Assembly: GCF_037041345.1 (NCBI RefSeq)
Contig: NZ_CP146287.1
Coordinates: 186,001-250,000 of the forward strand
Length of the DNA stretch: 64,000 nt
DNA from: Abiotrophia defectiva ATCC 49176
Lineage (GTDB): Bacteria; Bacillota; Bacilli; Lactobacillales; Aerococcaceae
Reading direction: 5' to 3'
The notes beneath the pieces were generated by a model, which made no database searches, had not been told where the DNA came from, and saw nothing but the letters and a program-made list of their open reading frames with translations. A program made the position numbers and the translations under genes. Positions 1-64,000 of the stretch are shown here, piece by piece (within the stretch, counting starts at the first letter, position 1; the number at the start of each line of letters is the position of its first letter).

Positions 1-103
1 TGACAAAGACAATATATGCCATGGCAAGGAAGGTCGTAATCCCTGCAATAAATTCAGTTACCACGGTCGTTCCATGGTCACGTAATTTGAAAAAACGTTC
101 CAA
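1..103 (-). CDS. NCS2-family purine permease, N-terminal fragment
   Basis: Only the first 34 codons are in the window; the gene runs off the left edge. The reverse strand reads TTG (complement of 101-103), then LERFFKLRDHGTTVVTEF followed by a hydrophobic stretch containing AGITTFLAMAY. This matches the N-terminus of the AzgA/PbuG branch of nucleobase:cation symporters, membrane proteins that import adenine, guanine or hypoxanthine. A strong Shine-Dalgarno (AGGAGG, complement of 112-117) sits 8-9 bases before the TTG and fixes the start. Family assignment rests on the short conserved N-terminal motif; substrate cannot be told. Confidence 0.75.
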   Translation of the reverse strand, partial: MERFFKLRDHGTTVVTEFIAGITTFLAMAYIVFV

Positions 104-325
104 AATAATAGCCTCCTAATGTTTGGATTAATAGAACAGAATTGAGTATAGCATAGACAGTGGCAGATAGAACTAGTTCTAAGAGGATTTGTCTTCAAAA
201 AAAATTAAATGTTCGTGTTTTTGAACACTGCAAGGATAGGCGGAATGAAAATGTGTAGAATTCGTAACAAAATGTCTGATAAACGAGGAGCTTTAGGGCT
301 AGATATCGTGTTTTAAAGGCTTTTA

Positions 326-334
326 TGCTATAAT
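326..334 (+). promoter_or_regulatory. extended -10 promoter of phosphatase-tex unit
   Basis: TATAAT at 329-334 preceded by TG at 326-327 (TGnTATAAT). No good -35 hexamer is visible at 17 bp. The GAAGGAG ribosome site follows at 351-357. The same TGCTATAAT sequence recurs before several other genes in this window. Confidence 0.6.
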
Positions 335-366
335 GAAGAGGATTGAATGAGAAGGAGTCGATAGCC

Positions 367-1107
367 TTGACTAAGCAGGAAGCATTTGTTATTGGGGATA
401 TCCATGGTATGTACCATCTTTTGGAAGAACTATTGACCCATTGGCGCCCAGAAGATCAACAACTAATCTTTGTGGGAGACTTGATTGATCGAGGACCGAA
501 TTCGAAGGCCACGGTTGAAAAAGTAAGGGAGCTTCAAGCCAGTCATGGCGCTATCTGTCTCTGTGGTAACCATGAGGATATGTTATTGGAGACCTTGACG
601 GACCCAGAAAACTACTTTGGTCGCTATAAGCGTAACGGTGGTTTGACCACCATCTCAGAATTTTTAGAGACGACGCCTAGTAGGCTAGAAGACCAATCGG
701 GCCAGTTGCTGTCTGACTGCTTGAAGGAGACTCAGCCGTGGCTGCAAGCCTGGTTGGAGGGCCTGCCCCTCTATACAGAATTTGGCAACTTCATCATTGC
801 ACATGCTGGGGTTAATCCGGAAGTCGACCAGTGGCAAGATTCTTCGCGTCGCGATTTTGTCTGGATTCGCGAACCCTTCCATACGCTGCCTAATAAGACT
901 GGGCGGCCAATTATCTTCGGCCATACCCCGATTGGTCGGCTCAATGACGATGGCCAGACTCATCATGTTTGGCATCGTGAGGGTGATTTGATTGGCATTG
1001 ATGGCGGTGCAGTATACGGTGGCCATCTATTGGCTGTCCGAATCAATCACGAGACCCTTCTCGAAACATTCTGCGTTCCTTCGGACGCACCAAAGGTGGA
1101 CGATTAA
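367..1107 (+). CDS. PPP-family serine/threonine phosphatase-like metallophosphoesterase
   Basis: 246-residue cytoplasmic protein with the calcineurin-like metal motifs in order: GDIHG near the N-terminus, GDLIDRGPNS, GNHE, then HAG and FGHTP in the C-terminal half. This is the PPP layout shared by bacterial PrpA/PrpB-type protein phosphatases and ApaH-like Ap4A hydrolases; the substrate is not decidable. The upstream in-frame TTG at 343 has no ribosome site, whereas TTG at 367 lies 9 bases after GAAGGAG, so 367 is preferred. The next gene (tex) starts 3 bases after the stop, so the two are probably co-transcribed. Confidence 0.8.
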   Translation: MTKQEAFVIGDIHGMYHLLEELLTHWRPEDQQLIFVGDLIDRGPNSKATVEKVRELQASHGAICLCGNHEDMLLETLTDPENYFGRYKRNGGLTTISEFLETTPSRLEDQSGQLLSDCLKETQPWLQAWLEGLPLYTEFGNFIIAHAGVNPEVDQWQDSSRRDFVWIREPFHTLPNKTGRPIIFGHTPIGRLNDDGQTHHVWHREGDLIGIDGGAVYGGHLLAVRINHETLLETFCVPSDAPKVDD

Positions 1108-1110
1108 ATC

Positions 1111-3288
1111 ATGACAGTAACATTAACACATGAAGTACAAGAGGTAGCTAAGGAACTTAAGTTGCCGGTTGATAAGGTCAGTGTCGTCTTAGAGCTCTTG
1201 GCCGAAGGCAACACCATTCCTTTTATTGCGCGCTATCGTAAGGAAAAAACAGGAGCCCTAGATGAAGTCCAAATCCATGAGATTGAGACCCGCTATCGCT
1301 ATGTCACGCAATTGGCCGAGCGTAAGGAAGAAGTTAAGCGTCTGATTGATGAGCAAGAAAAACTGACTCCAGAATTAGCTGGGCAAATCGAAGCGGCTAG
1401 CACCTTGCAACAAGTGGAAGATCTCTATCGACCTTATAAGCAGAAGCGTCGGACTAAGGCCATGGTGGCTATTGAACAAGGCTTGGAACCTTTGGCTCAA
1501 TGGTTGTTGAATGAGCAGGCAGGGGACGTCGAAGAGACTGCTGCTGGCTATCTTAACGAAGAAGTTTCGGATGTGGCAGCTGCCCTAGCGGGTGCCCATG
1601 AAATTCTGGCCCAATGGGTGTCAGACAATGCTGCCTACCGCGAATTTATCCGCAAATACATGCGTTATAATGCCATCCTCAAGACCAAGCTCAAGAAGGA
1701 AGAGGCGGATCCTAACCAAGTCTACGCTATGTACTATGACTTCGAAAATAAACTTAGTGACCTACCTGCACACCGGACCTTAGCCCTCAACCGAGCTGAG
1801 AAGGAAGAGGTTATCAGCGTGTCTATTGAGGTGGATGAGGCGCCGATTTTCAATTATTTGGAGCGTCATGTCTTATCTGAGAATCTTCCAGAAGCTAAGC
1901 GTGTCTTAGGGCAGGCGGCTATTCGAGATGCATACAAACGTTTCATCTTTCCAGCCATTGAGCGGGAACTTCGCAATGAAGCGACTGAGCGGGCAGATAA
2001 GCAAGCCATCCAAGTCTTTGGGGACAACCTCAAGCATTTGCTCTTGACGCCACCTCTTAAGGGGCGGACAGTGCTGGGCTTAGACCCTGCCTACCGTACG
2101 GGCTGTAAGCTAGCGGTCGTTAACCAAACCGGTAAGGTCTTGGATAAAGGGGTTATTTACCCTCATAAACCAGCAGGTGAACGCCAACGTCAAGCGGCTA
2201 GTGGCCAATTGGCAGATTTGATTAAAGCACACGGGGTCGAAGTCATTGCTATTGGGAATGGGACCGCCAGTCGGGAATCTGAGCAGTTCGTAGCTCAAGT
2301 CATCAAGACCTTGGACCAACCGGTTAAATATATGATTGTTAATGAGGCGGGGGCTTCTGTCTATTCAGCTAGTGAACTAGCCCGTCAAGAATTTCCGGAT
2401 TATCAGGTAGAAGAGCGGAGCGCGGTTTCCATTGCTCGCCGTCTGCAAGACCCTTTGGCTGAATTGATTAAGATTGATCCTAAGTCCATTGGTGTGGGTC
2501 AGTATCAGCACGATGTGGCTCAAAAGCAATTGACCGAGGAACTAGACTTTGTGGTCAATACCACTGTTAACCGAGTAGGTGTGGATGTGAATACAGCCAG
2601 TGTTTCCCTCTTGCAACACGTGTCTGGTTTGACCGCGACTACGGCCAAGAACTTGATTAGTCTTCGTGACGAGTTAGGTCGCTTTGAAGACCGCCGTCAA
2701 ATTAAGGATGTTAAGCGCCTAGGCCCTAAAACCTATGAGCAAGCCATTGGCTTCCTCCGGATTGTCGGAGGTAAGAATCCACTTGATCAGACCGGCATTC
2801 ACCCAGAGAGTTACGCGGTAGCGCGTATGATTCTGGATCGTGCAGGTATAGCTCTAGACGCGATTGGCTCTGATCATGCTGTGGAGGCCTTAGGTGCCCT
2901 TAGGCCAGCCCAACTTGCTCAGGAGCTAGAAGTAGGCCAGGCAACCATTGTAGATATTATTGAGGGCCTCAAGCATCCCCTACACGATATCCGGGATGCT
3001 GGTCCAGCACCGATTTTACGTGAAGATGTCATGTCCTTAGACGATCTCGAAGTTGGGATGCAACTACAAGGCGTGGTCCGCAACGTGGTCGACTTCGGTG
3101 CCTTTGTGGATATCGGGGTCAAGCAAGATGGCCTGATTCATATTTCCAAACTATCCAAGAAATTCATCAAGCATCCTTCAGAAGCGGTAGCTGTGGGGGA
3201 TATCTTGGAAGTTGAAGTCACTGTCTTAGATAAGAAAAAAGGCCGTATTGGCCTCAAGCGCCTCTTCAAGAAGCCTGCCCAAGGCTAG
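1111..3288 (+). CDS. tex: Tex family RNA-binding protein with S1 domain
   Basis: 725 residues, usual length for Tex/YhgF. The N-terminal helical region contains the FIARYRKEKTGALDE motif. A YqgF/RNase H-like fold follows around 320-450 (VLGLDPAYRTGCKLAVV), then helix-hairpin-helix repeats around 490-560, and a C-terminal S1 RNA-binding domain around 645-720 (GVVRNVVDFGAFVDIG, DGLIHISKLS). Tex proteins bind nucleic acid and associate with transcription elongation complexes; exact role in cocci is unsettled. It lies 3 bases behind the phosphatase gene. Confidence 0.95.
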   Translation: MTVTLTHEVQEVAKELKLPVDKVSVVLELLAEGNTIPFIARYRKEKTGALDEVQIHEIETRYRYVTQLAERKEEVKRLIDEQEKLTPELAGQIEAASTLQQVEDLYRPYKQKRRTKAMVAIEQGLEPLAQWLLNEQAGDVEETAAGYLNEEVSDVAAALAGAHEILAQWVSDNAAYREFIRKYMRYNAILKTKLKKEEADPNQVYAMYYDFENKLSDLPAHRTLALNRAEKEEVISVSIEVDEAPIFNYLERHVLSENLPEAKRVLGQAAIRDAYKRFIFPAIERELRNEATERADKQAIQVFGDNLKHLLLTPPLKGRTVLGLDPAYRTGCKLAVVNQTGKVLDKGVIYPHKPAGERQRQAASGQLADLIKAHGVEVIAIGNGTASRESEQFVAQVIKTLDQPVKYMIVNEAGASVYSASELARQEFPDYQVEERSAVSIARRLQDPLAELIKIDPKSIGVGQYQHDVAQKQLTEELDFVVNTTVNRVGVDVNTASVSLLQHVSGLTATTAKNLISLRDELGRFEDRRQIKDVKRLGPKTYEQAIGFLRIVGGKNPLDQTGIHPESYAVARMILDRAGIALDAIGSDHAVEALGALRPAQLAQELEVGQATIVDIIEGLKHPLHDIRDAGPAPILREDVMSLDDLEVGMQLQGVVRNVVDFGAFVDIGVKQDGLIHISKLSKKFIKHPSEAVAVGDILEVEVTVLDKKKGRIGLKRLFKKPAQG

Positions 3289-3332
3289 GAGCCATTGACT
3301 TCAATGTTTCGACTAGAAAGGTAGAATATTTA

Positions 3333-4346
3333 ATGAAATTACTAACTGTGGCAATCCCCTCATATAATTCCGCAGATTATATGGGACGGGCTATTGAGTC
3401 CCTCTTGCCGGCAGGCGACCAGATTGAAATCTTGGTCATTGATGATGGCTCTAAGGATGAAACCTTGACCATTGCTCAAGACTATCAGCGTCGCTATCCA
3501 GACCAGGTCAAGGCTATTCATCAGGCTAACAAGGGGCATGGTGGGGCTGTCAATACTGGTCTAGCCCATGCGACTGGCCAATATTTCAAGGTAGTGGACT
3601 CTGATGACTGGGTGGATGAGTCGGCTTTGGCGGCGGTTATGGCAACCCTTGAGCGCTTTGAAGCAGAGAATACCCAGGTGGATGTTCTCTTGACCAATTA
3701 TGTTTATGAGCAGGGAGAGGAAGGCGCCAAGCGAACGGTTCGCTACGAGCGTAATTTGCCTATTAATCAGTTCTTTGGCTGGGATGAAGTCAAGCCTTTC
3801 TCAGTAGGCGAGTATCTCATGATGCATTCATTGATATATCGGACCCAACTGTTGAGAGATTGTGGTCTTATCTTGCCAGAACACACCTTCTATGTAGATA
3901 ATGTCTTTGTCTATCAACCGATTCAGCATGTTCAGCGCCTCTATTATCTGGATGTCGACTTCTATCGTTATCTGATTGGCCGCGATGACCAGTCGGTCAA
4001 TGAACGAGTTATGATGGGGCGGATTGACCAGCAACTCAAAGTTAACCGAATTTTAATTGAAGCAGTTGACTTTAGTCAGCCGCTACACCCTAGCATTCGC
4101 CAGTATTTGCTTAAACATTTGGAGATTGTCACTAGCATTTCTAGCGCCTTGCTCAATCGTATTGGGACACCAGAAGCGATAGCTAAGCGCCAAGACCTTT
4201 GGAACTTCCTACAAGAACGTAACCCTGAGGCCTTCAAAGTCTTGCGTTATGCTTTCTTTGGCCGCTTAACGACAGCGAATACGAGAGTAGGACGTTGGGT
4301 TTCCAACCAGGTTTATAAAGTCATTCGCAAGGTCGGGGGCTACTAA
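3333..4346 (+). CDS. family 2 glycosyltransferase
   Basis: 337 residues with a GT-A fold at the N-terminus: AIPSYNSADYMGRAIESL, VIDDGSKDET, and the metal-binding VVDSDDW near residue 90. No transmembrane segment is obvious, so it probably acts at the inner face of the membrane on a lipid-linked or wall glycan acceptor. It stands 44 bases after tex and is not in the polysaccharide locus. A small CTTGCC/GGCAAG hairpin (4353-4368) follows. Donor and acceptor sugars are unknown. Confidence 0.85.
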   Translation: MKLLTVAIPSYNSADYMGRAIESLLPAGDQIEILVIDDGSKDETLTIAQDYQRRYPDQVKAIHQANKGHGGAVNTGLAHATGQYFKVVDSDDWVDESALAAVMATLERFEAENTQVDVLLTNYVYEQGEEGAKRTVRYERNLPINQFFGWDEVKPFSVGEYLMMHSLIYRTQLLRDCGLILPEHTFYVDNVFVYQPIQHVQRLYYLDVDFYRYLIGRDDQSVNERVMMGRIDQQLKVNRILIEAVDFSQPLHPSIRQYLLKHLEIVTSISSALLNRIGTPEAIAKRQDLWNFLQERNPEAFKVLRYAFFGRLTTANTRVGRWVSNQVYKVIRKVGGY

Positions 4347-4387
4347 AAGCCTACTTGCCCACTGGCAAGGCAAATGAGTGTCAGACC

Positions 4388-4416
4388 TTGCCATAGCGGG
4401 GGCTTAGCCTTATAAT
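4388..4416 (+). promoter_or_regulatory. sigma-A promoter of yebC
   Basis: TTGCCA at 4388-4393, 17-bp spacer, TATAAT at 4411-4416. Both boxes and the spacing fit the vegetative consensus. The transcript would start near 4423, about 25 bases ahead of the gene. Confidence 0.75.
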
Positions 4417-4448
4417 AGTAATATCTTAAGAGAAAGTGATGTGAAAGA

Positions 4449-5168
4449 ATGGGACGTAAATGGGCCAACATCAAAGAAAAAAAAGCCAAGTTGGACGCCA
4501 ATAACAGTAAGGTCTACGCAAAATTCGGGATTGAAATTTACGTAGCAGCTAAACAAGGCGATCCAGATCCCCATAGTAACCAAAAATTGAAATTTGTCAT
4601 TGACCGTGCTAAGACCTATAATGTGCCTAAGCATGTCATTGACCGCGCTATCGAAAAAGCCAAAGGTGGCGGTGATGAAAGCTTCCAAGAGCTCCGCTAC
4701 GAAGGTTTCGGGCCAAACGGTTCCATGATTATCGTGGATGCCTTGACTAACAACGTAAACCGGACTGCCAGTGATGTGCGGGCGGCCTATGGTAAGAACG
4801 GCGGGAACATGGGTGTCAGCGGGTCTGTTAGCTACCTCTTCGACGCGACAGCTGTTTTCGTTATCGCTGGCCAAGATGCTGACGAAATCATGATGGGCTT
4901 ATTAGAAGCTGATGTAGATGTCCGTGAAGTAACGCAAGAAGGTGAGTCTGTTGTCGTTTACGGCGAACCTAACGACTTCCATGCCATTCAATCAGCTTTG
5001 GAGTCCATGGGGATTAGCGAGTTTGAAGTGGCAGAATTAGACCTCTTGCCACAAAACGAAGTGACCTTAACAGGTGACGACTTAGCTAGATTCGAGCGTT
5101 TGATTGAAGTCTTAGAAGACAATGACGACGTTCAACGCGTTTACCACAACGTGGACTTAGAAGACTAA
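4449..5168 (+). CDS. yebC: YebC/PmpR family DNA-binding regulatory protein
   Basis: 239 residues, full length for the YebC/TACO1 family. The conserved N-terminus [18 protein letters not shown] and the [14 protein letters not shown] and YEGFGPNG motifs are present. Members have been described as transcription regulators and, more recently, as translation factors easing ribosome stalling, so a precise role is not claimed. It has its own promoter and a strong terminator, so it is monocistronic. Confidence 0.95.
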
Positions 5169-5177
5169 GACAAAGTA

Positions 5178-5212
5178 AAAGACTGAGAAGCATCAACTTC
5201 TCAGTCTTTTTT
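5178..5212 (+). terminator. intrinsic terminator after yebC, probably bidirectional
   Basis: 13-bp perfect stem (AAAGACTGAGAAG at 5178-5190 with its complement at 5197-5209), 6-base loop and a T-run. It lies between two convergent genes and has an A-run on the other side, so it can also end the minus-strand operon. Confidence 0.9.
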
Positions 5213-5226
5213 CTTTGGCGAAATTT

Positions 5227-5826
5227 TTAATACCAACCATTTTCTTGGCAGATACGGATGGCATCCGCCCGGTTTTTAGCGCTTAGTTTTTGCAGAACGG
5301 TAGACATGTAGTTGCGGACGGTACCTTCTGATAGATGGAGCTCCTGGGCTAACTCCTTGTTGGAGAGCCCCTCTCTAACGCCTGCCATGAGCTGGCGCTC
5401 TTGTGGGGTCAAGGGGTTGTGATGAGTGAAAAGGCGATCAACGAGCTCAGGCGCATATTCTTTCTTACCCGCTAGGATGTTTTCCAGGGTTTCCATGAGG
5501 GCATGGACAGGTCGCTCCTTGAGGACGAAGGCATCGACATCGGCTTTGAGGGCGCGCTCGAAGTAGCCGGGACGCTTGAAGGTGGTGAAGATGAGGACCT
5601 TAACCTCAGGGTGATGGGCCTTAGACCATTCTAGCACATCTAAGCCACTGGCGTAGGGCATTTCAATGTCTAAGAGGGCGATATCGATGGTCTGGCTACC
5701 TATAATCTCCATGGCTTCCTGGCCATTTTTGGCTGGGTGGACGCTTTCTACTTGGTCTTCTAGCTCTAGGAGTTGACAGAGGGCATCTCGAAGCATGGCT
5801 TGGTCTTCTGCAATTAAGAGGCGCAT
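5227..5826 (-). CDS. LuxR/NarL-type response regulator (DesR-like)
   Basis: 199 residues. Receiver domain with AED near residues 6-8, phospho-acceptor Asp53 in LLDIEMP and a conserved Lys near 103. The C-terminal LuxR helix-turn-helix at about 137-182 contains LTPQERQLM, GLSNKELA and SEGTVRNYMS. It is last in a four-gene minus-strand operon, 8 bases after the kinase gene. Its likely target is the repeated GTCATGAC operator before the first gene of this operon (8662-8692), by analogy with self-regulated ABC/two-component cassettes. Confidence 0.93.
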   Translation of the reverse strand: MRLLIAEDQAMLRDALCQLLELEDQVESVHPAKNGQEAMEIIGSQTIDIALLDIEMPYASGLDVLEWSKAHHPEVKVLIFTTFKRPGYFERALKADVDAFVLKERPVHALMETLENILAGKKEYAPELVDRLFTHHNPLTPQERQLMAGVREGLSNKELAQELHLSEGTVRNYMSTVLQKLSAKNRADAIRICQENGWY

Positions 5827-5834
5827 GGAATCAC

Positions 5835-6941
5835 CTATCCTTTCTCGTAGGGCATTTTAAGTTGGACTTGGGTAGGTTGGCGACGACTGAGGATGTTGAG
5901 CTGTCCGCCTTGAATTTGCAGGCGGTCCAAGATGGTGTGGAGTTCACCTTCCTGCACGGGGCCAAAACCTTGTCCGTCGTCTTCTACAAAGGCGTAGAGG
6001 AAATTGTCGTTCCGCCAGAGACGGATTAGCACATGCTTGGCTTGGGCGTGCTTGATGATGTTGTTGCAGGCTTCTAGCAAACTCAAGGCTAGGGTGGAGG
6101 ATTGGTCCTGAGTCAAGGACAGGGTACCTAGTTGGTTGTCAATGACCACCTGGATGCCAGATATTTCTAACATTTCTTGCAGCCGGATGAGTTCGTTAGC
6201 CAAGTCGTGGTGATCTAAGTCGTTGATGATAGCTCGCACTTGGTGCATAGCTTCCTGAGTCAGGTTGTGAATATCCTTGACGTGTTCTTGGGCAGCCTCA
6301 TATTTTTGACGTGCCATCAGGCTAGTGGCTAATTCACTCTTAACAGCTAAGGTGGCGAAGAGATGGCCTAGGTTATCGTGGAGGTCACGCCGGATTCGAT
6401 GACGTTCATTTTCAGCTAAAAGTAAGTTGATTTGCTTATTTTTAGCTTCTTCTCTTTCCTGCATGAGCTCTCGCAAGCGACCAAAGCGCTGGCCGATGGA
6501 AAAGAGGATGATGAAGCCAATTAGCAGGCCCAGATAGAATAACTCAATGGAATCCAAGCCCCGCCAAGTGTGATAGAGATAGATTCCTAGGGCAATACCA
6601 TAAATACTTAACCAACGCCAGGACAAGAGGGAAGAACGAGGAAAACAATAAGCCATGACATTGCCCAAATAAAAGAGAAACCAAATAAAGTTAGGATTGA
6701 GGGAAAGGGCACAGTAAGAGATATAGCCTGCCGCATAAATCCAACTCAAGGTGACAATTCGTTGGTCTTGGCTCCATAAGAGGGAGAGATAGGAAACTAA
6801 AAAGATAAAGGTAAAGCCCAAAAGCCCCCAATTAATGGGGGACTGATTGATGGATTCAATAACGGGGAATAGAATGAAGACCAGACTGATATAGAACATG
6901 ATGTGAGTCTGTTTCATCGCAATTTTCAGGCGTTGGAACAT
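5835..6941 (-). CDS. DesK-like sensor histidine kinase
   Basis: 368 residues. About five transmembrane helices occupy residues 15-150, with no large external sensor domain. HisKA_3 box around 180-195 (RIRRDLHDNLGHL; phospho-acceptor His188), then an HATPase_c domain (ACNNIIKHAQAKHV, VEDDGQGFG). This is the DesK/LiaS/YvfT class that senses membrane state or antimicrobials through its membrane domain. The gene starts 24 bases after the exporter permease stop; the signal is unknown. Confidence 0.93.
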   Translation of the reverse strand: MFQRLKIAMKQTHIMFYISLVFILFPVIESINQSPINWGLLGFTFIFLVSYLSLLWSQDQRIVTLSWIYAAGYISYCALSLNPNFIWFLFYLGNVMAYCFPRSSLLSWRWLSIYGIALGIYLYHTWRGLDSIELFYLGLLIGFIILFSIGQRFGRLRELMQEREEAKNKQINLLLAENERHRIRRDLHDNLGHLFATLAVKSELATSLMARQKYEAAQEHVKDIHNLTQEAMHQVRAIINDLDHHDLANELIRLQEMLEISGIQVVIDNQLGTLSLTQDQSSTLALSLLEACNNIIKHAQAKHVLIRLWRNDNFLYAFVEDDGQGFGPVQEGELHTILDRLQIQGGQLNILSRRQPTQVQLKMPYEKG

Positions 6942-6964
6942 GATAGTCCCTCCTTCTAAAGGAC

Positions 6965-7696
6965 TTATTTTACTTCAACTTTACGTTGCACTAAGGCAAT
7001 CAGGATTAAGAAGCAGATTCCATAGGCTACCAGTGCGAAAATAGAATCCCATGCCCAGATTCGGTTAGTATACCAGTTTTGGATGATTTGCATTAGGTGG
7101 TAGCTAGGAATCCATTTGGCTAGGTTTTGCATCCATTGAGGGAAAAACATCAGAGGCATCCAGAGGCCACCTAAGAGTGACATAGCCATAAAGGCGATGT
7201 TCCCAACCATGGAGATGGTTTCTTCGCTTGGCAAGTAGGAAATGAGAGCCCCAATAAATGAGAATGGAATCATCCCGACCAAGAGAATAAGAATGACCAT
7301 GAAATAGTCACCAGCCGGTAGGGTAATTTGACGAACTAAGCCACCAAAGCTGAAGACCACGCCGATGGCGAGGGAATAGAGCAAGACAAAGCGTAAGGCT
7401 TTTACTAAGTAATATTGTACCACAGACACCGGTGAATGGTGAAGAAAACGTCGCCAATTGTTATGCTTATCTGCAGTTAAATTATAGGGTAGGGCGAAAA
7501 CGTTGAAGCTTAGAAGAGAAGAGGCCGTCATGGAAATCATCATGAAGACTCTGTAGCTATAAGGCATCTCCGCTTGATAGATACCAGAGAAGAGGAGGTA
7601 GAAAGCCAAGGGCATGCCGATGGCCATGACTAAACTCTGCCAATTGCGTAATGTAAAGTAGGTCTCTACCTTGATGAGGGCGCGTAAGTTTTTCAT
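6965..7696 (-). CDS. ABC-2 type exporter permease
   Basis: 243 residues with six predicted membrane helices, as in YvfS/ABC2-membrane family permeases found beside DesK/DesR-like systems. It would form the channel for the ATPase encoded just upstream (its start lies 2 bases after that gene's stop). Such exporters commonly move antimicrobial peptides, lipids or toxic compounds; the substrate cannot be inferred. Confidence 0.88.
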   Translation of the reverse strand: MKNLRALIKVETYFTLRNWQSLVMAIGMPLAFYLLFSGIYQAEMPYSYRVFMMISMTASSLLSFNVFALPYNLTADKHNNWRRFLHHSPVSVVQYYLVKALRFVLLYSLAIGVVFSFGGLVRQITLPAGDYFMVILILLVGMIPFSFIGALISYLPSEETISMVGNIAFMAMSLLGGLWMPLMFFPQWMQNLAKWIPSYHLMQIIQNWYTNRIWAWDSIFALVAYGICFLILIALVQRKVEVK

Positions 7697-7697
7697 T

Positions 7698-8594
7698 TTA
7701 TTTTACCTCGCTTTCTTGGTCGTCTCGGGTAGTTTCGAAAATGCTATTGAGTAAGGTGCGGCGAGCGACTTCTAATTCACTGAAGGCGCAACCTGCTTGA
7801 CTAAGGGCAGCCCAGACTTCAGCACCATTCTTAGTATGGAAGGTCAGGTTATCACTGTTTTCAGTCAGTTCCATAATGTCTTGGCGCTTAGCCAATACTT
7901 CTTGGAAGCGCACAGGGACGGTAAAGAACTGGGTTAATTCTTCTGACCGCATACGGTGTGGTGTTGTGTCACGAATGAGCTTGCCTTGGTGGAGCACTAG
8001 AATACGTTCGGCTGTGTGTTCGACTTCTTCAATGTAGTGGGAAGAGTAGAGAATGGTGGTCCCGGTTTCTTTGATCCGATGGATAATTTCCCAGAACTGT
8101 TGGCGTGTCGAAGTATCCATGGCAGCTGTTGGTTCGTCTAGTATGAGAACGGAAGGACGTCCAATCAAGGTTAAGGCGAAGCTTAGCAGGCGGCGTTGAC
8201 CACCGGATAAGGATTGGGTCATCTGATTGTATTGGCTTGGACTGAAACGCAAAATATCTTGGATTTCTTCCTGCGTCAAAGGGTAGTCATAGATGGATTG
8301 GAAGAAGCTGATTAATTCCTTGACCTTGAGGTTTTTAGGGAGTTCGTTAGTTTGAGGTAGGAGGCCGATAGTGCTCTTGAGTTTGCGGTTACCCACTGCT
8401 AGACCTTTAATGGTGATGCTCCCTTGGCTGAGGATTTTGTCATGAAGTAAGAGTTCAATCAAAGTAGTCTTGCCGGCCCCGTTAGGACCAATGAGGGCGA
8501 TGCATTCGCCAGCCTCAATCGAGAAGTTGATATCTTGTAAGATGGGGCGGCCCTTGATTGTCTTGCCGGCACCTTTTACATTAATGAGACTCAT
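7698..8594 (-). CDS. ABC exporter ATP-binding protein
   Basis: 298 residues. Walker A GPNGAGKTT, signature LSGGQRRLL, Walker B VLILDEPTAAMD and a switch His in YSSHYIEEVE are all present; the C-terminal ~80 residues are typical of ABC-2 exporter ATPases. An in-frame start further upstream (8636) would add 14 residues, but AAGGAGGG (complement of 8602-8609) stands 8 bases before the ATG at 8594, so that start is preferred. First gene of the operon ATPase-permease-kinase-regulator. Confidence 0.93.
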   Translation of the reverse strand: MSLINVKGAGKTIKGRPILQDINFSIEAGECIALIGPNGAGKTTLIELLLHDKILSQGSITIKGLAVGNRKLKSTIGLLPQTNELPKNLKVKELISFFQSIYDYPLTQEEIQDILRFSPSQYNQMTQSLSGGQRRLLSFALTLIGRPSVLILDEPTAAMDTSTRQQFWEIIHRIKETGTTILYSSHYIEEVEHTAERILVLHQGKLIRDTTPHRMRSEELTQFFTVPVRFQEVLAKRQDIMELTENSDNLTFHTKNGAEVWAALSQAGCAFSELEVARRTLLNSIFETTRDDQESEVK

Positions 8595-8624
8595 AATAGT
8601 TCCCTCCTTGCTGTTGATGGTTTT

Positions 8625-8630
8625 ATTATA
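8625..8630 (-). promoter_or_regulatory. -10 element of the ABC/two-component operon
   Basis: Complement reads TATAAT at 8625-8630. The hexamer 17 bp upstream (TACTAG) is a poor -35, which fits a promoter that needs an activator. The start point would be near 8618, about 24 bases ahead of the ATG. Confidence 0.5.
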
Positions 8631-8661
8631 GGCCAAGAAATCGGAGGCTAGTAGTAGCGCC

Positions 8662-8692
8662 TGTCATGACATGATGTGACATTTGTCATGAC
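8662..8692. promoter_or_regulatory. repeated GTCATGAC operator, probable response-regulator site
   Basis: Two identical 8-bp palindromes GTCATGAC (8663-8670 and 8685-8692) lie exactly 22 bp apart, two helical turns, with a related TGTGACAT half-site in between. The block lies about 45-75 bp upstream of the deduced start of the minus-strand operon. NarL/LuxR-type regulators commonly bind paired inverted half-sites in such positions, so autoregulation is inferred. Confidence 0.6.
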
Positions 8693-8742
8693 TTGGTGGA
8701 TGGTAGATTTCTTAAGTTTTCCCAAAGGGCTCAGCCTAAAAG

Positions 8743-8771
8743 ATGCCAAGGGTCGTTAAACTTGATATAAT
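8743..8771 (+). promoter_or_regulatory. promoter of the yugP-like gene
   Basis: ATGCCA (8743-8748), 17-bp spacer and TATAAT (8766-8771). The transcript start near 8778 gives a leader of about 27 bases with GGAGGG before the ATG at 8805. Confidence 0.65.
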
Positions 8772-8804
8772 AAGGTATAACTTGAAAATAATGGAGGGAT
8801 ATCC

Positions 8805-9491
8805 ATGAGATATTTATTTGACCCAACTTACTTCTTGATCATTATCGGGATGGCTTTTGCTGGTTATGCCCAATGGAAAGTAAAATCTACCTTCAGTAAA
8901 TACAGTGAATGGGAAACTAGCAAGGGCACGACTGGTCGCCAAGTGGCGCAAGCTATTCTGCAACAAACTCTAATTAACAATGTTCAAGTCGAACATGTTT
9001 CAGGTGATTTGACTGACCACTATGACTCCCGTCACAAGGTCTTGCGGCTGTCTGATGCGACCGATATGGAAACTTCGGTTGCAGCCGTTGCGGTTGCTGC
9101 TCACGAATGTGGTCACGCAGTTCAAGACGCTGAGAACTACTTCCCGCTCCGTTTGCGTAATGCCTTAGTGCCTGTGACCCAAATTGGTTCAGCAGCGGCC
9201 ATGCCAGTTATTATTGCCGGCTTTATTTTCCAAATGATGGGCTTGGTCCAATTCGGGATTATTCTCTTCTCCCTAGTCCTAGTCTTCCAAGTGGTGACCC
9301 TGCCAGTGGAATTCGATGCGAGTGCGCGGGCACTTAAAATTTTGGAACAAAACCAACTTTTGGCCCCAGAAGAAATGCCGGCTGCCCGCAAGGTGCTTAA
9401 TGCAGCAGCCTTAACCTATGTGGCGGCAGCCAGTGCTACAGCCTTACAGTTGCTCCGTTTGATTATTCTATCTAGTCGCAACAACGACTAA
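8805..9491 (+). CDS. YugP-like membrane zinc metallopeptidase
   Basis: 228 residues, PF04298 type (Zn_peptidase_2). The HEXXH-type zinc site is HECGH at residues 100-104. One N-terminal and three further hydrophobic segments indicate an integral membrane protein. The FDASARAL motif C-terminal to the membrane pair is typical of YugP. Family members are poorly characterised; a role in membrane protein turnover is only a guess. A GTPase gene follows 21 bases later with its own Shine-Dalgarno, so the two may be co-transcribed. Confidence 0.9.
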   Translation: MRYLFDPTYFLIIIGMAFAGYAQWKVKSTFSKYSEWETSKGTTGRQVAQAILQQTLINNVQVEHVSGDLTDHYDSRHKVLRLSDATDMETSVAAVAVAAHECGHAVQDAENYFPLRLRNALVPVTQIGSAAAMPVIIAGFIFQMMGLVQFGIILFSLVLVFQVVTLPVEFDASARALKILEQNQLLAPEEMPAARKVLNAAALTYVAAASATALQLLRLIILSSRNND

Positions 9492-9512
9492 TGTCAGTCC
9501 AGGAGGTGGCCT

Positions 9513-10718
9513 ATGCGCCAACTAAATCAACTTTTCAAGCGTCGGGTCAACACCCAGCTGGTGGATGAGTTACTTAATAAAACCCAGACTGAAGTTGACA
9601 AGATGCAGCCCCTCAATGTCCTAGTAGCGGGTAAAACTGGGAGTGGTAAATCCACGCTCATTAATGCCCTTTTCCGGGAAAATCTGGCAAGCACAGGCGC
9701 CGGGCTACCCATTACTCAACAGCTAGTGCGCATTACCAAGGAAGGCGTGCCTCTGACCCTCTATGATACCAAAGGGCTGGAGTTGACAGCTGAATCCCAG
9801 CGGGAGGTCTTAGCTAGTTTGTCGGATCTCCTGATTGAAAAACGTCAAGGCGACCCGCGCGATAAAATTCACGTGGTCTACTACTGCTTGAATTCGACCA
9901 TGGCTAGAATTGAAGCCATGGAAATCGAAATCATCAAGACCTTGGCCCAGTATGTGCCGGTTATTCTGGTCTTGACCCAACAACTGGATCCAGGTAACCA
10001 GGAATTTCTTAATCAGTTACAGGCAATGGCGCTGCCAGTTAAGGGGATTGTGCCCATTCTGGCCAAGGCTTATAGCCTGCCTAAACAGGCCCTAGTTCCG
10101 CCTCATGGTTTGAATGAGCTCCTGGAATTGAGTCTAAATTTAGTGCCGGAGTCAGTTCACCGGGCTTTTATCAACGCCCAACAGGTCGATTTGGCAAGAA
10201 AGGTCAAAGAGGCTAGGCGTTGGGCTCAAACCTATGTGACGACTGCATTTGGGGTTGGTTTTGTGCCAATTCCGGTAGCTGACGCGACGCTCCTAGTTCC
10301 CATGCAAATTACCATGTTGGCCCATCTATCGGCCATCTTCGGGGTGTCGTTAGAGAAATCTCAGTTAATTAGCCTGGTCATGGGTTTAGGTGGGACCGGT
10401 GGCACGACTTTGGTGGGTAAACTCTTGGTATCATCTGTCTTCAAGATTCTGCCTGGTTTAGGGACAGTAACGGGTGGCGCTGTGACGGGGGCCATTGCTT
10501 CTGGTTTGACTTTGAGTCTGGCCTACAGTTATATCGAGGTCCTCAAGCAGATTGCCACGGCAGAATGCCAAGGACGCGATATGCGCCTGAGAGAAATCCA
10601 GAAAATTATGAACCGCTCTTTTGAACAGCATGTGGCGGTTGTGAACCAGGTCTTGCCTGACAATCTCAAGCAAGGTGCCTTTGTTAACTGGTTGCAGAGC
10701 TTCTTCGAAAAATTTTAG
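9513..10718 (+). CDS. Era-like GTPase with C-terminal DUF697-type domain
   Basis: 401 residues. P-loop AGKTGSGKST near residue 42, switch II DTKGLE near 88, and a TQQLD motif in the place of the usual NKxD/TKxD specificity motif. The C-terminal part (about 230-345) is rich in Gly/Ala hydrophobic helices as in DUF697/YcjF-type membrane-associated GTPases. Start supported by CAGGAGGTGG just upstream. The family is linked to envelope stress in other bacteria, but function here is unknown. The altered G4 motif leaves nucleotide specificity open. Confidence 0.8.
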   Translation: MRQLNQLFKRRVNTQLVDELLNKTQTEVDKMQPLNVLVAGKTGSGKSTLINALFRENLASTGAGLPITQQLVRITKEGVPLTLYDTKGLELTAESQREVLASLSDLLIEKRQGDPRDKIHVVYYCLNSTMARIEAMEIEIIKTLAQYVPVILVLTQQLDPGNQEFLNQLQAMALPVKGIVPILAKAYSLPKQALVPPHGLNELLELSLNLVPESVHRAFINAQQVDLARKVKEARRWAQTYVTTAFGVGFVPIPVADATLLVPMQITMLAHLSAIFGVSLEKSQLISLVMGLGGTGGTTLVGKLLVSSVFKILPGLGTVTGGAVTGAIASGLTLSLAYSYIEVLKQIATAECQGRDMRLREIQKIMNRSFEQHVAVVNQVLPDNLKQGAFVNWLQSFFEKF

Positions 10719-10725
10719 AGAAAAC

Positions 10726-10756
10726 AAAGACCCGAGACACTTGTCTCGGGTCTTTT
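10726..10756 (+). terminator. bidirectional intrinsic terminator
   Basis: 14-bp perfect stem (10726-10739 with 10742-10755, sequence AAAGACCCGAGACA and complement), a 2-base gap as drawn so that the real loop is a few bases larger, and T-run on one side with A-run on the other. It separates the convergent GTPase and yigZ genes. Confidence 0.9.
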
Positions 10757-10765
10757 GTATATATC

Positions 10766-11419
10766 TTAGTCTTGGTCGGCTGCTTGTTTAACGGGGACAT
10801 TGACGGTTTCCTCGCCTAGTTCTAGCCAGCCTATTTGGCCATTGAAACGGTCGCGTAGTTGGGCTTCTAGGGTCGCAGCTTGGTCTTGATAGATAGCCAA
10901 AGTATAGGTGACTTGGCCGGCATACTCGGTGTCCATAACCGTGACATCCAAGTCACTATGGTCCAAAAAATACTGGAAGGAATCGACCTGGTTATAGCCC
11001 AGCTCTAAAGCAATTAGCAACTGGTTGACATTAGCGACAATCGTAGCCTGATTCAAGGCTTCACTGACTGCACTGGAATAGGCACGAATGAGGCCCCCAG
11101 CTCCTAGCTTAATCCCGCCAAAGTAGCGGACTACCACGGCGGCCAGATTAGTCAACTGACGTTGTTTAAGCACTTCCAGCATGGGAACCCCGGCTGTGCC
11201 TGCAGGTTCTCCATCATCACTCATTTTCTGGGTCAGGGAATCAGGGCCAATAATATAGGCGCTACAATGATGCGCAGCCTTGTAATGTTCCTTACGCAAG
11301 GCGGCAAGGATTGGTGGAAAGTCGGCTGCATCCTGTAGAGGGTAGAGATAGCAGAGGAAGCGGGACTTCTTGATTTCGATTTCGTGGACACTGGCTTGAT
11401 CAATGGTCAGATAGTTCAT
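10766..11419 (-). CDS. yigZ: YigZ/IMPACT family protein
   Basis: 217 residues. The N-terminal UPF0029/IMPACT domain has HHCSAYIIG, SDDGEPAGTAG and VVRYFGGIKLGAGGLIRAYS, the family hallmarks; a DUF1949-like C-terminal domain follows from about 135. Upstream in-frame codons (to 11458) are not used: AAAGGAGG lies 8 bases before the ATG at 11419. Homologues contact ribosomes in eukaryotes; in bacteria the role is unclear. Monocistronic on the minus strand. Confidence 0.92.
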   Translation of the reverse strand: MNYLTIDQASVHEIEIKKSRFLCYLYPLQDAADFPPILAALRKEHYKAAHHCSAYIIGPDSLTQKMSDDGEPAGTAGVPMLEVLKQRQLTNLAAVVVRYFGGIKLGAGGLIRAYSSAVSEALNQATIVANVNQLLIALELGYNQVDSFQYFLDHSDLDVTVMDTEYAGQVTYTLAIYQDQAATLEAQLRDRFNGQIGWLELGEETVNVPVKQAADQD

Positions 11420-11456
11420 TGGGGCGCCTCCTTTCCACATTATTCTACCACATAGC

Positions 11457-11485
11457 AAGACATTTGGCGCGATATTTGATATAAT
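11457..11485 (+). promoter_or_regulatory. promoter of degV-like gene
   Basis: AAGACA (11457-11462), 17-bp spacer, TATAAT (11480-11485) with TG at 11477-11478 forming an extended -10. Confidence 0.65.
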
Positions 11486-11523
11486 CCCTCTGGAGCGTAT
11501 TTTTGAATTAAGGAGGAATGTTG

Positions 11524-12396
11524 ATGAAAGCAGCTGTGATTGTTGACTCTACTGCCTACTTATCAGAGGCCTTAGCCCAACATCCAGACGTCTATCAAGT
11601 TGCCTTGTCGGTTAATTTCAGTGATGGCTTAGTTATGAAGGATACTTCTGACCTGCAATTATTAAATGAATTTTACACCCGCCTCAAGTCTGAAAGCCAA
11701 TTACCGACAACTTCTCAGCCCCAACCAGGGGATTACTTGGCCCTCTTGGACCAATTAGTGGCTACTGGCTATGATACGGTTTATGCTATTCACCTCTCCA
11801 GTGAAATCAGCGGAACCTATCAAACTGCCCATATGCTCTTGAGCGAGTATGAGGATAAATTAGACGCTTATGCGGTAGACTCTGGCTCATCCTGCATGGT
11901 CATGGAAATCTTAGTCAAGGAAACCTTAGGCTGGATTGACCAAGGTTTGTCAGCAGAGGAAGTGGGGCGTCGCCTAGAATGGTCAGCTCGTCATTCGGAT
12001 GTCTATCTCATGGTAGGAGATCTCAATAACTTGGTTAAGGGTGGCCGCCTGTCGGCTTCCAGCGCCATCTTGGGTAATATCTTACAGATTCGTCCCCTGC
12101 TACATTTTGAAGAAGGTAAGATTGCCGTTTCTGAGAAAATCCGCACGACCAAGAAGGTTTACCGTCGCATGGTGGAGCTAGTGGCAGAATGGCAAACACG
12201 CTACCCTCAGGGTGTGCATGTTGGCATTGGCCAAGCGGGTGCACCAGAAGATTTGAAGGTATTAGATGAAATGATGAAGGATGCTTATCCTGGTATGCCC
12301 CTTAGCTATACCAATATTGGTCCTGTCATTGGTACCCATACGGGTGATGGCACCAAGGGCTTAGGGATTGTGCCTAAGTTGCCGGCAGATTTCTAA
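11524..12396 (+). CDS. DegV family fatty-acid-binding protein
   Basis: 290 residues, full-length DegV fold. N-terminal VDSTAYL, SSEISGTYQTA near residue 90-100, and a C-terminal GxxIGTHTGDGTKG-type loop (PVIGTHTGDGTKG). DegV/FakB proteins bind fatty acids and present them to the FakA kinase for incorporation into phospholipid; whether this paralogue is a true FakB is unknown. Three start codons are clustered; AAGGAGG at 11510-11516 is 7 bases from the ATG at 11524 but only 1 from the ATG at 11518, so 11524 is chosen. Confidence 0.92.
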   Translation: MKAAVIVDSTAYLSEALAQHPDVYQVALSVNFSDGLVMKDTSDLQLLNEFYTRLKSESQLPTTSQPQPGDYLALLDQLVATGYDTVYAIHLSSEISGTYQTAHMLLSEYEDKLDAYAVDSGSSCMVMEILVKETLGWIDQGLSAEEVGRRLEWSARHSDVYLMVGDLNNLVKGGRLSASSAILGNILQIRPLLHFEEGKIAVSEKIRTTKKVYRRMVELVAEWQTRYPQGVHVGIGQAGAPEDLKVLDEMMKDAYPGMPLSYTNIGPVIGTHTGDGTKGLGIVPKLPADF

Positions 12397-12411
12397 CTCT
12401 ATTACTTAAAT

Positions 12412-12449
12412 AAAAAGTCGCCATAAGTTTAACTTGTGGCGACTTTTTT
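12412..12449 (+). terminator. bidirectional terminator between degV-like gene and coaA
   Basis: Stem AAAAAGTCGCCA(C)AAGTT with complement ending in a T6 run at 12443-12449. It is flanked by convergent genes and has A- and T-runs at both ends. Confidence 0.88.
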
Positions 12450-12463
12450 GTTTAGTTGAAGTT

Positions 12464-13399
12464 CTAGTAATTCCGGACATAAATACTATCTACCAAATGG
12501 TTGGAGGCCTTATGCAGAATAAGGTCCGCCCGTTCACGGGTAGGGGCGATATTTTGAATCAAGTTAACTAGGTTAATGGTCTGCCAAGCCTCGTTAGCAT
12601 ACTGCCGGGCTTGTTCGCGTGGTTTTTGGGACAGCTCGAAGTAGTAGTTATGAGGATCTTGTTTGGCCAAGTCCAGCAAGAGCTCGAAACGTTCCATGTA
12701 CCAACGTTGAATATGGACAGGATTAGCGTCGATATAGATCGAGACATCGAAGAAGTCACTGACATATAGTTTCTGGTTCTGTGGCAGTTGCAAGACATTA
12801 ATACCTTCCACAATCAGGATGTCGGGATCTTCCATAACGGCTTCTTGGCCGACTAAGACATCATAGACCTGGTGGGAATAAACAGGGTAGCTAACTGGCT
12901 CTTTACGCGTCTTAATACGCTGCATGAAGTCTAGGAGGCGAGGCATATCATAGGAATCTGGGAAACCCTTGCGGCCTAGGATGCCACGTCGAATTAATTC
13001 AGCGTTAGGATAGAGAAAGCCGTCAGTTGTCATCAGGGCGACTTTACGCTCTGGATAGGTCCGGCTCAGTAGCTCATGTAAGACCCGGGCCGTCGTACTC
13101 TTGCCGACCGCGACACTCCCTGAAATCCCAATGACAAAAGGCTGGTGGGATTGGAGCGAGGGATGGTTTTGGCCCTGCAGAAATTGATATTTGGCGGACT
13201 GATAGGCTTGTTGATAGGTCATCATCATATCCAAATAATGAATCATAGGGGCATAGATGGTGGACACGTCTGCCTGAGACAGGCGGTCATTAAGTGAGAC
13301 CAGTCGAGCCAATTCATGGACCTGGGGTATAGGTTGGCCCTCTTGGTGGAGCTTTTGCCACTCTTGGGGTGCGTAGCGCGTGAACATTTCCAATGACAT
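12464..13399 (-). CDS. coaA: type I pantothenate kinase
   Basis: 311 residues, close to the 310-320 norm. P-loop GISGSVAVGKSTTARVL near 92-108, then MTTDGFLYPN, GFPDSYD, YSHQVYDV and VEGINVLQ, all standard for PanK-I. It phosphorylates pantothenate with ATP in the first step of coenzyme A synthesis in the cytoplasm. Shine-Dalgarno GGAGGTATC lies just before the ATG. Monocistronic on the minus strand. Confidence 0.96.
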   Translation of the reverse strand: MSLEMFTRYAPQEWQKLHQEGQPIPQVHELARLVSLNDRLSQADVSTIYAPMIHYLDMMMTYQQAYQSAKYQFLQGQNHPSLQSHQPFVIGISGSVAVGKSTTARVLHELLSRTYPERKVALMTTDGFLYPNAELIRRGILGRKGFPDSYDMPRLLDFMQRIKTRKEPVSYPVYSHQVYDVLVGQEAVMEDPDILIVEGINVLQLPQNQKLYVSDFFDVSIYIDANPVHIQRWYMERFELLLDLAKQDPHNYYFELSQKPREQARQYANEAWQTINLVNLIQNIAPTRERADLILHKASNHLVDSIYVRNY

Positions 13400-13550
13400 G
13401 AGATACCTCCTGACGGGGATGCTTAGGCTTATTTTACCACAGAATCTAAGAAAGTTTAAGATTGCTTAAAACTTTCCCTAAAAATCCCACTTTTTCCTGG
13501 GATGCGCTACAATAGAACATGACGAATTGACTCGTAAAGGGGACCTTTTT

Positions 13551-14546
13551 GTGCCTAAAAAAATGCTAGAAAATCAACATAAAGAATTAAATATAAAAAG
13601 CCAAGTATCGGACAGCCCAGTAGGTATGGGGGCAGCCCACGGTAAAGTCATCCTTATGGGGGAGCATGCCGTTGTCTACGATTACCCAGCCATTGCCTTG
13701 CCGGTACCGGCTGTGGCCATCCGTGTCCGGGTAACACCCACCCAACACCAGGCAGACTACCTGTCCTGCCGCTACTACAAGGGGCCTTTGGCAGATGCGC
13801 CACAAGAGTTGCAAAATGTTCAGGCTGCTATTGGTTTGGCTCAGGAGCATTGCGCGCCTAAAAATCAGGACTCGGCCATCCATATCCGTATTGATAGCGA
13901 CATACCTCAGGAAAGAGGCATGGGGTCGTCAGCCGCTGTGGCGGTTGCCTTGGTTCGAGCTTTGGCCGATTACTATGGGGTCAGTCTGAATCAGGAAGTG
14001 CTGCACTACATGGTCAACAAGGCTGAAGTCTTGGCTCACGGTGCGCCAAGTGGCCTGGATACCTTGATGACCTCGACCACACAGCCCGCCCTCTATCGTA
14101 AGGGCCTAACACCACAAGCCTTCCAAATGAACTTAGGAGGCTATCTGGTGATTGCCGATAGTGGCCAGGCAGGCCAAACCAAGCTTGCTGTCGCTCAAGT
14201 AGCTCAGCTAGCGCAAGACCGACCTGACCAGGTCATGAAGACCATGGCAGCTATTGGGGAATGCACCATTCAAGCCCAACAGGCCATCCGCCAAGGAGAT
14301 TTGGTGGCCTTGGGTCGTCTAATGACATACAACCACTATTATCTCAACCAGCTCAAGGTTTCGACCCCTGAGCTGGATAATATTGTCAAATCCGCCTGGT
14401 TAGCTGGCGCTTTAGGTGCTAAGTTAACGGGTGGGGGCTTGGGCGGCTGTGTCATTGCCCTAGCCAGCCAGGCCCAGCAGGCCGAGGCCATCAGCCAGGC
14501 CATGCGTCAGGCAGGCGCCGGCCGCACCTGGACCATGGCCATTTAA
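13551..14546 (+). CDS. mvk: mevalonate kinase
   Basis: 331-residue GHMP kinase, first gene of a four-gene mevalonate operon. GKVILMGEHAVVY at the N-terminus, the ATP loop PQERGMGSSAAVAVA, GAPSGLDT and the C-terminal KLTGGGLGGC loop are intact. It makes 5-phosphomevalonate. An in-frame TTG at 13527 exists, but AAAGGGG (13536-13542) is placed for the GTG at 13551, which is preferred. Before the core there is an unusually long charged N-terminal extension of about 25 residues, so the translation start might be still further in. A TACAAT at 13508-13513 may be the -10. Confidence 0.93.
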   Translation: MPKKMLENQHKELNIKSQVSDSPVGMGAAHGKVILMGEHAVVYDYPAIALPVPAVAIRVRVTPTQHQADYLSCRYYKGPLADAPQELQNVQAAIGLAQEHCAPKNQDSAIHIRIDSDIPQERGMGSSAAVAVALVRALADYYGVSLNQEVLHYMVNKAEVLAHGAPSGLDTLMTSTTQPALYRKGLTPQAFQMNLGGYLVIADSGQAGQTKLAVAQVAQLAQDRPDQVMKTMAAIGECTIQAQQAIRQGDLVALGRLMTYNHYYLNQLKVSTPELDNIVKSAWLAGALGAKLTGGGLGGCVIALASQAQQAEAISQAMRQAGAGRTWTMAI

Positions 14547-14562
14547 AAGGAGGAGGAGCCCT

Positions 14563-15555
14563 ATGATTGAGCTAAAAGGGAGCGCGACCTATCGCGCCCA
14601 TACCAATATCGCCCTGATTAAGTATTGGGGCAAACGCGACCAGGCCCTCTTCTTACCAGTGACAAGTTCGCTGTCACTGACCTTAGATGCCTTCTACACC
14701 GATACCCAAGTGACTTTTGATGCCCAGCTAGCCCATGACCGTTTTATTCTCGATGGTCGGGAGCAAGAAGCTAGCCAAGTAGCCAAAGTCTCGGCCTTCC
14801 TAGACCATTTTCGGGCGCTTGCCCAGACCGATTGCCGGGCCCTGGTGACCAGCACCAATCATGTGCCGACGGCAGCTGGCTTGGCTTCATCGGCCTCTGC
14901 CTACGCAGCCTTGGCCTGTGCAACCAATGCCGCCTTAGGTTTGGATTTATCCCAACGTCAACTATCCATTTTAGCCCGTCAGGGTTCAGGTTCTGCTAGC
15001 CGTAGTCTCTTTGGTGGCTTCGTTATTTGGCATGCGGGCCAGGGAGAGGACAGCGACTCTTCTTATGCTGAACCTTTTGAGGCAGCTGACTGGGATTTGG
15101 CCATGCTAGTCGTTATGGTCAACAAAGGAACCAAGAAGATTTCTAGCCGCCAAGGCATGGCCCTGACCATGGAGACATCGCCTTTTTATGCCTTGTGGCC
15201 TGATGAAGTCGCCAAGGATTTAGCTGCTATTCAACCTGCCATACTAGCCCATGACTTAGCCAGTGTAGGCCAAATTGCTGAACACAATGCCATGAAGATG
15301 CATGCGACCATGATTGCGGCCAACCCAAGCTTTAGCTATTGGGAGGCGGATTCGCTCAAGGCCATGGACTTGGTGCGACAACTACGGCAAGAAGGATTCA
15401 CCGCCTATTTCACCATGGACGCTGGGCCTAATGTCAAGGTTCTCTGTCCAGCAAGTCAAGCAGAGACTATTCGCGATCGTTTTATGACCGAATTTGATTC
15501 CAAGCAATTGGCGGTGGCCTACCCTGGCCCCGCACCTTATCCAATTAATGACTAA
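14563..15555 (+). CDS. mvaD: diphosphomevalonate decarboxylase
   Basis: 330 residues. Hallmarks near the N-terminus: HTNIALIKYWGKRD and LPVTSSLSLTLD; the ATP loop VPTAAGLASSASAYAAL; and RQGSGSASRSLFGGFV; MDAGPNVK in the C-terminal part. It decarboxylates mevalonate 5-diphosphate to isopentenyl diphosphate with ATP. It starts 16 bases after mvk, preceded by AGGAGGAG. Confidence 0.96.
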   Translation: MIELKGSATYRAHTNIALIKYWGKRDQALFLPVTSSLSLTLDAFYTDTQVTFDAQLAHDRFILDGREQEASQVAKVSAFLDHFRALAQTDCRALVTSTNHVPTAAGLASSASAYAALACATNAALGLDLSQRQLSILARQGSGSASRSLFGGFVIWHAGQGEDSDSSYAEPFEAADWDLAMLVVMVNKGTKKISSRQGMALTMETSPFYALWPDEVAKDLAAIQPAILAHDLASVGQIAEHNAMKMHATMIAANPSFSYWEADSLKAMDLVRQLRQEGFTAYFTMDAGPNVKVLCPASQAETIRDRFMTEFDSKQLAVAYPGPAPYPIND

Positions 15556-15569
15556 GAAGGAGGCAGCCC

Positions 15570-16715
15570 ATGGAAGCAATGGACCAGCTTTTAGAGCTTT
15601 TTGATTTGGCACCTGAACTGAATTTTGGGACTAATCAGGGCTGGGCACCCGGCAAGCTCTTTCTGGCGGGCGAGTATGCTGTTTTGGCCCCAGACCAACC
15701 GGCTCTTCTCTTCGCAGTTAGCCAGTATTTGCATTGCCAAGTGGGCATCAGTCCCTGGCCCGGTCGGGGTTTACTGCAATCTAATCTACCAGGCTTGGAA
15801 GATTGGCACTATGAGCGGGCAAATCTCTATGAGGCCGATTCGGCTCAGTGGCGCTATGTTCTAGCCGCTATGCAAATAGTGGAAGACTTAGTAGAGGAAG
15901 TGGGGCGCCCTTTACAAGACTATCGCCTAAGTATAGACAGTCAGCTGCTAGCAGACAATGGTCGTAAATACGGCTTTGGCTCTAGTGGGGCAGTGACGGT
16001 AGCGGTTATTCAAGCTTTGTTGGCTTTCTATGGCTTGGTGGCTAAGTCGCCGCTCATGCACTATAAGTTGGCTGCTATGGCCATGATGCGCCTAGGTTCT
16101 AAGGGGAGTCTGGCTGATTTAGCGGTCAATGCCTATGGCGGTTGGCTCTACTATGTGGCCCCGGATCGGGTTTGGCTACAAGAAGCCCTAGCAAATCCTT
16201 CTATCTTATCCCTGCTGAGTCAAGACTGGCCTAGCCTGGTCATCCAGCCTGTGTTTGCGCCAGCGGATTTAGAGGTCTTAGTAGGATGGACTGGCGTGCC
16301 AGCTTCTACCGACAACTTAATTGACCAGTGGCAGGACCGGTCCGGTACCGCCTATCAGGCCTTTCTAAGCTCGGCCAAGGAGACGGTCCAAGCAATCAAG
16401 GAGGCTTTTGAGACTGGCGATAGCTTAGCCATCCAATCGCGCCTGGCTGACTACCGACATTTACTACGACAAATTGAAAAACACAATACCCTCTCTATTG
16501 AGACACCAGCCTTACGAGAGCTGGTGACTATTGCTCAAGCCTATCAATTCGAGGCCAAATCCTCGGGGGCTGGAGGGGGAGACTGCGGGATTGCGGTCGG
16601 CCAAGGCCAAGGACTCAAGAAAGAGTTGGCGGCAGCTTGGCAGGCAGCCGGCATCACCTTAGTCGAACTAGAGATAGGGGCGCCTCAAAGGCCCTCTGAG
16701 GAGGCAGGAAATTAA
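15570..16715 (+). CDS. mvaK2: phosphomevalonate kinase
   Basis: 381-residue GHMP kinase. APGKLFLAGEYAVL at the N-terminus (the PMK signature), the loop YGFGSSGAVTVA, and KSSGAGGGDCGIA at the C-terminal end. It converts phosphomevalonate to diphosphomevalonate. AGAAGGAGG precedes the ATG. The stop overlaps the start of fni by one base (TAATG), suggesting translational coupling. Confidence 0.95.
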   Translation: MEAMDQLLELFDLAPELNFGTNQGWAPGKLFLAGEYAVLAPDQPALLFAVSQYLHCQVGISPWPGRGLLQSNLPGLEDWHYERANLYEADSAQWRYVLAAMQIVEDLVEEVGRPLQDYRLSIDSQLLADNGRKYGFGSSGAVTVAVIQALLAFYGLVAKSPLMHYKLAAMAMMRLGSKGSLADLAVNAYGGWLYYVAPDRVWLQEALANPSILSLLSQDWPSLVIQPVFAPADLEVLVGWTGVPASTDNLIDQWQDRSGTAYQAFLSSAKETVQAIKEAFETGDSLAIQSRLADYRHLLRQIEKHNTLSIETPALRELVTIAQAYQFEAKSSGAGGGDCGIAVGQGQGLKKELAAAWQAAGITLVELEIGAPQRPSEEAGN

Positions 16716-17788
16716 TGCAAGAAGAAAACTTAGTGGCCCATCGTAAGGCCGACCATCTTCACTTAGCCTTGGCCCAACAGGCTGGGGTTCAAACTGCTAG
16801 TTGCTTCGATCAACTACGCTTTGTCCACCATCCCTTGGCGCTCCTGTCTCAAGATGAGATTGACCTGACTACTCAGTGGGCAGGGCATACTCATGCCTTT
16901 CCTTTTTACATCAATGCCATGACGGGTGGTTCCAAGTTAACCGGCCAATACAATGAGCAACTCGCTATCGTGGCGCGGGAGACGGGGCTAGCGCTAGCGG
17001 CTGGTTCGGCTAGTGCCATGGTCAAGGATCCGACAGTGGCGACTAGCTATCAAGTGATGCGCCGGGTCAATCCAGATGGATTTATCCTAGCTAATCTGGG
17101 GGCCCATCACAGCCTAGAGTCGGCTCAGCGTGTCTTGGAGGCTATGGGGGCTAATGCCTTGCAAATCCACCTCAACCGGCCCCAAGAAGTGGTCATGCCC
17201 GAGGGGGACCGCGACTTCAGCCAATGGTTAAAGCAAATTGAGCGCTTAGTTAATGGCCTGGATTGCCCAGTTATTATTAAGGAAGTAGGATTCGGTATGA
17301 GTCAACAAACCTTAAGATGCTTGGCTGAAGTAGGCGTGAAGACAGTGGACGTCAGCGGTCGAGGTGGAACTAATTTCATCCAGATCGAAGATCAACGGCA
17401 CGAGACGCCTCAATTCCAAGCCCTCTACCAATATGGCCAGACGACGGCAGAGTCGCTCCTAGAAGCACGAGTAGCACCTGTCGAGTTGGAGATTTTGGCT
17501 AGTGGCGGTATTCATCAACCCGTTGATATTATCAAATCCCTCGCCATGGGGGCTAGAGCTGTAGGCCTAGCCGGTTACTTCCTGCACTATCTGGAAAATA
17601 AGGGACTTGAAGCGACCATTGAAGGGGTCAGAGCTTGGCAAGAGCAATTGCGCCAACTCTATCTGCTTCTAGGTGCGCGTGACTGGCAAGAACTTCAGGC
17701 TACTGACTTGATTCTGACAGGAGACTTGCGTAACTGGGCCCAAGACCGGGGCTTGCCTTTCCAAGACTTAGCACGCAGACATCATTAA
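16715..17788 (+). CDS. fni: type 2 isopentenyl-diphosphate delta-isomerase
   Basis: 357 residues, FMN- and NADPH-dependent IDI-2 with RKADHLHLAL at the N-terminus, INAMTGGS, ANLGAHH, LQIHLNRPQE, IIKEVGFGMS, DVSGRGGTNF and ASGGI. It interconverts isopentenyl and dimethylallyl diphosphate, finishing the mevalonate route to polyprenyl lipids needed by the wall and polysaccharide genes in this window. Last gene of the operon, followed by a terminator. Confidence 0.96.
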   Translation: MQEENLVAHRKADHLHLALAQQAGVQTASCFDQLRFVHHPLALLSQDEIDLTTQWAGHTHAFPFYINAMTGGSKLTGQYNEQLAIVARETGLALAAGSASAMVKDPTVATSYQVMRRVNPDGFILANLGAHHSLESAQRVLEAMGANALQIHLNRPQEVVMPEGDRDFSQWLKQIERLVNGLDCPVIIKEVGFGMSQQTLRCLAEVGVKTVDVSGRGGTNFIQIEDQRHETPQFQALYQYGQTTAESLLEARVAPVELEILASGGIHQPVDIIKSLAMGARAVGLAGYFLHYLENKGLEATIEGVRAWQEQLRQLYLLLGARDWQELQATDLILTGDLRNWAQDRGLPFQDLARRHH

Positions 17789-17793
17789 TCTTC

Positions 17794-17822
17794 AAGAGGC
17801 TGATTAATCAGCCTCTTTTTTG
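17794..17822 (+). terminator. terminator of the mevalonate operon
   Basis: 10-bp stem AAGAGGCTGA/TCAGCCTCTT around a TTAA loop, followed by a T-run. Confidence 0.88.
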
Positions 17823-17978
17823 TGCCCGAAGTCTGTATAGACAGAGAAATTTAAGGAATTATGGGGATTGCTAGACAACAAGCTTTACCGCCATAAGGAA
17901 CGTAATTAAAAGACAAATATCGCAAGAAAGCTAAATGATTCAGCAAGAATTTATAATTCATTTTGTAAGGGGATACAA

Positions 17979-17984
17979 TATAAT
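17979..17984 (+). promoter_or_regulatory. -10 of the GH101 gene
   Basis: TATAAT at 17979-17984; no strong -35 at 16-18 bp. The Shine-Dalgarno TAAGGAGG at 18011-18018 stands before the ATG at 18026. No cre-like operator was found in the 200 bases upstream. Confidence 0.5.
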
Positions 17985-17986
17985 AG

Positions 17987-23950
<5,964 letters not shown>

Positions 23951-23957
23951 TTTAGAT

Positions 23958-23994
23958 AAGAGAGGTTGAGACTTTTGTCTCGGCCTCTTTTCTA
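23958..23994 (+). terminator. terminator of GH101 gene
   Basis: Imperfect 13-bp stem (AGAGGTTGAGAC with GTCTCGGCCTCT) and a T-run. Confidence 0.8.
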
Positions 23995-24037
23995 TTTAGG
24001 GCAAGGAGACCAGCAATAAAATTATGAAAAAAATTGC

Positions 24038-24066
24038 TTGCCATGCTTAGTCCAGGATGCTATAAT
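24038..24066 (+). promoter_or_regulatory. promoter of tRNA-Leu
   Basis: TTGCCA (24038-24043), 17-bp spacer, TATAAT (24061-24066), with TG of an extended -10 at 24058-24059. The same box pair precedes yebC. Confidence 0.8.
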
Positions 24067-24083
24067 AGTCGAGTAGTGATTTT

Positions 24084-24166
24084 GCGGTCATGGCGGAATG
24101 GCAGACGCGCTGTCTTGAGGGGGCAGTGGGGGTATCCCCGTGGAAGTTCGAGTCTTCTTGGCCGCA
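24084..24166 (+). tRNA. tRNA-Leu (anticodon GAG)
   Basis: 83-base class II tRNA. Acceptor arms GCGGTCA (24084-24090) and TGGCCGC (24159-24165) pair with one G-U; the D-arm GCG..CGC is present, anticodon stem CTGTC/GGCAG with loop TTGAGGG gives anticodon GAG. The variable arm GGGG-TAT-CCCC is long, as required for Leu, and the T-arm contains TTCGAGT. CCA is not encoded. It reads CUC and CUU codons. Confidence 0.95.
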
Positions 24167-24172
24167 TCACCG

Positions 24173-24197
24173 AGGAGGGGCAACCCTCCTTTTTTTG
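24173..24197 (+). terminator. terminator of the tRNA gene
   Basis: GGAGGG/CCCTCC stem closed by a GCAA-type loop and followed by T7. Confidence 0.9.
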
Positions 24198-24244
24198 TTA
24201 TATATAGGGTTGAGGCTAGACATTCTAACTCTCATCGACATTTA

Positions 24245-24273
24245 ATGACATCGGGACAGGGTTTTGATACAAT
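24245..24273 (+). promoter_or_regulatory. promoter of guaA
   Basis: ATGACA (24245-24250), 17-bp spacer, TACAAT (24268-24273) with TG at 24265-24266. The deduced leader is only about 27 bases, too short for a purine riboswitch. Confidence 0.7.
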
Positions 24274-24306
24274 AGGCAATAATAAGATGAAGTAAAGGAG
24301 CAAAGC

Positions 24307-25857
24307 ATGAAAACACAGGCATCGTTAGAGAAAATTATTGTGTTGGATTTTGGGAGTCAGTATAACCAGTTGATTACCCGCCGCATTCGGGAATTTGGAG
24401 TCTTCAGTGAATTATTACCCAATGATACCAGTGCTGCCGACATTCAAGCCGAAGGCAATGTCAAGGGGATTATCTTCTCAGGGGGACCACATAGCGTCTA
24501 TGCTGAGGGTGCCTTCACCATTGACCCTGCCATCTTCGAATTAGGGATTCCAATCTTAGGGATTTGCTATGGCATGCAGTTGACCACCCATCTCTTGGGC
24601 GGTAAAGTCGAATCTGCTAACAAGCGTGAATATGGTCGCTCCATGTTAGATGTTCATCAACGTGAAACAGGCCTCTTTGCTGGCTTGGATAGCCATGAGA
24701 AGGTTTGGATGAGCCATGGTGACTTAATCGTGCAAGTGCCTGAAGGATTCAGCGTGACGGCGTCTAACGATCACTGCCCGGTGGCGGCCTTCGAGAACCC
24801 AGCCCGTCAAATCTACGGCGTCCAGTTCCACCCAGAAGTGCGTCACTCTGAGCACGGGAATGACTTGCTCCGCAACTTCACTTTCAATATCTGTGGGGCC
24901 AAAGGCGACTGGTCCATGGAAGACTTCATCGAAATTGAAGTAGCCAAAATTCGTCAACAAGTCGGTGACCGCAAGGTCTTGCTTGGCTTGTCCGGTGGGG
25001 TAGACTCCAGCGTCGTAGGGGTGCTCTTGCAGAAAGCCATTGGCGACCAATTAACCTGTATCTTCGTCGATCACGGCCTCTTGCGTAAAGGCGAGGGCGA
25101 CCAAGTTATGGATAGCCTAGCTGGTAAATTCGGTCTTAACATCATTCGGGTTAACGCCAAGGATCGCTTCTTGTCCAAGTTAGCTGGCGTGAGCGACCCT
25201 GAACAAAAACGTAAAATCATCGGCAACGAATTCGTCTATGTCTTCGATGACGAAGCAGCTAAGTTGGAAGGGGTAGACTTCCTAGCCCAAGGGACCCTTT
25301 ACACCGACATTATCGAGTCTGGGACCAAGACAGCAGAGACCATCAAGTCTCACCACAACGTGGGTGGTCTGCCAGAAGACATGCAGTTCGAGTTGATTGA
25401 GCCTCTCAACACCCTCTTCAAGGACGAAGTACGTGCCTTGGGGACAGCGCTCGGAATGCCAGACAGCCTAGTATGGCGCCAACCATTCCCAGGCCCAGGT
25501 CTCGGTATTCGGGTTATCGGTGAAATCACCGAAGAAAAACTCGAAATCGTCCGTGAATCAGATGCCATTCTGCGCGAAGAGATTGCCAACCATGGCCTAG
25601 ACCGTGACGTATGGCAATACTTCACCGTACTCCCAGGCTTCAAGTCTGTTGGGGTTATGGGGGATGGCCGGACCTACGACTATACCGTTGGGATTCGTGC
25701 CGTCACCTCTATCGACGGGATGACCAGCGATTTCGCCCGCCTACCGTGGGAAGTGCTGCAAGTCATCAGCGCCCGTATTGTTAACGAAGTAGCCCATGTT
25801 AACCGCGTGGTCTATGATATTACAAGTAAACCACCAGCGACCATTGAATGGGAGTAA
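24307..25857 (+). CDS. guaA: GMP synthase (glutamine-hydrolysing)
   Basis: 516 residues, standard length. The class I glutaminase half has [11 protein letters not shown], the nucleophile Cys in GICYGMQ and [13 protein letters not shown]. The synthetase half has the PP-loop [12 protein letters not shown] and a C-terminal dimerisation domain ending KPPATIEWE. It aminates XMP to GMP. The 3' end (GAATGGGAGTAA) is the site used by several integrative elements in relatives, and the downstream sequence is AT-rich and unlike guaA. Confidence 0.97.
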
Positions 25858-26086
25858 CAGAAGCAAATATGTTACTGTTATGAAGCGTTTGAAAATACTT
25901 TGTTTTAGAGATTTGAAAGCGTGAATACTGCTTTAGTGATACTATTTTGATACTAAAAAGCCCCAAAAGTAGGTTCAAAAGGAAGTTGTGGAATTTAGGT
26001 GAATTTTAAGAAATCCTTCCATCATTTTGGTGGGAGGTTTTTGTGGAAATAGTGGGTGACAAACCTGAATTTGTGGAGGAGATAAT
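25858..26086. other. AT-rich guaA-downstream segment, possible element remnant
   Basis: No gene is visible. The sequence has repeated TTTGATACTA/TGATACTATTT words (25937-25960) and ends in a hairpin (26009-26043). Known biology: the guaA 3' end is an attachment site for Tn5801-like elements in Gram-positive cocci. No integrase is present, so this is at most a scar. Confidence 0.35.
26009..26043 (+). repeat. hairpin repeat, copy A (terminator-like)
   Basis: Stem-loop with CCTTCCATC pairing GGTGGGAGG around ATTTT, followed by TTTTT. A near copy (about 29 of 34 bases) lies at 26447-26479 on the other side of the small pyrophosphatase-like gene. Confidence 0.6.
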
Positions 26087-26413
26087 ATGATTGGCAAAGT
26101 TATAAAAGTTAAAATAGATCGTCCACTAGGGAGTTCTCACCCTGATTATCCGGAACATATTTATCCAATCAATTATGGTTATGTTGAAGGAATAATCGCT
26201 CCTGATGGAGAAGAACAAGATGTGTATGTACTTGGCGTTGATAAAGCAGTAGATGAATATGAGGGAGAATTAATTGCAGTTATCAAAAGGGACGATGACG
26301 TTGAAGAAAAATGGGTTGTCGCTCCAATAGGAACAAAATATACAGTGGAAGAAATTGAAGAAGCTGTTAGATTTCAAGAGAAATATTTCAAGTCTCATAT
26401 TGAGCGGGTATAA
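26087..26413 (+). CDS. small inorganic pyrophosphatase-like protein
   Basis: 108 residues. The YPINYGYVEG...DGEEQDVYVLG pattern corresponds to the YPxNYG and DGDPLDVL motifs of soluble family I pyrophosphatases, but the protein is about 60 residues shorter than the classic enzyme. Such short homologues are known in Firmicutes and are usually annotated as inorganic diphosphatase; activity is unproven. The gene is clearly more AT-rich than guaA and is bracketed by two related hairpins, suggesting transfer as a cassette. GGAGGAG precedes the ATG. Confidence 0.75.
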   Translation: MIGKVIKVKIDRPLGSSHPDYPEHIYPINYGYVEGIIAPDGEEQDVYVLGVDKAVDEYEGELIAVIKRDDDVEEKWVVAPIGTKYTVEEIEEAVRFQEKYFKSHIERV

Positions 26414-26446
26414 TCGCAAGCAAAGTAATTTAACTGAATGATACAA

Positions 26447-26479
26447 AAAGCCTTCTATCATTTTGATGGGAGGCTTTAG
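26447..26479 (+). repeat. hairpin repeat, copy B (terminator-like)
   Basis: AAAGCCTTCTATC pairs with GATGGGAGGCTTT around an ATTTT loop. Compared with copy A, some stem changes keep or improve pairing (for example G-C here where copy A has U-U). Confidence 0.6.
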
Positions 26480-26517
26480 TGTCAAGTCATACATCATTTA
26501 GAATGGGGGAACTAGAA

Positions 26518-27276
26518 ATGAGAGAGTACAGAATTAGGGAGACTGAATACACCATTCGTTACCATAATTTTTATGGCAAGGGGACACCGCTTCTATTCAT
26601 ACATGGTTTAGGCTGTGCCAGTTCTTTTGACTATATTGAGGTAGCCGCCATGCTGGGGACTAGCCAGCGAATCATTCTGATTGATTTGTTGGGCGCGGGT
26701 TACAGCGATAAGCCCTTGGGTTTTGAATATAGTGTTAGGGCTCATGCTCAATATTTAAGTGAGTTTGTGGAAGATTTGAAGCTAGATCAAGTGATTGTTT
26801 TCGGCCATAGTCTAGGCGGCGCTGTCGCTATCGAATTATGTAATTTGATTAGCAAGCGCGTCAAGAAGCTGATACTGACTGAATCGAATCTAGACCCAAG
26901 TTCAGATGGGGCAGCCAGTTTTGATATTGCGAGTCTGGATCAGACCAACTTGGAGCAGGAATTCGCCAAGAAGCTGGTCTACTACCAACAAGCAGGTTAT
27001 ACAACTTGGCTCGCAACTTTAAGAAATTGGCTGCCAAAGGCGGCATTCGAAATATCTCGAAATGCGGTTCAAGGTGGTCAAGTCTCTTGGAGACAGCTCT
27101 TGTATCAATTTGACTTTCCAAAGTATTTTATTTTCGGCGAACAAACACTACCTGACCCTGATTTTGAGAAGTTGCAAGAGCAGGGTGTGAAAATTGAAGT
27201 AGTGCCGAATGCAGGCCACTCAATGGCTTGGGAAAATCCTGAGGGGCTGGCGCAGGCTATTCGAAAGTGCCTGTGA
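26518..27276 (+). CDS. alpha/beta-fold hydrolase
   Basis: 252 residues. Oxyanion motif LLFIHGLGC, nucleophile Ser98 in FGHSLGGA, and catalytic His in NAGHSMAWENP with an Asp candidate near residue 220. The layout is that of the general alpha/beta hydrolase fold (esterase, lipase or C-C hydrolase); substrate unknown. A GTG at 26479 and ATG at 26503 are alternative starts; GGGGGA at 26505-26510 fits the ATG at 26518 best. Low GC compared with housekeeping genes. Confidence 0.85.
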   Translation: MREYRIRETEYTIRYHNFYGKGTPLLFIHGLGCASSFDYIEVAAMLGTSQRIILIDLLGAGYSDKPLGFEYSVRAHAQYLSEFVEDLKLDQVIVFGHSLGGAVAIELCNLISKRVKKLILTESNLDPSSDGAASFDIASLDQTNLEQEFAKKLVYYQQAGYTTWLATLRNWLPKAAFEISRNAVQGGQVSWRQLLYQFDFPKYFIFGEQTLPDPDFEKLQEQGVKIEVVPNAGHSMAWENPEGLAQAIRKCL

Positions 27277-27309
27277 AAAGTAGGTTATTCGTTCCTAGTA
27301 TTTTCGTGC

Positions 27310-27315
27310 TATAAT
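27310..27315 (+). promoter_or_regulatory. extended -10 of the duplicated secreted protein gene
   Basis: TGCTATAAT (TATAAT at 27310-27315). No convincing -35. Confidence 0.55.
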
Positions 27316-27347
27316 AGAAAAAGAAGCCTCACAAAGGAAGTGACCCA

Positions 27348-28400
27348 ATGAAAAAACTACTACTCGCCATATTCGCCCTCATGCTCATGATGCCTAGCCT
27401 TGTCAGCGCGGAGTCAGGGCCTCAAACAGCTGAGGAATACAAGGATTACTTTACGCAAGTAGAGGGCTTAATCACCGAGGATGTGGAGAAGTCTTATAAT
27501 CAATACATGGACTTTATCAAGGCCACGGAGCGCATTCCGGCTAAAAAAGAAACCTGGTCATCTCAGGTTGGCTATCTGTTATATCGAACAGGAGATAATG
27601 AGGATAATAAGGCTGCCTTTTTTGGTAGCACCACGGGGCAAACACTTGGGTATGCTTTTGATCAACTTCCTGCCGAGGCTATTAAAGGCTATTTAGCAGC
27701 TTTAGGGCTTGAGCCAACCAGTGAGTTAGAGTCGATGTTGGCAAATCCTGACAACTTCCAAGGTCAGGTTCTAATCCTTAAGAATAAGAAGGCAATCGTC
27801 CAAGTATTTGCCTACGAAGGTCGGTTTGGTATCCGGATTTATCGTGATTTAGCCTTTTTTGTAAAGGTGAGTCAGCCAGCTGACCCAGAGCAAGCAAGTC
27901 AAAACTTAGATTTGCTAGTTAACTTATATACTGACCACTTTACTAAGGTAGAGAGCTTGATTAACGATGATGCGGAAGCTTCTTATAAGAATTATATGGA
28001 CTTAATTAAGAACACACATCTCCAAGGTGCCGAAGAGAAGACATTAGAAGACGGTAGATCTGTCAAGTACTATAAGATTAGCGAAGATCAGGAAGGTATT
28101 ATTGCGAGTCCGGATGGCAAGACGCTTGGCTATAGCCTAACCTTAGGAACTAAGGAAGCCTTACTTGCCTACCTAAAAGTGCTCAAGCTTGAAGAGACGA
28201 GCGAGCTTAAGAAACTGTTGGCTGATCCTCAAGTAGGAAAAGACAGTTTTGTTCTCATCCAGAATGATAAGGTCGGCGTGGCAATCAGAACTTTTGGCGA
28301 TAAGGAGAGCAAGAATCTCCGCTTCAATATTCTAGTCATGAGAGATTTAGAATTCTACCAGAAAGCTGTCAAAGACTATAAGGAGAAGGCTAAAAATTAG
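27348..28400 (+). CDS. secreted protein of unknown function with internal duplication
   Basis: 350 residues. An N-terminal signal peptide (Lys-rich start, hydrophobic core 4-18, cleavage after VSA near 21) is followed by two homologous halves of about 150 residues: the first begins YKDYFTQVEGLITEDVEKSY, the second YTDHFTKVESLINDDAEASY. Each half continues with YMDFIK/YMDLIK, a GKTLGY or GQTLGY turn, an LG/LKLE..SELE(K) segment, and ends RDLAFF/RDLEFY. No lipobox, sortase motif or known domain is recognised. It has its own promoter; the VOC gene follows 41 bases later. Confidence 0.8.
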   Translation: MKKLLLAIFALMLMMPSLVSAESGPQTAEEYKDYFTQVEGLITEDVEKSYNQYMDFIKATERIPAKKETWSSQVGYLLYRTGDNEDNKAAFFGSTTGQTLGYAFDQLPAEAIKGYLAALGLEPTSELESMLANPDNFQGQVLILKNKKAIVQVFAYEGRFGIRIYRDLAFFVKVSQPADPEQASQNLDLLVNLYTDHFTKVESLINDDAEASYKNYMDLIKNTHLQGAEEKTLEDGRSVKYYKISEDQEGIIASPDGKTLGYSLTLGTKEALLAYLKVLKLEETSELKKLLADPQVGKDSFVLIQNDKVGVAIRTFGDKESKNLRFNILVMRDLEFYQKAVKDYKEKAKN

Positions 28401-28441
28401 GTGAGGAATTAAGCCAAGACGGATAAGGAGGAGCAAGCAAG

Positions 28442-28783
28442 ATGAAATTGGTTCAAATCAAGAGTGCTGTGACAGTCTTTTTGGTAAAGGATATTGAGCA
28501 GTCAATTAACTGGTATAAGCAATGGTTAGGTGAGCCTGATAGTCTGCCTATGGAAGGCGTGGCAGAGTATGAACTCAGCCCAGGGACATGGTTGCAACTT
28601 TCGCAAGCGGAAGAAGTGACAAGTTCAAGCTTAATCCTAGGCGTAGAAGATGCCAAAGAGTGTAAGCAAGTCTTAGAGCAGCATCATATTGAGACAGGCG
28701 AGCTAGTTGACTACGAAGTCGTCTATGTCTTCGATGTTCTGGACCCAGATAATAACCAAATCACTTTCGCTCAAGAATTATAA
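28442..28783 (+). CDS. VOC (glyoxalase/bleomycin-resistance fold) protein
   Basis: 113 residues, two beta-alpha-beta-beta-beta modules typical of the VOC superfamily: VFLVKDIEQSINWYKQWLG at the start and DPDNNQITFAQE at the end. Family members include lyases, dioxygenases and drug-binding proteins, so function cannot be assigned. AGGAGGAG precedes the ATG, and the gene probably shares the transcript of the upstream secreted protein. Confidence 0.85.
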   Translation: MKLVQIKSAVTVFLVKDIEQSINWYKQWLGEPDSLPMEGVAEYELSPGTWLQLSQAEEVTSSSLILGVEDAKECKQVLEQHHIETGELVDYEVVYVFDVLDPDNNQITFAQEL

Positions 28784-28790
28784 AGACAAC

Positions 28791-28825
28791 AAAACAGCCC
28801 AATCAAATGGATTGGGCTGTTTTTA
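28791..28825 (+). terminator. bidirectional terminator
   Basis: 14-bp perfect stem AAAACAGCCCAATC/complement with a 5-base loop, T-run and A-run on opposite sides. It ends the VOC gene and the minus-strand Ser-rich gene. Confidence 0.92.
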
Positions 28826-28830
28826 TAACC

Positions 28831-29361
28831 TTATTCCCCCGCACCATCAACGCCGCCGCCACCATCGGCTGGTGGGGCTGGGTCAGGTGTTGGGTCTGGT
28901 TGGGGTTCGACCACTGGATCCGCCGGTGTTGGCGGAGTGACTGGGTCTGGGCTTGGCGCTGGGGTAGTCGGTGTGGCTGGCGCTGTGTAGTCGTCATTTT
29001 GACGGGTATTTGGACTGGTTGGGGCGTCTTGGTCATCGTTGTCTTGGGTTCCTGGCCGGGATTCGGAGGATTGACTGGATGATGAAGACTCAGATGAGGA
29101 CGAACTAGAGGAAGACGAAGAGCTAGAGGAGGAACTTTCCGATTTGGATTCAGAGGATTCTTTGGAGTTATCGCTAGAGGAGGAGTCCTTAGACGACTCG
29201 CGGCTAGAGTCATTAGGCGCCGAAATATGATCGGGGCGCCGACCTACCCAGGAATCGAGATGGTTCAAGAGATCTAAGCCACTGAAGTTGGCTAGGACAT
29301 CTACTGTCCCGATAGCTAATAGAATAAGAATAATATGGGCGAAGAGTTTTGCCTGTTTCAT
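28831..29361 (-). CDS. small membrane protein with Ser-rich and Pro-rich tail
   Basis: 176 residues. A single N-terminal membrane segment (about 8-26) is followed by a short linker, then a Ser/Glu/Lys tract (about 60-105, mostly SSSSS with Glu) and a Pro/Thr/Asp tail (about 115-165) ending with Gly-rich GGGGVDGAGE. No sortase motif is present. The Ser tract and PTPA-type tail suggest an extracellular low-complexity stalk. Upstream in-frame codons to 29430 are ignored because AAGGAG stands before the ATG at 29361. Function unknown. Confidence 0.7.
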   Translation of the reverse strand: MKQAKLFAHIILILLAIGTVDVLANFSGLDLLNHLDSWVGRRPDHISAPNDSSRESSKDSSSSDNSKESSESKSESSSSSSSSSSSSSSSESSSSSQSSESRPGTQDNDDQDAPTSPNTRQNDDYTAPATPTTPAPSPDPVTPPTPADPVVEPQPDPTPDPAPPADGGGGVDGAGE

Positions 29362-29598
29362 GTTGTTGCTCCTTGTGCGCAAGTATACTATCATCATTAT
29401 AGCAATTTTGCATAAAAAGGCAACTAGCACGCATCAAAATAGGGGGAGATTATGAAAAAAACTACAAGTAGTTTTAAACTGGACAAAAGCTCGGTCTAGA
29501 GACTGATTTTTGGCCTTGGCCCAAAGTTTTCCTTGCCTAGGAAGCCTAAACTTTCTATACTAGAAGTAGAGAAAGATATGATGCGAGGAGGGAGTAAG
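29362..29598. other. divergent intergenic region
   Basis: Lies between the minus-strand Ser-rich gene and the plus-strand membrane gene. It holds a palindrome AAACTA-CAAG-TAGTTT (29458-29474) and a 15-codon reading frame at 29452-29499 (with AGGGGGAG before its ATG) that overlaps the palindrome. No -10/-35 pair is convincing. Confidence 0.4.
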
Positions 29599-29985
29599 AT
29601 GCTGAACTTCTTACTAGTGACTGTAAATATTATCTTAACGGGTGTAGCGGGCTATCTTTTGTTGCGCCGCAAATCACGTTTCACGCCTGAATGGCAGAAG
29701 GCAGTTTGGTATTTGCTTTTGATCCTAGCTCTTTATGCCGTTCAAGAAGTCTGGGGTTACTGGCAGCATGAGGTAGGAACAGGTGTGCAAGTCCTCAATC
29801 TGGTTTATAGCCTCTTGATTTTCCTGGCTGCTTACATGGGGAGCGAGACCGTCATGTTGGCGGTGCGCGGTGATGATACTTATTGGGACAGTCTATTAGG
29901 CCTTCTAGCTCATATTAAGGGCTTTGGTCGTAGCATGGTAGCGGGCGTTAAAGACAAACTTGAAGACAAAGGGGCCGGGCGGTAG
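29599..29985 (+). CDS. small membrane protein of unknown function
   Basis: 128 residues with three hydrophobic helices (about 4-20, 38-53, 68-85) and a charged C-terminal tail ending KDKLEDKGAGR. AGGAGGGAG is 6 bases from the ATG at 29599, so this start is preferred to the upstream in-frame TTG at 29533. No family recognised. Confidence 0.65.
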   Translation: MLNFLLVTVNIILTGVAGYLLLRRKSRFTPEWQKAVWYLLLILALYAVQEVWGYWQHEVGTGVQVLNLVYSLLIFLAAYMGSETVMLAVRGDDTYWDSLLGLLAHIKGFGRSMVAGVKDKLEDKGAGR

Positions 29986-30313
29986 CCAGGTCTCTTTTTT
30001 GCGTTCGGACACGATTGAGAGCCGTGAGTGAAACTTCGCGACAAATCGGATTAAAGTCTATACAAATGTCTGTGTATATATACAAATTTCGAATATTGAA
30101 TGGTGAAAAGAGATTTTCAATATTGTTAAGTATGTTAGCCTGACTAGAGCGGTGGTTCGAAAATATGATAATCTTTATTTTACAAGTAATATAGGTGGAT
30201 TATATGACTGATAATTCTGTCCTAATTTGTTCCGAAAAAAATATCCAAAACTTTAGTGAAATCGTCGATTATCAAAAAAAGTGCATAATTCTACAAAAAA
30301 TGAGTCTATACTC
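29986..30313. other. AT-rich non-coding region with inverted repeat and A-tracts
   Basis: No supported gene. It contains the perfect 9-bp inverted repeat AATATTGAA (30092-30100)/TTCAATATT (30116-30124), with a TGAAAA-GAGA-TTTTCA palindrome within it. A-tracts at about 30235, 30274 and 30295 stand just upstream of the promoter at 30314-30342 and could act as an UP element or bend the DNA. Confidence 0.5.
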
Positions 30314-30342
30314 TTTTCAAGCGACTTAAGACATGCTATAAT
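30314..30342 (+). promoter_or_regulatory. promoter of putative non-coding RNA
   Basis: TTTTCA (30314-30319), 17-bp spacer, TATAAT (30337-30342) with TG at 30334-30335, preceded by A-tracts. The predicted start at 30349 is the first base of a GCAAC that can pair with GTTGC at 30526-30530. No ORF follows with a ribosome site. Confidence 0.65.
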
Positions 30343-30348
30343 GCCTTT

Positions 30349-30571
30349 GCAACCTGATAAAACTCCTCAACAAGGAAGTCGAGTATGGGGGTACTGATTC
30401 CTTGTCGAATATATAGTTTCATAGGATTTCCTTCTAAGTAAGAGGGATGACGAAGAGGCTTGCTCAAGTGCCTCAAGTCAAGGATTCGATGGCTGAATGG
30501 ATTTTCACCCATCCATGGTCAGGTAGTTGCTATTTATAGATAGGGCTACTAAGACGCTTAAGGCGTTTTTT
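30349..30571 (+). ncRNA. putative structured small RNA
   Basis: About 220 bases between a good promoter and a weak T-rich hairpin (30554-30571, ACGC/GCGT then T6). Visible helices: the closing stem GCAAC+CTGA (30349-30357) with TCAG+GTTGC (30519-30530), CAAGGAA/TTCCTTG, GAGGC/GCCTC, and ATGGAT/ATCCAT. The 3' GTAG..CTAT/ATAG..CTAC hairpin would compete with the closing stem. Length is in the range of 6S RNA, but I see no diagnostic motif of 6S, tmRNA, RNase P, SRP RNA or a known riboswitch. Confidence 0.45.
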
Positions 30572-30575
30572 CAAC

Positions 30576-30796
30576 GGATCGTCATATATACAAGGAGATG
30601 CTAGATTTTTGTCATCAGTATCAGGTGCGCGTGCAGAGCGAGGGCTCTGCGCTTGAGGAGGCTTGGCTCGAGAGATTAGGGACTCTTGGGCTGGGGTAGG
30701 CTTATTTTTACAAGTGAGGGAGAATAAGCTGCTGGACAAAATTAAGCATTGACATGAACCGCACCTGCTTGCCACGATGCAAGGGGTGCGGTTTTT
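30576..30796 (+). ncRNA. second possible non-coding transcript ending in a strong terminator
   Basis: No supported coding frame. A GCAGAGC-GAGG-GCTCTGC hairpin (30633-30650) and a strong terminator at 30757-30796 (ACCGCACC/GGTGCGGT with an inner CTTGC/GCAAG helix, then T5) need a transcript. It could be read-through from the promoter at 30314 or a separate RNA whose promoter I cannot identify. Confidence 0.35.
30757..30796 (+). terminator. strong intrinsic terminator with no upstream gene
   Basis: Two stacked helices (ACCGCACC with GGTGCGGT, and CTTGC with GCAAG) followed by TTTTT. Confidence 0.85.
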
Positions 30797-30853
30797 GCAT
30801 AGAGATAATGTTGGGGCAAGCTGTTTAATGGCTTTTATCGATAGGAACTGTGC

Positions 30854-30859
30854 TATAAT
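30854..30859 (+). promoter_or_regulatory. extended -10 of cupin gene
   Basis: TGCTATAAT with TATAAT at 30854-30859; -35 weak. Confidence 0.6.
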
Positions 30860-30889
30860 AGAATTATGAATTAGAGAGGAGTTTGAAGT

Positions 30890-31189
30890 ATGAAAGTTTA
30901 TCACGGTCGCACAGACATTGAGCGTTTTGAGCATTTGGTGGAGACACCTAGCCAGACAGTCACCCACCTGGTCCTACCTGCCGGGCAAGCTATTGGTCAG
31001 CACCACGTCCCTTATACGGTGGTCGTCGTCCCAGTCAAAGGGCGAATCCTTTTCTCTGATGAGAAGGAGACAGCCGAAATCTATCCCGGCGTTATCATTC
31101 GCATGGCTCCTCACGAAGTACACTCCCTGGAAGCCGTCGAAGATAGCGAACTCATGGTCATCAAATCCCACCTAGCGCCAGAAGCTTAG
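30890..31189 (+). CDS. cupin-domain protein
   Basis: 99 residues, a single beta-barrel cupin domain. The metal-site pattern is LPAGQAIGQHHVPYTVVVVPVKG followed downstream by MAPHEVHSLEAVEDSELMV; three His/Glu ligand candidates are present (HH in the first motif, H in the second). Single cupins of this size bind metal or small molecules and are not functionally assignable. GAGAGGAG precedes the ATG; own promoter and terminator. Confidence 0.85.
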   Translation: MKVYHGRTDIERFEHLVETPSQTVTHLVLPAGQAIGQHHVPYTVVVVPVKGRILFSDEKETAEIYPGVIIRMAPHEVHSLEAVEDSELMVIKSHLAPEA

Positions 31190-31196
31190 ATGGTAT

Positions 31197-31226
31197 AGCC
31201 CCTGTCCTGAGGACAGGGGCTTTTTG
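31197..31226 (+). terminator. terminator of cupin gene
   Basis: 11-bp perfect stem AGCCCCTGTCC/complement with a TGA loop and T5. Confidence 0.92.
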
Positions 31227-31262
31227 GTATGGGGGAAAGGTGACATACAAGGCAGAATCCCT

Positions 31263-31478
31263 GAGCTAGTGGCCCACTTTTGAGAGTGGACCACTTTGGA
31301 GAGTGGACCACTGGCTCGGCTAGGAACCTATCAAAATGGCCCGAATCAGGAGGGAGGCATGAGCCAGTCCATTGATAGGAGGAACGATGGACTAGCTGCG
31401 AGCTTTTTCTATCAAAAAGGGCGTTTAGGGGTGTTTTTTGTGAGGCCAGTCCATTGATAGGCAGAACAATGGACTGGC
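31263..31478. repeat. tandem palindromic repeat array 1 (three units)
   Basis: Three inverted-repeat units lie between the cupin terminator and the pullulanase promoter. Unit 1 (31263-31317) has outer arms GAGCTAGTGG/CCACTGGCTC with an internal partial duplication. Unit 2 (31362-31397) has AGCCAGTCCATTG/CGATGGACTAGCT. Unit 3 (31445-31478) has perfect arms GCCAGTCCATTG/CAATGGACTGGC. Units 2 and 3 are 82 bp apart centre to centre, the same period as array 2 at 56.9-57.3 kb, and the spacers share words such as GGCTaGGAA, AAAAGGGCG and CATGAGC. Confidence 0.8.
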
Positions 31479-31504
31479 GGAGTCCTCTTTGGCTGAAAGA
31501 AAGT

Positions 31505-31520
31505 TTGTTAGCGTTAACAA
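31505..31520. promoter_or_regulatory. CcpA cre-type operator upstream of pullulanase
   Basis: Perfect 16-bp dyad TTGTTAGCGTTAACAA. The inner 14-mer fits the cre consensus TGWAANCGNTNNCA at 13 of 14 positions. It lies about 65 bp before the deduced start point. A maltose-type LacI-family regulator is an alternative binder. Confidence 0.75.
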
Positions 31521-31555
31521 AATGACCTAGGCTAGGAGCAAAGAAGGGGAGAGCG

Positions 31556-31585
31556 TGCTATAATAAAATAATGAAAGCGCATTAT
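31556..31585 (+). promoter_or_regulatory. pullulanase promoter with second cre-like site
   Basis: Extended -10 TGCTATAAT (TATAAT 31559-31564), followed by TGAAAGCGCATTAT (31572-31585), a partial cre match overlapping the transcription start. Together with the upstream dyad this is a typical arrangement for carbon catabolite repression. Confidence 0.6.
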
Positions 31586-31608
31586 AATATAGAAGGGATA
31601 TCTGAACT

Positions 31609-34600
31609 ATGAAAGATATGCGATCAACTCAAGTCCGACGCCAAGAGCGTTATGGCATTAAGAAACTCAGTGTGGGAGTGGCTTCTGTCCTAGTAGCAAC
31701 TACCCTATACTTCCTGCCGGGCAGTGCTCAAGTCTTAGCGGCTAGTCAGGCTAATGAAGAGGCATCTAGCAGCCAGTTAGCGGCTGACGCAGGCAACCAG
31801 GTGACACCAGCGCCAGCGGGTCAAGCAGACGCTGGGCAGGCTGATGGCGCCAAGCCAGCTGACCAAGACACTTCAGCCGGCCAAGCTGACGGCAAGAAAC
31901 CAGCTGATGCCAGCCAGGCGGCGGAGGGCGCTCAAGCAAGTGATGCCAGCCCGGCCGACAGCAGCCCAAATGGCAGCACCAAGCCAAGTGATGGCACTAA
32001 CCCAGCGGACAGCACCAAGCCAACTGACAGCGCCACCCCAGCCGACACTGCCACCCCAGCTGTTACCCCTGAGTCAGGCGCCAGCCCTACTGCTACCCCG
32101 GCAGCGGCGCCGCAGGTGGCGCCAGCCAACCAAGCGCCGGAGATTCCGGCGGGGCATTTCCGTATGCATTTTGCTAAGTTGCCAAGCGATAATATTAGCG
32201 AGATTGGCGCCTGGGTATGGGGTAACGGGGTCCAAGCGCCGTCCAACAATTGGCCGACTGGGGCGATGCGCTTCTCGGAAGACAAGAAGACGGCCTATGG
32301 TTACTACCTAGATGTGCCGGTGACACCGCAGGCGACCGCCATCAACTACTTGCTCAACAACGTCAACGATGGCAGTAAGAAGTTTACCGAGGACCTAAGC
32401 CTGGCCATCACCAACCCGCAAATGAAACAAGCCTGGTTGGACGAAAACTACCAAGCTAGCGTGGAAGAGCCAATTCCAGCCAACAAGAATCGCCTGCGCG
32501 TCCACTATCACCGGGCTGACGGCCAGTATGACAACTGGGGTCTCTGGGTCTGGGGTAAGGATGTGGAGCACCCCTCTAGCGACTGGCCTAAGGGCGCCCT
32601 AGAATTCAATCAGAGCGGGCCTTTTGGTCGCTACTTAGACTTACCTATTACAGAACTTGGAAAGGACATTCATTTCTTACTCGTGAACAAAGCAACTTCA
32701 AAACAAACCAAAGACATGAGCTTCAGCGACCGCGCCAACCATGAGCAAGTCTACCTGCATGATGAGGAAGACACGGTCTACACGACGCCATTTAAGACCT
32801 TATCTGAACGTATTACCCGTGCCGAAGTGACGGCGCCGCACCAAGTCTTAGCCAACTTTACGGCAGTGGATCAGTTGGACCTAGCCAAAGTCCAACAAGA
32901 TTTGGCGGTTAGCACGAATACCGGTCAGCCGGTCAAAGTCACTAAGATTGAAGTCGACGCAGCTAACAAGCGTCTGATTCTGACAACTGAAGAGGATGTC
33001 AGCCGGACGCCGCTTAAGCTGACCTATCATGACGAGACCGTCAATAGCCAGACCGGTTGGAAGCTAACGGACTCTCTCTATAATTATCAGGGCGAGTTAG
33101 GCTCTACCTTACAGGCAGACGGTTCTGCTCTGATGCGTCTCTGGGCGCCAAGCGCGGACGCCGTGACCGCTGTCCTCTATGACAAGGATAATCCGGACCA
33201 AGTGGTAGCGCGCGTGCCTTTGACTAAGGACGCTAGCACGGGCCTGTGGACGGTGACCTTGGATGGCAAAAACACGCCAGCCAAGAATCTGGACGGTTAC
33301 TTCTACCACTACCAAGTGGAGCGTGGCGGTCAGTCGGTTCTGATCTTAGACCCTTATGCTAAGTCCTTAGCCAAATGGGACCAAGCCACTGCCAAGGAAA
33401 AAGTAGCCAAGGCTGCCATCGTGGATCCAAATAAGATTGGACCAAAATTATCCTATGCTAATATTCCTGGCTTTAAGAAACGTGAAGATGCGGTCATCTA
33501 TGAAGCCCATGTCCGCGACTTCACTTCTGATCCTAAGTTAGAAGGTCAGCTCAAGTCGCCATTTGGGACCTTCTCAGCCTTTGCGGAACGTCTCAGCTAT
33601 CTCAAACAACTGGGTGTGACCCATATCCAACTCTTGCCAGTCATGAGTTACTACTTTGCTAATGAGAGTGCTCGTGCTCAGCGTGAGCTCCAACCAAGCA
33701 CCCAAAACAATAACTACAACTGGGGCTATGACCCGCAATCCTACTTCAGTCTCAGCGGTATGTATGCTAGCGACCCAAGCAAGCCACAAGCCCGCATTGA
33801 AGAATTCAAACAATTAATCAAGGCTATCCATGACCAAGGCATGGGGGTTATCATGGACGTGGTCTACAACCACACGGCTAAGACCCATATCTTTGAAGAC
33901 ATTGAGCCAGGTTACTACCATTTCATGAATGCTGATGGTAGTCCGCGTGAAAGCTTCGGTGGCGGGCGTCTAGGGACTACCCATAAGATGGCGCGTCGGG
34001 TCCTGGTGGATTCCATTAAATACTGGACCGACACCTTCAAGGTGGACGGCTTCCGTTTCGACATGATGGGGGACCATGATGCTGAAGCCATTGCCCAAGC
34101 TTACCGGGCAGCCAGCGCCCTCAATCCTAAGGTCTTCATGCTTGGGGAAGGTTGGCGGACCTTTGTCGGGGACGAAGGGGATCCTGTTCAAGCGGCCGAC
34201 CAAGATTGGATGCGGTCGACTGACGGTGTAGCGGTCTTCTCCGATGAGATTTGTAACGAGCTCAAGTCCGGCTACCCATCTGAAGGGCAACCGCGCTTCT
34301 TAACGGGTGCGCCACGCAATGTCTACCAAATCTTCAATAATATTATTGCCAATCCAAGTAACTTTATTGCGGATGCACCGGGTGATGTGATTCAATACAT
34401 TGCTGCTCACGACAACTTGACCTTGCATGATATTATCGCTCAATCCATTAAGAAGGACCCTAAGACCCATGCGGCTGAGATTCATCAACGCATTCGTTTG
34501 GGTAACCTCATGATTCTGACTTCCCAAGGGACACCATTTATCCATTCCGGTCAGGAAATGGGGCGGACCAAGCAATTGTTGGACCCTGCCTACAAGAATA

Positions 34601-35388
34601 AGGTGGATGACGACAAGGCGCCTTATAAGACCCATCTCTTAGTCGATGAGCAGGGCAAACCATTCGACTATCCATACTTTGTTCACGATTCCTATGATTC
34701 TTCCGATATCATTAACCGCTTTGACTGGAGTAAGGTTGCCGAAGATGGCCGATATCCTCACAACCAAGCCACGCTAGCCTACACTCGCGGCTTGATTGCC
34801 TTACGTAAGTCTACCGATGCTTTCCGCAAAGGAACGGCTAAGGAAATCGCCGACCAAGTGACCATGATGACGTCGCCAGATATTGCGGATAACGATAATG
34901 TCATTGCCTATCAGGCGGTGGACTCTAATGGCGACCGCTATGTGGTGGTAGTCAATGCAGATAATAAGGTTCGCAAGCTACGCTTCAACCCTGACCGCTT
35001 CCCTGGTTTGGATAAGGCAGAAGCCTTGGTGGACGGGGCTCGTGCCGGGACCCAGGCCTTGACGGATCTAGTAGGGGTAGCCTATGATGCAGAATCGGTC
35101 ACCTTGCAACCATTAACGGCGACGATCTTGCGGATCAAGGCCAAGCCAGATCAAGCGCCTCAGCCTGCCCCTGATCAAGAAAATCAAGCGCCAGACCGAA
35201 TTGATCCTCTGTCTGTGGCGCGTGCCGGTTTTGGTGGTTTTGGTGGCGATGTCGCTCAAGCACCAGCAGGCCAACTGCCTGCAACCGGTGAGAGCCAAGC
35301 CCCACTCAGTCTCTGGGCAGCGGTCATGGCCGGCTTAGGTAGCCTCATGGTCGGCTTAGGCTTGAAGAAAGAACGCGAGGCACAATAG
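31609..35388 (+). CDS. pulA: wall-anchored type I pullulanase (SpuA/PulA-like)
   Basis: 1259 residues. YSIRK-like signal (YGIKKLSVGVASVLV, about 15-45), an Ala/Pro/Thr/Asp low-complexity linker to about 180, two CBM41-type starch-binding modules (about 183-280 and 295-385; both contain NWP/DWP and WVWG/VWG motifs), a CBM48-like domain around 495-590 and a GH13_14 catalytic domain from about 620. Catalytic residues: Asp818 (FRFDMMG), Glu847 (LGEGW), Asp935 (AAHDN); YNWGYDP is the pullulanase signature. LPATGE at 1223-1228 plus membrane anchor. It would debranch alpha-1,6 links of glycogen or pullulan at the surface. Confidence 0.95.
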   Translation: MKDMRSTQVRRQERYGIKKLSVGVASVLVATTLYFLPGSAQVLAASQANEEASSSQLAADAGNQVTPAPAGQADAGQADGAKPADQDTSAGQADGKKPADASQAAEGAQASDASPADSSPNGSTKPSDGTNPADSTKPTDSATPADTATPAVTPESGASPTATPAAAPQVAPANQAPEIPAGHFRMHFAKLPSDNISEIGAWVWGNGVQAPSNNWPTGAMRFSEDKKTAYGYYLDVPVTPQATAINYLLNNVNDGSKKFTEDLSLAITNPQMKQAWLDENYQASVEEPIPANKNRLRVHYHRADGQYDNWGLWVWGKDVEHPSSDWPKGALEFNQSGPFGRYLDLPITELGKDIHFLLVNKATSKQTKDMSFSDRANHEQVYLHDEEDTVYTTPFKTLSERITRAEVTAPHQVLANFTAVDQLDLAKVQQDLAVSTNTGQPVKVTKIEVDAANKRLILTTEEDVSRTPLKLTYHDETVNSQTGWKLTDSLYNYQGELGSTLQADGSALMRLWAPSADAVTAVLYDKDNPDQVVARVPLTKDASTGLWTVTLDGKNTPAKNLDGYFYHYQVERGGQSVLILDPYAKSLAKWDQATAKEKVAKAAIVDPNKIGPKLSYANIPGFKKREDAVIYEAHVRDFTSDPKLEGQLKSPFGTFSAFAERLSYLKQLGVTHIQLLPVMSYYFANESARAQRELQPSTQNNNYNWGYDPQSYFSLSGMYASDPSKPQARIEEFKQLIKAIHDQGMGVIMDVVYNHTAKTHIFEDIEPGYYHFMNADGSPRESFGGGRLGTTHKMARRVLVDSIKYWTDTFKVDGFRFDMMGDHDAEAIAQAYRAASALNPKVFMLGEGWRTFVGDEGDPVQAADQDWMRSTDGVAVFSDEICNELKSGYPSEGQPRFLTGAPRNVYQIFNNIIANPSNFIADAPGDVIQYIAAHDNLTLHDIIAQSIKKDPKTHAAEIHQRIRLGNLMILTSQGTPFIHSGQEMGRTKQLLDPAYKNKVDDDKAPYKTHLLVDEQGKPFDYPYFVHDSYDSSDIINRFDWSKVAEDGRYPHNQATLAYTRGLIALRKSTDAFRKGTAKEIADQVTMMTSPDIADNDNVIAYQAVDSNGDRYVVVVNADNKVRKLRFNPDRFPGLDKAEALVDGARAGTQALTDLVGVAYDAESVTLQPLTATILRIKAKPDQAPQPAPDQENQAPDRIDPLSVARAGFGGFGGDVAQAPAGQLPATGESQAPLSLWAAVMAGLGSLMVGLGLKKEREAQ

Positions 35389-35402
35389 CATAAAGTAAAC
35401 TT

Positions 35403-35431
35403 AAAAGGTAGGGGTCTATCCCCTGCCTTTT
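35403..35431 (+). terminator. terminator of pullulanase gene
   Basis: AAAAGGTAGGGG/CCCCTGCCTTTT stem with one G-T pair and a TCTAT loop. Confidence 0.85.
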
Positions 35432-35642
35432 GCTTTGTTTGTGTGCTAGCTTAACAAGGGAACTTCCGGGAGCTAGAGTCGACTAGGTAATTTGTATGTT
35501 GACTGCTAGGCCTTAGTACAAGCAACTTAGTTAAGAGCGTGGTGGTGACACAAAAGTCGTCATCAGAATCTGATTATATAGAGGATTAATATCAGAGGAG
35601 ACAAAAAAATTTAAAGCTAGCTTATAGAAGCTAGAAGAAGTT

Positions 35643-35730
35643 CTTATACTAATTGAAAGTGGCTGAATCGCTAATTTATCAACTCTTTTAGTAGAAGTAT
35701 AAGGGAGAGCAATTAGCGAATTAACTTTCA
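35643..35730. repeat. three interleaved inverted repeats before cps locus
   Basis: Perfect arm pairs: CTTATACT (35643-35650)/AGTATAAG (35696-35703); TGAAAGT (35654-35660)/ACTTTCA (35724-35730); TCGCTAATT (35668-35676)/AATTAGCGA (35711-35719). The last two are nested, while the first crosses them, so in RNA they would give a pseudoknot or two exclusive folds. Confidence 0.6.
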
Positions 35731-35882
35731 GTTTTAACATAATTGAGCAAAATGTATAGAAGAAACCGATTAACTTTTACAGGTCTATATACTTTTAATA
35801 GCGGCTATGTTACAATAGGTTGGACAAATTTGGCACCCAAGGGCGCCAGTGATATTGAGTGAGAGGATAAGGTGGCATAAGC

Positions 35883-36626
35883 ATGATAGATATACATTCC
35901 CATGTGCTCTATGGCGTGGATGACGGGGCTCAGTCCTTGGATGAGACGCGGGCACTTTTGCGTCAAGCTTATGGCCAAGGTATTAAGACCCTCATCGCGA
36001 CACCTCACCAACGCAAAGGGCGCTTCGAGGCTAGTCGCTCCACTATTGACAAGCATTTCCAGGACCTTCAAACCATTGCCCGAGAAGTAGCGCCAGATCT
36101 GACTGTGCATTTAGGAACAGAAGTCTTCTATTCTAATAGTATGCTGGACCGGTTGGAGCAGGGGCAAATCTTGACTCTAGCCGGCAGTGATTATGTCTTG
36201 GTGGAATTCGATTATGGGCTCCCTTACCGGGAAATTGTACGTGCCATTCGAGCCATTCAAGGCTTGGCTTATGATGTGGTTATTGCGCACATTGAGCGTT
36301 ACGACGCCTTCCACAAGCATCCGGAACGAGTGCAAGAAATGAGAAGACTAGGCTGTCTCATCCAGGTTAATGCGGCTAGTCTCTTGCCAATGGGGCTCTT
36401 TGACCGTTACAAGGTGCTCAAGAAGCGAGCACGCCAACTCTTAGATGCCGACTTAATCGACATCATTGCCAGTGATGCTCATCACGTAGAAAGCCGTCCT
36501 TATCATATGGCTGAAGCCTATGCCTTTGTAGCCAAAAAATATGGAGCCGACTATGCCCACCAACTCTTTGTCAGCAAGCCTGAAAAAATAATAGGAAAAG
36601 GAAGTTCACACCCCCATGGAAACTAA
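35883..36626 (+). CDS. cpsB: CpsB/YwqE-type PHP tyrosine-protein phosphatase
   Basis: 247 residues. PHP-domain metal motifs: IDIHSHVLYGVDDGAQS at the N-terminus, ATPHQ near 40, and SDAHH near 200. It dephosphorylates the CpsD autokinase and thus controls polysaccharide chain length and output. First gene of the polysaccharide locus, preceded by a GATAAGG-type weak Shine-Dalgarno. Its 3' end overlaps cpsC by 11 bases. Confidence 0.94.
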   Translation: MIDIHSHVLYGVDDGAQSLDETRALLRQAYGQGIKTLIATPHQRKGRFEASRSTIDKHFQDLQTIAREVAPDLTVHLGTEVFYSNSMLDRLEQGQILTLAGSDYVLVEFDYGLPYREIVRAIRAIQGLAYDVVIAHIERYDAFHKHPERVQEMRRLGCLIQVNAASLLPMGLFDRYKVLKKRARQLLDADLIDIIASDAHHVESRPYHMAEAYAFVAKKYGADYAHQLFVSKPEKIIGKGSSHPHGN

Positions 36627-37305
36627 AAACCAAGAATTTGTTGAAATTGATCCAATGGCCCTCTTGCGCAAGCTCTGGGCGGCTAAGTTTATTATTGTCT
36701 TTGTTACGGTTGTGCTAGCAGTTGCGACCTTATTAGTTAACCTAGTAGTCATTCGACCAACCTTCGAATCGACTACCCGCGTCTACGTGGTTAACCAGAC
36801 CGAAGACAAGGCCGTCACCACTCAAGACTTGCAGTTAGGGAACTTCCTGGTTAAGGACTATAAGGAAATCATCCTATCTGACACCGTTATGTCAGAAGTC
36901 ATCAACTCTGAGAACCTCAGCATGACACCTAGCCAACTCAAACGTGTGGTTAAGGTAGACTCTCCTCGCGATACGCGGATTCTATCCATCTCAGTCTCTG
37001 ACCGTGACCCACAAAAGGCCAGCAACCTGGCTAACCGTGTCCGTGAAGTGGCTTCTGAACAAATTAAACGCGTCACCAAGGTGAACGATGTGACTACCTT
37101 GGAAGAAGCCAAACCAACCAACATTAAATCTTCACCAAAAACTCGTCGTAACACCCTCTTAGCGGCAGCCCTCGGCTTCCTCTTATCAGCAGGATATATT
37201 GTTGTGCGAGAACTCTTAGACGACCGCGTGCGTTATGCGGAAGACGTGGAAGACGGCTTAGGCCTCGTGCTCTTGGGGGTTGTCCCTCAAGCCAACCACA
37301 AGTAG
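36616..37305 (+). CDS. cpsC: CpsC/Wzz-type chain-length and kinase-adaptor protein
   Basis: 229 residues with two membrane helices (about 23-45 and 174-192) and an external loop, the layout of Wzz/CpsC polysaccharide co-polymerases. The short cytoplasmic C-terminus (from about 195) is the part that activates the partner kinase CpsD. AAAAGGAAG in the end of cpsB serves as its ribosome site, indicating translational coupling. Confidence 0.93.
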   Translation: METKNQEFVEIDPMALLRKLWAAKFIIVFVTVVLAVATLLVNLVVIRPTFESTTRVYVVNQTEDKAVTTQDLQLGNFLVKDYKEIILSDTVMSEVINSENLSMTPSQLKRVVKVDSPRDTRILSISVSDRDPQKASNLANRVREVASEQIKRVTKVNDVTTLEEAKPTNIKSSPKTRRNTLLAAALGFLLSAGYIVVRELLDDRVRYAEDVEDGLGLVLLGVVPQANHK

Positions 37306-37320
37306 AAAGGCGTGCATCCT

Positions 37321-38019
37321 ATGGAACAAGTTGAACCAAAATTAAATAAAAAACTCATTTCCCCAGAAACCGAAGAATATTACAACGCCATCCGGACTAA
37401 CATCCTCTTCTCTGGTAAGGACCTCAAGGTCATCGCGGTAACCTCTACCAAGGACAACGAAGGTAAGTCCACGGTTGCTATGAACATTGCAGCTTCCCTG
37501 GCTGCGCTAGGCAAACGCACCCTCTTGATTGATGCGGATACCCGTAACTCTGTCTTCGTCGGCCGGATGAAAATCCGCTCCAAGGTGGTGGGCTTGACCC
37601 ACTACTTGGCAGGAGATGCTACCGTTAAGGAAATTGTCTTCGGGACCACAGAACCTAACCTACACATGATTCTATCTGGCCCAGTGCCACCTAACCCAAC
37701 GGCTCTCTTGCAAGGCGAGTCCTTCCAAGAGTTAATCGATGTCTGCCGTCATCACTACGACTATGTGATTGTTGATACGCCACCATTGGGCTTGGTTACA
37801 GATGCCTCTATTGTGGCCCATCAGTGTGATGCTAGCATCTTGGTAGTTGAAGCTGGCGCTATTAAACGTCGTGCCGTGAAGAAGATTCAGGAACTCCTAG
37901 AACATACTGGAGCTAAATTCTTAGGGGTCGTCCTCAACAAGGTAGACCTTAAGGCTAGTCACTATGGTGCCTATGGTTCTTATGGGAACTATGGCAACTA
38001 TGGTAAGAAGGCAGAGTAA
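37321..38019 (+). CDS. cpsD: CpsD tyrosine autokinase
   Basis: 232 residues, BY-kinase. Walker A in STKDNEGKSTVAMNIA, Walker A' around LLIDADTRNS, and Walker B in YVIVDTPPLG. The C-terminal tail carries a Tyr cluster at roughly three-residue spacing (HYGAYGSYGNYGNYGKK), the autophosphorylation site of the family. GTG at 37312 is too close to AGAAAGG; ATG at 37321 is preferred. Phosphorylation cycle with CpsB/CpsC regulates assembly. Confidence 0.94.
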   Translation: MEQVEPKLNKKLISPETEEYYNAIRTNILFSGKDLKVIAVTSTKDNEGKSTVAMNIAASLAALGKRTLLIDADTRNSVFVGRMKIRSKVVGLTHYLAGDATVKEIVFGTTEPNLHMILSGPVPPNPTALLQGESFQELIDVCRHHYDYVIVDTPPLGLVTDASIVAHQCDASILVVEAGAIKRRAVKKIQELLEHTGAKFLGVVLNKVDLKASHYGAYGSYGNYGNYGKKAE

Positions 38020-38076
38020 GTAAGCTAGGATAGGTTGGCTATTGTGTTCGGTATTTAAGAGGGAGAGTGAATCCCT

Positions 38077-38169
38077 ATGATTTTATCTAAACAAAACCAA
38101 ATAATCAGCGCTATCCGGGAAGGGATTCAGATTCTCAAAGAGAGGGTGAATCTCTTTCTTAGTGTGTAA
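38077..38169 (+). CDS. possible 30-residue peptide between cpsD and next glycosyltransferase
   Basis: ATG at 38077 with GGGAGAG 9 bases upstream; the frame runs to TAA at 38167-38169 and encodes an amphipathic helix-like peptide (ends LKERVNLFLSV). It sits in the only sizeable gap (about 165 bases) of the locus, where relatives encode the priming sugar transferase. It may be a real peptide or chance; no homologue is recognised. Confidence 0.3.
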   Translation: MILSKQNQIISAIREGIQILKERVNLFLSV

Positions 38170-38185
38170 ATGGGGGGACAGAATA

Positions 38186-39370
38186 ATGGCTGCTGAACAA
38201 CATGTATTTATTATCGGGTCAAAAGGAATCCCAGCCAAATATGGTGGTTTCGAGACTTTTGTGGAAAAACTGACTGAAAATAGAAAGAGTAAAGAGCTCA
38301 TATACCACGTGGCCTGTATGGAAGAAAATTCTCAGAAATCAGACATTGATGCAGCAGAATTTGAACATAATGATGCCCATTGTTTTAATGTTAAAGTCCC
38401 AAATATTGGACCGGCTCGAGCTATCTATTATGATGTCAAGGCCTTGGAGATGGCTATTAAAATAGCCAAAAATAAAGGTTATGAGCGACCTGTTTTTTAT
38501 GTCCTAGCTTGCAGAATCGGACCTTTTATTGGAAGACTAAAAAAGAAAATTCATGCTCTCGGTGGCTTGCTCTATGTAAATCCTGATGGCCATGAATGGC
38601 TAAGAAAGAAATGGAGCTTGCCGGTCCGCAAATATTGGAAATTTTCGGAAAAACTGATGGTTAAACATGCGGATTTATTGGTATGTGATAGTTTGAATAT
38701 CCAGTCCTATATTGAGAAAGACTACCAAGCATTTCACCCAAAAACCACCTACATTGCTTATGGTACTGATCTGACGCCATCACAATTAAAGGAACACGAT
38801 CAACAGGTGAGAGACTGGTACCAAGCTAAAGGAATTAAAGAAAAGAACTACTACTTAGTAGTGGGACGTTTTGTTCCAGAGAACAACTACGAAGCGATGC
38901 TACGTGGTTTTATGCAGTCAAGGTCTAAAAAAGACTTTGTGTTAATTACTAATGTTGAAACTAATAAGTTTTATGAGCAACTAAAGGCTCAAACAGGGTT
39001 TGACCGAGACCCACGCGTTAAATTTGTTGGTACGGTTTATGATCAGGAATTATTAAAGTATATTCGAGAACAAGCTTTTGCCTATTTCCACGGCCATGAA
39101 GTAGGCGGTACAAATCCATCTCTATTAGAGGCGCTCGGTTCGACCCATCTAAACTTATTGTTAGATGTTGGGTTTAACCGTGAAGTAGCTGAAGAAGGTG
39201 CTTTATACTGGCCAAAAGATAACTTACAAGAGGTCATTCAAGAAGCAGAAGAATTGTCTCCAGAAGACATTAATCAGCTAGCTGATAAGGCCAAACAACG
39301 AGTGACAACAAGTTTTACCTGGGATTATATTGTGGATCGTTATGAAAGCCTATTATTGAGAGGACAATAA
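38186..39370 (+). CDS. DUF1972-type glycosyltransferase (Cps2T-like rhamnosyltransferase)
   Basis: 394 residues. The N-terminus HVFIIGSKGIPAKYGGFETF is the hallmark of DUF1972/GT4 enzymes such as pneumococcal Cps2T, which adds L-rhamnose to the lipid-linked glucose. The C-terminal GT-B half has VVGRFVPENNYEAML and HEVGGTNPSLLEALG. ATG at 38186 follows GGGGGGA at suitable distance; the GTG at 38162 has no ribosome site. With rmlABCD in the locus, a rhamnose donor is a reasonable inference. Confidence 0.88.
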   Translation: MAAEQHVFIIGSKGIPAKYGGFETFVEKLTENRKSKELIYHVACMEENSQKSDIDAAEFEHNDAHCFNVKVPNIGPARAIYYDVKALEMAIKIAKNKGYERPVFYVLACRIGPFIGRLKKKIHALGGLLYVNPDGHEWLRKKWSLPVRKYWKFSEKLMVKHADLLVCDSLNIQSYIEKDYQAFHPKTTYIAYGTDLTPSQLKEHDQQVRDWYQAKGIKEKNYYLVVGRFVPENNYEAMLRGFMQSRSKKDFVLITNVETNKFYEQLKAQTGFDRDPRVKFVGTVYDQELLKYIREQAFAYFHGHEVGGTNPSLLEALGSTHLNLLLDVGFNREVAEEGALYWPKDNLQEVIQEAEELSPEDINQLADKAKQRVTTSFTWDYIVDRYESLLLRGQ

Positions 39371-39372
39371 GT

Positions 39373-40257
39373 ATGAGTCAGTATCAGTTTCGTAAAGAGG
39401 ATATTATTATTCTAGACGACCAGCAACTGCAACGGTATCAGGCAGAATTGCTTAAGATCGGTAAGGATGTGGCAGAGGCTTTTGAGAATTACGGGATTGA
39501 GTATTCCTTAAGTGGAGGGAGTATTCTAGGTGCTATCCGACATCAGGGTTTCATCCCTTGGGATGACGATATCGACCTGAACATTCCACGAGCAAGCTAT
39601 GACAAGTTGCTTGACGTTTTTGATCAAGCTCTGGGAGACAAGTACTACTTACAGACTCCAACTATGCACCCTGAGTTAGGCTTGCTTGTAACGCAAATCC
39701 GGAAAAAGCATACTGTAGCGCGGCGAAAATATGATTGGAATTCAGAAGACTGTGGAATTTCGATAGATCTCTATATCATAGAAAATACCTTTAATAATCC
39801 CGTCTTACGTTTTATTCAAAAATACATGAGTTTGGCACTATCTTTTGCCTTATCATCTATCAGAGAAATTCAAATGCAGGAATTGCCTAAGGAAATTTTC
39901 GAATTAGAAGGCCGGCCACTTAATTACTCGGGACTTAAGCTAGCTGTGGGGCGTTTCTTCAAGCTCATTCCGAATCAATATTGGATAAAATGGGCTACTA
40001 AAGTTAATGCCTGGTGTCGAAATGACAAGAGTAAGTATGTAGCCATCCCAACAGGACGCAAACATTTTACTGGGGAAATTTATCTACGCGAAAACATGTG
40101 TGTGTTTAAAGATCAAGCTTTTGAAGATACGAGCTTCAAGGTGCCAATTTGGGCAGAGGCTTATCTGCGCCTTTTTTATGGCGAAAATTACTTGGAACTA
40201 CCCCCGGTTAATCAGAGAGAAAAGCATTTATTCTTAGAATTAAAATATCACGATTAA
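39373..40257 (+). CDS. LicD/fukutin-family phosphotransferase
   Basis: 294 residues. GGSILGAIRHQGFIPWDDD near 50-70 is the LicD signature with the metal-binding DDD. LicD proteins transfer phosphocholine or polyol phosphate from CDP-linked donors to glycans; the eukaryotic fukutin/FKRP relatives transfer ribitol 5-phosphate. The next gene encodes an IspD-type cytidylyltransferase, so a CDP-polyol donor is more likely than CDP-choline, for which no licABC genes are present here. Confidence 0.9.
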   Translation: MSQYQFRKEDIIILDDQQLQRYQAELLKIGKDVAEAFENYGIEYSLSGGSILGAIRHQGFIPWDDDIDLNIPRASYDKLLDVFDQALGDKYYLQTPTMHPELGLLVTQIRKKHTVARRKYDWNSEDCGISIDLYIIENTFNNPVLRFIQKYMSLALSFALSSIREIQMQELPKEIFELEGRPLNYSGLKLAVGRFFKLIPNQYWIKWATKVNAWCRNDKSKYVAIPTGRKHFTGEIYLRENMCVFKDQAFEDTSFKVPIWAEAYLRLFYGENYLELPPVNQREKHLFLELKYHD

Positions 40258-40269
40258 AGGAGTAAAGTG

Positions 40270-40992
40270 ATGAATATCGCCTTATTAACGGCCTCTGGTG
40301 TAGGGAGCCGTATCAAGCAAGATATACCTAAGCAATTTATTCATGTAGATAACAAGCCAATCATCATTCATACACTAGAGAAATTCCAATATCATCCTGA
40401 GATTGATGAGATTTGTGTGGTCATCCTTAAAGGTTGGGAGGAGATGCTACGCTCCTATGCTCGTCAGTTTAATATTACAAAGCTCAAGTACATAGTCAAC
40501 GGAGGAGCTTCTGGGCAGTTATCAATCTACAATGGATTGAATGAGATTAAAAAGCAACGTCCGAATCAAGCAGTTACTGTAGTAATTCATGACGGTAACC
40601 GTCCGCTTGTAAGTAATGAGATAATAAGCGATGCGCTAGTAACCTATAAAGAATATGGTAATGCCGTTGCTGCTATTCCATGTACAGAAGTTGTTTTTGT
40701 TCTCGAATCAGTAGAGGGAACACAGTCTACTGAATCTCTTAACCGGGATGTTTTAAGACGGACACAGACACCACATGTCTATGACTTAGATGCTATTTTG
40801 GATTTACACAATCAAGCCTTAGAGAAAGGGATTTCTGAGGTGGCGGCTTCTTGTCAACTCATGCAATTGTTTGGGAATCCGACTTATTTTTCATTAGGGT
40901 CTGAGAAAAACTTAAAGATTACTACCCTGGAGGATTTAGAGATTTTCAAAGCCTTACTTAAGTCAAAAGCCGATGACTGGCTGAAAGGATAA
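40270..40992 (+). CDS. IspD/TarI-like cytidylyltransferase
   Basis: 240 residues. N-terminal nucleotide-binding motif ASGVGSRIKQDIPKQF and later HDGNRPLVSN and RRTQTPHVY match IspD/TarI. The organism uses the mevalonate route (complete operon at 13.5-17.8 kb), so an MEP-pathway role is unlikely; activation of ribitol-, glycerol- or another polyol-phosphate to its CDP form is inferred. AAAGGAG favours the ATG at 40270 over the adjacent GTG at 40267. Confidence 0.88.
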   Translation: MNIALLTASGVGSRIKQDIPKQFIHVDNKPIIIHTLEKFQYHPEIDEICVVILKGWEEMLRSYARQFNITKLKYIVNGGASGQLSIYNGLNEIKKQRPNQAVTVVIHDGNRPLVSNEIISDALVTYKEYGNAVAAIPCTEVVFVLESVEGTQSTESLNRDVLRRTQTPHVYDLDAILDLHNQALEKGISEVAASCQLMQLFGNPTYFSLGSEKNLKITTLEDLEIFKALLKSKADDWLKG

Positions 40993-40995
40993 CCC

Positions 40996-42048
40996 ATGAT
41001 TTTATTGGATAATATATCTTATCGCGAAGATTTAGCTCTGACATTAAAAGGAATTGCTAATCTAGAGCTACTTAAGAGCAAGACGCTATTAATTACAGGG
41101 GCAAGTGGTTTGATTGCTTCTGCCCTAGTAGATCATCTTCTCTATTTAAATGAGCAGGATGATTTTGGCATGACTCTTTATTTGGCTGGGCGACATGAAG
41201 CCACGCTTAAGCGACGATTTGGCCATTATTTAGATCATTCTATGGTTAATTTCGTCTCATATGATGCTACTCAAACACTAGGTTTTCATGAACCGGTAGA
41301 TTATATTATTCACGCTGCTAGTAATGCTAATCCTAGACTCTATGTAGAAGCTCCTGTTGATACCATGTTGGCTAACTTTGAGGGCATGCACCAACTCTTA
41401 GAATTTGCGAGAGAAGTAGGAACCAAGCGTCTTCTCTATGTCTCATCGAGTGAGGTATACGGTCAAGTAAAAGGAAATCGAGCGATTGCTGAGGATGACT
41501 ATGGTTTTGTGGATTTACTGAATGTGCGTTCTTCCTATGCCTCTTCTAAGCGTGCGACAGAAACTTTGTGTATTTCTTACGGACAGCAATATGGGTTAGA
41601 AATAAACATTGTTCGCCCTGGCTATATATACGGTCCGAGTGCGCGACCTAATGATGCTCGTATCTCGTCATCTTTCATCTTTGAAGCTTTGAAAGGAAAG
41701 GATATTGTGATGAAGAGCGATGGAAGTCAACTACGGTCTTATTGCCATGCCTTGGATTGTTCCGCTGCTATGTTGACAGTGCTTATAAATGGTCACGCCA
41801 ATGAAGCTTATAATATTGCGCATAGTGATGCTAATTTGTCTATTAGGGAATTTACAAGCTTAATTACTCAAAAGACGGGTGTTGAGTTAGTATTTGAGTT
41901 ACCTAATAACCTTGATTGTAAAGTAGCTAACCCTATGCAGAATTCGACTTTAGACGGTCAGAAACTAATGGATTTAGGTTGGAGATGTCTTTTAAGTCCG
42001 CAAGTTGGCCTAGAACATACCATTAACCAATTGAAGGAGCTATATTGA
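40996..42048 (+). CDS. NAD-dependent epimerase/dehydratase (extended SDR)
   Basis: 350 residues. Rossmann motif ITGASGLIASALV near 30, HAASNANPRLY, SSSEVYGQ and the catalytic YASSKRATE, then RPGYIYGPSARPND. It is a sugar-nucleotide SDR by family. Because it lies directly behind the IspD-like gene, 3 bases after it, it may act on the CDP-linked or free precursor of the LicD donor; this is inference. Its TGA overlaps the start of the next gene (TGATG). Confidence 0.87.
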   Translation: MILLDNISYREDLALTLKGIANLELLKSKTLLITGASGLIASALVDHLLYLNEQDDFGMTLYLAGRHEATLKRRFGHYLDHSMVNFVSYDATQTLGFHEPVDYIIHAASNANPRLYVEAPVDTMLANFEGMHQLLEFAREVGTKRLLYVSSSEVYGQVKGNRAIAEDDYGFVDLLNVRSSYASSKRATETLCISYGQQYGLEINIVRPGYIYGPSARPNDARISSSFIFEALKGKDIVMKSDGSQLRSYCHALDCSAAMLTVLINGHANEAYNIAHSDANLSIREFTSLITQKTGVELVFELPNNLDCKVANPMQNSTLDGQKLMDLGWRCLLSPQVGLEHTINQLKELY

Positions 42049-43034
42049 TGGCAATCGCTAATCCGACTATTCTTATCATGATGACAACTTATAACGGGGA
42101 AGAATTTTTGATTCAGCAGATAGAGAGTATTTGCCAACAAAGTTATAGTAATTGGCAATTAGTGGTAAGAGATGATGGTTCAAGTGATCAAACTTTAGCT
42201 ATTCTTAATGCCTATGCAGAAAAAGATGCTCGTATTCAAGTTGTTCAGAACCAGACCGACTATCATGGCGCGTATCCTAATTTTTGGGGGCTAGTAGCTT
42301 ATTGCAAGCAACTCAAGGCTTATGATTATTATATGTTTGCTGACCAAGACGATGTGTGGGATAAAGATAAGTTAGAAGTTTATATGGACTTTTGTTCAGA
42401 CAAGGGATTAAACGAACCGCTGCTTGTTTATGGGGATATGAGAATTATTGATGGTGATGGACAGGTAACATCTAACAGTCTTGAGGCTAATTTAGGCATT
42501 GCCTATACTAATGCTATCTCAACCTTCTTCGCTCATAAGGTACATGGATGCAATAGCTTCTTCAATCGTTGCTTATTTGAATTGGCTCTGCCCTTGTCAC
42601 CGGAAGAGCCAGAAGCTAAATATGTATCACACGATAATTACTATACGAAGTTTGCTGCTCTATTAGGTCAAGTTTACTACCTACCGAGACCAATGATGAG
42701 TTATCGACGTTATGGAACAAATGTAACGAGCCAACATGCTTATGATTTTAAGCTTAAGAGAATTTTAAAGCGATTGACTGCCTTAGAAGAGTTGGCGAAA
42801 GATCATGCTTTAACCTATCGTCAAACGAGAGCAACATTAGAACGCATGAAACTTCTGCCTTTAGCTGATGGACAAATGAAATTACTAAAGACTGTAGAGA
42901 CTATCCTTGATAGGGGAGGTATCTATGCAATCAAGCAGATTAGCAAGCACCATATCGATTGGGGCAAGAGAGTGAAAAACGTAAGTAGAAGTCTAGTCTT
43001 GTGTTTGGGAATGTACAAAAAGTACATGACTTAA
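42048..43034 (+). CDS. family 2 glycosyltransferase (rhamnosyltransferase-like)
   Basis: 328 residues. ILIMMTTYNGEEFLIQQIESI, VVRDDGSSDQT and YMFADQDDVWD near residue 100, followed by a C-terminal helical tail. The ADQDDVW form is typical of capsular rhamnosyl- and galactofuranosyltransferases. Start ATG 42048 overlaps the preceding stop and has AAGGAG upstream. Linkage unknown. Confidence 0.88.
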   Translation: MAIANPTILIMMTTYNGEEFLIQQIESICQQSYSNWQLVVRDDGSSDQTLAILNAYAEKDARIQVVQNQTDYHGAYPNFWGLVAYCKQLKAYDYYMFADQDDVWDKDKLEVYMDFCSDKGLNEPLLVYGDMRIIDGDGQVTSNSLEANLGIAYTNAISTFFAHKVHGCNSFFNRCLFELALPLSPEEPEAKYVSHDNYYTKFAALLGQVYYLPRPMMSYRRYGTNVTSQHAYDFKLKRILKRLTALEELAKDHALTYRQTRATLERMKLLPLADGQMKLLKTVETILDRGGIYAIKQISKHHIDWGKRVKNVSRSLVLCLGMYKKYMT

Positions 43035-43045
43035 GGAGTGATGAA

Positions 43046-43891
43046 ATGATATCAGTTGCGATGACAACCTATAACGGTGCACGTTATATTAAGGAACAAC
43101 TTGATTCCATATTGAACCAGAGTGTACCTGTGGATGAGATTGTGATTATGGATGATTGCTCTACTGACGAGACGGTTGAAATTATTAAGTCTTATCAAGA
43201 TAGACGTATTAACTTAACAGTAAATTCTACTAATCAAGGTTATATTCGGAATTTTTATCAAGCAATAATGGCTTGCAAGGGAGATTATATTTTCCTTGCC
43301 GATCAAGATGACCGTTGGCACTTCAACAAAGTAGAAAAAATGCTTGGGTATATGCAAGAAAACCGGGCATTGGCTCTCTGTTCAGATTTCAAGCTCATAG
43401 ATGCCGATGGAATGCCTTTATCCGAAGAAGGGAACTATGTTAGAAATCGATTTTTCACTAAAATTAAAGGGAATAAGGATGTACTAATACCCGTAGATTT
43501 TGATTACTTAGTGTTAGGTAATATTCTTCAGGGGGCAACTTATTGCATCACCAAAGAAGTGCAACAAATATATGGCCAAATTAAAGATTTTGGTGTCTAT
43601 CATGATCATCAGCTTCTTCTAATTGCTGCTAAGTTAGGACGCTTATTTTTTGTTAATATCCCACTGATTGAATATCGTATCCATGGAGAGAACACTATTG
43701 GATTTGCCAAAAAAGGGGACTGGAGAGTACTGCGTAAATTGAAGTTTCCTCAGTTGAAACCAGCGATGGTGCAATTTTTAGATAAATTGCATAAGATTTC
43801 CCCCCTGAGTCACTATCTGTGGATTAAAGTGTTGATGTATCTTAGAGTACCTTCATTTATGAACATAATTAGAACAATAAAACCATGGTAA
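43046..43891 (+). CDS. family 2 glycosyltransferase
   Basis: 281 residues with VAMTTYNGARYIKEQLDSIL, IMDDCSTDETVEI and IFLADQDDRW. It is related to the preceding transferase, suggesting duplication within the locus. AAGGAG at 43033-43038 lies 7 bases before the ATG at 43046; the in-frame ATG at 43001 lies inside the upstream gene and has no ribosome site. Confidence 0.88.
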   Translation: MISVAMTTYNGARYIKEQLDSILNQSVPVDEIVIMDDCSTDETVEIIKSYQDRRINLTVNSTNQGYIRNFYQAIMACKGDYIFLADQDDRWHFNKVEKMLGYMQENRALALCSDFKLIDADGMPLSEEGNYVRNRFFTKIKGNKDVLIPVDFDYLVLGNILQGATYCITKEVQQIYGQIKDFGVYHDHQLLLIAAKLGRLFFVNIPLIEYRIHGENTIGFAKKGDWRVLRKLKFPQLKPAMVQFLDKLHKISPLSHYLWIKVLMYLRVPSFMNIIRTIKPW

Positions 43892-43905
43892 AGGAAGTAA
43901 GTAAG

Positions 43906-45891
43906 ATGAAGCTAGTGTCGATTATCGTACCTGTTTATAATCAGGAACACTATTTACATAGGTCGTTGTCTAGCATCTTAGCACAAACCTACCAAGAGAT
44001 TGAAGTGGTTGTCGTCAACGATGGCTCGACAGATACTAGTTTAGCAATTATTGAGCAATACAGTGCTAAAGATTCCCGCCTTAAAGTCGTTAGCCAAGAA
44101 AACAGAGGGTTGGCAGGTGCAATTATAACAGGGATTCGTCATGCTAGTGGAGATTTCATTGCTTTTGTAGATCCAGATGATTTTATTGGTAGACACTACA
44201 TTGAGAATTTTTTACATATCATGTCAGATGAAGATGATATGGTAGCGATGGGTTTTTATTTTGACCAATCAGGCAAGCATAGTCCTTATTACTTAGAAAA
44301 AACTTTTACTTGGAAAGCAAGCGATCTACGGGAATTCGTAATGGATGTCGAGAAAACTAAAATCTCAAATCGAATTTTCGTTTCTCGCTGGAATAAACTT
44401 TATAAGGCTAGCTTAGTCAAGAAAATTCTTGGGAGATTAGAATCTTGTCAAGATGTCTCTCTAGGTGAAGATACTTTATTTAATACCTTAGTACTTAGCG
44501 AATTAAAACAATGTCGTACCGAAGCAACTCCAAATGCTTATTACTATAACATTAGCAATAGTAATTCAATGATGAAAATTGATGTTGCGGATAAAGTTGG
44601 ACGTATTGAGTTAGCACAAATGCACTTGTCACGATTGAATGATGAGTTAAATGTGTTAGAAAAAAATCAAATAACAGGACTGTCCTTCTTGTTGATAGAG
44701 GGTGTGATGCAGTCGCTTTATGGTGGGAAAATGAGCATTATGAAATCTGCTCATAAGAAATTAGTCCATCAACTGAACTATCGCTCAGTTCTTAAAGAAG
44801 TGAGCCAACAGGCGCGTTCATTTAAGACTAAGGCAAGATTAGCAGTTAGAAGCTATTTGCCAGGAATAGACTGGAGTCTGCGTAGAGTATATCAAGTTGC
44901 TAAGAAAGTGGCAAAAGTGTTATTGCTCTATGGAGTTAAAGAGCCGTTGGTTTTCTTTAAGGATGGGCGCACTAAGGGCTTTGCCAAAAGTTGGGAATTG
45001 CTTAAACACCGTCAAAAAAGACACAGTGCTTATCGAGATTTAAAACGCCTAACACCTATTATTGAGAAACGACTAGATCAAATCATGTCAGAGTATGATG
45101 AAGCTGGGACTACCTATCATCAACTAGGGCTAATACAAGAGGATGAACGTAATGTTTTTGTTTTGTGGTGGGATGGCTTTGATAAAGCGCCGCCTGTAGT
45201 TAAGCAGTGCATGGCTTCCATTGAGAAACACTATCAAGGCTATAATGTCATCAAGATTGACCACTCCAACTTCATGGTTTATACCCAACTAGATCAAGAA
45301 ATATTAGAGGGTTTTGAAACAGGTAAAATATCTATTCAGACTTTTTCAGACGTTTTACGCTTTAATCTACTGAAGCTCCATGGAGGAATTTGGATGGATG
45401 CTACGCTATTTTTTGCTAAACCATTAGATATGATGAGTTACTTAGAACAACAATCATTTGTGAGTGTTGAATTTTCTTCAAGCCGATCATTCTATGAGTA
45501 TAAAGGGCAACAGTGCACGTGGTCGGGTTTCCTGGTTGCATCACGTCGGCATGGTAAACTTGTTACGGTAATGGATTATATATTCGAGTCATACTACAAG
45601 AAATATCATACTTACGACTTATATTTCTTCATCGATTTAGCCTACATGTATTGTAAGTTAAACCATGTGGACGATGATGTCTTAAATCAATCTATCCGTA
45701 GCCCACATAGCATGTTTCTACTCATGACAATGGCTAACCGCATAAACCACAAGATGATTATTGATGAGTTATCGGAGATACCACAGAAGCTTGCATGGTT
45801 CTATAGGGCAAAGGAGCAGAAAGAAAAAACGGTTATGCAGGACTTGTTAGATGGAAAACTATTAGAAATGGGGGAGTGTAATGACTGGTAA
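43906..45891 (+). CDS. two-domain glycosyltransferase (GT2 fused to capsular GT32-like)
   Basis: 661 residues. The N-terminal half (1-~300) is a GT2 domain: SIIVPVYNQEHYLHRSL, VVNDGSTDTSL, AFVDPDDF. The C-terminal half (about 370-660) is a Caps_synth/Gly_transf_sug domain with VLWWDGFDKAPP, SDVLRFNLLKLHGGIWMDA. Each half is normally a separate protein of about 300 residues. AAAGGAAG before the ATG at 43906 fixes the start. It may add two sugars in succession. Confidence 0.87.
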   Translation: MKLVSIIVPVYNQEHYLHRSLSSILAQTYQEIEVVVVNDGSTDTSLAIIEQYSAKDSRLKVVSQENRGLAGAIITGIRHASGDFIAFVDPDDFIGRHYIENFLHIMSDEDDMVAMGFYFDQSGKHSPYYLEKTFTWKASDLREFVMDVEKTKISNRIFVSRWNKLYKASLVKKILGRLESCQDVSLGEDTLFNTLVLSELKQCRTEATPNAYYYNISNSNSMMKIDVADKVGRIELAQMHLSRLNDELNVLEKNQITGLSFLLIEGVMQSLYGGKMSIMKSAHKKLVHQLNYRSVLKEVSQQARSFKTKARLAVRSYLPGIDWSLRRVYQVAKKVAKVLLLYGVKEPLVFFKDGRTKGFAKSWELLKHRQKRHSAYRDLKRLTPIIEKRLDQIMSEYDEAGTTYHQLGLIQEDERNVFVLWWDGFDKAPPVVKQCMASIEKHYQGYNVIKIDHSNFMVYTQLDQEILEGFETGKISIQTFSDVLRFNLLKLHGGIWMDATLFFAKPLDMMSYLEQQSFVSVEFSSSRSFYEYKGQQCTWSGFLVASRRHGKLVTVMDYIFESYYKKYHTYDLYFFIDLAYMYCKLNHVDDDVLNQSIRSPHSMFLLMTMANRINHKMIIDELSEIPQKLAWFYRAKEQKEKTVMQDLLDGKLLEMGECNDW

Positions 45892-47059
45892 ATTAAGAAT
45901 TCGCTATAGTAGCATCTATTGTTTTATACTCCTAACGCCATTAGTTCGACCAGCTTTCTTTGGTATTGTTCCTTGGCTCAACAGATTTTATAATTTCGCC
46001 CTTTGGGGTGTCGGACTATTTTGTATAGGAACCTTATTCTTTAATCGTCGACTACCAAAAGCCAGTTATTTGCTAGGGATGTCCTTGTGGACAGTGGCAG
46101 TAACTATAGTGAGGAATGGGCAGGTAGGATTGGCCTTTCGGGATAGTTTGCCTCTTATTTCTTTAATCGCAATTTTCGAACTATTTAAGGAAGACATATG
46201 GGGGCTTATAAAGAGCGCATATTACTACCTTGAATTTTACCTCTATCTTAACTTAGTTAGTGTTATTTTACGTCCAGATGGGTTGTTCAGTCGATACAAT
46301 GAAGCCTACGGCTATACTCAAGAATATTTATTGAGTTCCAAAAACTTCTTTGTTTTCTGGATGGTGCCTGCTTTGTTGTTAGGTCTTTTGCTCAAAAATC
46401 ATGGGTATTTCAAGTGGCGTTATGTATTCTTTTCTACAGCTATGCTGATGAATCAAGTTTTCTGGGGATCATCAACCGGATTGGTAGCTGTCGTTATTTT
46501 CTTAGTGATGGCTAATTTCCCATTCAAACAAGTTTTTTTCAACCCCATCTATCTCATGCTAACTAATATTGGGCTTTCTTTAGCTGCCTTTTTTGGGGCG
46601 CGTATTGCTCCTTTAGCATTTGTTGTTGAGAATGTGCTAGGAAAGAACCTGACTTTCACTAACCGTAATCGAATATGGGAGAATGCGTTCTTAGCTATCA
46701 ACCGGCATAAATTTTTGGGGCATGGCTTCATGCCTGCAGAACGTATCGCCTATATTTTAGGTGATTTTGGTGGTGGGTTTACCTGGCTAGGAGCAACTCA
46801 TGCTCACAACCATTTCTTGCAAGTCGCTTTCCAATCAGGGCTAATTGGTTTAGGTTGTTTTATGATTCATATCATGCAAATTATAAAAACCATTTACAAA
46901 AATATCGGTAAAAAGGCCTTCCAAATCTGTAGTATTGGCCTCTTTGTCTATACCTTGGTGGGGTTAACGGAATACTTCTCATTTGTAATGATACATCTGT
47001 GCATATTGGTTCCCCTATATCTCGATACAAACCGGTTAGAAGGGGATGCCAATGAGTAA
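45881..47059 (+). CDS. Wzy-type O-antigen polymerase/ligase membrane protein
   Basis: 392 residues with about ten hydrophobic helices and a large external loop in the second half containing LTFTNRNRIWENAF and THAHNHFLQVAFQSG, the motif of the Wzy_C (O-antigen ligase/polymerase) family. It polymerises the repeat units on the outer face of the membrane. It overlaps the preceding gene by 11 bases. Polymerases diverge greatly; identification rests on topology and the HNHFLQ motif. Confidence 0.85.
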   Translation: MTGKLRIRYSSIYCFILLTPLVRPAFFGIVPWLNRFYNFALWGVGLFCIGTLFFNRRLPKASYLLGMSLWTVAVTIVRNGQVGLAFRDSLPLISLIAIFELFKEDIWGLIKSAYYYLEFYLYLNLVSVILRPDGLFSRYNEAYGYTQEYLLSSKNFFVFWMVPALLLGLLLKNHGYFKWRYVFFSTAMLMNQVFWGSSTGLVAVVIFLVMANFPFKQVFFNPIYLMLTNIGLSLAAFFGARIAPLAFVVENVLGKNLTFTNRNRIWENAFLAINRHKFLGHGFMPAERIAYILGDFGGGFTWLGATHAHNHFLQVAFQSGLIGLGCFMIHIMQIIKTIYKNIGKKAFQICSIGLFVYTLVGLTEYFSFVMIHLCILVPLYLDTNRLEGDANE

Positions 47060-48491
47060 GAAAAATACAAGTTTGGTGAATGGGGCTCTCTGGAATCTAC
47101 TTGAACGCCTTGGGACTCAGACAATCTTAGTCATCTTCACGATTATTTTAGCTAGACTGGTTGCACCGTCAGATTATGGGACGATTTCGTTAGTGACAAT
47201 CTTCATCGCGTTAATTAATGTTCTAGTAGATGGTGGTTTTAGTGCGGCTATTATTCAGAAAGATAATCTAGATAATCGTGACTACTCGACAGTCTTTTAT
47301 TTTAATCTAATCTTCTCTTTTCTGATAATGCTAGCAGTGATGTTTATAGCGCCTGCGATTGCTGATTTCTATGGTGTTCCGCTACTTATTCCAATTATGC
47401 GGGTACTAGCTTTTAAAATTCCGTTAGTTGCAATAAGTGCGGTCCAACAGGCGATTGTCATGAGAGAATTGCAGTTTTCGAAGTTTTTCATTACTTCTAC
47501 TGGGGCAACCTTTATATCAGGTGTTGTAAGTATTATTTTAGCTTATCTTGGTTTTGGTGTTTGGGCATTGGTAGCACAAGATTTCTTAGTTACCACTTGT
47601 AGTATTATCATAATGTTCGCTCTTACTCGGTGGAAGCCAATGCTATATTTTTCCATAGCTAGACTAAAGAACTTATATGATTATGGTTGGAAGCTTTTGG
47701 TGCAATCATTATTAAATACTCTATTTGCCAATGTTAGATCACTTTTAATTGCTAAATTTTATTCTCCAGAAGATTTAGCTTATTATACTAAAGGTAACCA
47801 GTATCCTAATTTGATTGTGACGAATGTCGATACGGCCATCTCGCGTGCATTGTTCCCAGTTATGTCTCGGGCACAATCTAGTATTATGATGGTGAGAAGC
47901 TATGCCCAAAAGGCGATGCAAGTATCTTCCTTTATTCTTTCCCCTTTGCTAGTGGGACTCATTGTCATGGCGAAACCTTTTACTGTGGTGTTACTTACAG
48001 AAAAATGGTTAGATATGATTCCATATCTCCAGATTATTTGTGTTACATTGCTTTTTAGGGCGCCTCAAACGGCTTTGTTACAATCTATTAAATCAGTTGG
48101 GCGGTCTGACATTATACTAAAAATGGATGTGCCACTGCGAATTTTAGGGTTAATACTACTCTTTAGTGTCATAAATTGGGGGGTAATCTACATTGCCCTA
48201 TCTGAGGTTGTATTGGAAATAACCGTTTTTAGTGCTTACATGTATTTTGCTAAGGAACACATTGGGATTCGATACAGAGAGGTTTTTGCCTCATTCTTAA
48301 ATAATGTTGGCATAGCAATTATTATGGGAGTGGCTGTCTATCTTGTTGGGGCAATGGGATCTGAGACGCTTTTGACATATGCCATCCAAATATTGATAGG
48401 CGCATGTATCTACTTAGGTTTGGCCTACCTAACTCGTAACCCAAGCATCGTTCTACTAGGGAGCCTTATTCAATCAAAGAGGAAGGGATAA
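47052..48491 (+). CDS. Wzx-type polysaccharide flippase (MOP/PST family)
   Basis: 479 residues, about 12-14 transmembrane helices. N-terminal GALWNLLERLGTQTI and ARLVAPSDYGTISLV are typical of the PST/Wzx branch. It flips lipid-linked repeats to the outer face for Wzy. ATG at 47052 (AGTAAG next) is favoured over 47046 because of AAGGGG at 47040-47045. It overlaps the wzy-like gene by 8 bases. Confidence 0.9.
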   Translation: MSKKNTSLVNGALWNLLERLGTQTILVIFTIILARLVAPSDYGTISLVTIFIALINVLVDGGFSAAIIQKDNLDNRDYSTVFYFNLIFSFLIMLAVMFIAPAIADFYGVPLLIPIMRVLAFKIPLVAISAVQQAIVMRELQFSKFFITSTGATFISGVVSIILAYLGFGVWALVAQDFLVTTCSIIIMFALTRWKPMLYFSIARLKNLYDYGWKLLVQSLLNTLFANVRSLLIAKFYSPEDLAYYTKGNQYPNLIVTNVDTAISRALFPVMSRAQSSIMMVRSYAQKAMQVSSFILSPLLVGLIVMAKPFTVVLLTEKWLDMIPYLQIICVTLLFRAPQTALLQSIKSVGRSDIILKMDVPLRILGLILLFSVINWGVIYIALSEVVLEITVFSAYMYFAKEHIGIRYREVFASFLNNVGIAIIMGVAVYLVGAMGSETLLTYAIQILIGACIYLGLAYLTRNPSIVLLGSLIQSKRKG

Positions 48492-48492
48492 T

Positions 48493-49137
48493 ATGGTTAA
48501 GAAAAGCTTCTATTTGTTAAAAAAATGGCTAAGCTTTGCTAAATTTAAGCGAATGTGGCGTCGTAACAATGCTCATAATGAGACCAAAGTGATTAATCAA
48601 TCCTTCCAAATATCCAGGGTAAGTGTAGGAAAACGTACTTATGGTGAGCTCGACATCATTTCCTGGGGGCAACCTGGTGAAGAACTTAAAATTGGAAATT
48701 ACGTTTCTATTGCTCCAGGTGTAAAGTTCTTGCTAGGAGGTAATCATTTCTATCAAGGTTTGACAACTTATCCTTTTAAGGTCAAGACGGGCTTAGTAAA
48801 TAATGAAGCTATTAGTAAAGGTCCTATTTTTGTTGGCGACGACGTATGGATTGGCATGGAAGCTTTAATTATGTCTGGAGTAACGATAGGCCAGGGAGCG
48901 ATTGTTGCTGCTCGGAGCGTTGTTACCAAGGATGTGCCAGCCTATGCTATCGTGGCAGGAAATCCTGCTCAAGTAATCAAATATCGGTTTTCTCAATCAG
49001 TAATTGAGAAGCTGCAAAGATTTGACTGGGCGTCAATCTCTGAAAAAGATATAAAGGAAAACTTGGCGCTTCTTTATACACCAATTGATGAAAATAATAT
49101 TGATGAGATATTGTCTAGTCTGAATCATAACATCTAG
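48493..49137 (+). CDS. hexapeptide-repeat acyltransferase (CatB/xenobiotic type)
   Basis: 214 residues. Left-handed beta-helix repeats: [17 protein letters not shown], then [19 protein letters not shown] and [18 protein letters not shown], with [11 protein letters not shown] at the end. Such enzymes O- or N-acetylate sugars of surface polysaccharides using acetyl-CoA. It begins 2 bases after the flippase stop. Confidence 0.9.
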
Positions 49138-49147
49138 GAGGACTCAA

Positions 49148-50020
49148 ATGAAAGGAATTATTCTAGCAGGGGGAAGTGGCACTCGACTATACCCGCTCAC
49201 TAAAACTGTTTCAAAGCAATTGATGCCTATCTATGACAAACCTATGATTTACTATCCTATGTCAATCTTAATGCTAGCTGGAATTCGTGAGATTTTAATT
49301 ATTTCAACACCTACTGACACTGAGCGTTTTGAACAATTATTTGGAGATGGGAGTGACTTAGGTTTATCTATCCAATATAAAGTCCAACCAAGCCCGGATG
49401 GATTAGCACAGGCCTTCTTGATTGGTGAAGACTTCATTGGTGATGATTCAGTCTGCCTGATTCTTGGAGATAACATCTATTATGGTGGCGGTTTATCTAA
49501 GATGTTGCAACGTGCTGCTAAACGCGAGCAAGGTGCCACAGTTTTTGGTTACCATGTCAACGACCCTGAACGCTTTGGCGTTGTAGAATTTGATCGAGAC
49601 ATGCGAGTTATTTCAATTGAGGAAAAGCCACAAGTTCCCAAGTCACACTATGCGGTGACGGGGCTATATTTCTATGATAATCAGGTGGTGGACATTGCTA
49701 AGAATATTCAGCCATCTGCGCGTGGTGAACTAGAAATTACCGACGTCAATAAGGCTTACTTAACTAAGGGACAGCTAAATGTAGAGCTACTTGGCCGTGG
49801 CTATGCCTGGTTGGATACAGGGACTCATGAATCCCTACTGGAAGCTAGCACTTTCATTGAAACTATCGAAAAACGGCAGAATTTAAAAGTAGCCTGTTTA
49901 GAGGAAATTGCTTATCGTATGGGTTATATTAGCCGTGAGCAATTGATAGAGCTCGCCCAGCCATTGAAGAAGAATAGCTATGGGCAGTATCTGTTGCGTA
50001 TTGCTCAAGAAAAAATGTAA
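49148..50020 (+). CDS. rmlA: glucose-1-phosphate thymidylyltransferase
   Basis: 290 residues, standard for Rml[31 protein letters not shown], and [15 protein letters not shown]. First step of dTDP-L-rhamnose synthesis: dTTP plus glucose 1-phosphate to dTDP-glucose. TAGGAGG stands before the ATG. Its base composition rises again toward the rml genes compared with the transferases before it. Confidence 0.97.
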
Positions 50021-50031
50021 GGAGAGAGCCA

Positions 50032-50604
50032 ATGTTAGTAAGAGAGGCAAAATTAGCAGATGTGAAAATTATCGAGCCAGATGTGTATGGAGATCATCGG
50101 GGCTTTTTCATGGAGAGTTATTCTCAAACTAAATTCAATGAATTGGGTATTCATCATGAATTCGTCCAAGATAATCACTCCTTGTCCGCTCAGGCAGGTG
50201 TTGTGAGAGGATTACACTTCCAAAAGGGGCAAGCTGCACAGACCAAGCTAATTCGAGTTGTGACTGGGGCAGTTCTAGATGTCATAGTGGACTTACGCAA
50301 GGGAAGCCCAACATACGGTCAATGGGAAAGCTTTGTTCTATCTGAACATAATCACCGACAGTTATTGGTACCTAGAGGCTTCGCGCATGGATTTGCGACC
50401 TTAACGCCTAATGTTAACTTCCTATATAAGTGTGATAACTATTATCAGGCAGATGCGGATGCAGGTATTGCATTTGATGATCCTGAACTAGGGATTGATT
50501 GGCAAATGGATTTGAGTCAGGCTATTACATCTGAAAAGGATGCTAAACATCCAACGTTTAAAGAATTCGAAAAGCTGAATGATTTTGTCTATGGAGAAAT
50601 CTAA
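50032..50604 (+). CDS. rmlC: dTDP-4-dehydrorhamnose 3,5-epimerase
   Basis: 190 residues. DHRGFFMESYSQ, FVQDNHSLS, VVRGLHFQ, and FAHGFATL (catalytic His region) identify RmlC; third enzyme of the pathway. It starts 11 bases after rmlA with GGAGAG before the ATG. Confidence 0.96.
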   Translation: MLVREAKLADVKIIEPDVYGDHRGFFMESYSQTKFNELGIHHEFVQDNHSLSAQAGVVRGLHFQKGQAAQTKLIRVVTGAVLDVIVDLRKGSPTYGQWESFVLSEHNHRQLLVPRGFAHGFATLTPNVNFLYKCDNYYQADADAGIAFDDPELGIDWQMDLSQAITSEKDAKHPTFKEFEKLNDFVYGEI

Positions 50605-51734
<1,130 letters not shown>

Positions 51735-51746
51735 GGGGTAGAAACA

Positions 51747-52589
51747 ATGTACTTAATCACAGGTGCAAATGGTCAGCTAGGAACAGAATTATGTTATTTG
51801 ATGGATGATATGGAGCTAAAATATGAGGCTACGACGCTAGATAACTTGGATATTACTGATCAACAACAAGTATTCGAAACACTACGTCGAGTACAACCTA
51901 GCCATATTATTCATTGTGCAGCCTATACTGCTGTGGACAAGGCAGAAGATGAAGGCCGGGATTTAAACTATAAGGTTAATGTCGATGGCACTCGCTATTT
52001 AGCCACTGCAGCTAAGGAATTAGGAATTCCGTTAGTTTATATCAGTACTGACTATGTGTTTGACGGTAATTTAGCGGACGGCGAGTACTTGGTGGATTCA
52101 CCTACTAATCCTATGAATGAATATGGTAAAGCTAAGTTGCAAGGCGAAGAGGTTGTTCGAGATTTGCTTTCGGATTACTACATTATCCGAACTTCATGGG
52201 TTTTTGGGAAATATGGGCATAATTTTGTCTACACTATGAGACGCCTAGCTAAGGAACGCCCGCAGTTAACAATTGTTAATGATCAGTATGGCCGCCCAAC
52301 TTGGACTCGGACACTGGCAGAGTTTGTGGTTTTCCTACTTCAAAATCAATCACCATATGGCATCTACCATTTATCCAATGATGATGCTTGTACTTGGTAT
52401 GAATTTGCTAGGGAAATTTTGAAAGACACGGATGTTGAGGTTTTGCCAGTGACTTCGGCTGAATTTCCGCAAAAAGCCTATCGCCCTAAACATTCCGTAA
52501 TGAGCTTACAAAAGGCTAAGCGATTAGGTTTCACTATACCTACTTGGCGTGATGCTCTACAACAATTCTTATCTTCCTTAAATGATTAA
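51747..52589 (+). CDS. rmlD: dTDP-4-dehydrorhamnose reductase
   Basis: 280 residues. ITGANGQLGTEL, HCAAYTAVDKAEDE, ISTDYVFDG and YGKAKLQGE; last enzyme giving dTDP-L-rhamnose. The gene starts 12 bases after rmlB and ends the polysaccharide locus, followed by a terminator. Confidence 0.96.
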   Translation: MYLITGANGQLGTELCYLMDDMELKYEATTLDNLDITDQQQVFETLRRVQPSHIIHCAAYTAVDKAEDEGRDLNYKVNVDGTRYLATAAKELGIPLVYISTDYVFDGNLADGEYLVDSPTNPMNEYGKAKLQGEEVVRDLLSDYYIIRTSWVFGKYGHNFVYTMRRLAKERPQLTIVNDQYGRPTWTRTLAEFVVFLLQNQSPYGIYHLSNDDACTWYEFAREILKDTDVEVLPVTSAEFPQKAYRPKHSVMSLQKAKRLGFTIPTWRDALQQFLSSLND

Positions 52590-52599
52590 TTTTAAAGCT

Positions 52600-52629
52600 T
52601 GAAAACAGGGGGTTCTCCCTGTTTTTTTG
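52600..52629 (+). terminator. terminator of the polysaccharide locus
   Basis: Stem AAAACAGGG/CCCTGTTTT with a short GGTTCT loop and T7. Confidence 0.88.
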
Positions 52630-52736
52630 TTCTGATTTATCTTGCTATTCTCTGGTTCAGTCGCGAGCAGTTCGTCAGCTATCTAGGCCAGATGGCCCTA
52701 GGTTTCTTAAAAAGACGCAAGGTCTGATTAAGTGCT

Positions 52737-52768
52737 CCTATCTATTAGTGTCTACACTAATAGATAGG
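52737..52768. repeat. perfect 32-bp inverted repeat
   Basis: 14-bp arms CCTATCTATTAGTG (52737-52750) and complement (52755-52768) with a TCTA centre. No T-run follows, so it is not a standard terminator. Confidence 0.8.
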
Positions 52769-52810
52769 GTAGAAGTCAGCCAAAATACGTGCTCTCTTAT
52801 AAACAAATTT

Positions 52811-52853
52811 TAAAAATCCCTCGTTGCTATGGCTAGTCACGAGGGATTTTTTT
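52811..52853 (+). terminator. terminator-like hairpin without an adjacent gene
   Basis: AAAATCCCTCG...CGAGGGATTTTTT with a 16-base loop. It lies about 200 bases after the rmlD terminator, so it may end a small transcript. Confidence 0.7.
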
Positions 52854-53043
52854 GAATAGGCCAGAGTTATGACTTCTATCACCATGTGATGACATTCAAT
52901 AACACTGGCTTAACTATAAGATGAAAGTTTATTTTTTTGGTGACAATTGGGCAAAAATCTATTGCTTTTTGAATGGCTTACTTGTATGATAGACAAGGAT
53001 TTACAAGCCACAAATGTGTATTTTTTTAGGAGGAATCACCAAA

Positions 53044-55350
53044 ATGAAGAAACATGGTTTAGCGGCCTTAGTGGGCCTTGCCCTAGGTTCTGTCATGATT
53101 TTGGATCAGGTGCATGCTGAATCAGTCAGTCCAGTAGCACCTGCCAGTCATGAAGTGCAGGACCCTCTACAAGAATCGGCCCCAGCAGTGGCCCCCGCTG
53201 CAGCAGGCCAAGAAGCAAGCCAAGAGACGTCGGCGTCCCAAAATCAGGAATCTAGTGCCAAAGAAGCTAGTTCCGATTCGCTTCAAGCTCATGAGTCAGA
53301 GCCGGCGACCTTGCCTGCGGTTCCTGCCCTGGATTTAGCCCCTAAGGCTAACAGCCAGCCGCCAGTTAAGCCGGTTGACCAAGGCATCTCGACTTCTTTC
53401 TACCAGTTTACCGAATCAGCCGGGCGCGGGACCTTCCTCGCTCATATTGCCTACGGGGATTACGATGAGGCTGGCTACCGTAAGGTGGCCCCTAAGAGCC
53501 AGATTAGTGCGCAACTCCAGTCCGCCACTGGCCAAGGCCATGTGCCTCTAGAAGTTAAGGCAACCCAGAACCCACGGCTTTTCGAGCTCAGCTTCGATTC
53601 CAAAGCCCTCGCGACGGACATGGCCTACCGGGTCATGATTAAGGTAGCTGATAACCAGGAGCAACTCTGGTATGGCGACCGCCAGTATAAGCAGGCAGTG
53701 GCCGGCTTAGAACTCAATGCCCAAGGCGCACGCGTCAGCCTACGTAAGGCAGCCCCAGTGCAAAAGGGGATTTCCACTTCTTTCTACGAGTTTTCGGCGA
53801 CTGATACGGTGGGGACTATCCTAGCTCATATTGCCTACGGGACCTATGATGCGACGGGTTACCGCGAGGTAGCGCCGCAAGCTGTCATCAAGGCTCGCTT
53901 AGAAGCCACTAAGGGTCAGCATCAAGTCGGCCTGCGGGTGCGGGCTAGCCAAAATCCGCGACTCTTCTACCTAGAATTTGACCGGACGGCGCTTAAGGCC
54001 GACCAGACTTACCGGGTGCTGATTAGTGTGGACAATAAGGAAGAAGCCCTCTGGGCAGGCGATAACAGCTACAAGCAAGAGTCAGGGGACTTGACCGCCA
54101 TGGTAGCTAAGCAACGAGTGCTAGTCAAGAAGTCAGCGCCTGCTAAGCCAGTTGATAAGGGGATTTCGACTTCTTTCTATGACTTCTCTGTAGTAGACGG
54201 GGTAGCTAAGATTTTGGCTCACTTGTCTTACGGGACTTATGATGCGGCCGGCTATCGAGAAGCGGCGCCAGCCAAGGAAGTGAGTGCTCAAGTTCTGTCT
54301 CAGGATGGCCGTCATAAAGTCAATGTCCAAGTGAAAGCCACTCAAAACCCGCGTCTCTTCGAGTTGTTATTCGATGCTAGCCAGATCCGCAAGGGACAAG
54401 TCTATCAAGTAGTAGGCGGCGTAGGCAATGCTAGCGAAGTTATCTGGCATGGTGACCGGAGCCTCAGCCAACAAGGGAGCAACCTCTTGCTGACCGCGCC
54501 AGGGGGTCGTTTGCAGCTGCAATACCAAGAGCGTCTAGTTAACCACGAAGTCAAAGTCCGCGGTATTGGTACGACCATTCAAGTCCTAGACGCCAATGGC
54601 AAGCGCCAGACCGTGCCGGTTAAGGACTACTTCGGTCAACGCTTTGGCGTGGCGAGTCTGCCAGGCGCTAAGAATGCTGAAGTAGCCCTGATTCGCAATA
54701 ACAAGGTCTTCGCCTATGCTAAACGTTCTGACTTAGTGGAAGTACCAATGGGCAAGCGGACCGTCTACATTGACGCAGGACACGGTGGTGCCGAGACCGG
54801 GGCGGTGGCCTTTGGACGTACCGAGAAGGACATGAACTTAGACATTACCCGGCCATTGGCTGACCGACTCCGCCGTCTGGGCTATGAAGTTTATGAGTCG
54901 CGCGTGGACGATAAGGAAATTCCGCTAGGCCAACGTGAGTTTGAGCCTAACCGACTCATGCCGGATATCTTCGTCAGCGTTCACCACAACGCCATGCCGG
55001 CGGCTCTATCAGGTAAGGTGCAGGGGATTCTGTCCCTCTTCCACGATCACAGCATTGAGGAAGAAGGCTTCATGTCCATGCCTTATCACCCAGAAAGCAA
55101 GATTACAGAAGGTAAGCGTCTGGCCCAACTTCTGCAACGCGAAATGGTTAAGATGACAGGCGCCCGCGACCAAGGAGCGCGTCCTCAGAACCTGCATGTG
55201 ACTCGTAAGACGGACATGCCAGCTGTTTTGGTGGAGCTAGGCTTCATGGATAACGCCGAGGAGTTCAAAAAACTTAATCAACCTGCCTACCAGGACAAGC
55301 TCATTAAGGGGCTGGTCCAAGGCATTCAGGCTTACTTCGGTAAGGCTTAA
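53044..55350 (+). CDS. secreted N-acetylmuramoyl-L-alanine amidase with three Bsp-like repeats
   Basis: 768 residues. A signal peptide (to about 27, cleavage after VHA) is followed by an Ala/Glu/Ser-rich linker. Three repeats starting GISTSFYxF at residues 114, 242 and 373 (about 130 residues each, with LAH..YG.YD..GYR and QNPRLF motifs) resemble GBS Bsp-like repeats. The C-terminal Amidase_3 domain has YIDAGHGG (zinc-ligand candidate His580), VSVHHNAMP and VLVELGFMDN (catalytic Glu). It cleaves the stem peptide from muramic acid. No LPxTG motif; the repeats probably hold it on the wall. The start at 53044 follows AGGAGG. Confidence 0.9.
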   Translation: MKKHGLAALVGLALGSVMILDQVHAESVSPVAPASHEVQDPLQESAPAVAPAAAGQEASQETSASQNQESSAKEASSDSLQAHESEPATLPAVPALDLAPKANSQPPVKPVDQGISTSFYQFTESAGRGTFLAHIAYGDYDEAGYRKVAPKSQISAQLQSATGQGHVPLEVKATQNPRLFELSFDSKALATDMAYRVMIKVADNQEQLWYGDRQYKQAVAGLELNAQGARVSLRKAAPVQKGISTSFYEFSATDTVGTILAHIAYGTYDATGYREVAPQAVIKARLEATKGQHQVGLRVRASQNPRLFYLEFDRTALKADQTYRVLISVDNKEEALWAGDNSYKQESGDLTAMVAKQRVLVKKSAPAKPVDKGISTSFYDFSVVDGVAKILAHLSYGTYDAAGYREAAPAKEVSAQVLSQDGRHKVNVQVKATQNPRLFELLFDASQIRKGQVYQVVGGVGNASEVIWHGDRSLSQQGSNLLLTAPGGRLQLQYQERLVNHEVKVRGIGTTIQVLDANGKRQTVPVKDYFGQRFGVASLPGAKNAEVALIRNNKVFAYAKRSDLVEVPMGKRTVYIDAGHGGAETGAVAFGRTEKDMNLDITRPLADRLRRLGYEVYESRVDDKEIPLGQREFEPNRLMPDIFVSVHHNAMPAALSGKVQGILSLFHDHSIEEEGFMSMPYHPESKITEGKRLAQLLQREMVKMTGARDQGARPQNLHVTRKTDMPAVLVELGFMDNAEEFKKLNQPAYQDKLIKGLVQGIQAYFGKA

Positions 55351-55361
55351 GAATAGATTAT

Positions 55362-55393
55362 AACGGTAGAAGCTAAGGCTTCTGCCGTTTTTT
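55362..55393 (+). terminator. terminator of the amidase gene
   Basis: 12-bp stem AACGGTAGAAGC/complement with one G-T pair, TAAG loop and T6. Confidence 0.88.
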
Positions 55394-55548
55394 GCTTTTT
55401 GTTGGCGAAGGACGAAAATTCAAGTAAATTTTCTAATATTTTTAGGGGAATAGCTTGACGGGGTTGACCGGGCGGATGTAAAATATGTAATATAAATGTC
55501 TTATTTCTGTAATTATATCGCTTATCTTCCTACAAAGGGGTCTTGTTT

Positions 55549-56892
55549 ATGAAATCAGAGTTTTTAAGTAAGTATCGTCCGCAGCTTATTGCACTTGCCT
55601 TTGTTCTCTTTCTAGTGGCTGGATTCGCCATGATTGGCCTCCTGGCTGGCCAGCCCCACGATCATTTGCAGACGCTAGAGTCTGAGTCAGTGGTGAGTGA
55701 GAGCTCTAGCAGCGAGCCCCAGCCCTTGGTCTTGGCAGAACCCCTAGTAGGCCTCAAGGCTAAGGATCAGGAGACGCCTTTTGAAGGCAAGGAAGGAGAG
55801 CTCAAGCTACGCTCAGTAGGTGATGTCTTGTTGCATGAATTTGTCAGCGAAATGGCCAGCGTCAAGAATCCTTTCTACAAATCAGCGGTCGATCGGCTCC
55901 ACAAGGACGGCATCAGCTGGGAAAATCCAGGGGGCGCCTATGATTTCTATCCAATGTTGGCGCAGATTGCCCCTTATATGTCCTATGCCGACGTGACTTT
56001 GGCTAATATGGAAGTTATTGTGGCCAACCCTCAGTATCCGGTGACTGGTTACCCTTCCTTCAATGCGCCTAAGCAGATTATTAAGGCCCTTCAGGCTATC
56101 GGTGTGGACATGGTGACCAACGGGACCAACCATACCTTGGACTATTCGGCGCGTGGGGCGCTAGCCTCTATTGCTAACCTCAAAGAGGCACAGATGCCTT
56201 ATGTAGGGAGTTTTGAGAGCCAGGAAGATCACGATACCCCGCGCATTATCGAGAAGAATGGCATTAAGATAGGGATTTTGACCTATTCCTACGGTACCAA
56301 CGGCGTCCCCGTGCCAGAAGACCAGCCCTATTTGATTAACCTGGTAGACCTGCCTCAGATGGTAGAAGATGTCAAGGCCCTCAAAGACAAGGTCGATGCT
56401 GTGGTGGTGACTTTGCAGCTAGGTCAGGAATATGACACTACTCCAGATCCAACTCAGGAGCAAGTCTTCCAAGCCCTGAGCGATGCTGGCGTCAAATTGA
56501 TTTTGGGCGGCCACCCGCATGTCTTGCAACCTATGCAGTGGTTTAACGGCAAGCAGACCTTTGCCATCTACTCCCAGGCTAGCTTCATGTCGGGCCAAAT
56601 TTACCCGGCTAATAAGCAAGGGGGCATCACCGAGGTGACGTTCAAACGCGGCGAGGACGGACAAGTGACCGTCACCGATCCGAAGTTCATGCCAATCTAT
56701 ATTACGGGCGCCGAAAATGCCGAGTTCTACGAAACGGTGCCTATGGCTGACTACAATCGCTACGCGGTCACCGAGGGCGCCGACTGGTACGAGATTATTC
56801 GCCAGCGCATGCAGCTCTATACCAAAGACTTCCGCTACGTTAGCCACCTAGAAACCCAATGGACCCAGGAAGATACCGATATTCATCGCTAA
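55549..56892 (+). CDS. CapA-family (PGA_cap) metallophosphatase-like membrane protein
   Basis: 447 residues. An N-terminal membrane anchor (about 14-34) and Ser/Glu-rich linker precede the PGA_cap domain (about 85-360): LRSVGDVLLH, TLANMEVIV, VTNGTNHTLDY, GILTYSYGTNG, VVTLQLGQEYDTTP and LGGHPHVLQP. CapA homologues are extracellular calcineurin-like proteins first linked to poly-gamma-glutamate capsule; in this group, with no capBC, they are thought to act on wall or teichoic-type polymers. Note LQLGQEY in place of the usual HWGxEY. Start chosen at 55549, 8 bases after AAAGGGG. Confidence 0.87.
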   Translation: MKSEFLSKYRPQLIALAFVLFLVAGFAMIGLLAGQPHDHLQTLESESVVSESSSSEPQPLVLAEPLVGLKAKDQETPFEGKEGELKLRSVGDVLLHEFVSEMASVKNPFYKSAVDRLHKDGISWENPGGAYDFYPMLAQIAPYMSYADVTLANMEVIVANPQYPVTGYPSFNAPKQIIKALQAIGVDMVTNGTNHTLDYSARGALASIANLKEAQMPYVGSFESQEDHDTPRIIEKNGIKIGILTYSYGTNGVPVPEDQPYLINLVDLPQMVEDVKALKDKVDAVVVTLQLGQEYDTTPDPTQEQVFQALSDAGVKLILGGHPHVLQPMQWFNGKQTFAIYSQASFMSGQIYPANKQGGITEVTFKRGEDGQVTVTDPKFMPIYITGAENAEFYETVPMADYNRYAVTEGADWYEIIRQRMQLYTKDFRYVSHLETQWTQEDTDIHR

Positions 56893-56902
56893 TATAGTTT
56901 GC

Positions 56903-57346
56903 GCCAATGGCCCACTCCTTTGAGTGGGCCATTGGCTATGTGGGGGGCTGGAAAAAGGCGGAAAACGAGGTCCAAGCCGTGAGCTAGTGGTCCACTCCGC
57001 CGAGTGGACCACTAGCTGGGCTGGAAAGCTGGGAAAAGGGCGGGAAACAGGGAGAAAGCCGCGAGCTAGTGGTCCACTCCGTCGAGTGGACCACTAGCTG
57101 GGCTGGAAAGCATGGAAAAAGGGCGAAACCGTGGGAAAAGCAGTGAGCCAGTGGTCCACTTTGGAGAGTGGGCCACTAGCTCGACTAGAAAGCATGGAAA
57201 AAGGCCTGAAGCCGGGGAGCAAGCCATGAGCTAGTGGACCACTCCGTCGAGTGGACCACTAGCTGGGTTGGCAAGGCCGGAAAATGGCGGGATACGGGGT
57301 AAAAGTCGAGAGCCAGTGGCCGACTTTTTCGAGTGGACCACTAGCT
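56903..57346. repeat. tandem palindromic repeat array 2 (six units, ~82-bp period)
   Basis: Six 34-38-bp inverted repeats at 56903-56936, 56982-57017, 57064-57099, 57145-57182, 57229-57264 and 57311-57346. Centre-to-centre distances are 80, 82, 82, 83 and 82 bp. Units 2, 3 and 5 share arms of the type AGCTAGTGGTCCACTC/GAGTGGACCACTAGCT around a CGCC or CGTC centre. Units 1, 4 and 6 diverge. Spacers of about 46 bp are themselves similar (GGCTGGAAAG, AAAAGGGCG, GAGCAAGCC-type words). No cas gene, no transposase. Confidence 0.9.
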
Positions 57347-57385
57347 AGGCTGGAAAGGCCAAAAACCTGGGCTACTAGCTAGAAA

Positions 57386-57406
57386 AAAAGCCTTTTAGGG
57401 GCTTTT
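57386..57406 (+). terminator. terminator-like hairpin after array 2
   Basis: AAAAAGCC TTTTA GGGGCTTTT stem-loop. It would end any transcript that reads through the array from the CapA gene. Confidence 0.65.
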
Positions 57407-57423
57407 GCCGGGGCGGAATCTTT

Positions 57424-57431
57424 GCTATAAT
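57424..57431 (+). promoter_or_regulatory. extended -10 of LCP gene
   Basis: TGCTATAAT (TATAAT 57426-57431) with a weak TTTTGC 17 bp upstream. An ACTTTT/AAAAGT inverted repeat follows at 57433-57450. Confidence 0.6.
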
Positions 57432-57490
57432 AACTTTTAGTGCAAAAAGTAACGACGAAATGATATCCAATTTATGGAAGGAACTTAACA

Positions 57491-59014
57491 ATGACAGCAT
57501 CACATCACTCAAAGGGCCGGCGTCACGGTCACTCCCGCCCTAGTCATGGGCGGACTAAGTCAGTGCTCTGGCGGATTAACTGGCTCTTTATTATTTTGGC
57601 AGCGGTAGCTAGCGGCCTGGTTGCCTATTTCCTCTTAACCTACAAGATTCTGGCCGGGCGTGGCTACCATCTCTGGGTCTTGGGCGGCTTGGGCGCGGTC
57701 TTACTGCTCCTAATTCTGCTCAACGGCCTCAAGCGCCTAGGCAAGACCACCCTGGTCCTAGCCACGATCGTCATTTTGGGGGCTAGCTACGGCGCCTACC
57801 AAATGAATGCTACCGTCAATTTCTTCAACAAACTCAATACCAATACCCAGAAGCAGGAACTGACCATGAGCCTGGCTACCCTAGCAGAGGGCGGCGTGGC
57901 AGATGTGTCGGCCTTAGATGGCAAAGTGGTCCTAGCGCCGCTGGGCCAAGATCGCGACAATGTCCAAGCCTTAGTCGATGACCTCAAGGCCAAACGCCAG
58001 GTAACGGTGACCGTTGAGGAAGTGCCATCTTACCTAGCGGCCTACCAACAACTCCTGGACGGCAAGGCTCAAGCCATGGTCCTCAACTCAGGCTATGAGT
58101 CCCTCTTAGAAGGCATGGCTAGCGACTTCAGCAGCAAGATCAAGAAGCTCTATCAGTACAATCATGTGACCGAAGTAGCCGAAGAGCCGGCTAAGCCAGC
58201 GACGGAAACCCAGCAGACCAGCCAGACACCAGCTGAGAACCAGCCTTTCAACCTCTACATTTCAGGGATTGATACCTTCGGGCCAGTCAGCTCCGTCTCC
58301 CGGTCAGACGTCAACGTTATCGCCACTATCAACCCTAAGACCCATCAGATTCTTCTGACCACCACACCGCGTGACGCCTATGTACCCATCGCGGATGGCG
58401 GGGCAGACCAGAAGGACAAGTTGACTCACGCGGGGATCTATGGCGTGGAGGCTTCCATGCATACCTTGGCCCGTCTCTATGACACGCCAATCGACTATTA
58501 TGTCCGCCTCAACTTCACCTCCTTCCTCAATATCATTGATACGGTGGGGGGCATTGACGTTTACAACGACCAAGCCTTTACCTCCCTCTACGGCAAATAT
58601 GATTTCCCTGTCGGGGAACTCCACCTTAATGCCGACCAAGCCCTAGGCTTCGTGCGTGAACGCTACTCCCTGTCAGGTGGGGATAATGACCGCGGCAAGA
58701 ACCATGAGAAGGTTATTACCGCGCTGATTAAGAAATTAGGCAGTCGCCAGACCTTGCTCCAAGCCCAAGAAGTCATGGACCGCATGAGCCAGTCGGTGCA
58801 AACCAATCTGCCACTGGCTAAGGTCATGGAACTGGTCAACGAGCAACTTGAGAGCGGTCAAGCTTACACGGTTACCTCAGTCGCCCTGACTGGCCACGGT
58901 TCAACTGGCCTACCATCTTATGCTATGCCGGGCGCTGAGCTCTATATGATGCAAGTGGATGAGGCTAGCTTGGCTGAGCGTCAAGCTCAAATCAAGCAAG
59001 TACTAGGCCAATAG
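57491..59014 (+). CDS. LytR-CpsA-Psr (LCP) family glycopolymer transferase
   Basis: 507 residues. A short basic cytoplasmic tail is followed by three membrane helices (about 28-48, 55-75, 83-101), an accessory extracellular domain (about 110-225; PLGQDRDNVQAL, AMVLNSGYESLL), and the catalytic LCP domain (about 245-420): YISGIDTFGPVSSVSRSDVN, TTPRDAYVP, GGIDVYND and VRERYSLSGGDNDRG. LCP enzymes move polysaccharide or teichoic acid from lipid carrier to peptidoglycan. It begins a wall-related cluster with glf. Confidence 0.93.
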   Translation: MTASHHSKGRRHGHSRPSHGRTKSVLWRINWLFIILAAVASGLVAYFLLTYKILAGRGYHLWVLGGLGAVLLLLILLNGLKRLGKTTLVLATIVILGASYGAYQMNATVNFFNKLNTNTQKQELTMSLATLAEGGVADVSALDGKVVLAPLGQDRDNVQALVDDLKAKRQVTVTVEEVPSYLAAYQQLLDGKAQAMVLNSGYESLLEGMASDFSSKIKKLYQYNHVTEVAEEPAKPATETQQTSQTPAENQPFNLYISGIDTFGPVSSVSRSDVNVIATINPKTHQILLTTTPRDAYVPIADGGADQKDKLTHAGIYGVEASMHTLARLYDTPIDYYVRLNFTSFLNIIDTVGGIDVYNDQAFTSLYGKYDFPVGELHLNADQALGFVRERYSLSGGDNDRGKNHEKVITALIKKLGSRQTLLQAQEVMDRMSQSVQTNLPLAKVMELVNEQLESGQAYTVTSVALTGHGSTGLPSYAMPGAELYMMQVDEASLAERQAQIKQVLGQ

Positions 59015-59044
59015 GCCCGCTTTCAAGGAGAAAAGGAGAGACTT

Positions 59045-60154
59045 ATGACACAAACATATGATTATCTAGTGGTAGGTGCCGGCCTCTTTGGCGCTACCTT
59101 TGCCCATGAAATTGCCAAGAAAGGCAAGCGCGTCCTGGTTATTGAGAAGCGCGACCACGTGGCGGGAAATATCTATACGGAAGAAATCGCGGGCATTCAA
59201 GTCCACAAATTTGGCGCCCACATTTTCCATACTAATGACAAGGCCGTTTGGGATTACGCCAACCAATTTGCGGAATTCAACCAGTATATCAATACGCCAA
59301 TCGCCAATTATCACGGGGAAATCTACAACCTGCCCTTCAATATGAACACCTTCAACAAGCTCTGGGGTGTGGTGACACCGGAAGAAGCGGCCGCCAAAAT
59401 TGAAGAACAGCGGGCTGAAGTGGCAGGCAAGACACCAAGCAACTTGGAAGAGCAAGCTCTGTCCTTAGTAGGGCGCGATATCTACGAGAAACTGATTAAG
59501 GGCTATACCGAGAAGCAATGGGGCAAGGCAGCCACTGAATTGCCAGCCTTCATCATTCGCCGCTTGCCAGTCCGCATGACCTATGACAACAACTACTTCA
59601 ATGACCGTTACCAAGGTATCCCAATCGGGGGCTACACCCAGATTGTGGAGAAGATGTTGGATCATCCTAACATTGAAGTGCGCCTAGAGACAGACTTCTT
59701 CGCGGATAAGGACCACTATTTGGCGGCCTTTCCTAAAGTTTTCTACACGGGTATGATCGACCAGTTCTTCGACTATGAGTTGGGTGAATTGGAATACCGT
59801 AGCTTGCGCTTCGAGACCGAGGTCTTGGACCAGGCCAACTATCAGGGTAATGCGGTGGTTAACTATACCGACCGCGAGACGCCTTATACCCGAATTATTG
59901 AACACAAACACTTCGAGTATGGCACCCAGCCACAAACCGTGGTAACGCGTGAATATCCAGCTAACTGGGCACGCGGGGATGAGCCTTACTACCCAATTAA
60001 CGATGAGCGCAACACCAAGCTCTATCAGGCCTATACTGACTTGGCTAAGTCCCTGCCACAGGTGACCTTCGCCGGCCGTTTGGGCCATTACCGCTACTAT
60101 GACATGCACCATGTCATCGGCCTGGCCTTACAATTGGCAGCCAAAGTAGACTAA
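59045..60154 (+). CDS. glf: UDP-galactopyranose mutase
   Basis: 369 residues. FAD-binding N-terminus YDYLVVGAGLFGATFA, EKRDHVAGNIY, HKFGAHIFHTND, then GYTEKQWG, YTGMIDQFFDYE and GRLGHYRYYDM, all typical of Glf. It converts UDP-galactopyranose to UDP-galactofuranose, so the surface polysaccharide probably contains galactofuranose. It is 31 bases behind the LCP gene with AAAAGGAGAG before the ATG. Confidence 0.97.
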   Translation: MTQTYDYLVVGAGLFGATFAHEIAKKGKRVLVIEKRDHVAGNIYTEEIAGIQVHKFGAHIFHTNDKAVWDYANQFAEFNQYINTPIANYHGEIYNLPFNMNTFNKLWGVVTPEEAAAKIEEQRAEVAGKTPSNLEEQALSLVGRDIYEKLIKGYTEKQWGKAATELPAFIIRRLPVRMTYDNNYFNDRYQGIPIGGYTQIVEKMLDHPNIEVRLETDFFADKDHYLAAFPKVFYTGMIDQFFDYELGELEYRSLRFETEVLDQANYQGNAVVNYTDRETPYTRIIEHKHFEYGTQPQTVVTREYPANWARGDEPYYPINDERNTKLYQAYTDLAKSLPQVTFAGRLGHYRYYDMHHVIGLALQLAAKVD

Positions 60155-60164
60155 ATCAAGAATC

Positions 60165-60197
60165 AAATCCCCCTTACTGGCTGGTAAGGGGGATTTT
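60165..60197 (+). terminator. terminator of LCP-glf unit
   Basis: 13-bp perfect stem AAATCCCCCTTAC/complement around TGGCTG, followed by T4. It precedes the esterase Shine-Dalgarno by about 40 bases. Confidence 0.88.
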
Positions 60198-60249
60198 GCG
60201 TGGGTCGGACTTTTCTGCTAGAATAGGAGTCAAAAGGGAGGTTGTCGTC

Positions 60250-61791
60250 ATGAAGAAAGCCAAATACTGGTGGTCCTTGCTAGCGGGTTGCCTGGGTGCC
60301 TTATTAGTCATTAGGGGCTGGTGGACTAGCCAAGCGGCGCGAGCCCAGGTAGATTCGGACCAGGTGCAGGTGGTCCAAGCCAAGATTCAGGCTCAGGGCT
60401 ATGAGTTTGGCCCGGCCGTTAACAAAATTGTCCTTCAAGTCAGTCAACCCGTGACGGCAGTGGCCAGAGGTGAACAGCTAGAGGTCACCACCCAAGGTAA
60501 AGGACGCCAAGTGAGTGCCCTCTATCTAGCTGATGAGCAGGGCCAGGCCTTGCCAGAGGGTCAAGCCAGTCAATGGCTGGCCTTGGACTTGGTGGTGGAC
60601 TCTTGGAATTTAGGTAGTCTCTTTGGCTACAACCAGGAACGGTTGATTAGTCAATGGCAAGCTAGCTATCTCATCGCGGTGGGGCCAGTGCAGGTGACGA
60701 CCCAAGAGGGCAAGTCGGCCCAGGTTCACTTGGCAGACTATGACGCCCTGCCCCATCTGGAGCTGCCGGACTTGGCCGGCTATCAATTTGAGCAAGTCCA
60801 TGTAGACGGGGTGACCAATCCCCTGACTGGCCAAGAGGAGAGCCAGACCTTACACTATGGAGCCTTTGAGCCGGCGGCTGCCAAGGATCAGACCCAGGCC
60901 AAGTTTCCGCTTTTGATTTGGTTGCATGGCCAAGCCGAAGGGGGCGAGGATCCTCGCATTGCCCTGCTAGGCAATGAGGTGACCGCCCTTAGTCGGCCGC
61001 AAGTTCAAGAGATTTTTACGGCCACCGACCAGCCCGAGCTTAAGGGCGCCTTCGTCCTGGCTGTGCAAACACCGACCTACTGGATGGACGAGGGAGACGG
61101 GTTGAATGGGCCGGGGGCGGGCCATTCCCGCTATACCGAGTCCCTCATGCAGGTCATTGACGACTACGTGACCAGCCATCCACAGATTGACCCGCATCGG
61201 GTGCATCTCATGGGCTGCTCCAACGGGGGCTATATGACCCTCAACATGGCCCTGCACTATCCGGACTACTTTGCCGGCTTGGTACCCCAGGCTACGGCCT
61301 ATTCCTACTATGAATTCCAGCGCCTGGACAACGGTCACTATCTGATCAAAGACCCTAAGAAACGAGGCAGTATTCAAACCTATGTGCCAACTCAGCGAGT
61401 ATGGTTCGACCAGGACAAGGTGGCTGCCCTCAAGGATCAAGCCATTTGGTTTGTCCATAGTCTGGATGACCCGACCGTGCCAGCCAATGCCTATGTCTTG
61501 CCGATTTACAAGGACCTAGTCGATGCGGGTGGGCAGAATATCTGGCTGTCCCTCTTCCAATCGGTGCAAGGTCAAGACTTGCCTAAGATGCGCTATTCCG
61601 GCCACTTCTCCTGGATTCCCTTCTTCAATCAGCAGGTCCAGGGCGTGCAAGACCCGGAAGTCATTCGCCAAAGCCCAGGCTTGAGTGGTTTTGAGGCCGA
61701 TAATGCCAGCGGTGGTGGCAGAGCCCAGGTCCAAGTGGTCGGCCAGCCCTATCAAGATGTCTTCCACTGGCTTAACGCCCAACACCGATAA
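60250..61791 (+). CDS. secreted alpha/beta-hydrolase (esterase/PHB-depolymerase-like)
   Basis: 513 residues. Signal or anchor segment at about 7-30. The N-terminal part (about 40-170) looks like an Ig-like domain seen in some secreted esterases; the catalytic part has LLIWLHGQAEGGEDP (oxyanion region), nucleophile Ser324 in MGCSNGGYM, Asp in VHSLDDPTVP and His in SGHFSWIPFF. Probably a carboxyl esterase or peptidase-like hydrolase acting outside the cell; a role in removing O-acyl groups from glycans is only a suggestion from context. AAAGGGAGG precedes ATG 60250, so upstream in-frame codons to 60196 are not used. Confidence 0.85.
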   Translation: MKKAKYWWSLLAGCLGALLVIRGWWTSQAARAQVDSDQVQVVQAKIQAQGYEFGPAVNKIVLQVSQPVTAVARGEQLEVTTQGKGRQVSALYLADEQGQALPEGQASQWLALDLVVDSWNLGSLFGYNQERLISQWQASYLIAVGPVQVTTQEGKSAQVHLADYDALPHLELPDLAGYQFEQVHVDGVTNPLTGQEESQTLHYGAFEPAAAKDQTQAKFPLLIWLHGQAEGGEDPRIALLGNEVTALSRPQVQEIFTATDQPELKGAFVLAVQTPTYWMDEGDGLNGPGAGHSRYTESLMQVIDDYVTSHPQIDPHRVHLMGCSNGGYMTLNMALHYPDYFAGLVPQATAYSYYEFQRLDNGHYLIKDPKKRGSIQTYVPTQRVWFDQDKVAALKDQAIWFVHSLDDPTVPANAYVLPIYKDLVDAGGQNIWLSLFQSVQGQDLPKMRYSGHFSWIPFFNQQVQGVQDPEVIRQSPGLSGFEADNASGGGRAQVQVVGQPYQDVFHWLNAQHR

Positions 61792-61921
61792 GATAATTAA
61801 AAAAGCGATGGACTACTGGCCTGGGTTGCCTAATATGAACTGAACATGAGTGATCTATAGACAGGGGAAAAGGATCTAATGCTTAAGTCGAAATAGCACA
61901 AAATAACGAGGAGATCATAAG

Positions 61922-62686
61922 ATGAACAATTATATAAAATTAAATGAAGATCGATGGAATAAGGTAAAAAATGCCTATACTGAGCCATTGACACATGAAG
62001 AATTAGAAGAAGCTAGAAAGCATCCAATTTCTGTTGCCTTAACTGTTGGGAAAAAAGTTCCGACAGAATGGTTTGAAAAAGCCAAGGGGAAAAAGATATT
62101 AGGTTTAGCTTGTGGTGGTGGCCAGCAGGGGCCAGTTTTTGCTGTAAAAGGGTATGATGTCACCATCATGGATTTTTCTAAATCACAATTAGAAAGAGAC
62201 GAGATGGTTGCTAAAAGAGAAGGCTTAGAAATCAAGACGCTTCAAGGCGATATGACCAAACCATTTCCGTTTGAAGATGAAACTTTTGATATTATTTTTA
62301 ATCCGGTTTCAAATGTCTATATAGAAGATTTAGAAAATATGTACAAAGAAGCCGCTCGAGTATTGAAAAAAGGTGGACTCTTAATGGTCGGATTTATGAA
62401 TCCTTGGATCTACATGTATGATGCGGACGTTGTATGGGATAAACCCGATGAGGAATTACTTTTGAAGTTTGCACTACCTTTTAATTCAAAAGAGCTTGAA
62501 GCGGAAGGCAAAATAACCATAGATCCAGAGTATGGCTATGAATTTAGCCATACCTTAGAAAGTCAGATTAGAGGACAACTTAAAAATGGTCTCGCTATGA
62601 TCGATTTTTATGAATCATGTGATAAAAGAAATAGATTATCACATTATGGAAATGACTACATCGCTACACTCTGCATTAAACTATAA
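61922..62686 (+). CDS. class I SAM-dependent methyltransferase
   Basis: 254 residues. Motif I ILGLACGGGQQGPVFA near 58, motif II VTIMDFSKSQ, GDMTKPFPFEDETFDIIF and the post-motif LKKGGLLMVGF fit the Methyltransf_11/UbiE-like group; substrate unknown. The gene is markedly AT-rich next to the GC-richer esterase and nrd genes, and a 49-bp IS-end-like hairpin stands 70 bases downstream, so recent acquisition is likely. CGAGGAG precedes the ATG. Confidence 0.88.
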   Translation: MNNYIKLNEDRWNKVKNAYTEPLTHEELEEARKHPISVALTVGKKVPTEWFEKAKGKKILGLACGGGQQGPVFAVKGYDVTIMDFSKSQLERDEMVAKREGLEIKTLQGDMTKPFPFEDETFDIIFNPVSNVYIEDLENMYKEAARVLKKGGLLMVGFMNPWIYMYDADVVWDKPDEELLLKFALPFNSKELEAEGKITIDPEYGYEFSHTLESQIRGQLKNGLAMIDFYESCDKRNRLSHYGNDYIATLCIKL

Positions 62687-62755
62687 TATTAAGGGTTAAA
62701 AAATCCCAGTTTCTATAATGGAAGATAAGGACTTGAGAAACAGTCAATCAAATGA

Positions 62756-62804
62756 AAAGCACCCCATAAGTTGGACAATCAAAATCCAACTTATGGGGTG
62801 CTTT
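62756..62804. repeat. 20-bp perfect-arm hairpin, IS-end-like; may act as terminator
   Basis: Arms AAAGCACCCCATAAGTTGGA (62756-62775) and exact complement (62785-62804) around a 9-base CAATCAAAA loop. The CCCCATAAGTTGGACA word resembles ends of IS3/IS150-type elements, in which a reversed copy of the terminal repeat is common. No transposase is present. It lies between convergent genes. Confidence 0.65.
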
Positions 62805-62822
62805 CAAAAAATCGTCTAGTGT

Positions 62823-63356
62823 TTAGCGGACTAACTTGTCCCAGATGACGACTTGGTCGGTCGCCAGGGACTTGGGGACGTCGATGATGCGCTGGTTGCG
62901 GCTACCCCGGAATTGCAGGGTTAGGTCTAACTGTTCTTGAATGAATCGGCCGTCGACCAGAATATCGACATAGGACAGGAGTTCCAACTTGTCCGGCGTC
63001 TCCTGCATGAGTTCCTCCCAGTCGTAGCCCGTCCAGGACCAGATATCTTTGCTGTGGCCATAGCGTCGTCTGACTTCCTGGCAGAGGTCAATCAGGACCG
63101 CCGTATGGAGAAAGGGCTCGCCACCCAATAGGGTCAGACCTTGACAGTAGCTGGCGCCCAGGTCGGACAGGATTCTTTCCTTGAGTTCCTCCGTGTAGGG
63201 AGTGCCGTAGTTGAAGTTCTGGGCCACCTTGTTGTAGCAACCCGGGCAGGCGAAGTGGCAGCCGCTGACATAGAGGCTGCAACGAACGCCTTCGCCGTCC
63301 ACGAAGTTATAGGGCTTGTAGTCGGCCACTTTGGTAGTCGTCTCAGGAATGGCCAT
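62823..63356 (-). CDS. nrdG: anaerobic ribonucleotide reductase activating protein
   Basis: 177 residues, radical-SAM activase. CHFACPGCY carries the CxxxCxxC 4Fe-4S motif, preceded by FVDGEGVRCSLYVSGC; LLGGEPFLH follows. It generates the glycyl radical on NrdD using S-adenosylmethionine. The ATG follows 2 bases after the nrdD stop; AAGGAGG in the end of nrdD serves as ribosome site, indicating an nrdDG operon. Confidence 0.96.
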   Translation of the reverse strand: MAIPETTTKVADYKPYNFVDGEGVRCSLYVSGCHFACPGCYNKVAQNFNYGTPYTEELKERILSDLGASYCQGLTLLGGEPFLHTAVLIDLCQEVRRRYGHSKDIWSWTGYDWEELMQETPDKLELLSYVDILVDGRFIQEQLDLTLQFRGSRNQRIIDVPKSLATDQVVIWDKLVR

Positions 63357-63358
63357 GG

Positions 63359-64000
63359 CTAGACCTCCTTGTCGTCAGCTAGGTCCTGGCCTTTGTCGGA
63401 GGACTTAATGCGGATGGTCAAGTGCTTCTGCCGGGCCACAATTTCCTTGTGACGCCCAGCCACCATGGGTCTAGCCTGAGGGTTGCCCAGGTAACCACAG
63501 GTCCGCTTGACCACGTCGCAGGTCTCGGGATTGCGGTTCTTGCAATAAGGACACTCGAAGCCCCGTTCGGTCGGGTTAAAGTCCCCTTCGTAGCCACACT
63601 CAAAACATTTATCAATCGGTGTATTGGTGCCCAGATAGCCGACCCGATCATAGGCAAAGTCCCAGACGGCTTCCAGAGCCTTAGGATTTTGAACCATATT
63701 AGGGTACTCGCAGTAGTGGATGAAGCCGCCTGAAGAATAAGGCGGATAGGCCGCTTCAAAATCAATTTTCTCAAAAGGTGTCGGCTTCTTGCGCACATCG
63801 TAGTGGAAGCTATTCATATAGTAGCCCTTATCAGTGATATCGGGCACCGAGCCAAAGCGCTCTAGATCCAGACGACAGAAGCGATCGGTCAGGCTCTCAC
63901 TTGGTGTCGCGTAGACGGAGAAGTGGTAGCCGTATTGATTGCCCCAGTCTTGGGTGTGTTGGTAGAGCTTTTTGACAATATCGATAGTAAAGGCTTTGGC
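63359..64000 (-). CDS. nrdD: anaerobic ribonucleoside-triphosphate reductase, C-terminal part
   Basis: The open frame continues unbroken from the stop at 63359 to the window edge (214 codons), so the gene is cut by the right border. It contains AKAFTIDIVKKLYQHTQ, VYATPSESLTDRF, YPPYSSGGFIHYCEYPN, the zinc ligands CFECGY and CPYC, and the glycyl-radical motif RTCGYLG with its Gly in the usual place. The enzyme reduces NTPs to dNTPs without oxygen. Confidence 0.96.
   Translation of the reverse strand, partial: AKAFTIDIVKKLYQHTQDWGNQYGYHFSVYATPSESLTDRFCRLDLERFGSVPDITDKGYYMNSFHYDVRKKPTPFEKIDFEAAYPPYSSGGFIHYCEYPNMVQNPKALEAVWDFAYDRVGYLGTNTPIDKCFECGYEGDFNPTERGFECPYCKNRNPETCDVVKRTCGYLGNPQARPMVAGRHKEIVARQKHLTIRIKSSDKGQDLADDKEV

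Follow-up and report, generated by a model that had tools for sequence, protein, structure and literature searches.

The BIME-2/REP elements of enterobacteria are tandem intergenic palindromes that occupy many loci, carry insertion sequences inside and have been proposed to play a role in DNA topology. The BOX elements of Streptococcus pneumoniae, a related Gram-positive bacterium, occur repeatedly between genes and contain a tandem portion that varies in copy number. The STAR elements of Staphylococcus involve a conserved 14-bp motif, T(G/A/T)TGTTG(G/T)GGCCC(C/A), which occurs in 1–7 copies at tens of loci, with locus-specific spacers of ~40 bp, and is scattered among species (PMC3532100). 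The E. coli gyrase motif has a 36-bp centre that is flanked on each side by 47 bp in which GC content is periodic, the motif being symmetric about the cut, and gyrase enrichment has been observed downstream of transcription units and within BIME-2 (PMC6379681). Periodic preferences of 10–11 bp were found for every gyrase tested, one of them from Bacillus (PMC12324340), and clusters of helically phased A-tracts, which are expected to curve DNA, have been described for bacterial nucleoids (PMC3940949). When we searched the literature, no paper reporting repeats such as those described below for Abiotrophia was found, and the RepRanger paper does not mention this genus.

Palindrome arrays in two Abiotrophia genomes

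The window analyzed here is a 64,000-nt stretch of DNA (C1:186001–250000) of a single-contig genome of 2,045,142 bp (source genome, G000), in which dnaA is located at position 22. An earlier note on this DNA had reported six palindromes between a capA-type gene and an LCP gene, and their coordinates (56902/56903–57346), their spacings and the near-identity of units 2, 3 and 5 were all confirmed from the sequence. Each palindrome arm is an 11-bp dyad (AGTGGNCCACT), and the two dyads lie 17 bp apart (centre to centre) inside GAGCY...RGCTC. On the forward strand, unit 1 (56902–56937) has a diverged core (AATGGCCCACT-N6-AGTGGGCCATT) with two mismatches to the two-dyad pattern AGTGGNCCACT-N6-AGTGGNCCACT. 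Unit 2 (56982–57017) carries a type I core that matches this pattern, as do units 3 (57064–57099), 4 (57146–57181) and 5 (57229–57264), and unit 6 (57311–57346) matches with one mismatch. The start-to-start steps are 80, 82, 82, 83 and 82 bp. The spacers, which are 44–47 bp long, contain A/T tracts (spacer 1, 56938–56981), four phased A-tracts (spacer 2, 57018–57063) or phased A-tracts (spacers 3 to 5 at 57100–57145, 57182–57228 and 57265–57310), as judged for spacer 1 from the sequence and for the others also from tract analysis.

Unit 1 begins 9 bp past the stop codon of the upstream gene (55543–56892, forward strand), which encodes a PGA_cap/CapA-type protein (PF09587, E 4.6e-59). The downstream gene (57491–59014, forward strand) encodes a LytR-CpsA-Psr (LCP) protein (PF03816, E 2.5e-39), and both neighbors had been named correctly before. 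This LCP gene shares 97% identity with its counterpart in Abiotrophia defectiva ATCC 49176. Residues 85–198 of the LCP protein (57491–59011) also matched PF02916 (DNA polymerase processivity factor, E 3e-16), but this is probably a misleading likeness of the LCP accessory domain. A terminator-like hairpin (AAAAGCC..GGCTTTT) can be seen by eye 3′ of the array at 57384–57406 (forward strand), although the terminator script did not call it, and its counterpart in a second Abiotrophia genome (G001) reads AAAAGCCCC..GGGGCTTTT (by eye).

At most one mismatch allowed, AGTGGNCCACT was found at 16 places in the window compared with 1.9 expected. In the complete source genome, the 28-bp two-dyad pattern (at most three mismatches) matched at 116 places and its reversed control at 0 places. 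These counts exclude a chance origin of the palindromes. The search for further copies that the earlier note had suggested thus uncovered a family of 24 arrays with 2–7 units plus one compound unit at 217281 (25 loci), with little dispersal of solo units and no linked transposase. G001 contained 109 matches. The pattern was absent from two further genomes of Abiotrophia (one being 77% complete), from 72 other Aerococcaceae and from the rest of 395 Lactobacillales genomes, except for one match with two mismatches in a single genome (G179), which was taken as chance. Since viral contigs contained no exact match to the pattern, a phage origin was rejected. Outside the arrays, two search patterns that cover about half of the possible isolated sites yielded only one dispersed 11-bp site, located inside a coding ORF, and a dispersed regulon was also rejected.

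The window contains a second locus (31264–31478), a mosaic array located beyond a strong terminator. It starts with a compound type I unit (31264–31316, forward strand), in which three 11-bp dyads follow each other at 17-bp spacing, and continues with two units of a second type, detected by a type II search at 31363–31396 (GCCAGTCCATTGATAGGAGGAACGATGGACTAGC) and, 82 bp past the preceding one, at 31445–31478 (both forward strand). Another three-dyad unit is present at 1832321, and such compound units are more readily understood as DNA sites than as hairpins. A search prompted by the type II pair of the window located type II units (GCYAGTCCATNGATAGGNNGAACNATGGACTRGC) with an 81–82-bp period at 217363/217445 (this pair in genome coordinates), 287894/287975 and 379732/379814, and there is a single diverged unit at 384907; relatives occur in G001. 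The 28-bp type II core differs from that of type I, while the outer GCYAGT...ACTRGC and the period are the same. In these few units, tract phasing appeared weaker by eye. A pure type II array comprises three units in the source genome (L092: 287894, 287975 and a third one with a CA insertion) and one unit in G001 (L094). Between 379732 and 384907 (L093), the source genome carries CRISPR-like repeats (GTTCAGATACCTTAATCCCCGAGAGGGGACGGAAAC), and the G001 counterpart of this region contains other genes, among them one that resembles a DNA cytosine methyltransferase gene; by eye, the region looks like a defence island.

Conservation of cores and spacers

The earlier note had pointed to a paired change in both arms of unit 1 and had proposed that base pairing itself is kept. 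The paired change (G-C to A-T) is indeed present, but the G001 ortholog of this unit carries the same change, and thus it represents one inherited event and not covariation. Among the type II units, a paired change is found in the one at 384907. When we analyzed the 217 units at the array loci of both genomes (unit counts inside one array are non-independent), Watson–Crick matches at the variable stem pairs amounted to 89 and 125, compared with 93.5 and 121 expected for independence. For the 60 distinct units, the covariation score was 0.062, the shuffled value was 0.063 ± 0.004, and 317 of 500 shuffles were as high or higher. Thus, the many copies that had been predicted do exist, but their arms do not covary, and the proposal that pairing is kept is not supported. 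C.A mismatches were present at stem pair 5 in 102 of the 217 units and C.A or A.A mismatches at pair 11 in 84, while some units can form a perfect stem of 16 bp. What is conserved in the stem is its sequence, not its pairing. Comparison with Rfam gave only sub-threshold chance matches to microRNAs. Pairing between spacer segments was near or under the between-array null (highest z 2.2), and RNA structure within the spacers was therefore rejected.

The 45–46-bp spacers contain four blocks near positions 9, 18, 28 and 38, which are 82–100% A/T. The tract letters are interchangeable, with A prevailing and T present in up to ~20–30%. Tracts are located ~26, 36, 46 and 56 bp from each dyad on both sides. 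The periodicity of the tracts at 10 bp reached a z of 38 against run-preserving shuffles, but since the units share ancestry this value cannot be read as a probability; what counts is that the layout is kept while the letters are not. For arrays with four or more units, the coherence of the tracts across the whole array peaked at 10.2 bp (0.70 vs. 0.23), and the peak was within 10.1–10.3 bp in 26 of 27 such arrays. Unit spacing was 81 or 82 bp in 151 of the 157 intervals. This 82-bp period corresponds to eight turns at 10.2 bp, the local tract phasing being 10.0 bp; it is not a multiple of 3, and a repeat protein was rejected for this reason. TpA steps, which weaken A-tract bending, were found in 2.6% of the 4-bp A/T runs, compared with 52% in the flanks. 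Helically phased A-tracts without TpA, as they define curvature elements, are thus present in the array spacers, and curvature is predicted, deduced from sequence rules. Among the options that the earlier note had listed, a protein-binding array with a phase of about eight helical turns is the best supported one, judged from unit spacing and tract coherence in the sequence.

Spacer identity was 81% within an array and 57% between arrays, with 49% for shuffled spacers and 53% when nothing but the A/T layout was retained. The high identity within an array, the variable palindromic cores and the lack of any cas domain among the scanned neighbors indicate that the array is not a CRISPR, which agrees with the earlier note. 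When we used a 26-position core consensus, 168 of the 217 units in both genomes were perfect and 41 had one mismatch (209 with at most one), although units were found by consensus similarity and badly decayed ones would escape. In orthologous arrays of equal unit number, the invariant core positions were 95–100% identical and the spacers 75–90%. Core letters and tract layout are what is kept, and the spacer letters are free. The cores look selected because conversion between arrays would have homogenized the spacers too, and the fact that decayed cores are almost lacking speaks for most copies being, or recently having been, in use.

Genomic position and turnover of the arrays

A simple script detected a same-strand terminator between the upstream gene and the array at 15 of the 25 loci, and most arrays are therefore not mRNA 3′ ends. 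Some arrays, including the one at 56903–57346, sit between a stop codon and a terminator and would be transcribed. At six loci, the 56903–57346 array among them, the array follows soon after a stop codon, and two loci lie between divergent genes. Location between convergent genes was observed for 9 of 24 arrays compared with 11 of 63 other gaps of at least 100 bp, and this difference was suggestive but not significant (p = 0.08). The neighboring genes have no common theme (IF-3, EF-P, G6PD, RsmF, sugar enzymes, regulators); several of them encode regulators of the MarR, TetR, LytTR and PRD types. It can be seen that 23 of the 24 arrays have leading-strand orientation, including 11 of the 12 for which the flanking genes are uninformative or opposed (p = 0.006). 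For this purpose, the purine-rich strand defined the orientation; replication skew confounds this measure in part, although features of the core alone gave the same orientation in 23 of the 24 source-genome arrays. No array is located in the region of 0.813–1.347 Mb around the expected terminus (p ~0.0007 if placement is independent, which is doubtful given the clustering).

Judged from its flanks, nearly every source-genome array has a counterpart at the same position in G001. The flanks are mostly 90–98% identical, but the interiors differ and unit numbers change, as at locus 693031, which contains 8 units (collapsed ones included) in the source genome and 1 in G001. The expected variation in copy number was therefore found for the units at orthologous loci, while the array loci themselves are stable. 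About ten arrays of G001 are broken by a ~1.3-kb IS256-family element (Transposase_mut), and this element is always inserted in a spacer (L060, L055, L058, L063–L065 and L067–L069, with possible tandem copies at L063 and L067). Where both ends were readable, six insertions showed clear 8-bp duplications (TAAACCGG, CAAAAACC, GCTTTTGC, CTTTTCCT, CAAAAGTC and ACTTTTTG), each of which contains an A/T tract. IS256-family and other insertion sequences also target REP palindromes (PMC1525189), whereas in the Abiotrophia arrays the insertions lie in the spacer. With about ten arrays broken in this way and one shrunk from eight units to one in G001, individual arrays are dispensable.

Three loci differ between the assemblies in other ways. 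An eight-unit array of G001 (1_60, C2:278376–278981) faces ~550 bp of unrelated AT-rich sequence in the source genome (L085 7608–8164 compared with L072), and therefore this empty-site comparison gave no clean insertion junction. Two source-genome arrays (L023 9339–12505 and L070 3080–3345) flank an alpha-amylase-family gene and G001 has one array there, as if the gene had been lost in G001 via recombination between the arrays or as if gene gain had split the array in the source genome. At C1:1194437 and C2:177105 of G001, the same array end with its flank appears twice in the assembly, which points to a duplication or, alternatively, to an artefact of assembling repeats.

Possible roles and comparison with described systems

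Since core letters and spacer A/T layout appear to be selected in a constant eight-turn frame, a sequence-specific protein on curved DNA is indicated. We consider the chances roughly balanced that the arrays are tandem sites for such a protein on DNA that is predicted to be curved, and thus a DNA-level element and not an RNA. Each unit would consist of a 36-bp core with two 11-bp dyads, and a 46-bp stretch of DNA for which intrinsic curvature is predicted would link it to the next unit. The cores would be bound by the putative protein, which is probably dimeric or tetrameric. With eight turns at 10.2 bp, every core would face the same way and the bends would add up over the array. The DNA may thereby fold, by wrapping or bending, into a compact nucleoprotein array that might control topology or packaging of the DNA between transcription units, in alignment with replication. 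Tandem gyrase-type wrapping sites would be one concrete candidate. Other candidates are proteins that wrap or bridge repetitive DNA, such as RemA, which is reported to bind repetitive DNA in Bacillus (PMC8481266). A more far-reaching version is a lineage-specific chromatin-like system, in which a dedicated protein would recognize interchangeable 28-bp cores (types I and II) in the eight-turn curved frame. By wrapping tandem units, it would form compact nucleoprotein arrays, and these would mark transcription-unit boundaries on both replication arms outside the terminus region. We regard this version as tentative and unlikely.

If the arrays were tandem strong DNA-gyrase sites, the core would be the cleaved gate segment and the 46-bp spacers would be wrapped around the C-terminal pinwheels of GyrA. 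Positive supercoils between transcription units would then be taken up in the manner of BIME-2 or the strong gyrase site of phage Mu, but in a regular array. The 36-bp core and the 45–46-bp spacers with their symmetric tracts match the geometry of the E. coli motif (36 + 47 + 47), and the gyrase enrichment seen in BIME-2 and downstream of transcription units (PMC6379681) as well as the 10–11-bp periodicity preferred by the gyrases tested, a Bacillus one included (PMC12324340), also fit. However, the tract period is 10.0 bp (10.2 over arrays) compared with 10.75 in the E. coli motif, although the host gyrase may prefer otherwise, and a period below 10.5 favors the opposite sense of wrap. Moreover, the core with its 26 invariant positions is unlike the degenerate gyrase motif, and an 82-bp period is too short for gyrase (~130 bp) to occupy every unit at once. 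The correlation with the annotated Mu site was weak (r 0.14 at the dyad and 0.23 one to two bp away, ~2 sd). Because period, invariant core and closeness of the units disagree and the Mu correlation is weak despite the match in geometry, gyrase was kept as a rival, which we consider quite unlikely. A selfish or neutral intergenic repeat (REP/BOX/MITE/STAR-like), which was dispersed long ago and turned over by unequal exchange, would account for the high copy number, the intergenic location, the restriction to one lineage and the variable unit number, and conservation would then reflect past mobility signals and not host use. Such an origin is plausible, and the array-specific spacers (81% identity within, 57% between arrays) resemble those of staphylococcal STAR elements (PMC3532100). 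Copy number and intergenic position are also the aspects in which the REP/BOX-like family envisaged by the earlier note held up, whereas the lack of a linked transposase, the scarcity of solo units and the stable array positions in both genomes speak against it. In addition, 209 of the 217 cores (found by similarity) have at most one mismatch though the spacers have diverged almost to the shuffled level, and the A/T layout is kept without the sequence. We therefore rate a selfish or neutral repeat as somewhat unlikely.

Readings at the level of the neighboring genes fare worse. A 3′-UTR hairpin array that stabilizes or terminates upstream mRNAs such as capA, as the earlier note had considered, would suit the position of the 56903–57346 array between the capA stop codon and the terminator-like hairpin and the perfect 16-bp stems that are possible in some units. 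This reading is very improbable, since covariation is lacking, stems are mismatched at pair 5 (102 of 217) and pair 11 (84 of 217), 15 of the 25 loci lie 3′ of a terminator and two between divergent genes, and neither Rfam matches above chance nor spacer pairing were detected. Ordinary operators, at which a transcription factor would regulate the genes beside the arrays, are improbable as well. Palindromic dyads are typical of HTH dimers and several neighbors are regulators (MarR, TetR, LytTR, PRD), but most arrays are located at 3′ ends of genes, nine of them between convergent genes, the flanking genes share no function, and single promoter-proximal sites were not found with the two search patterns.

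Across the ~220 natural copies in the two genomes, core letters, A/T-tract layout and helical period are retained, whereas spacer letters and arm pairing vary freely. The function of intergenic palindromic repeats is usually argued from position alone; for the tandem protein sites on curved DNA that we favor here, a role in DNA mechanics is directly testable. The arrays are ready-made tandem substrates for exploring how bacteria use sequence-encoded curvature, and if the gyrase link were true, they would constitute a regular array of strong gyrase sites.

With BIME-2/REP, the Abiotrophia arrays share tandem intergenic palindromes at many loci, insertion sequences inside and a proposed topology role, but they are direct repeats of one orientation (not alternating) with a strict eight-turn period and phased A-tract spacers. 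The GT(A/G)G (GTAG) head of REP is absent from the Abiotrophia palindromes, the conserved ends of which are GAGCY...RGCTC, and no RAYT gene was found beside the arrays, the IS200-like loci at 636884, 1290104 and 1519199 adjoining none of them. With no GTAG head, no adjoining Y1-type transposase and no alternating orientation, a REP/BIME system with RAYT was rejected. From BOX, the arrays are set apart by the description of that element and not by alignment, since they have neither boxA/boxC-like ends nor RNA covariation. A short conserved motif, spacers of similar length that are specific for the locus, tens of loci, a low and variable number of copies and a scattered occurrence among species are shared with STAR (PMC3532100), but the invariant AGTGGNCCACT-N6-AGTGGNCCACT of the 36-bp double-dyad core is not the 14-bp STAR motif, and a STAR element was rejected on this basis. 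The gyrase motif and the strong gyrase site of phage Mu (PMC6379681) have in common with the arrays a 36-bp centre, 46–47-bp arms, helically periodic A/T and dyad symmetry; they differ in period (10.75 compared with 10.0–10.2 bp), and the Abiotrophia core is invariant, with tandem units that share arms. Finally, the helically phased A-tracts expected to curve DNA link the arrays to the A-tract clusters of bacterial nucleoids (PMC3940949), but in Abiotrophia these tracts are concentrated between specific palindromes in discrete arrays.
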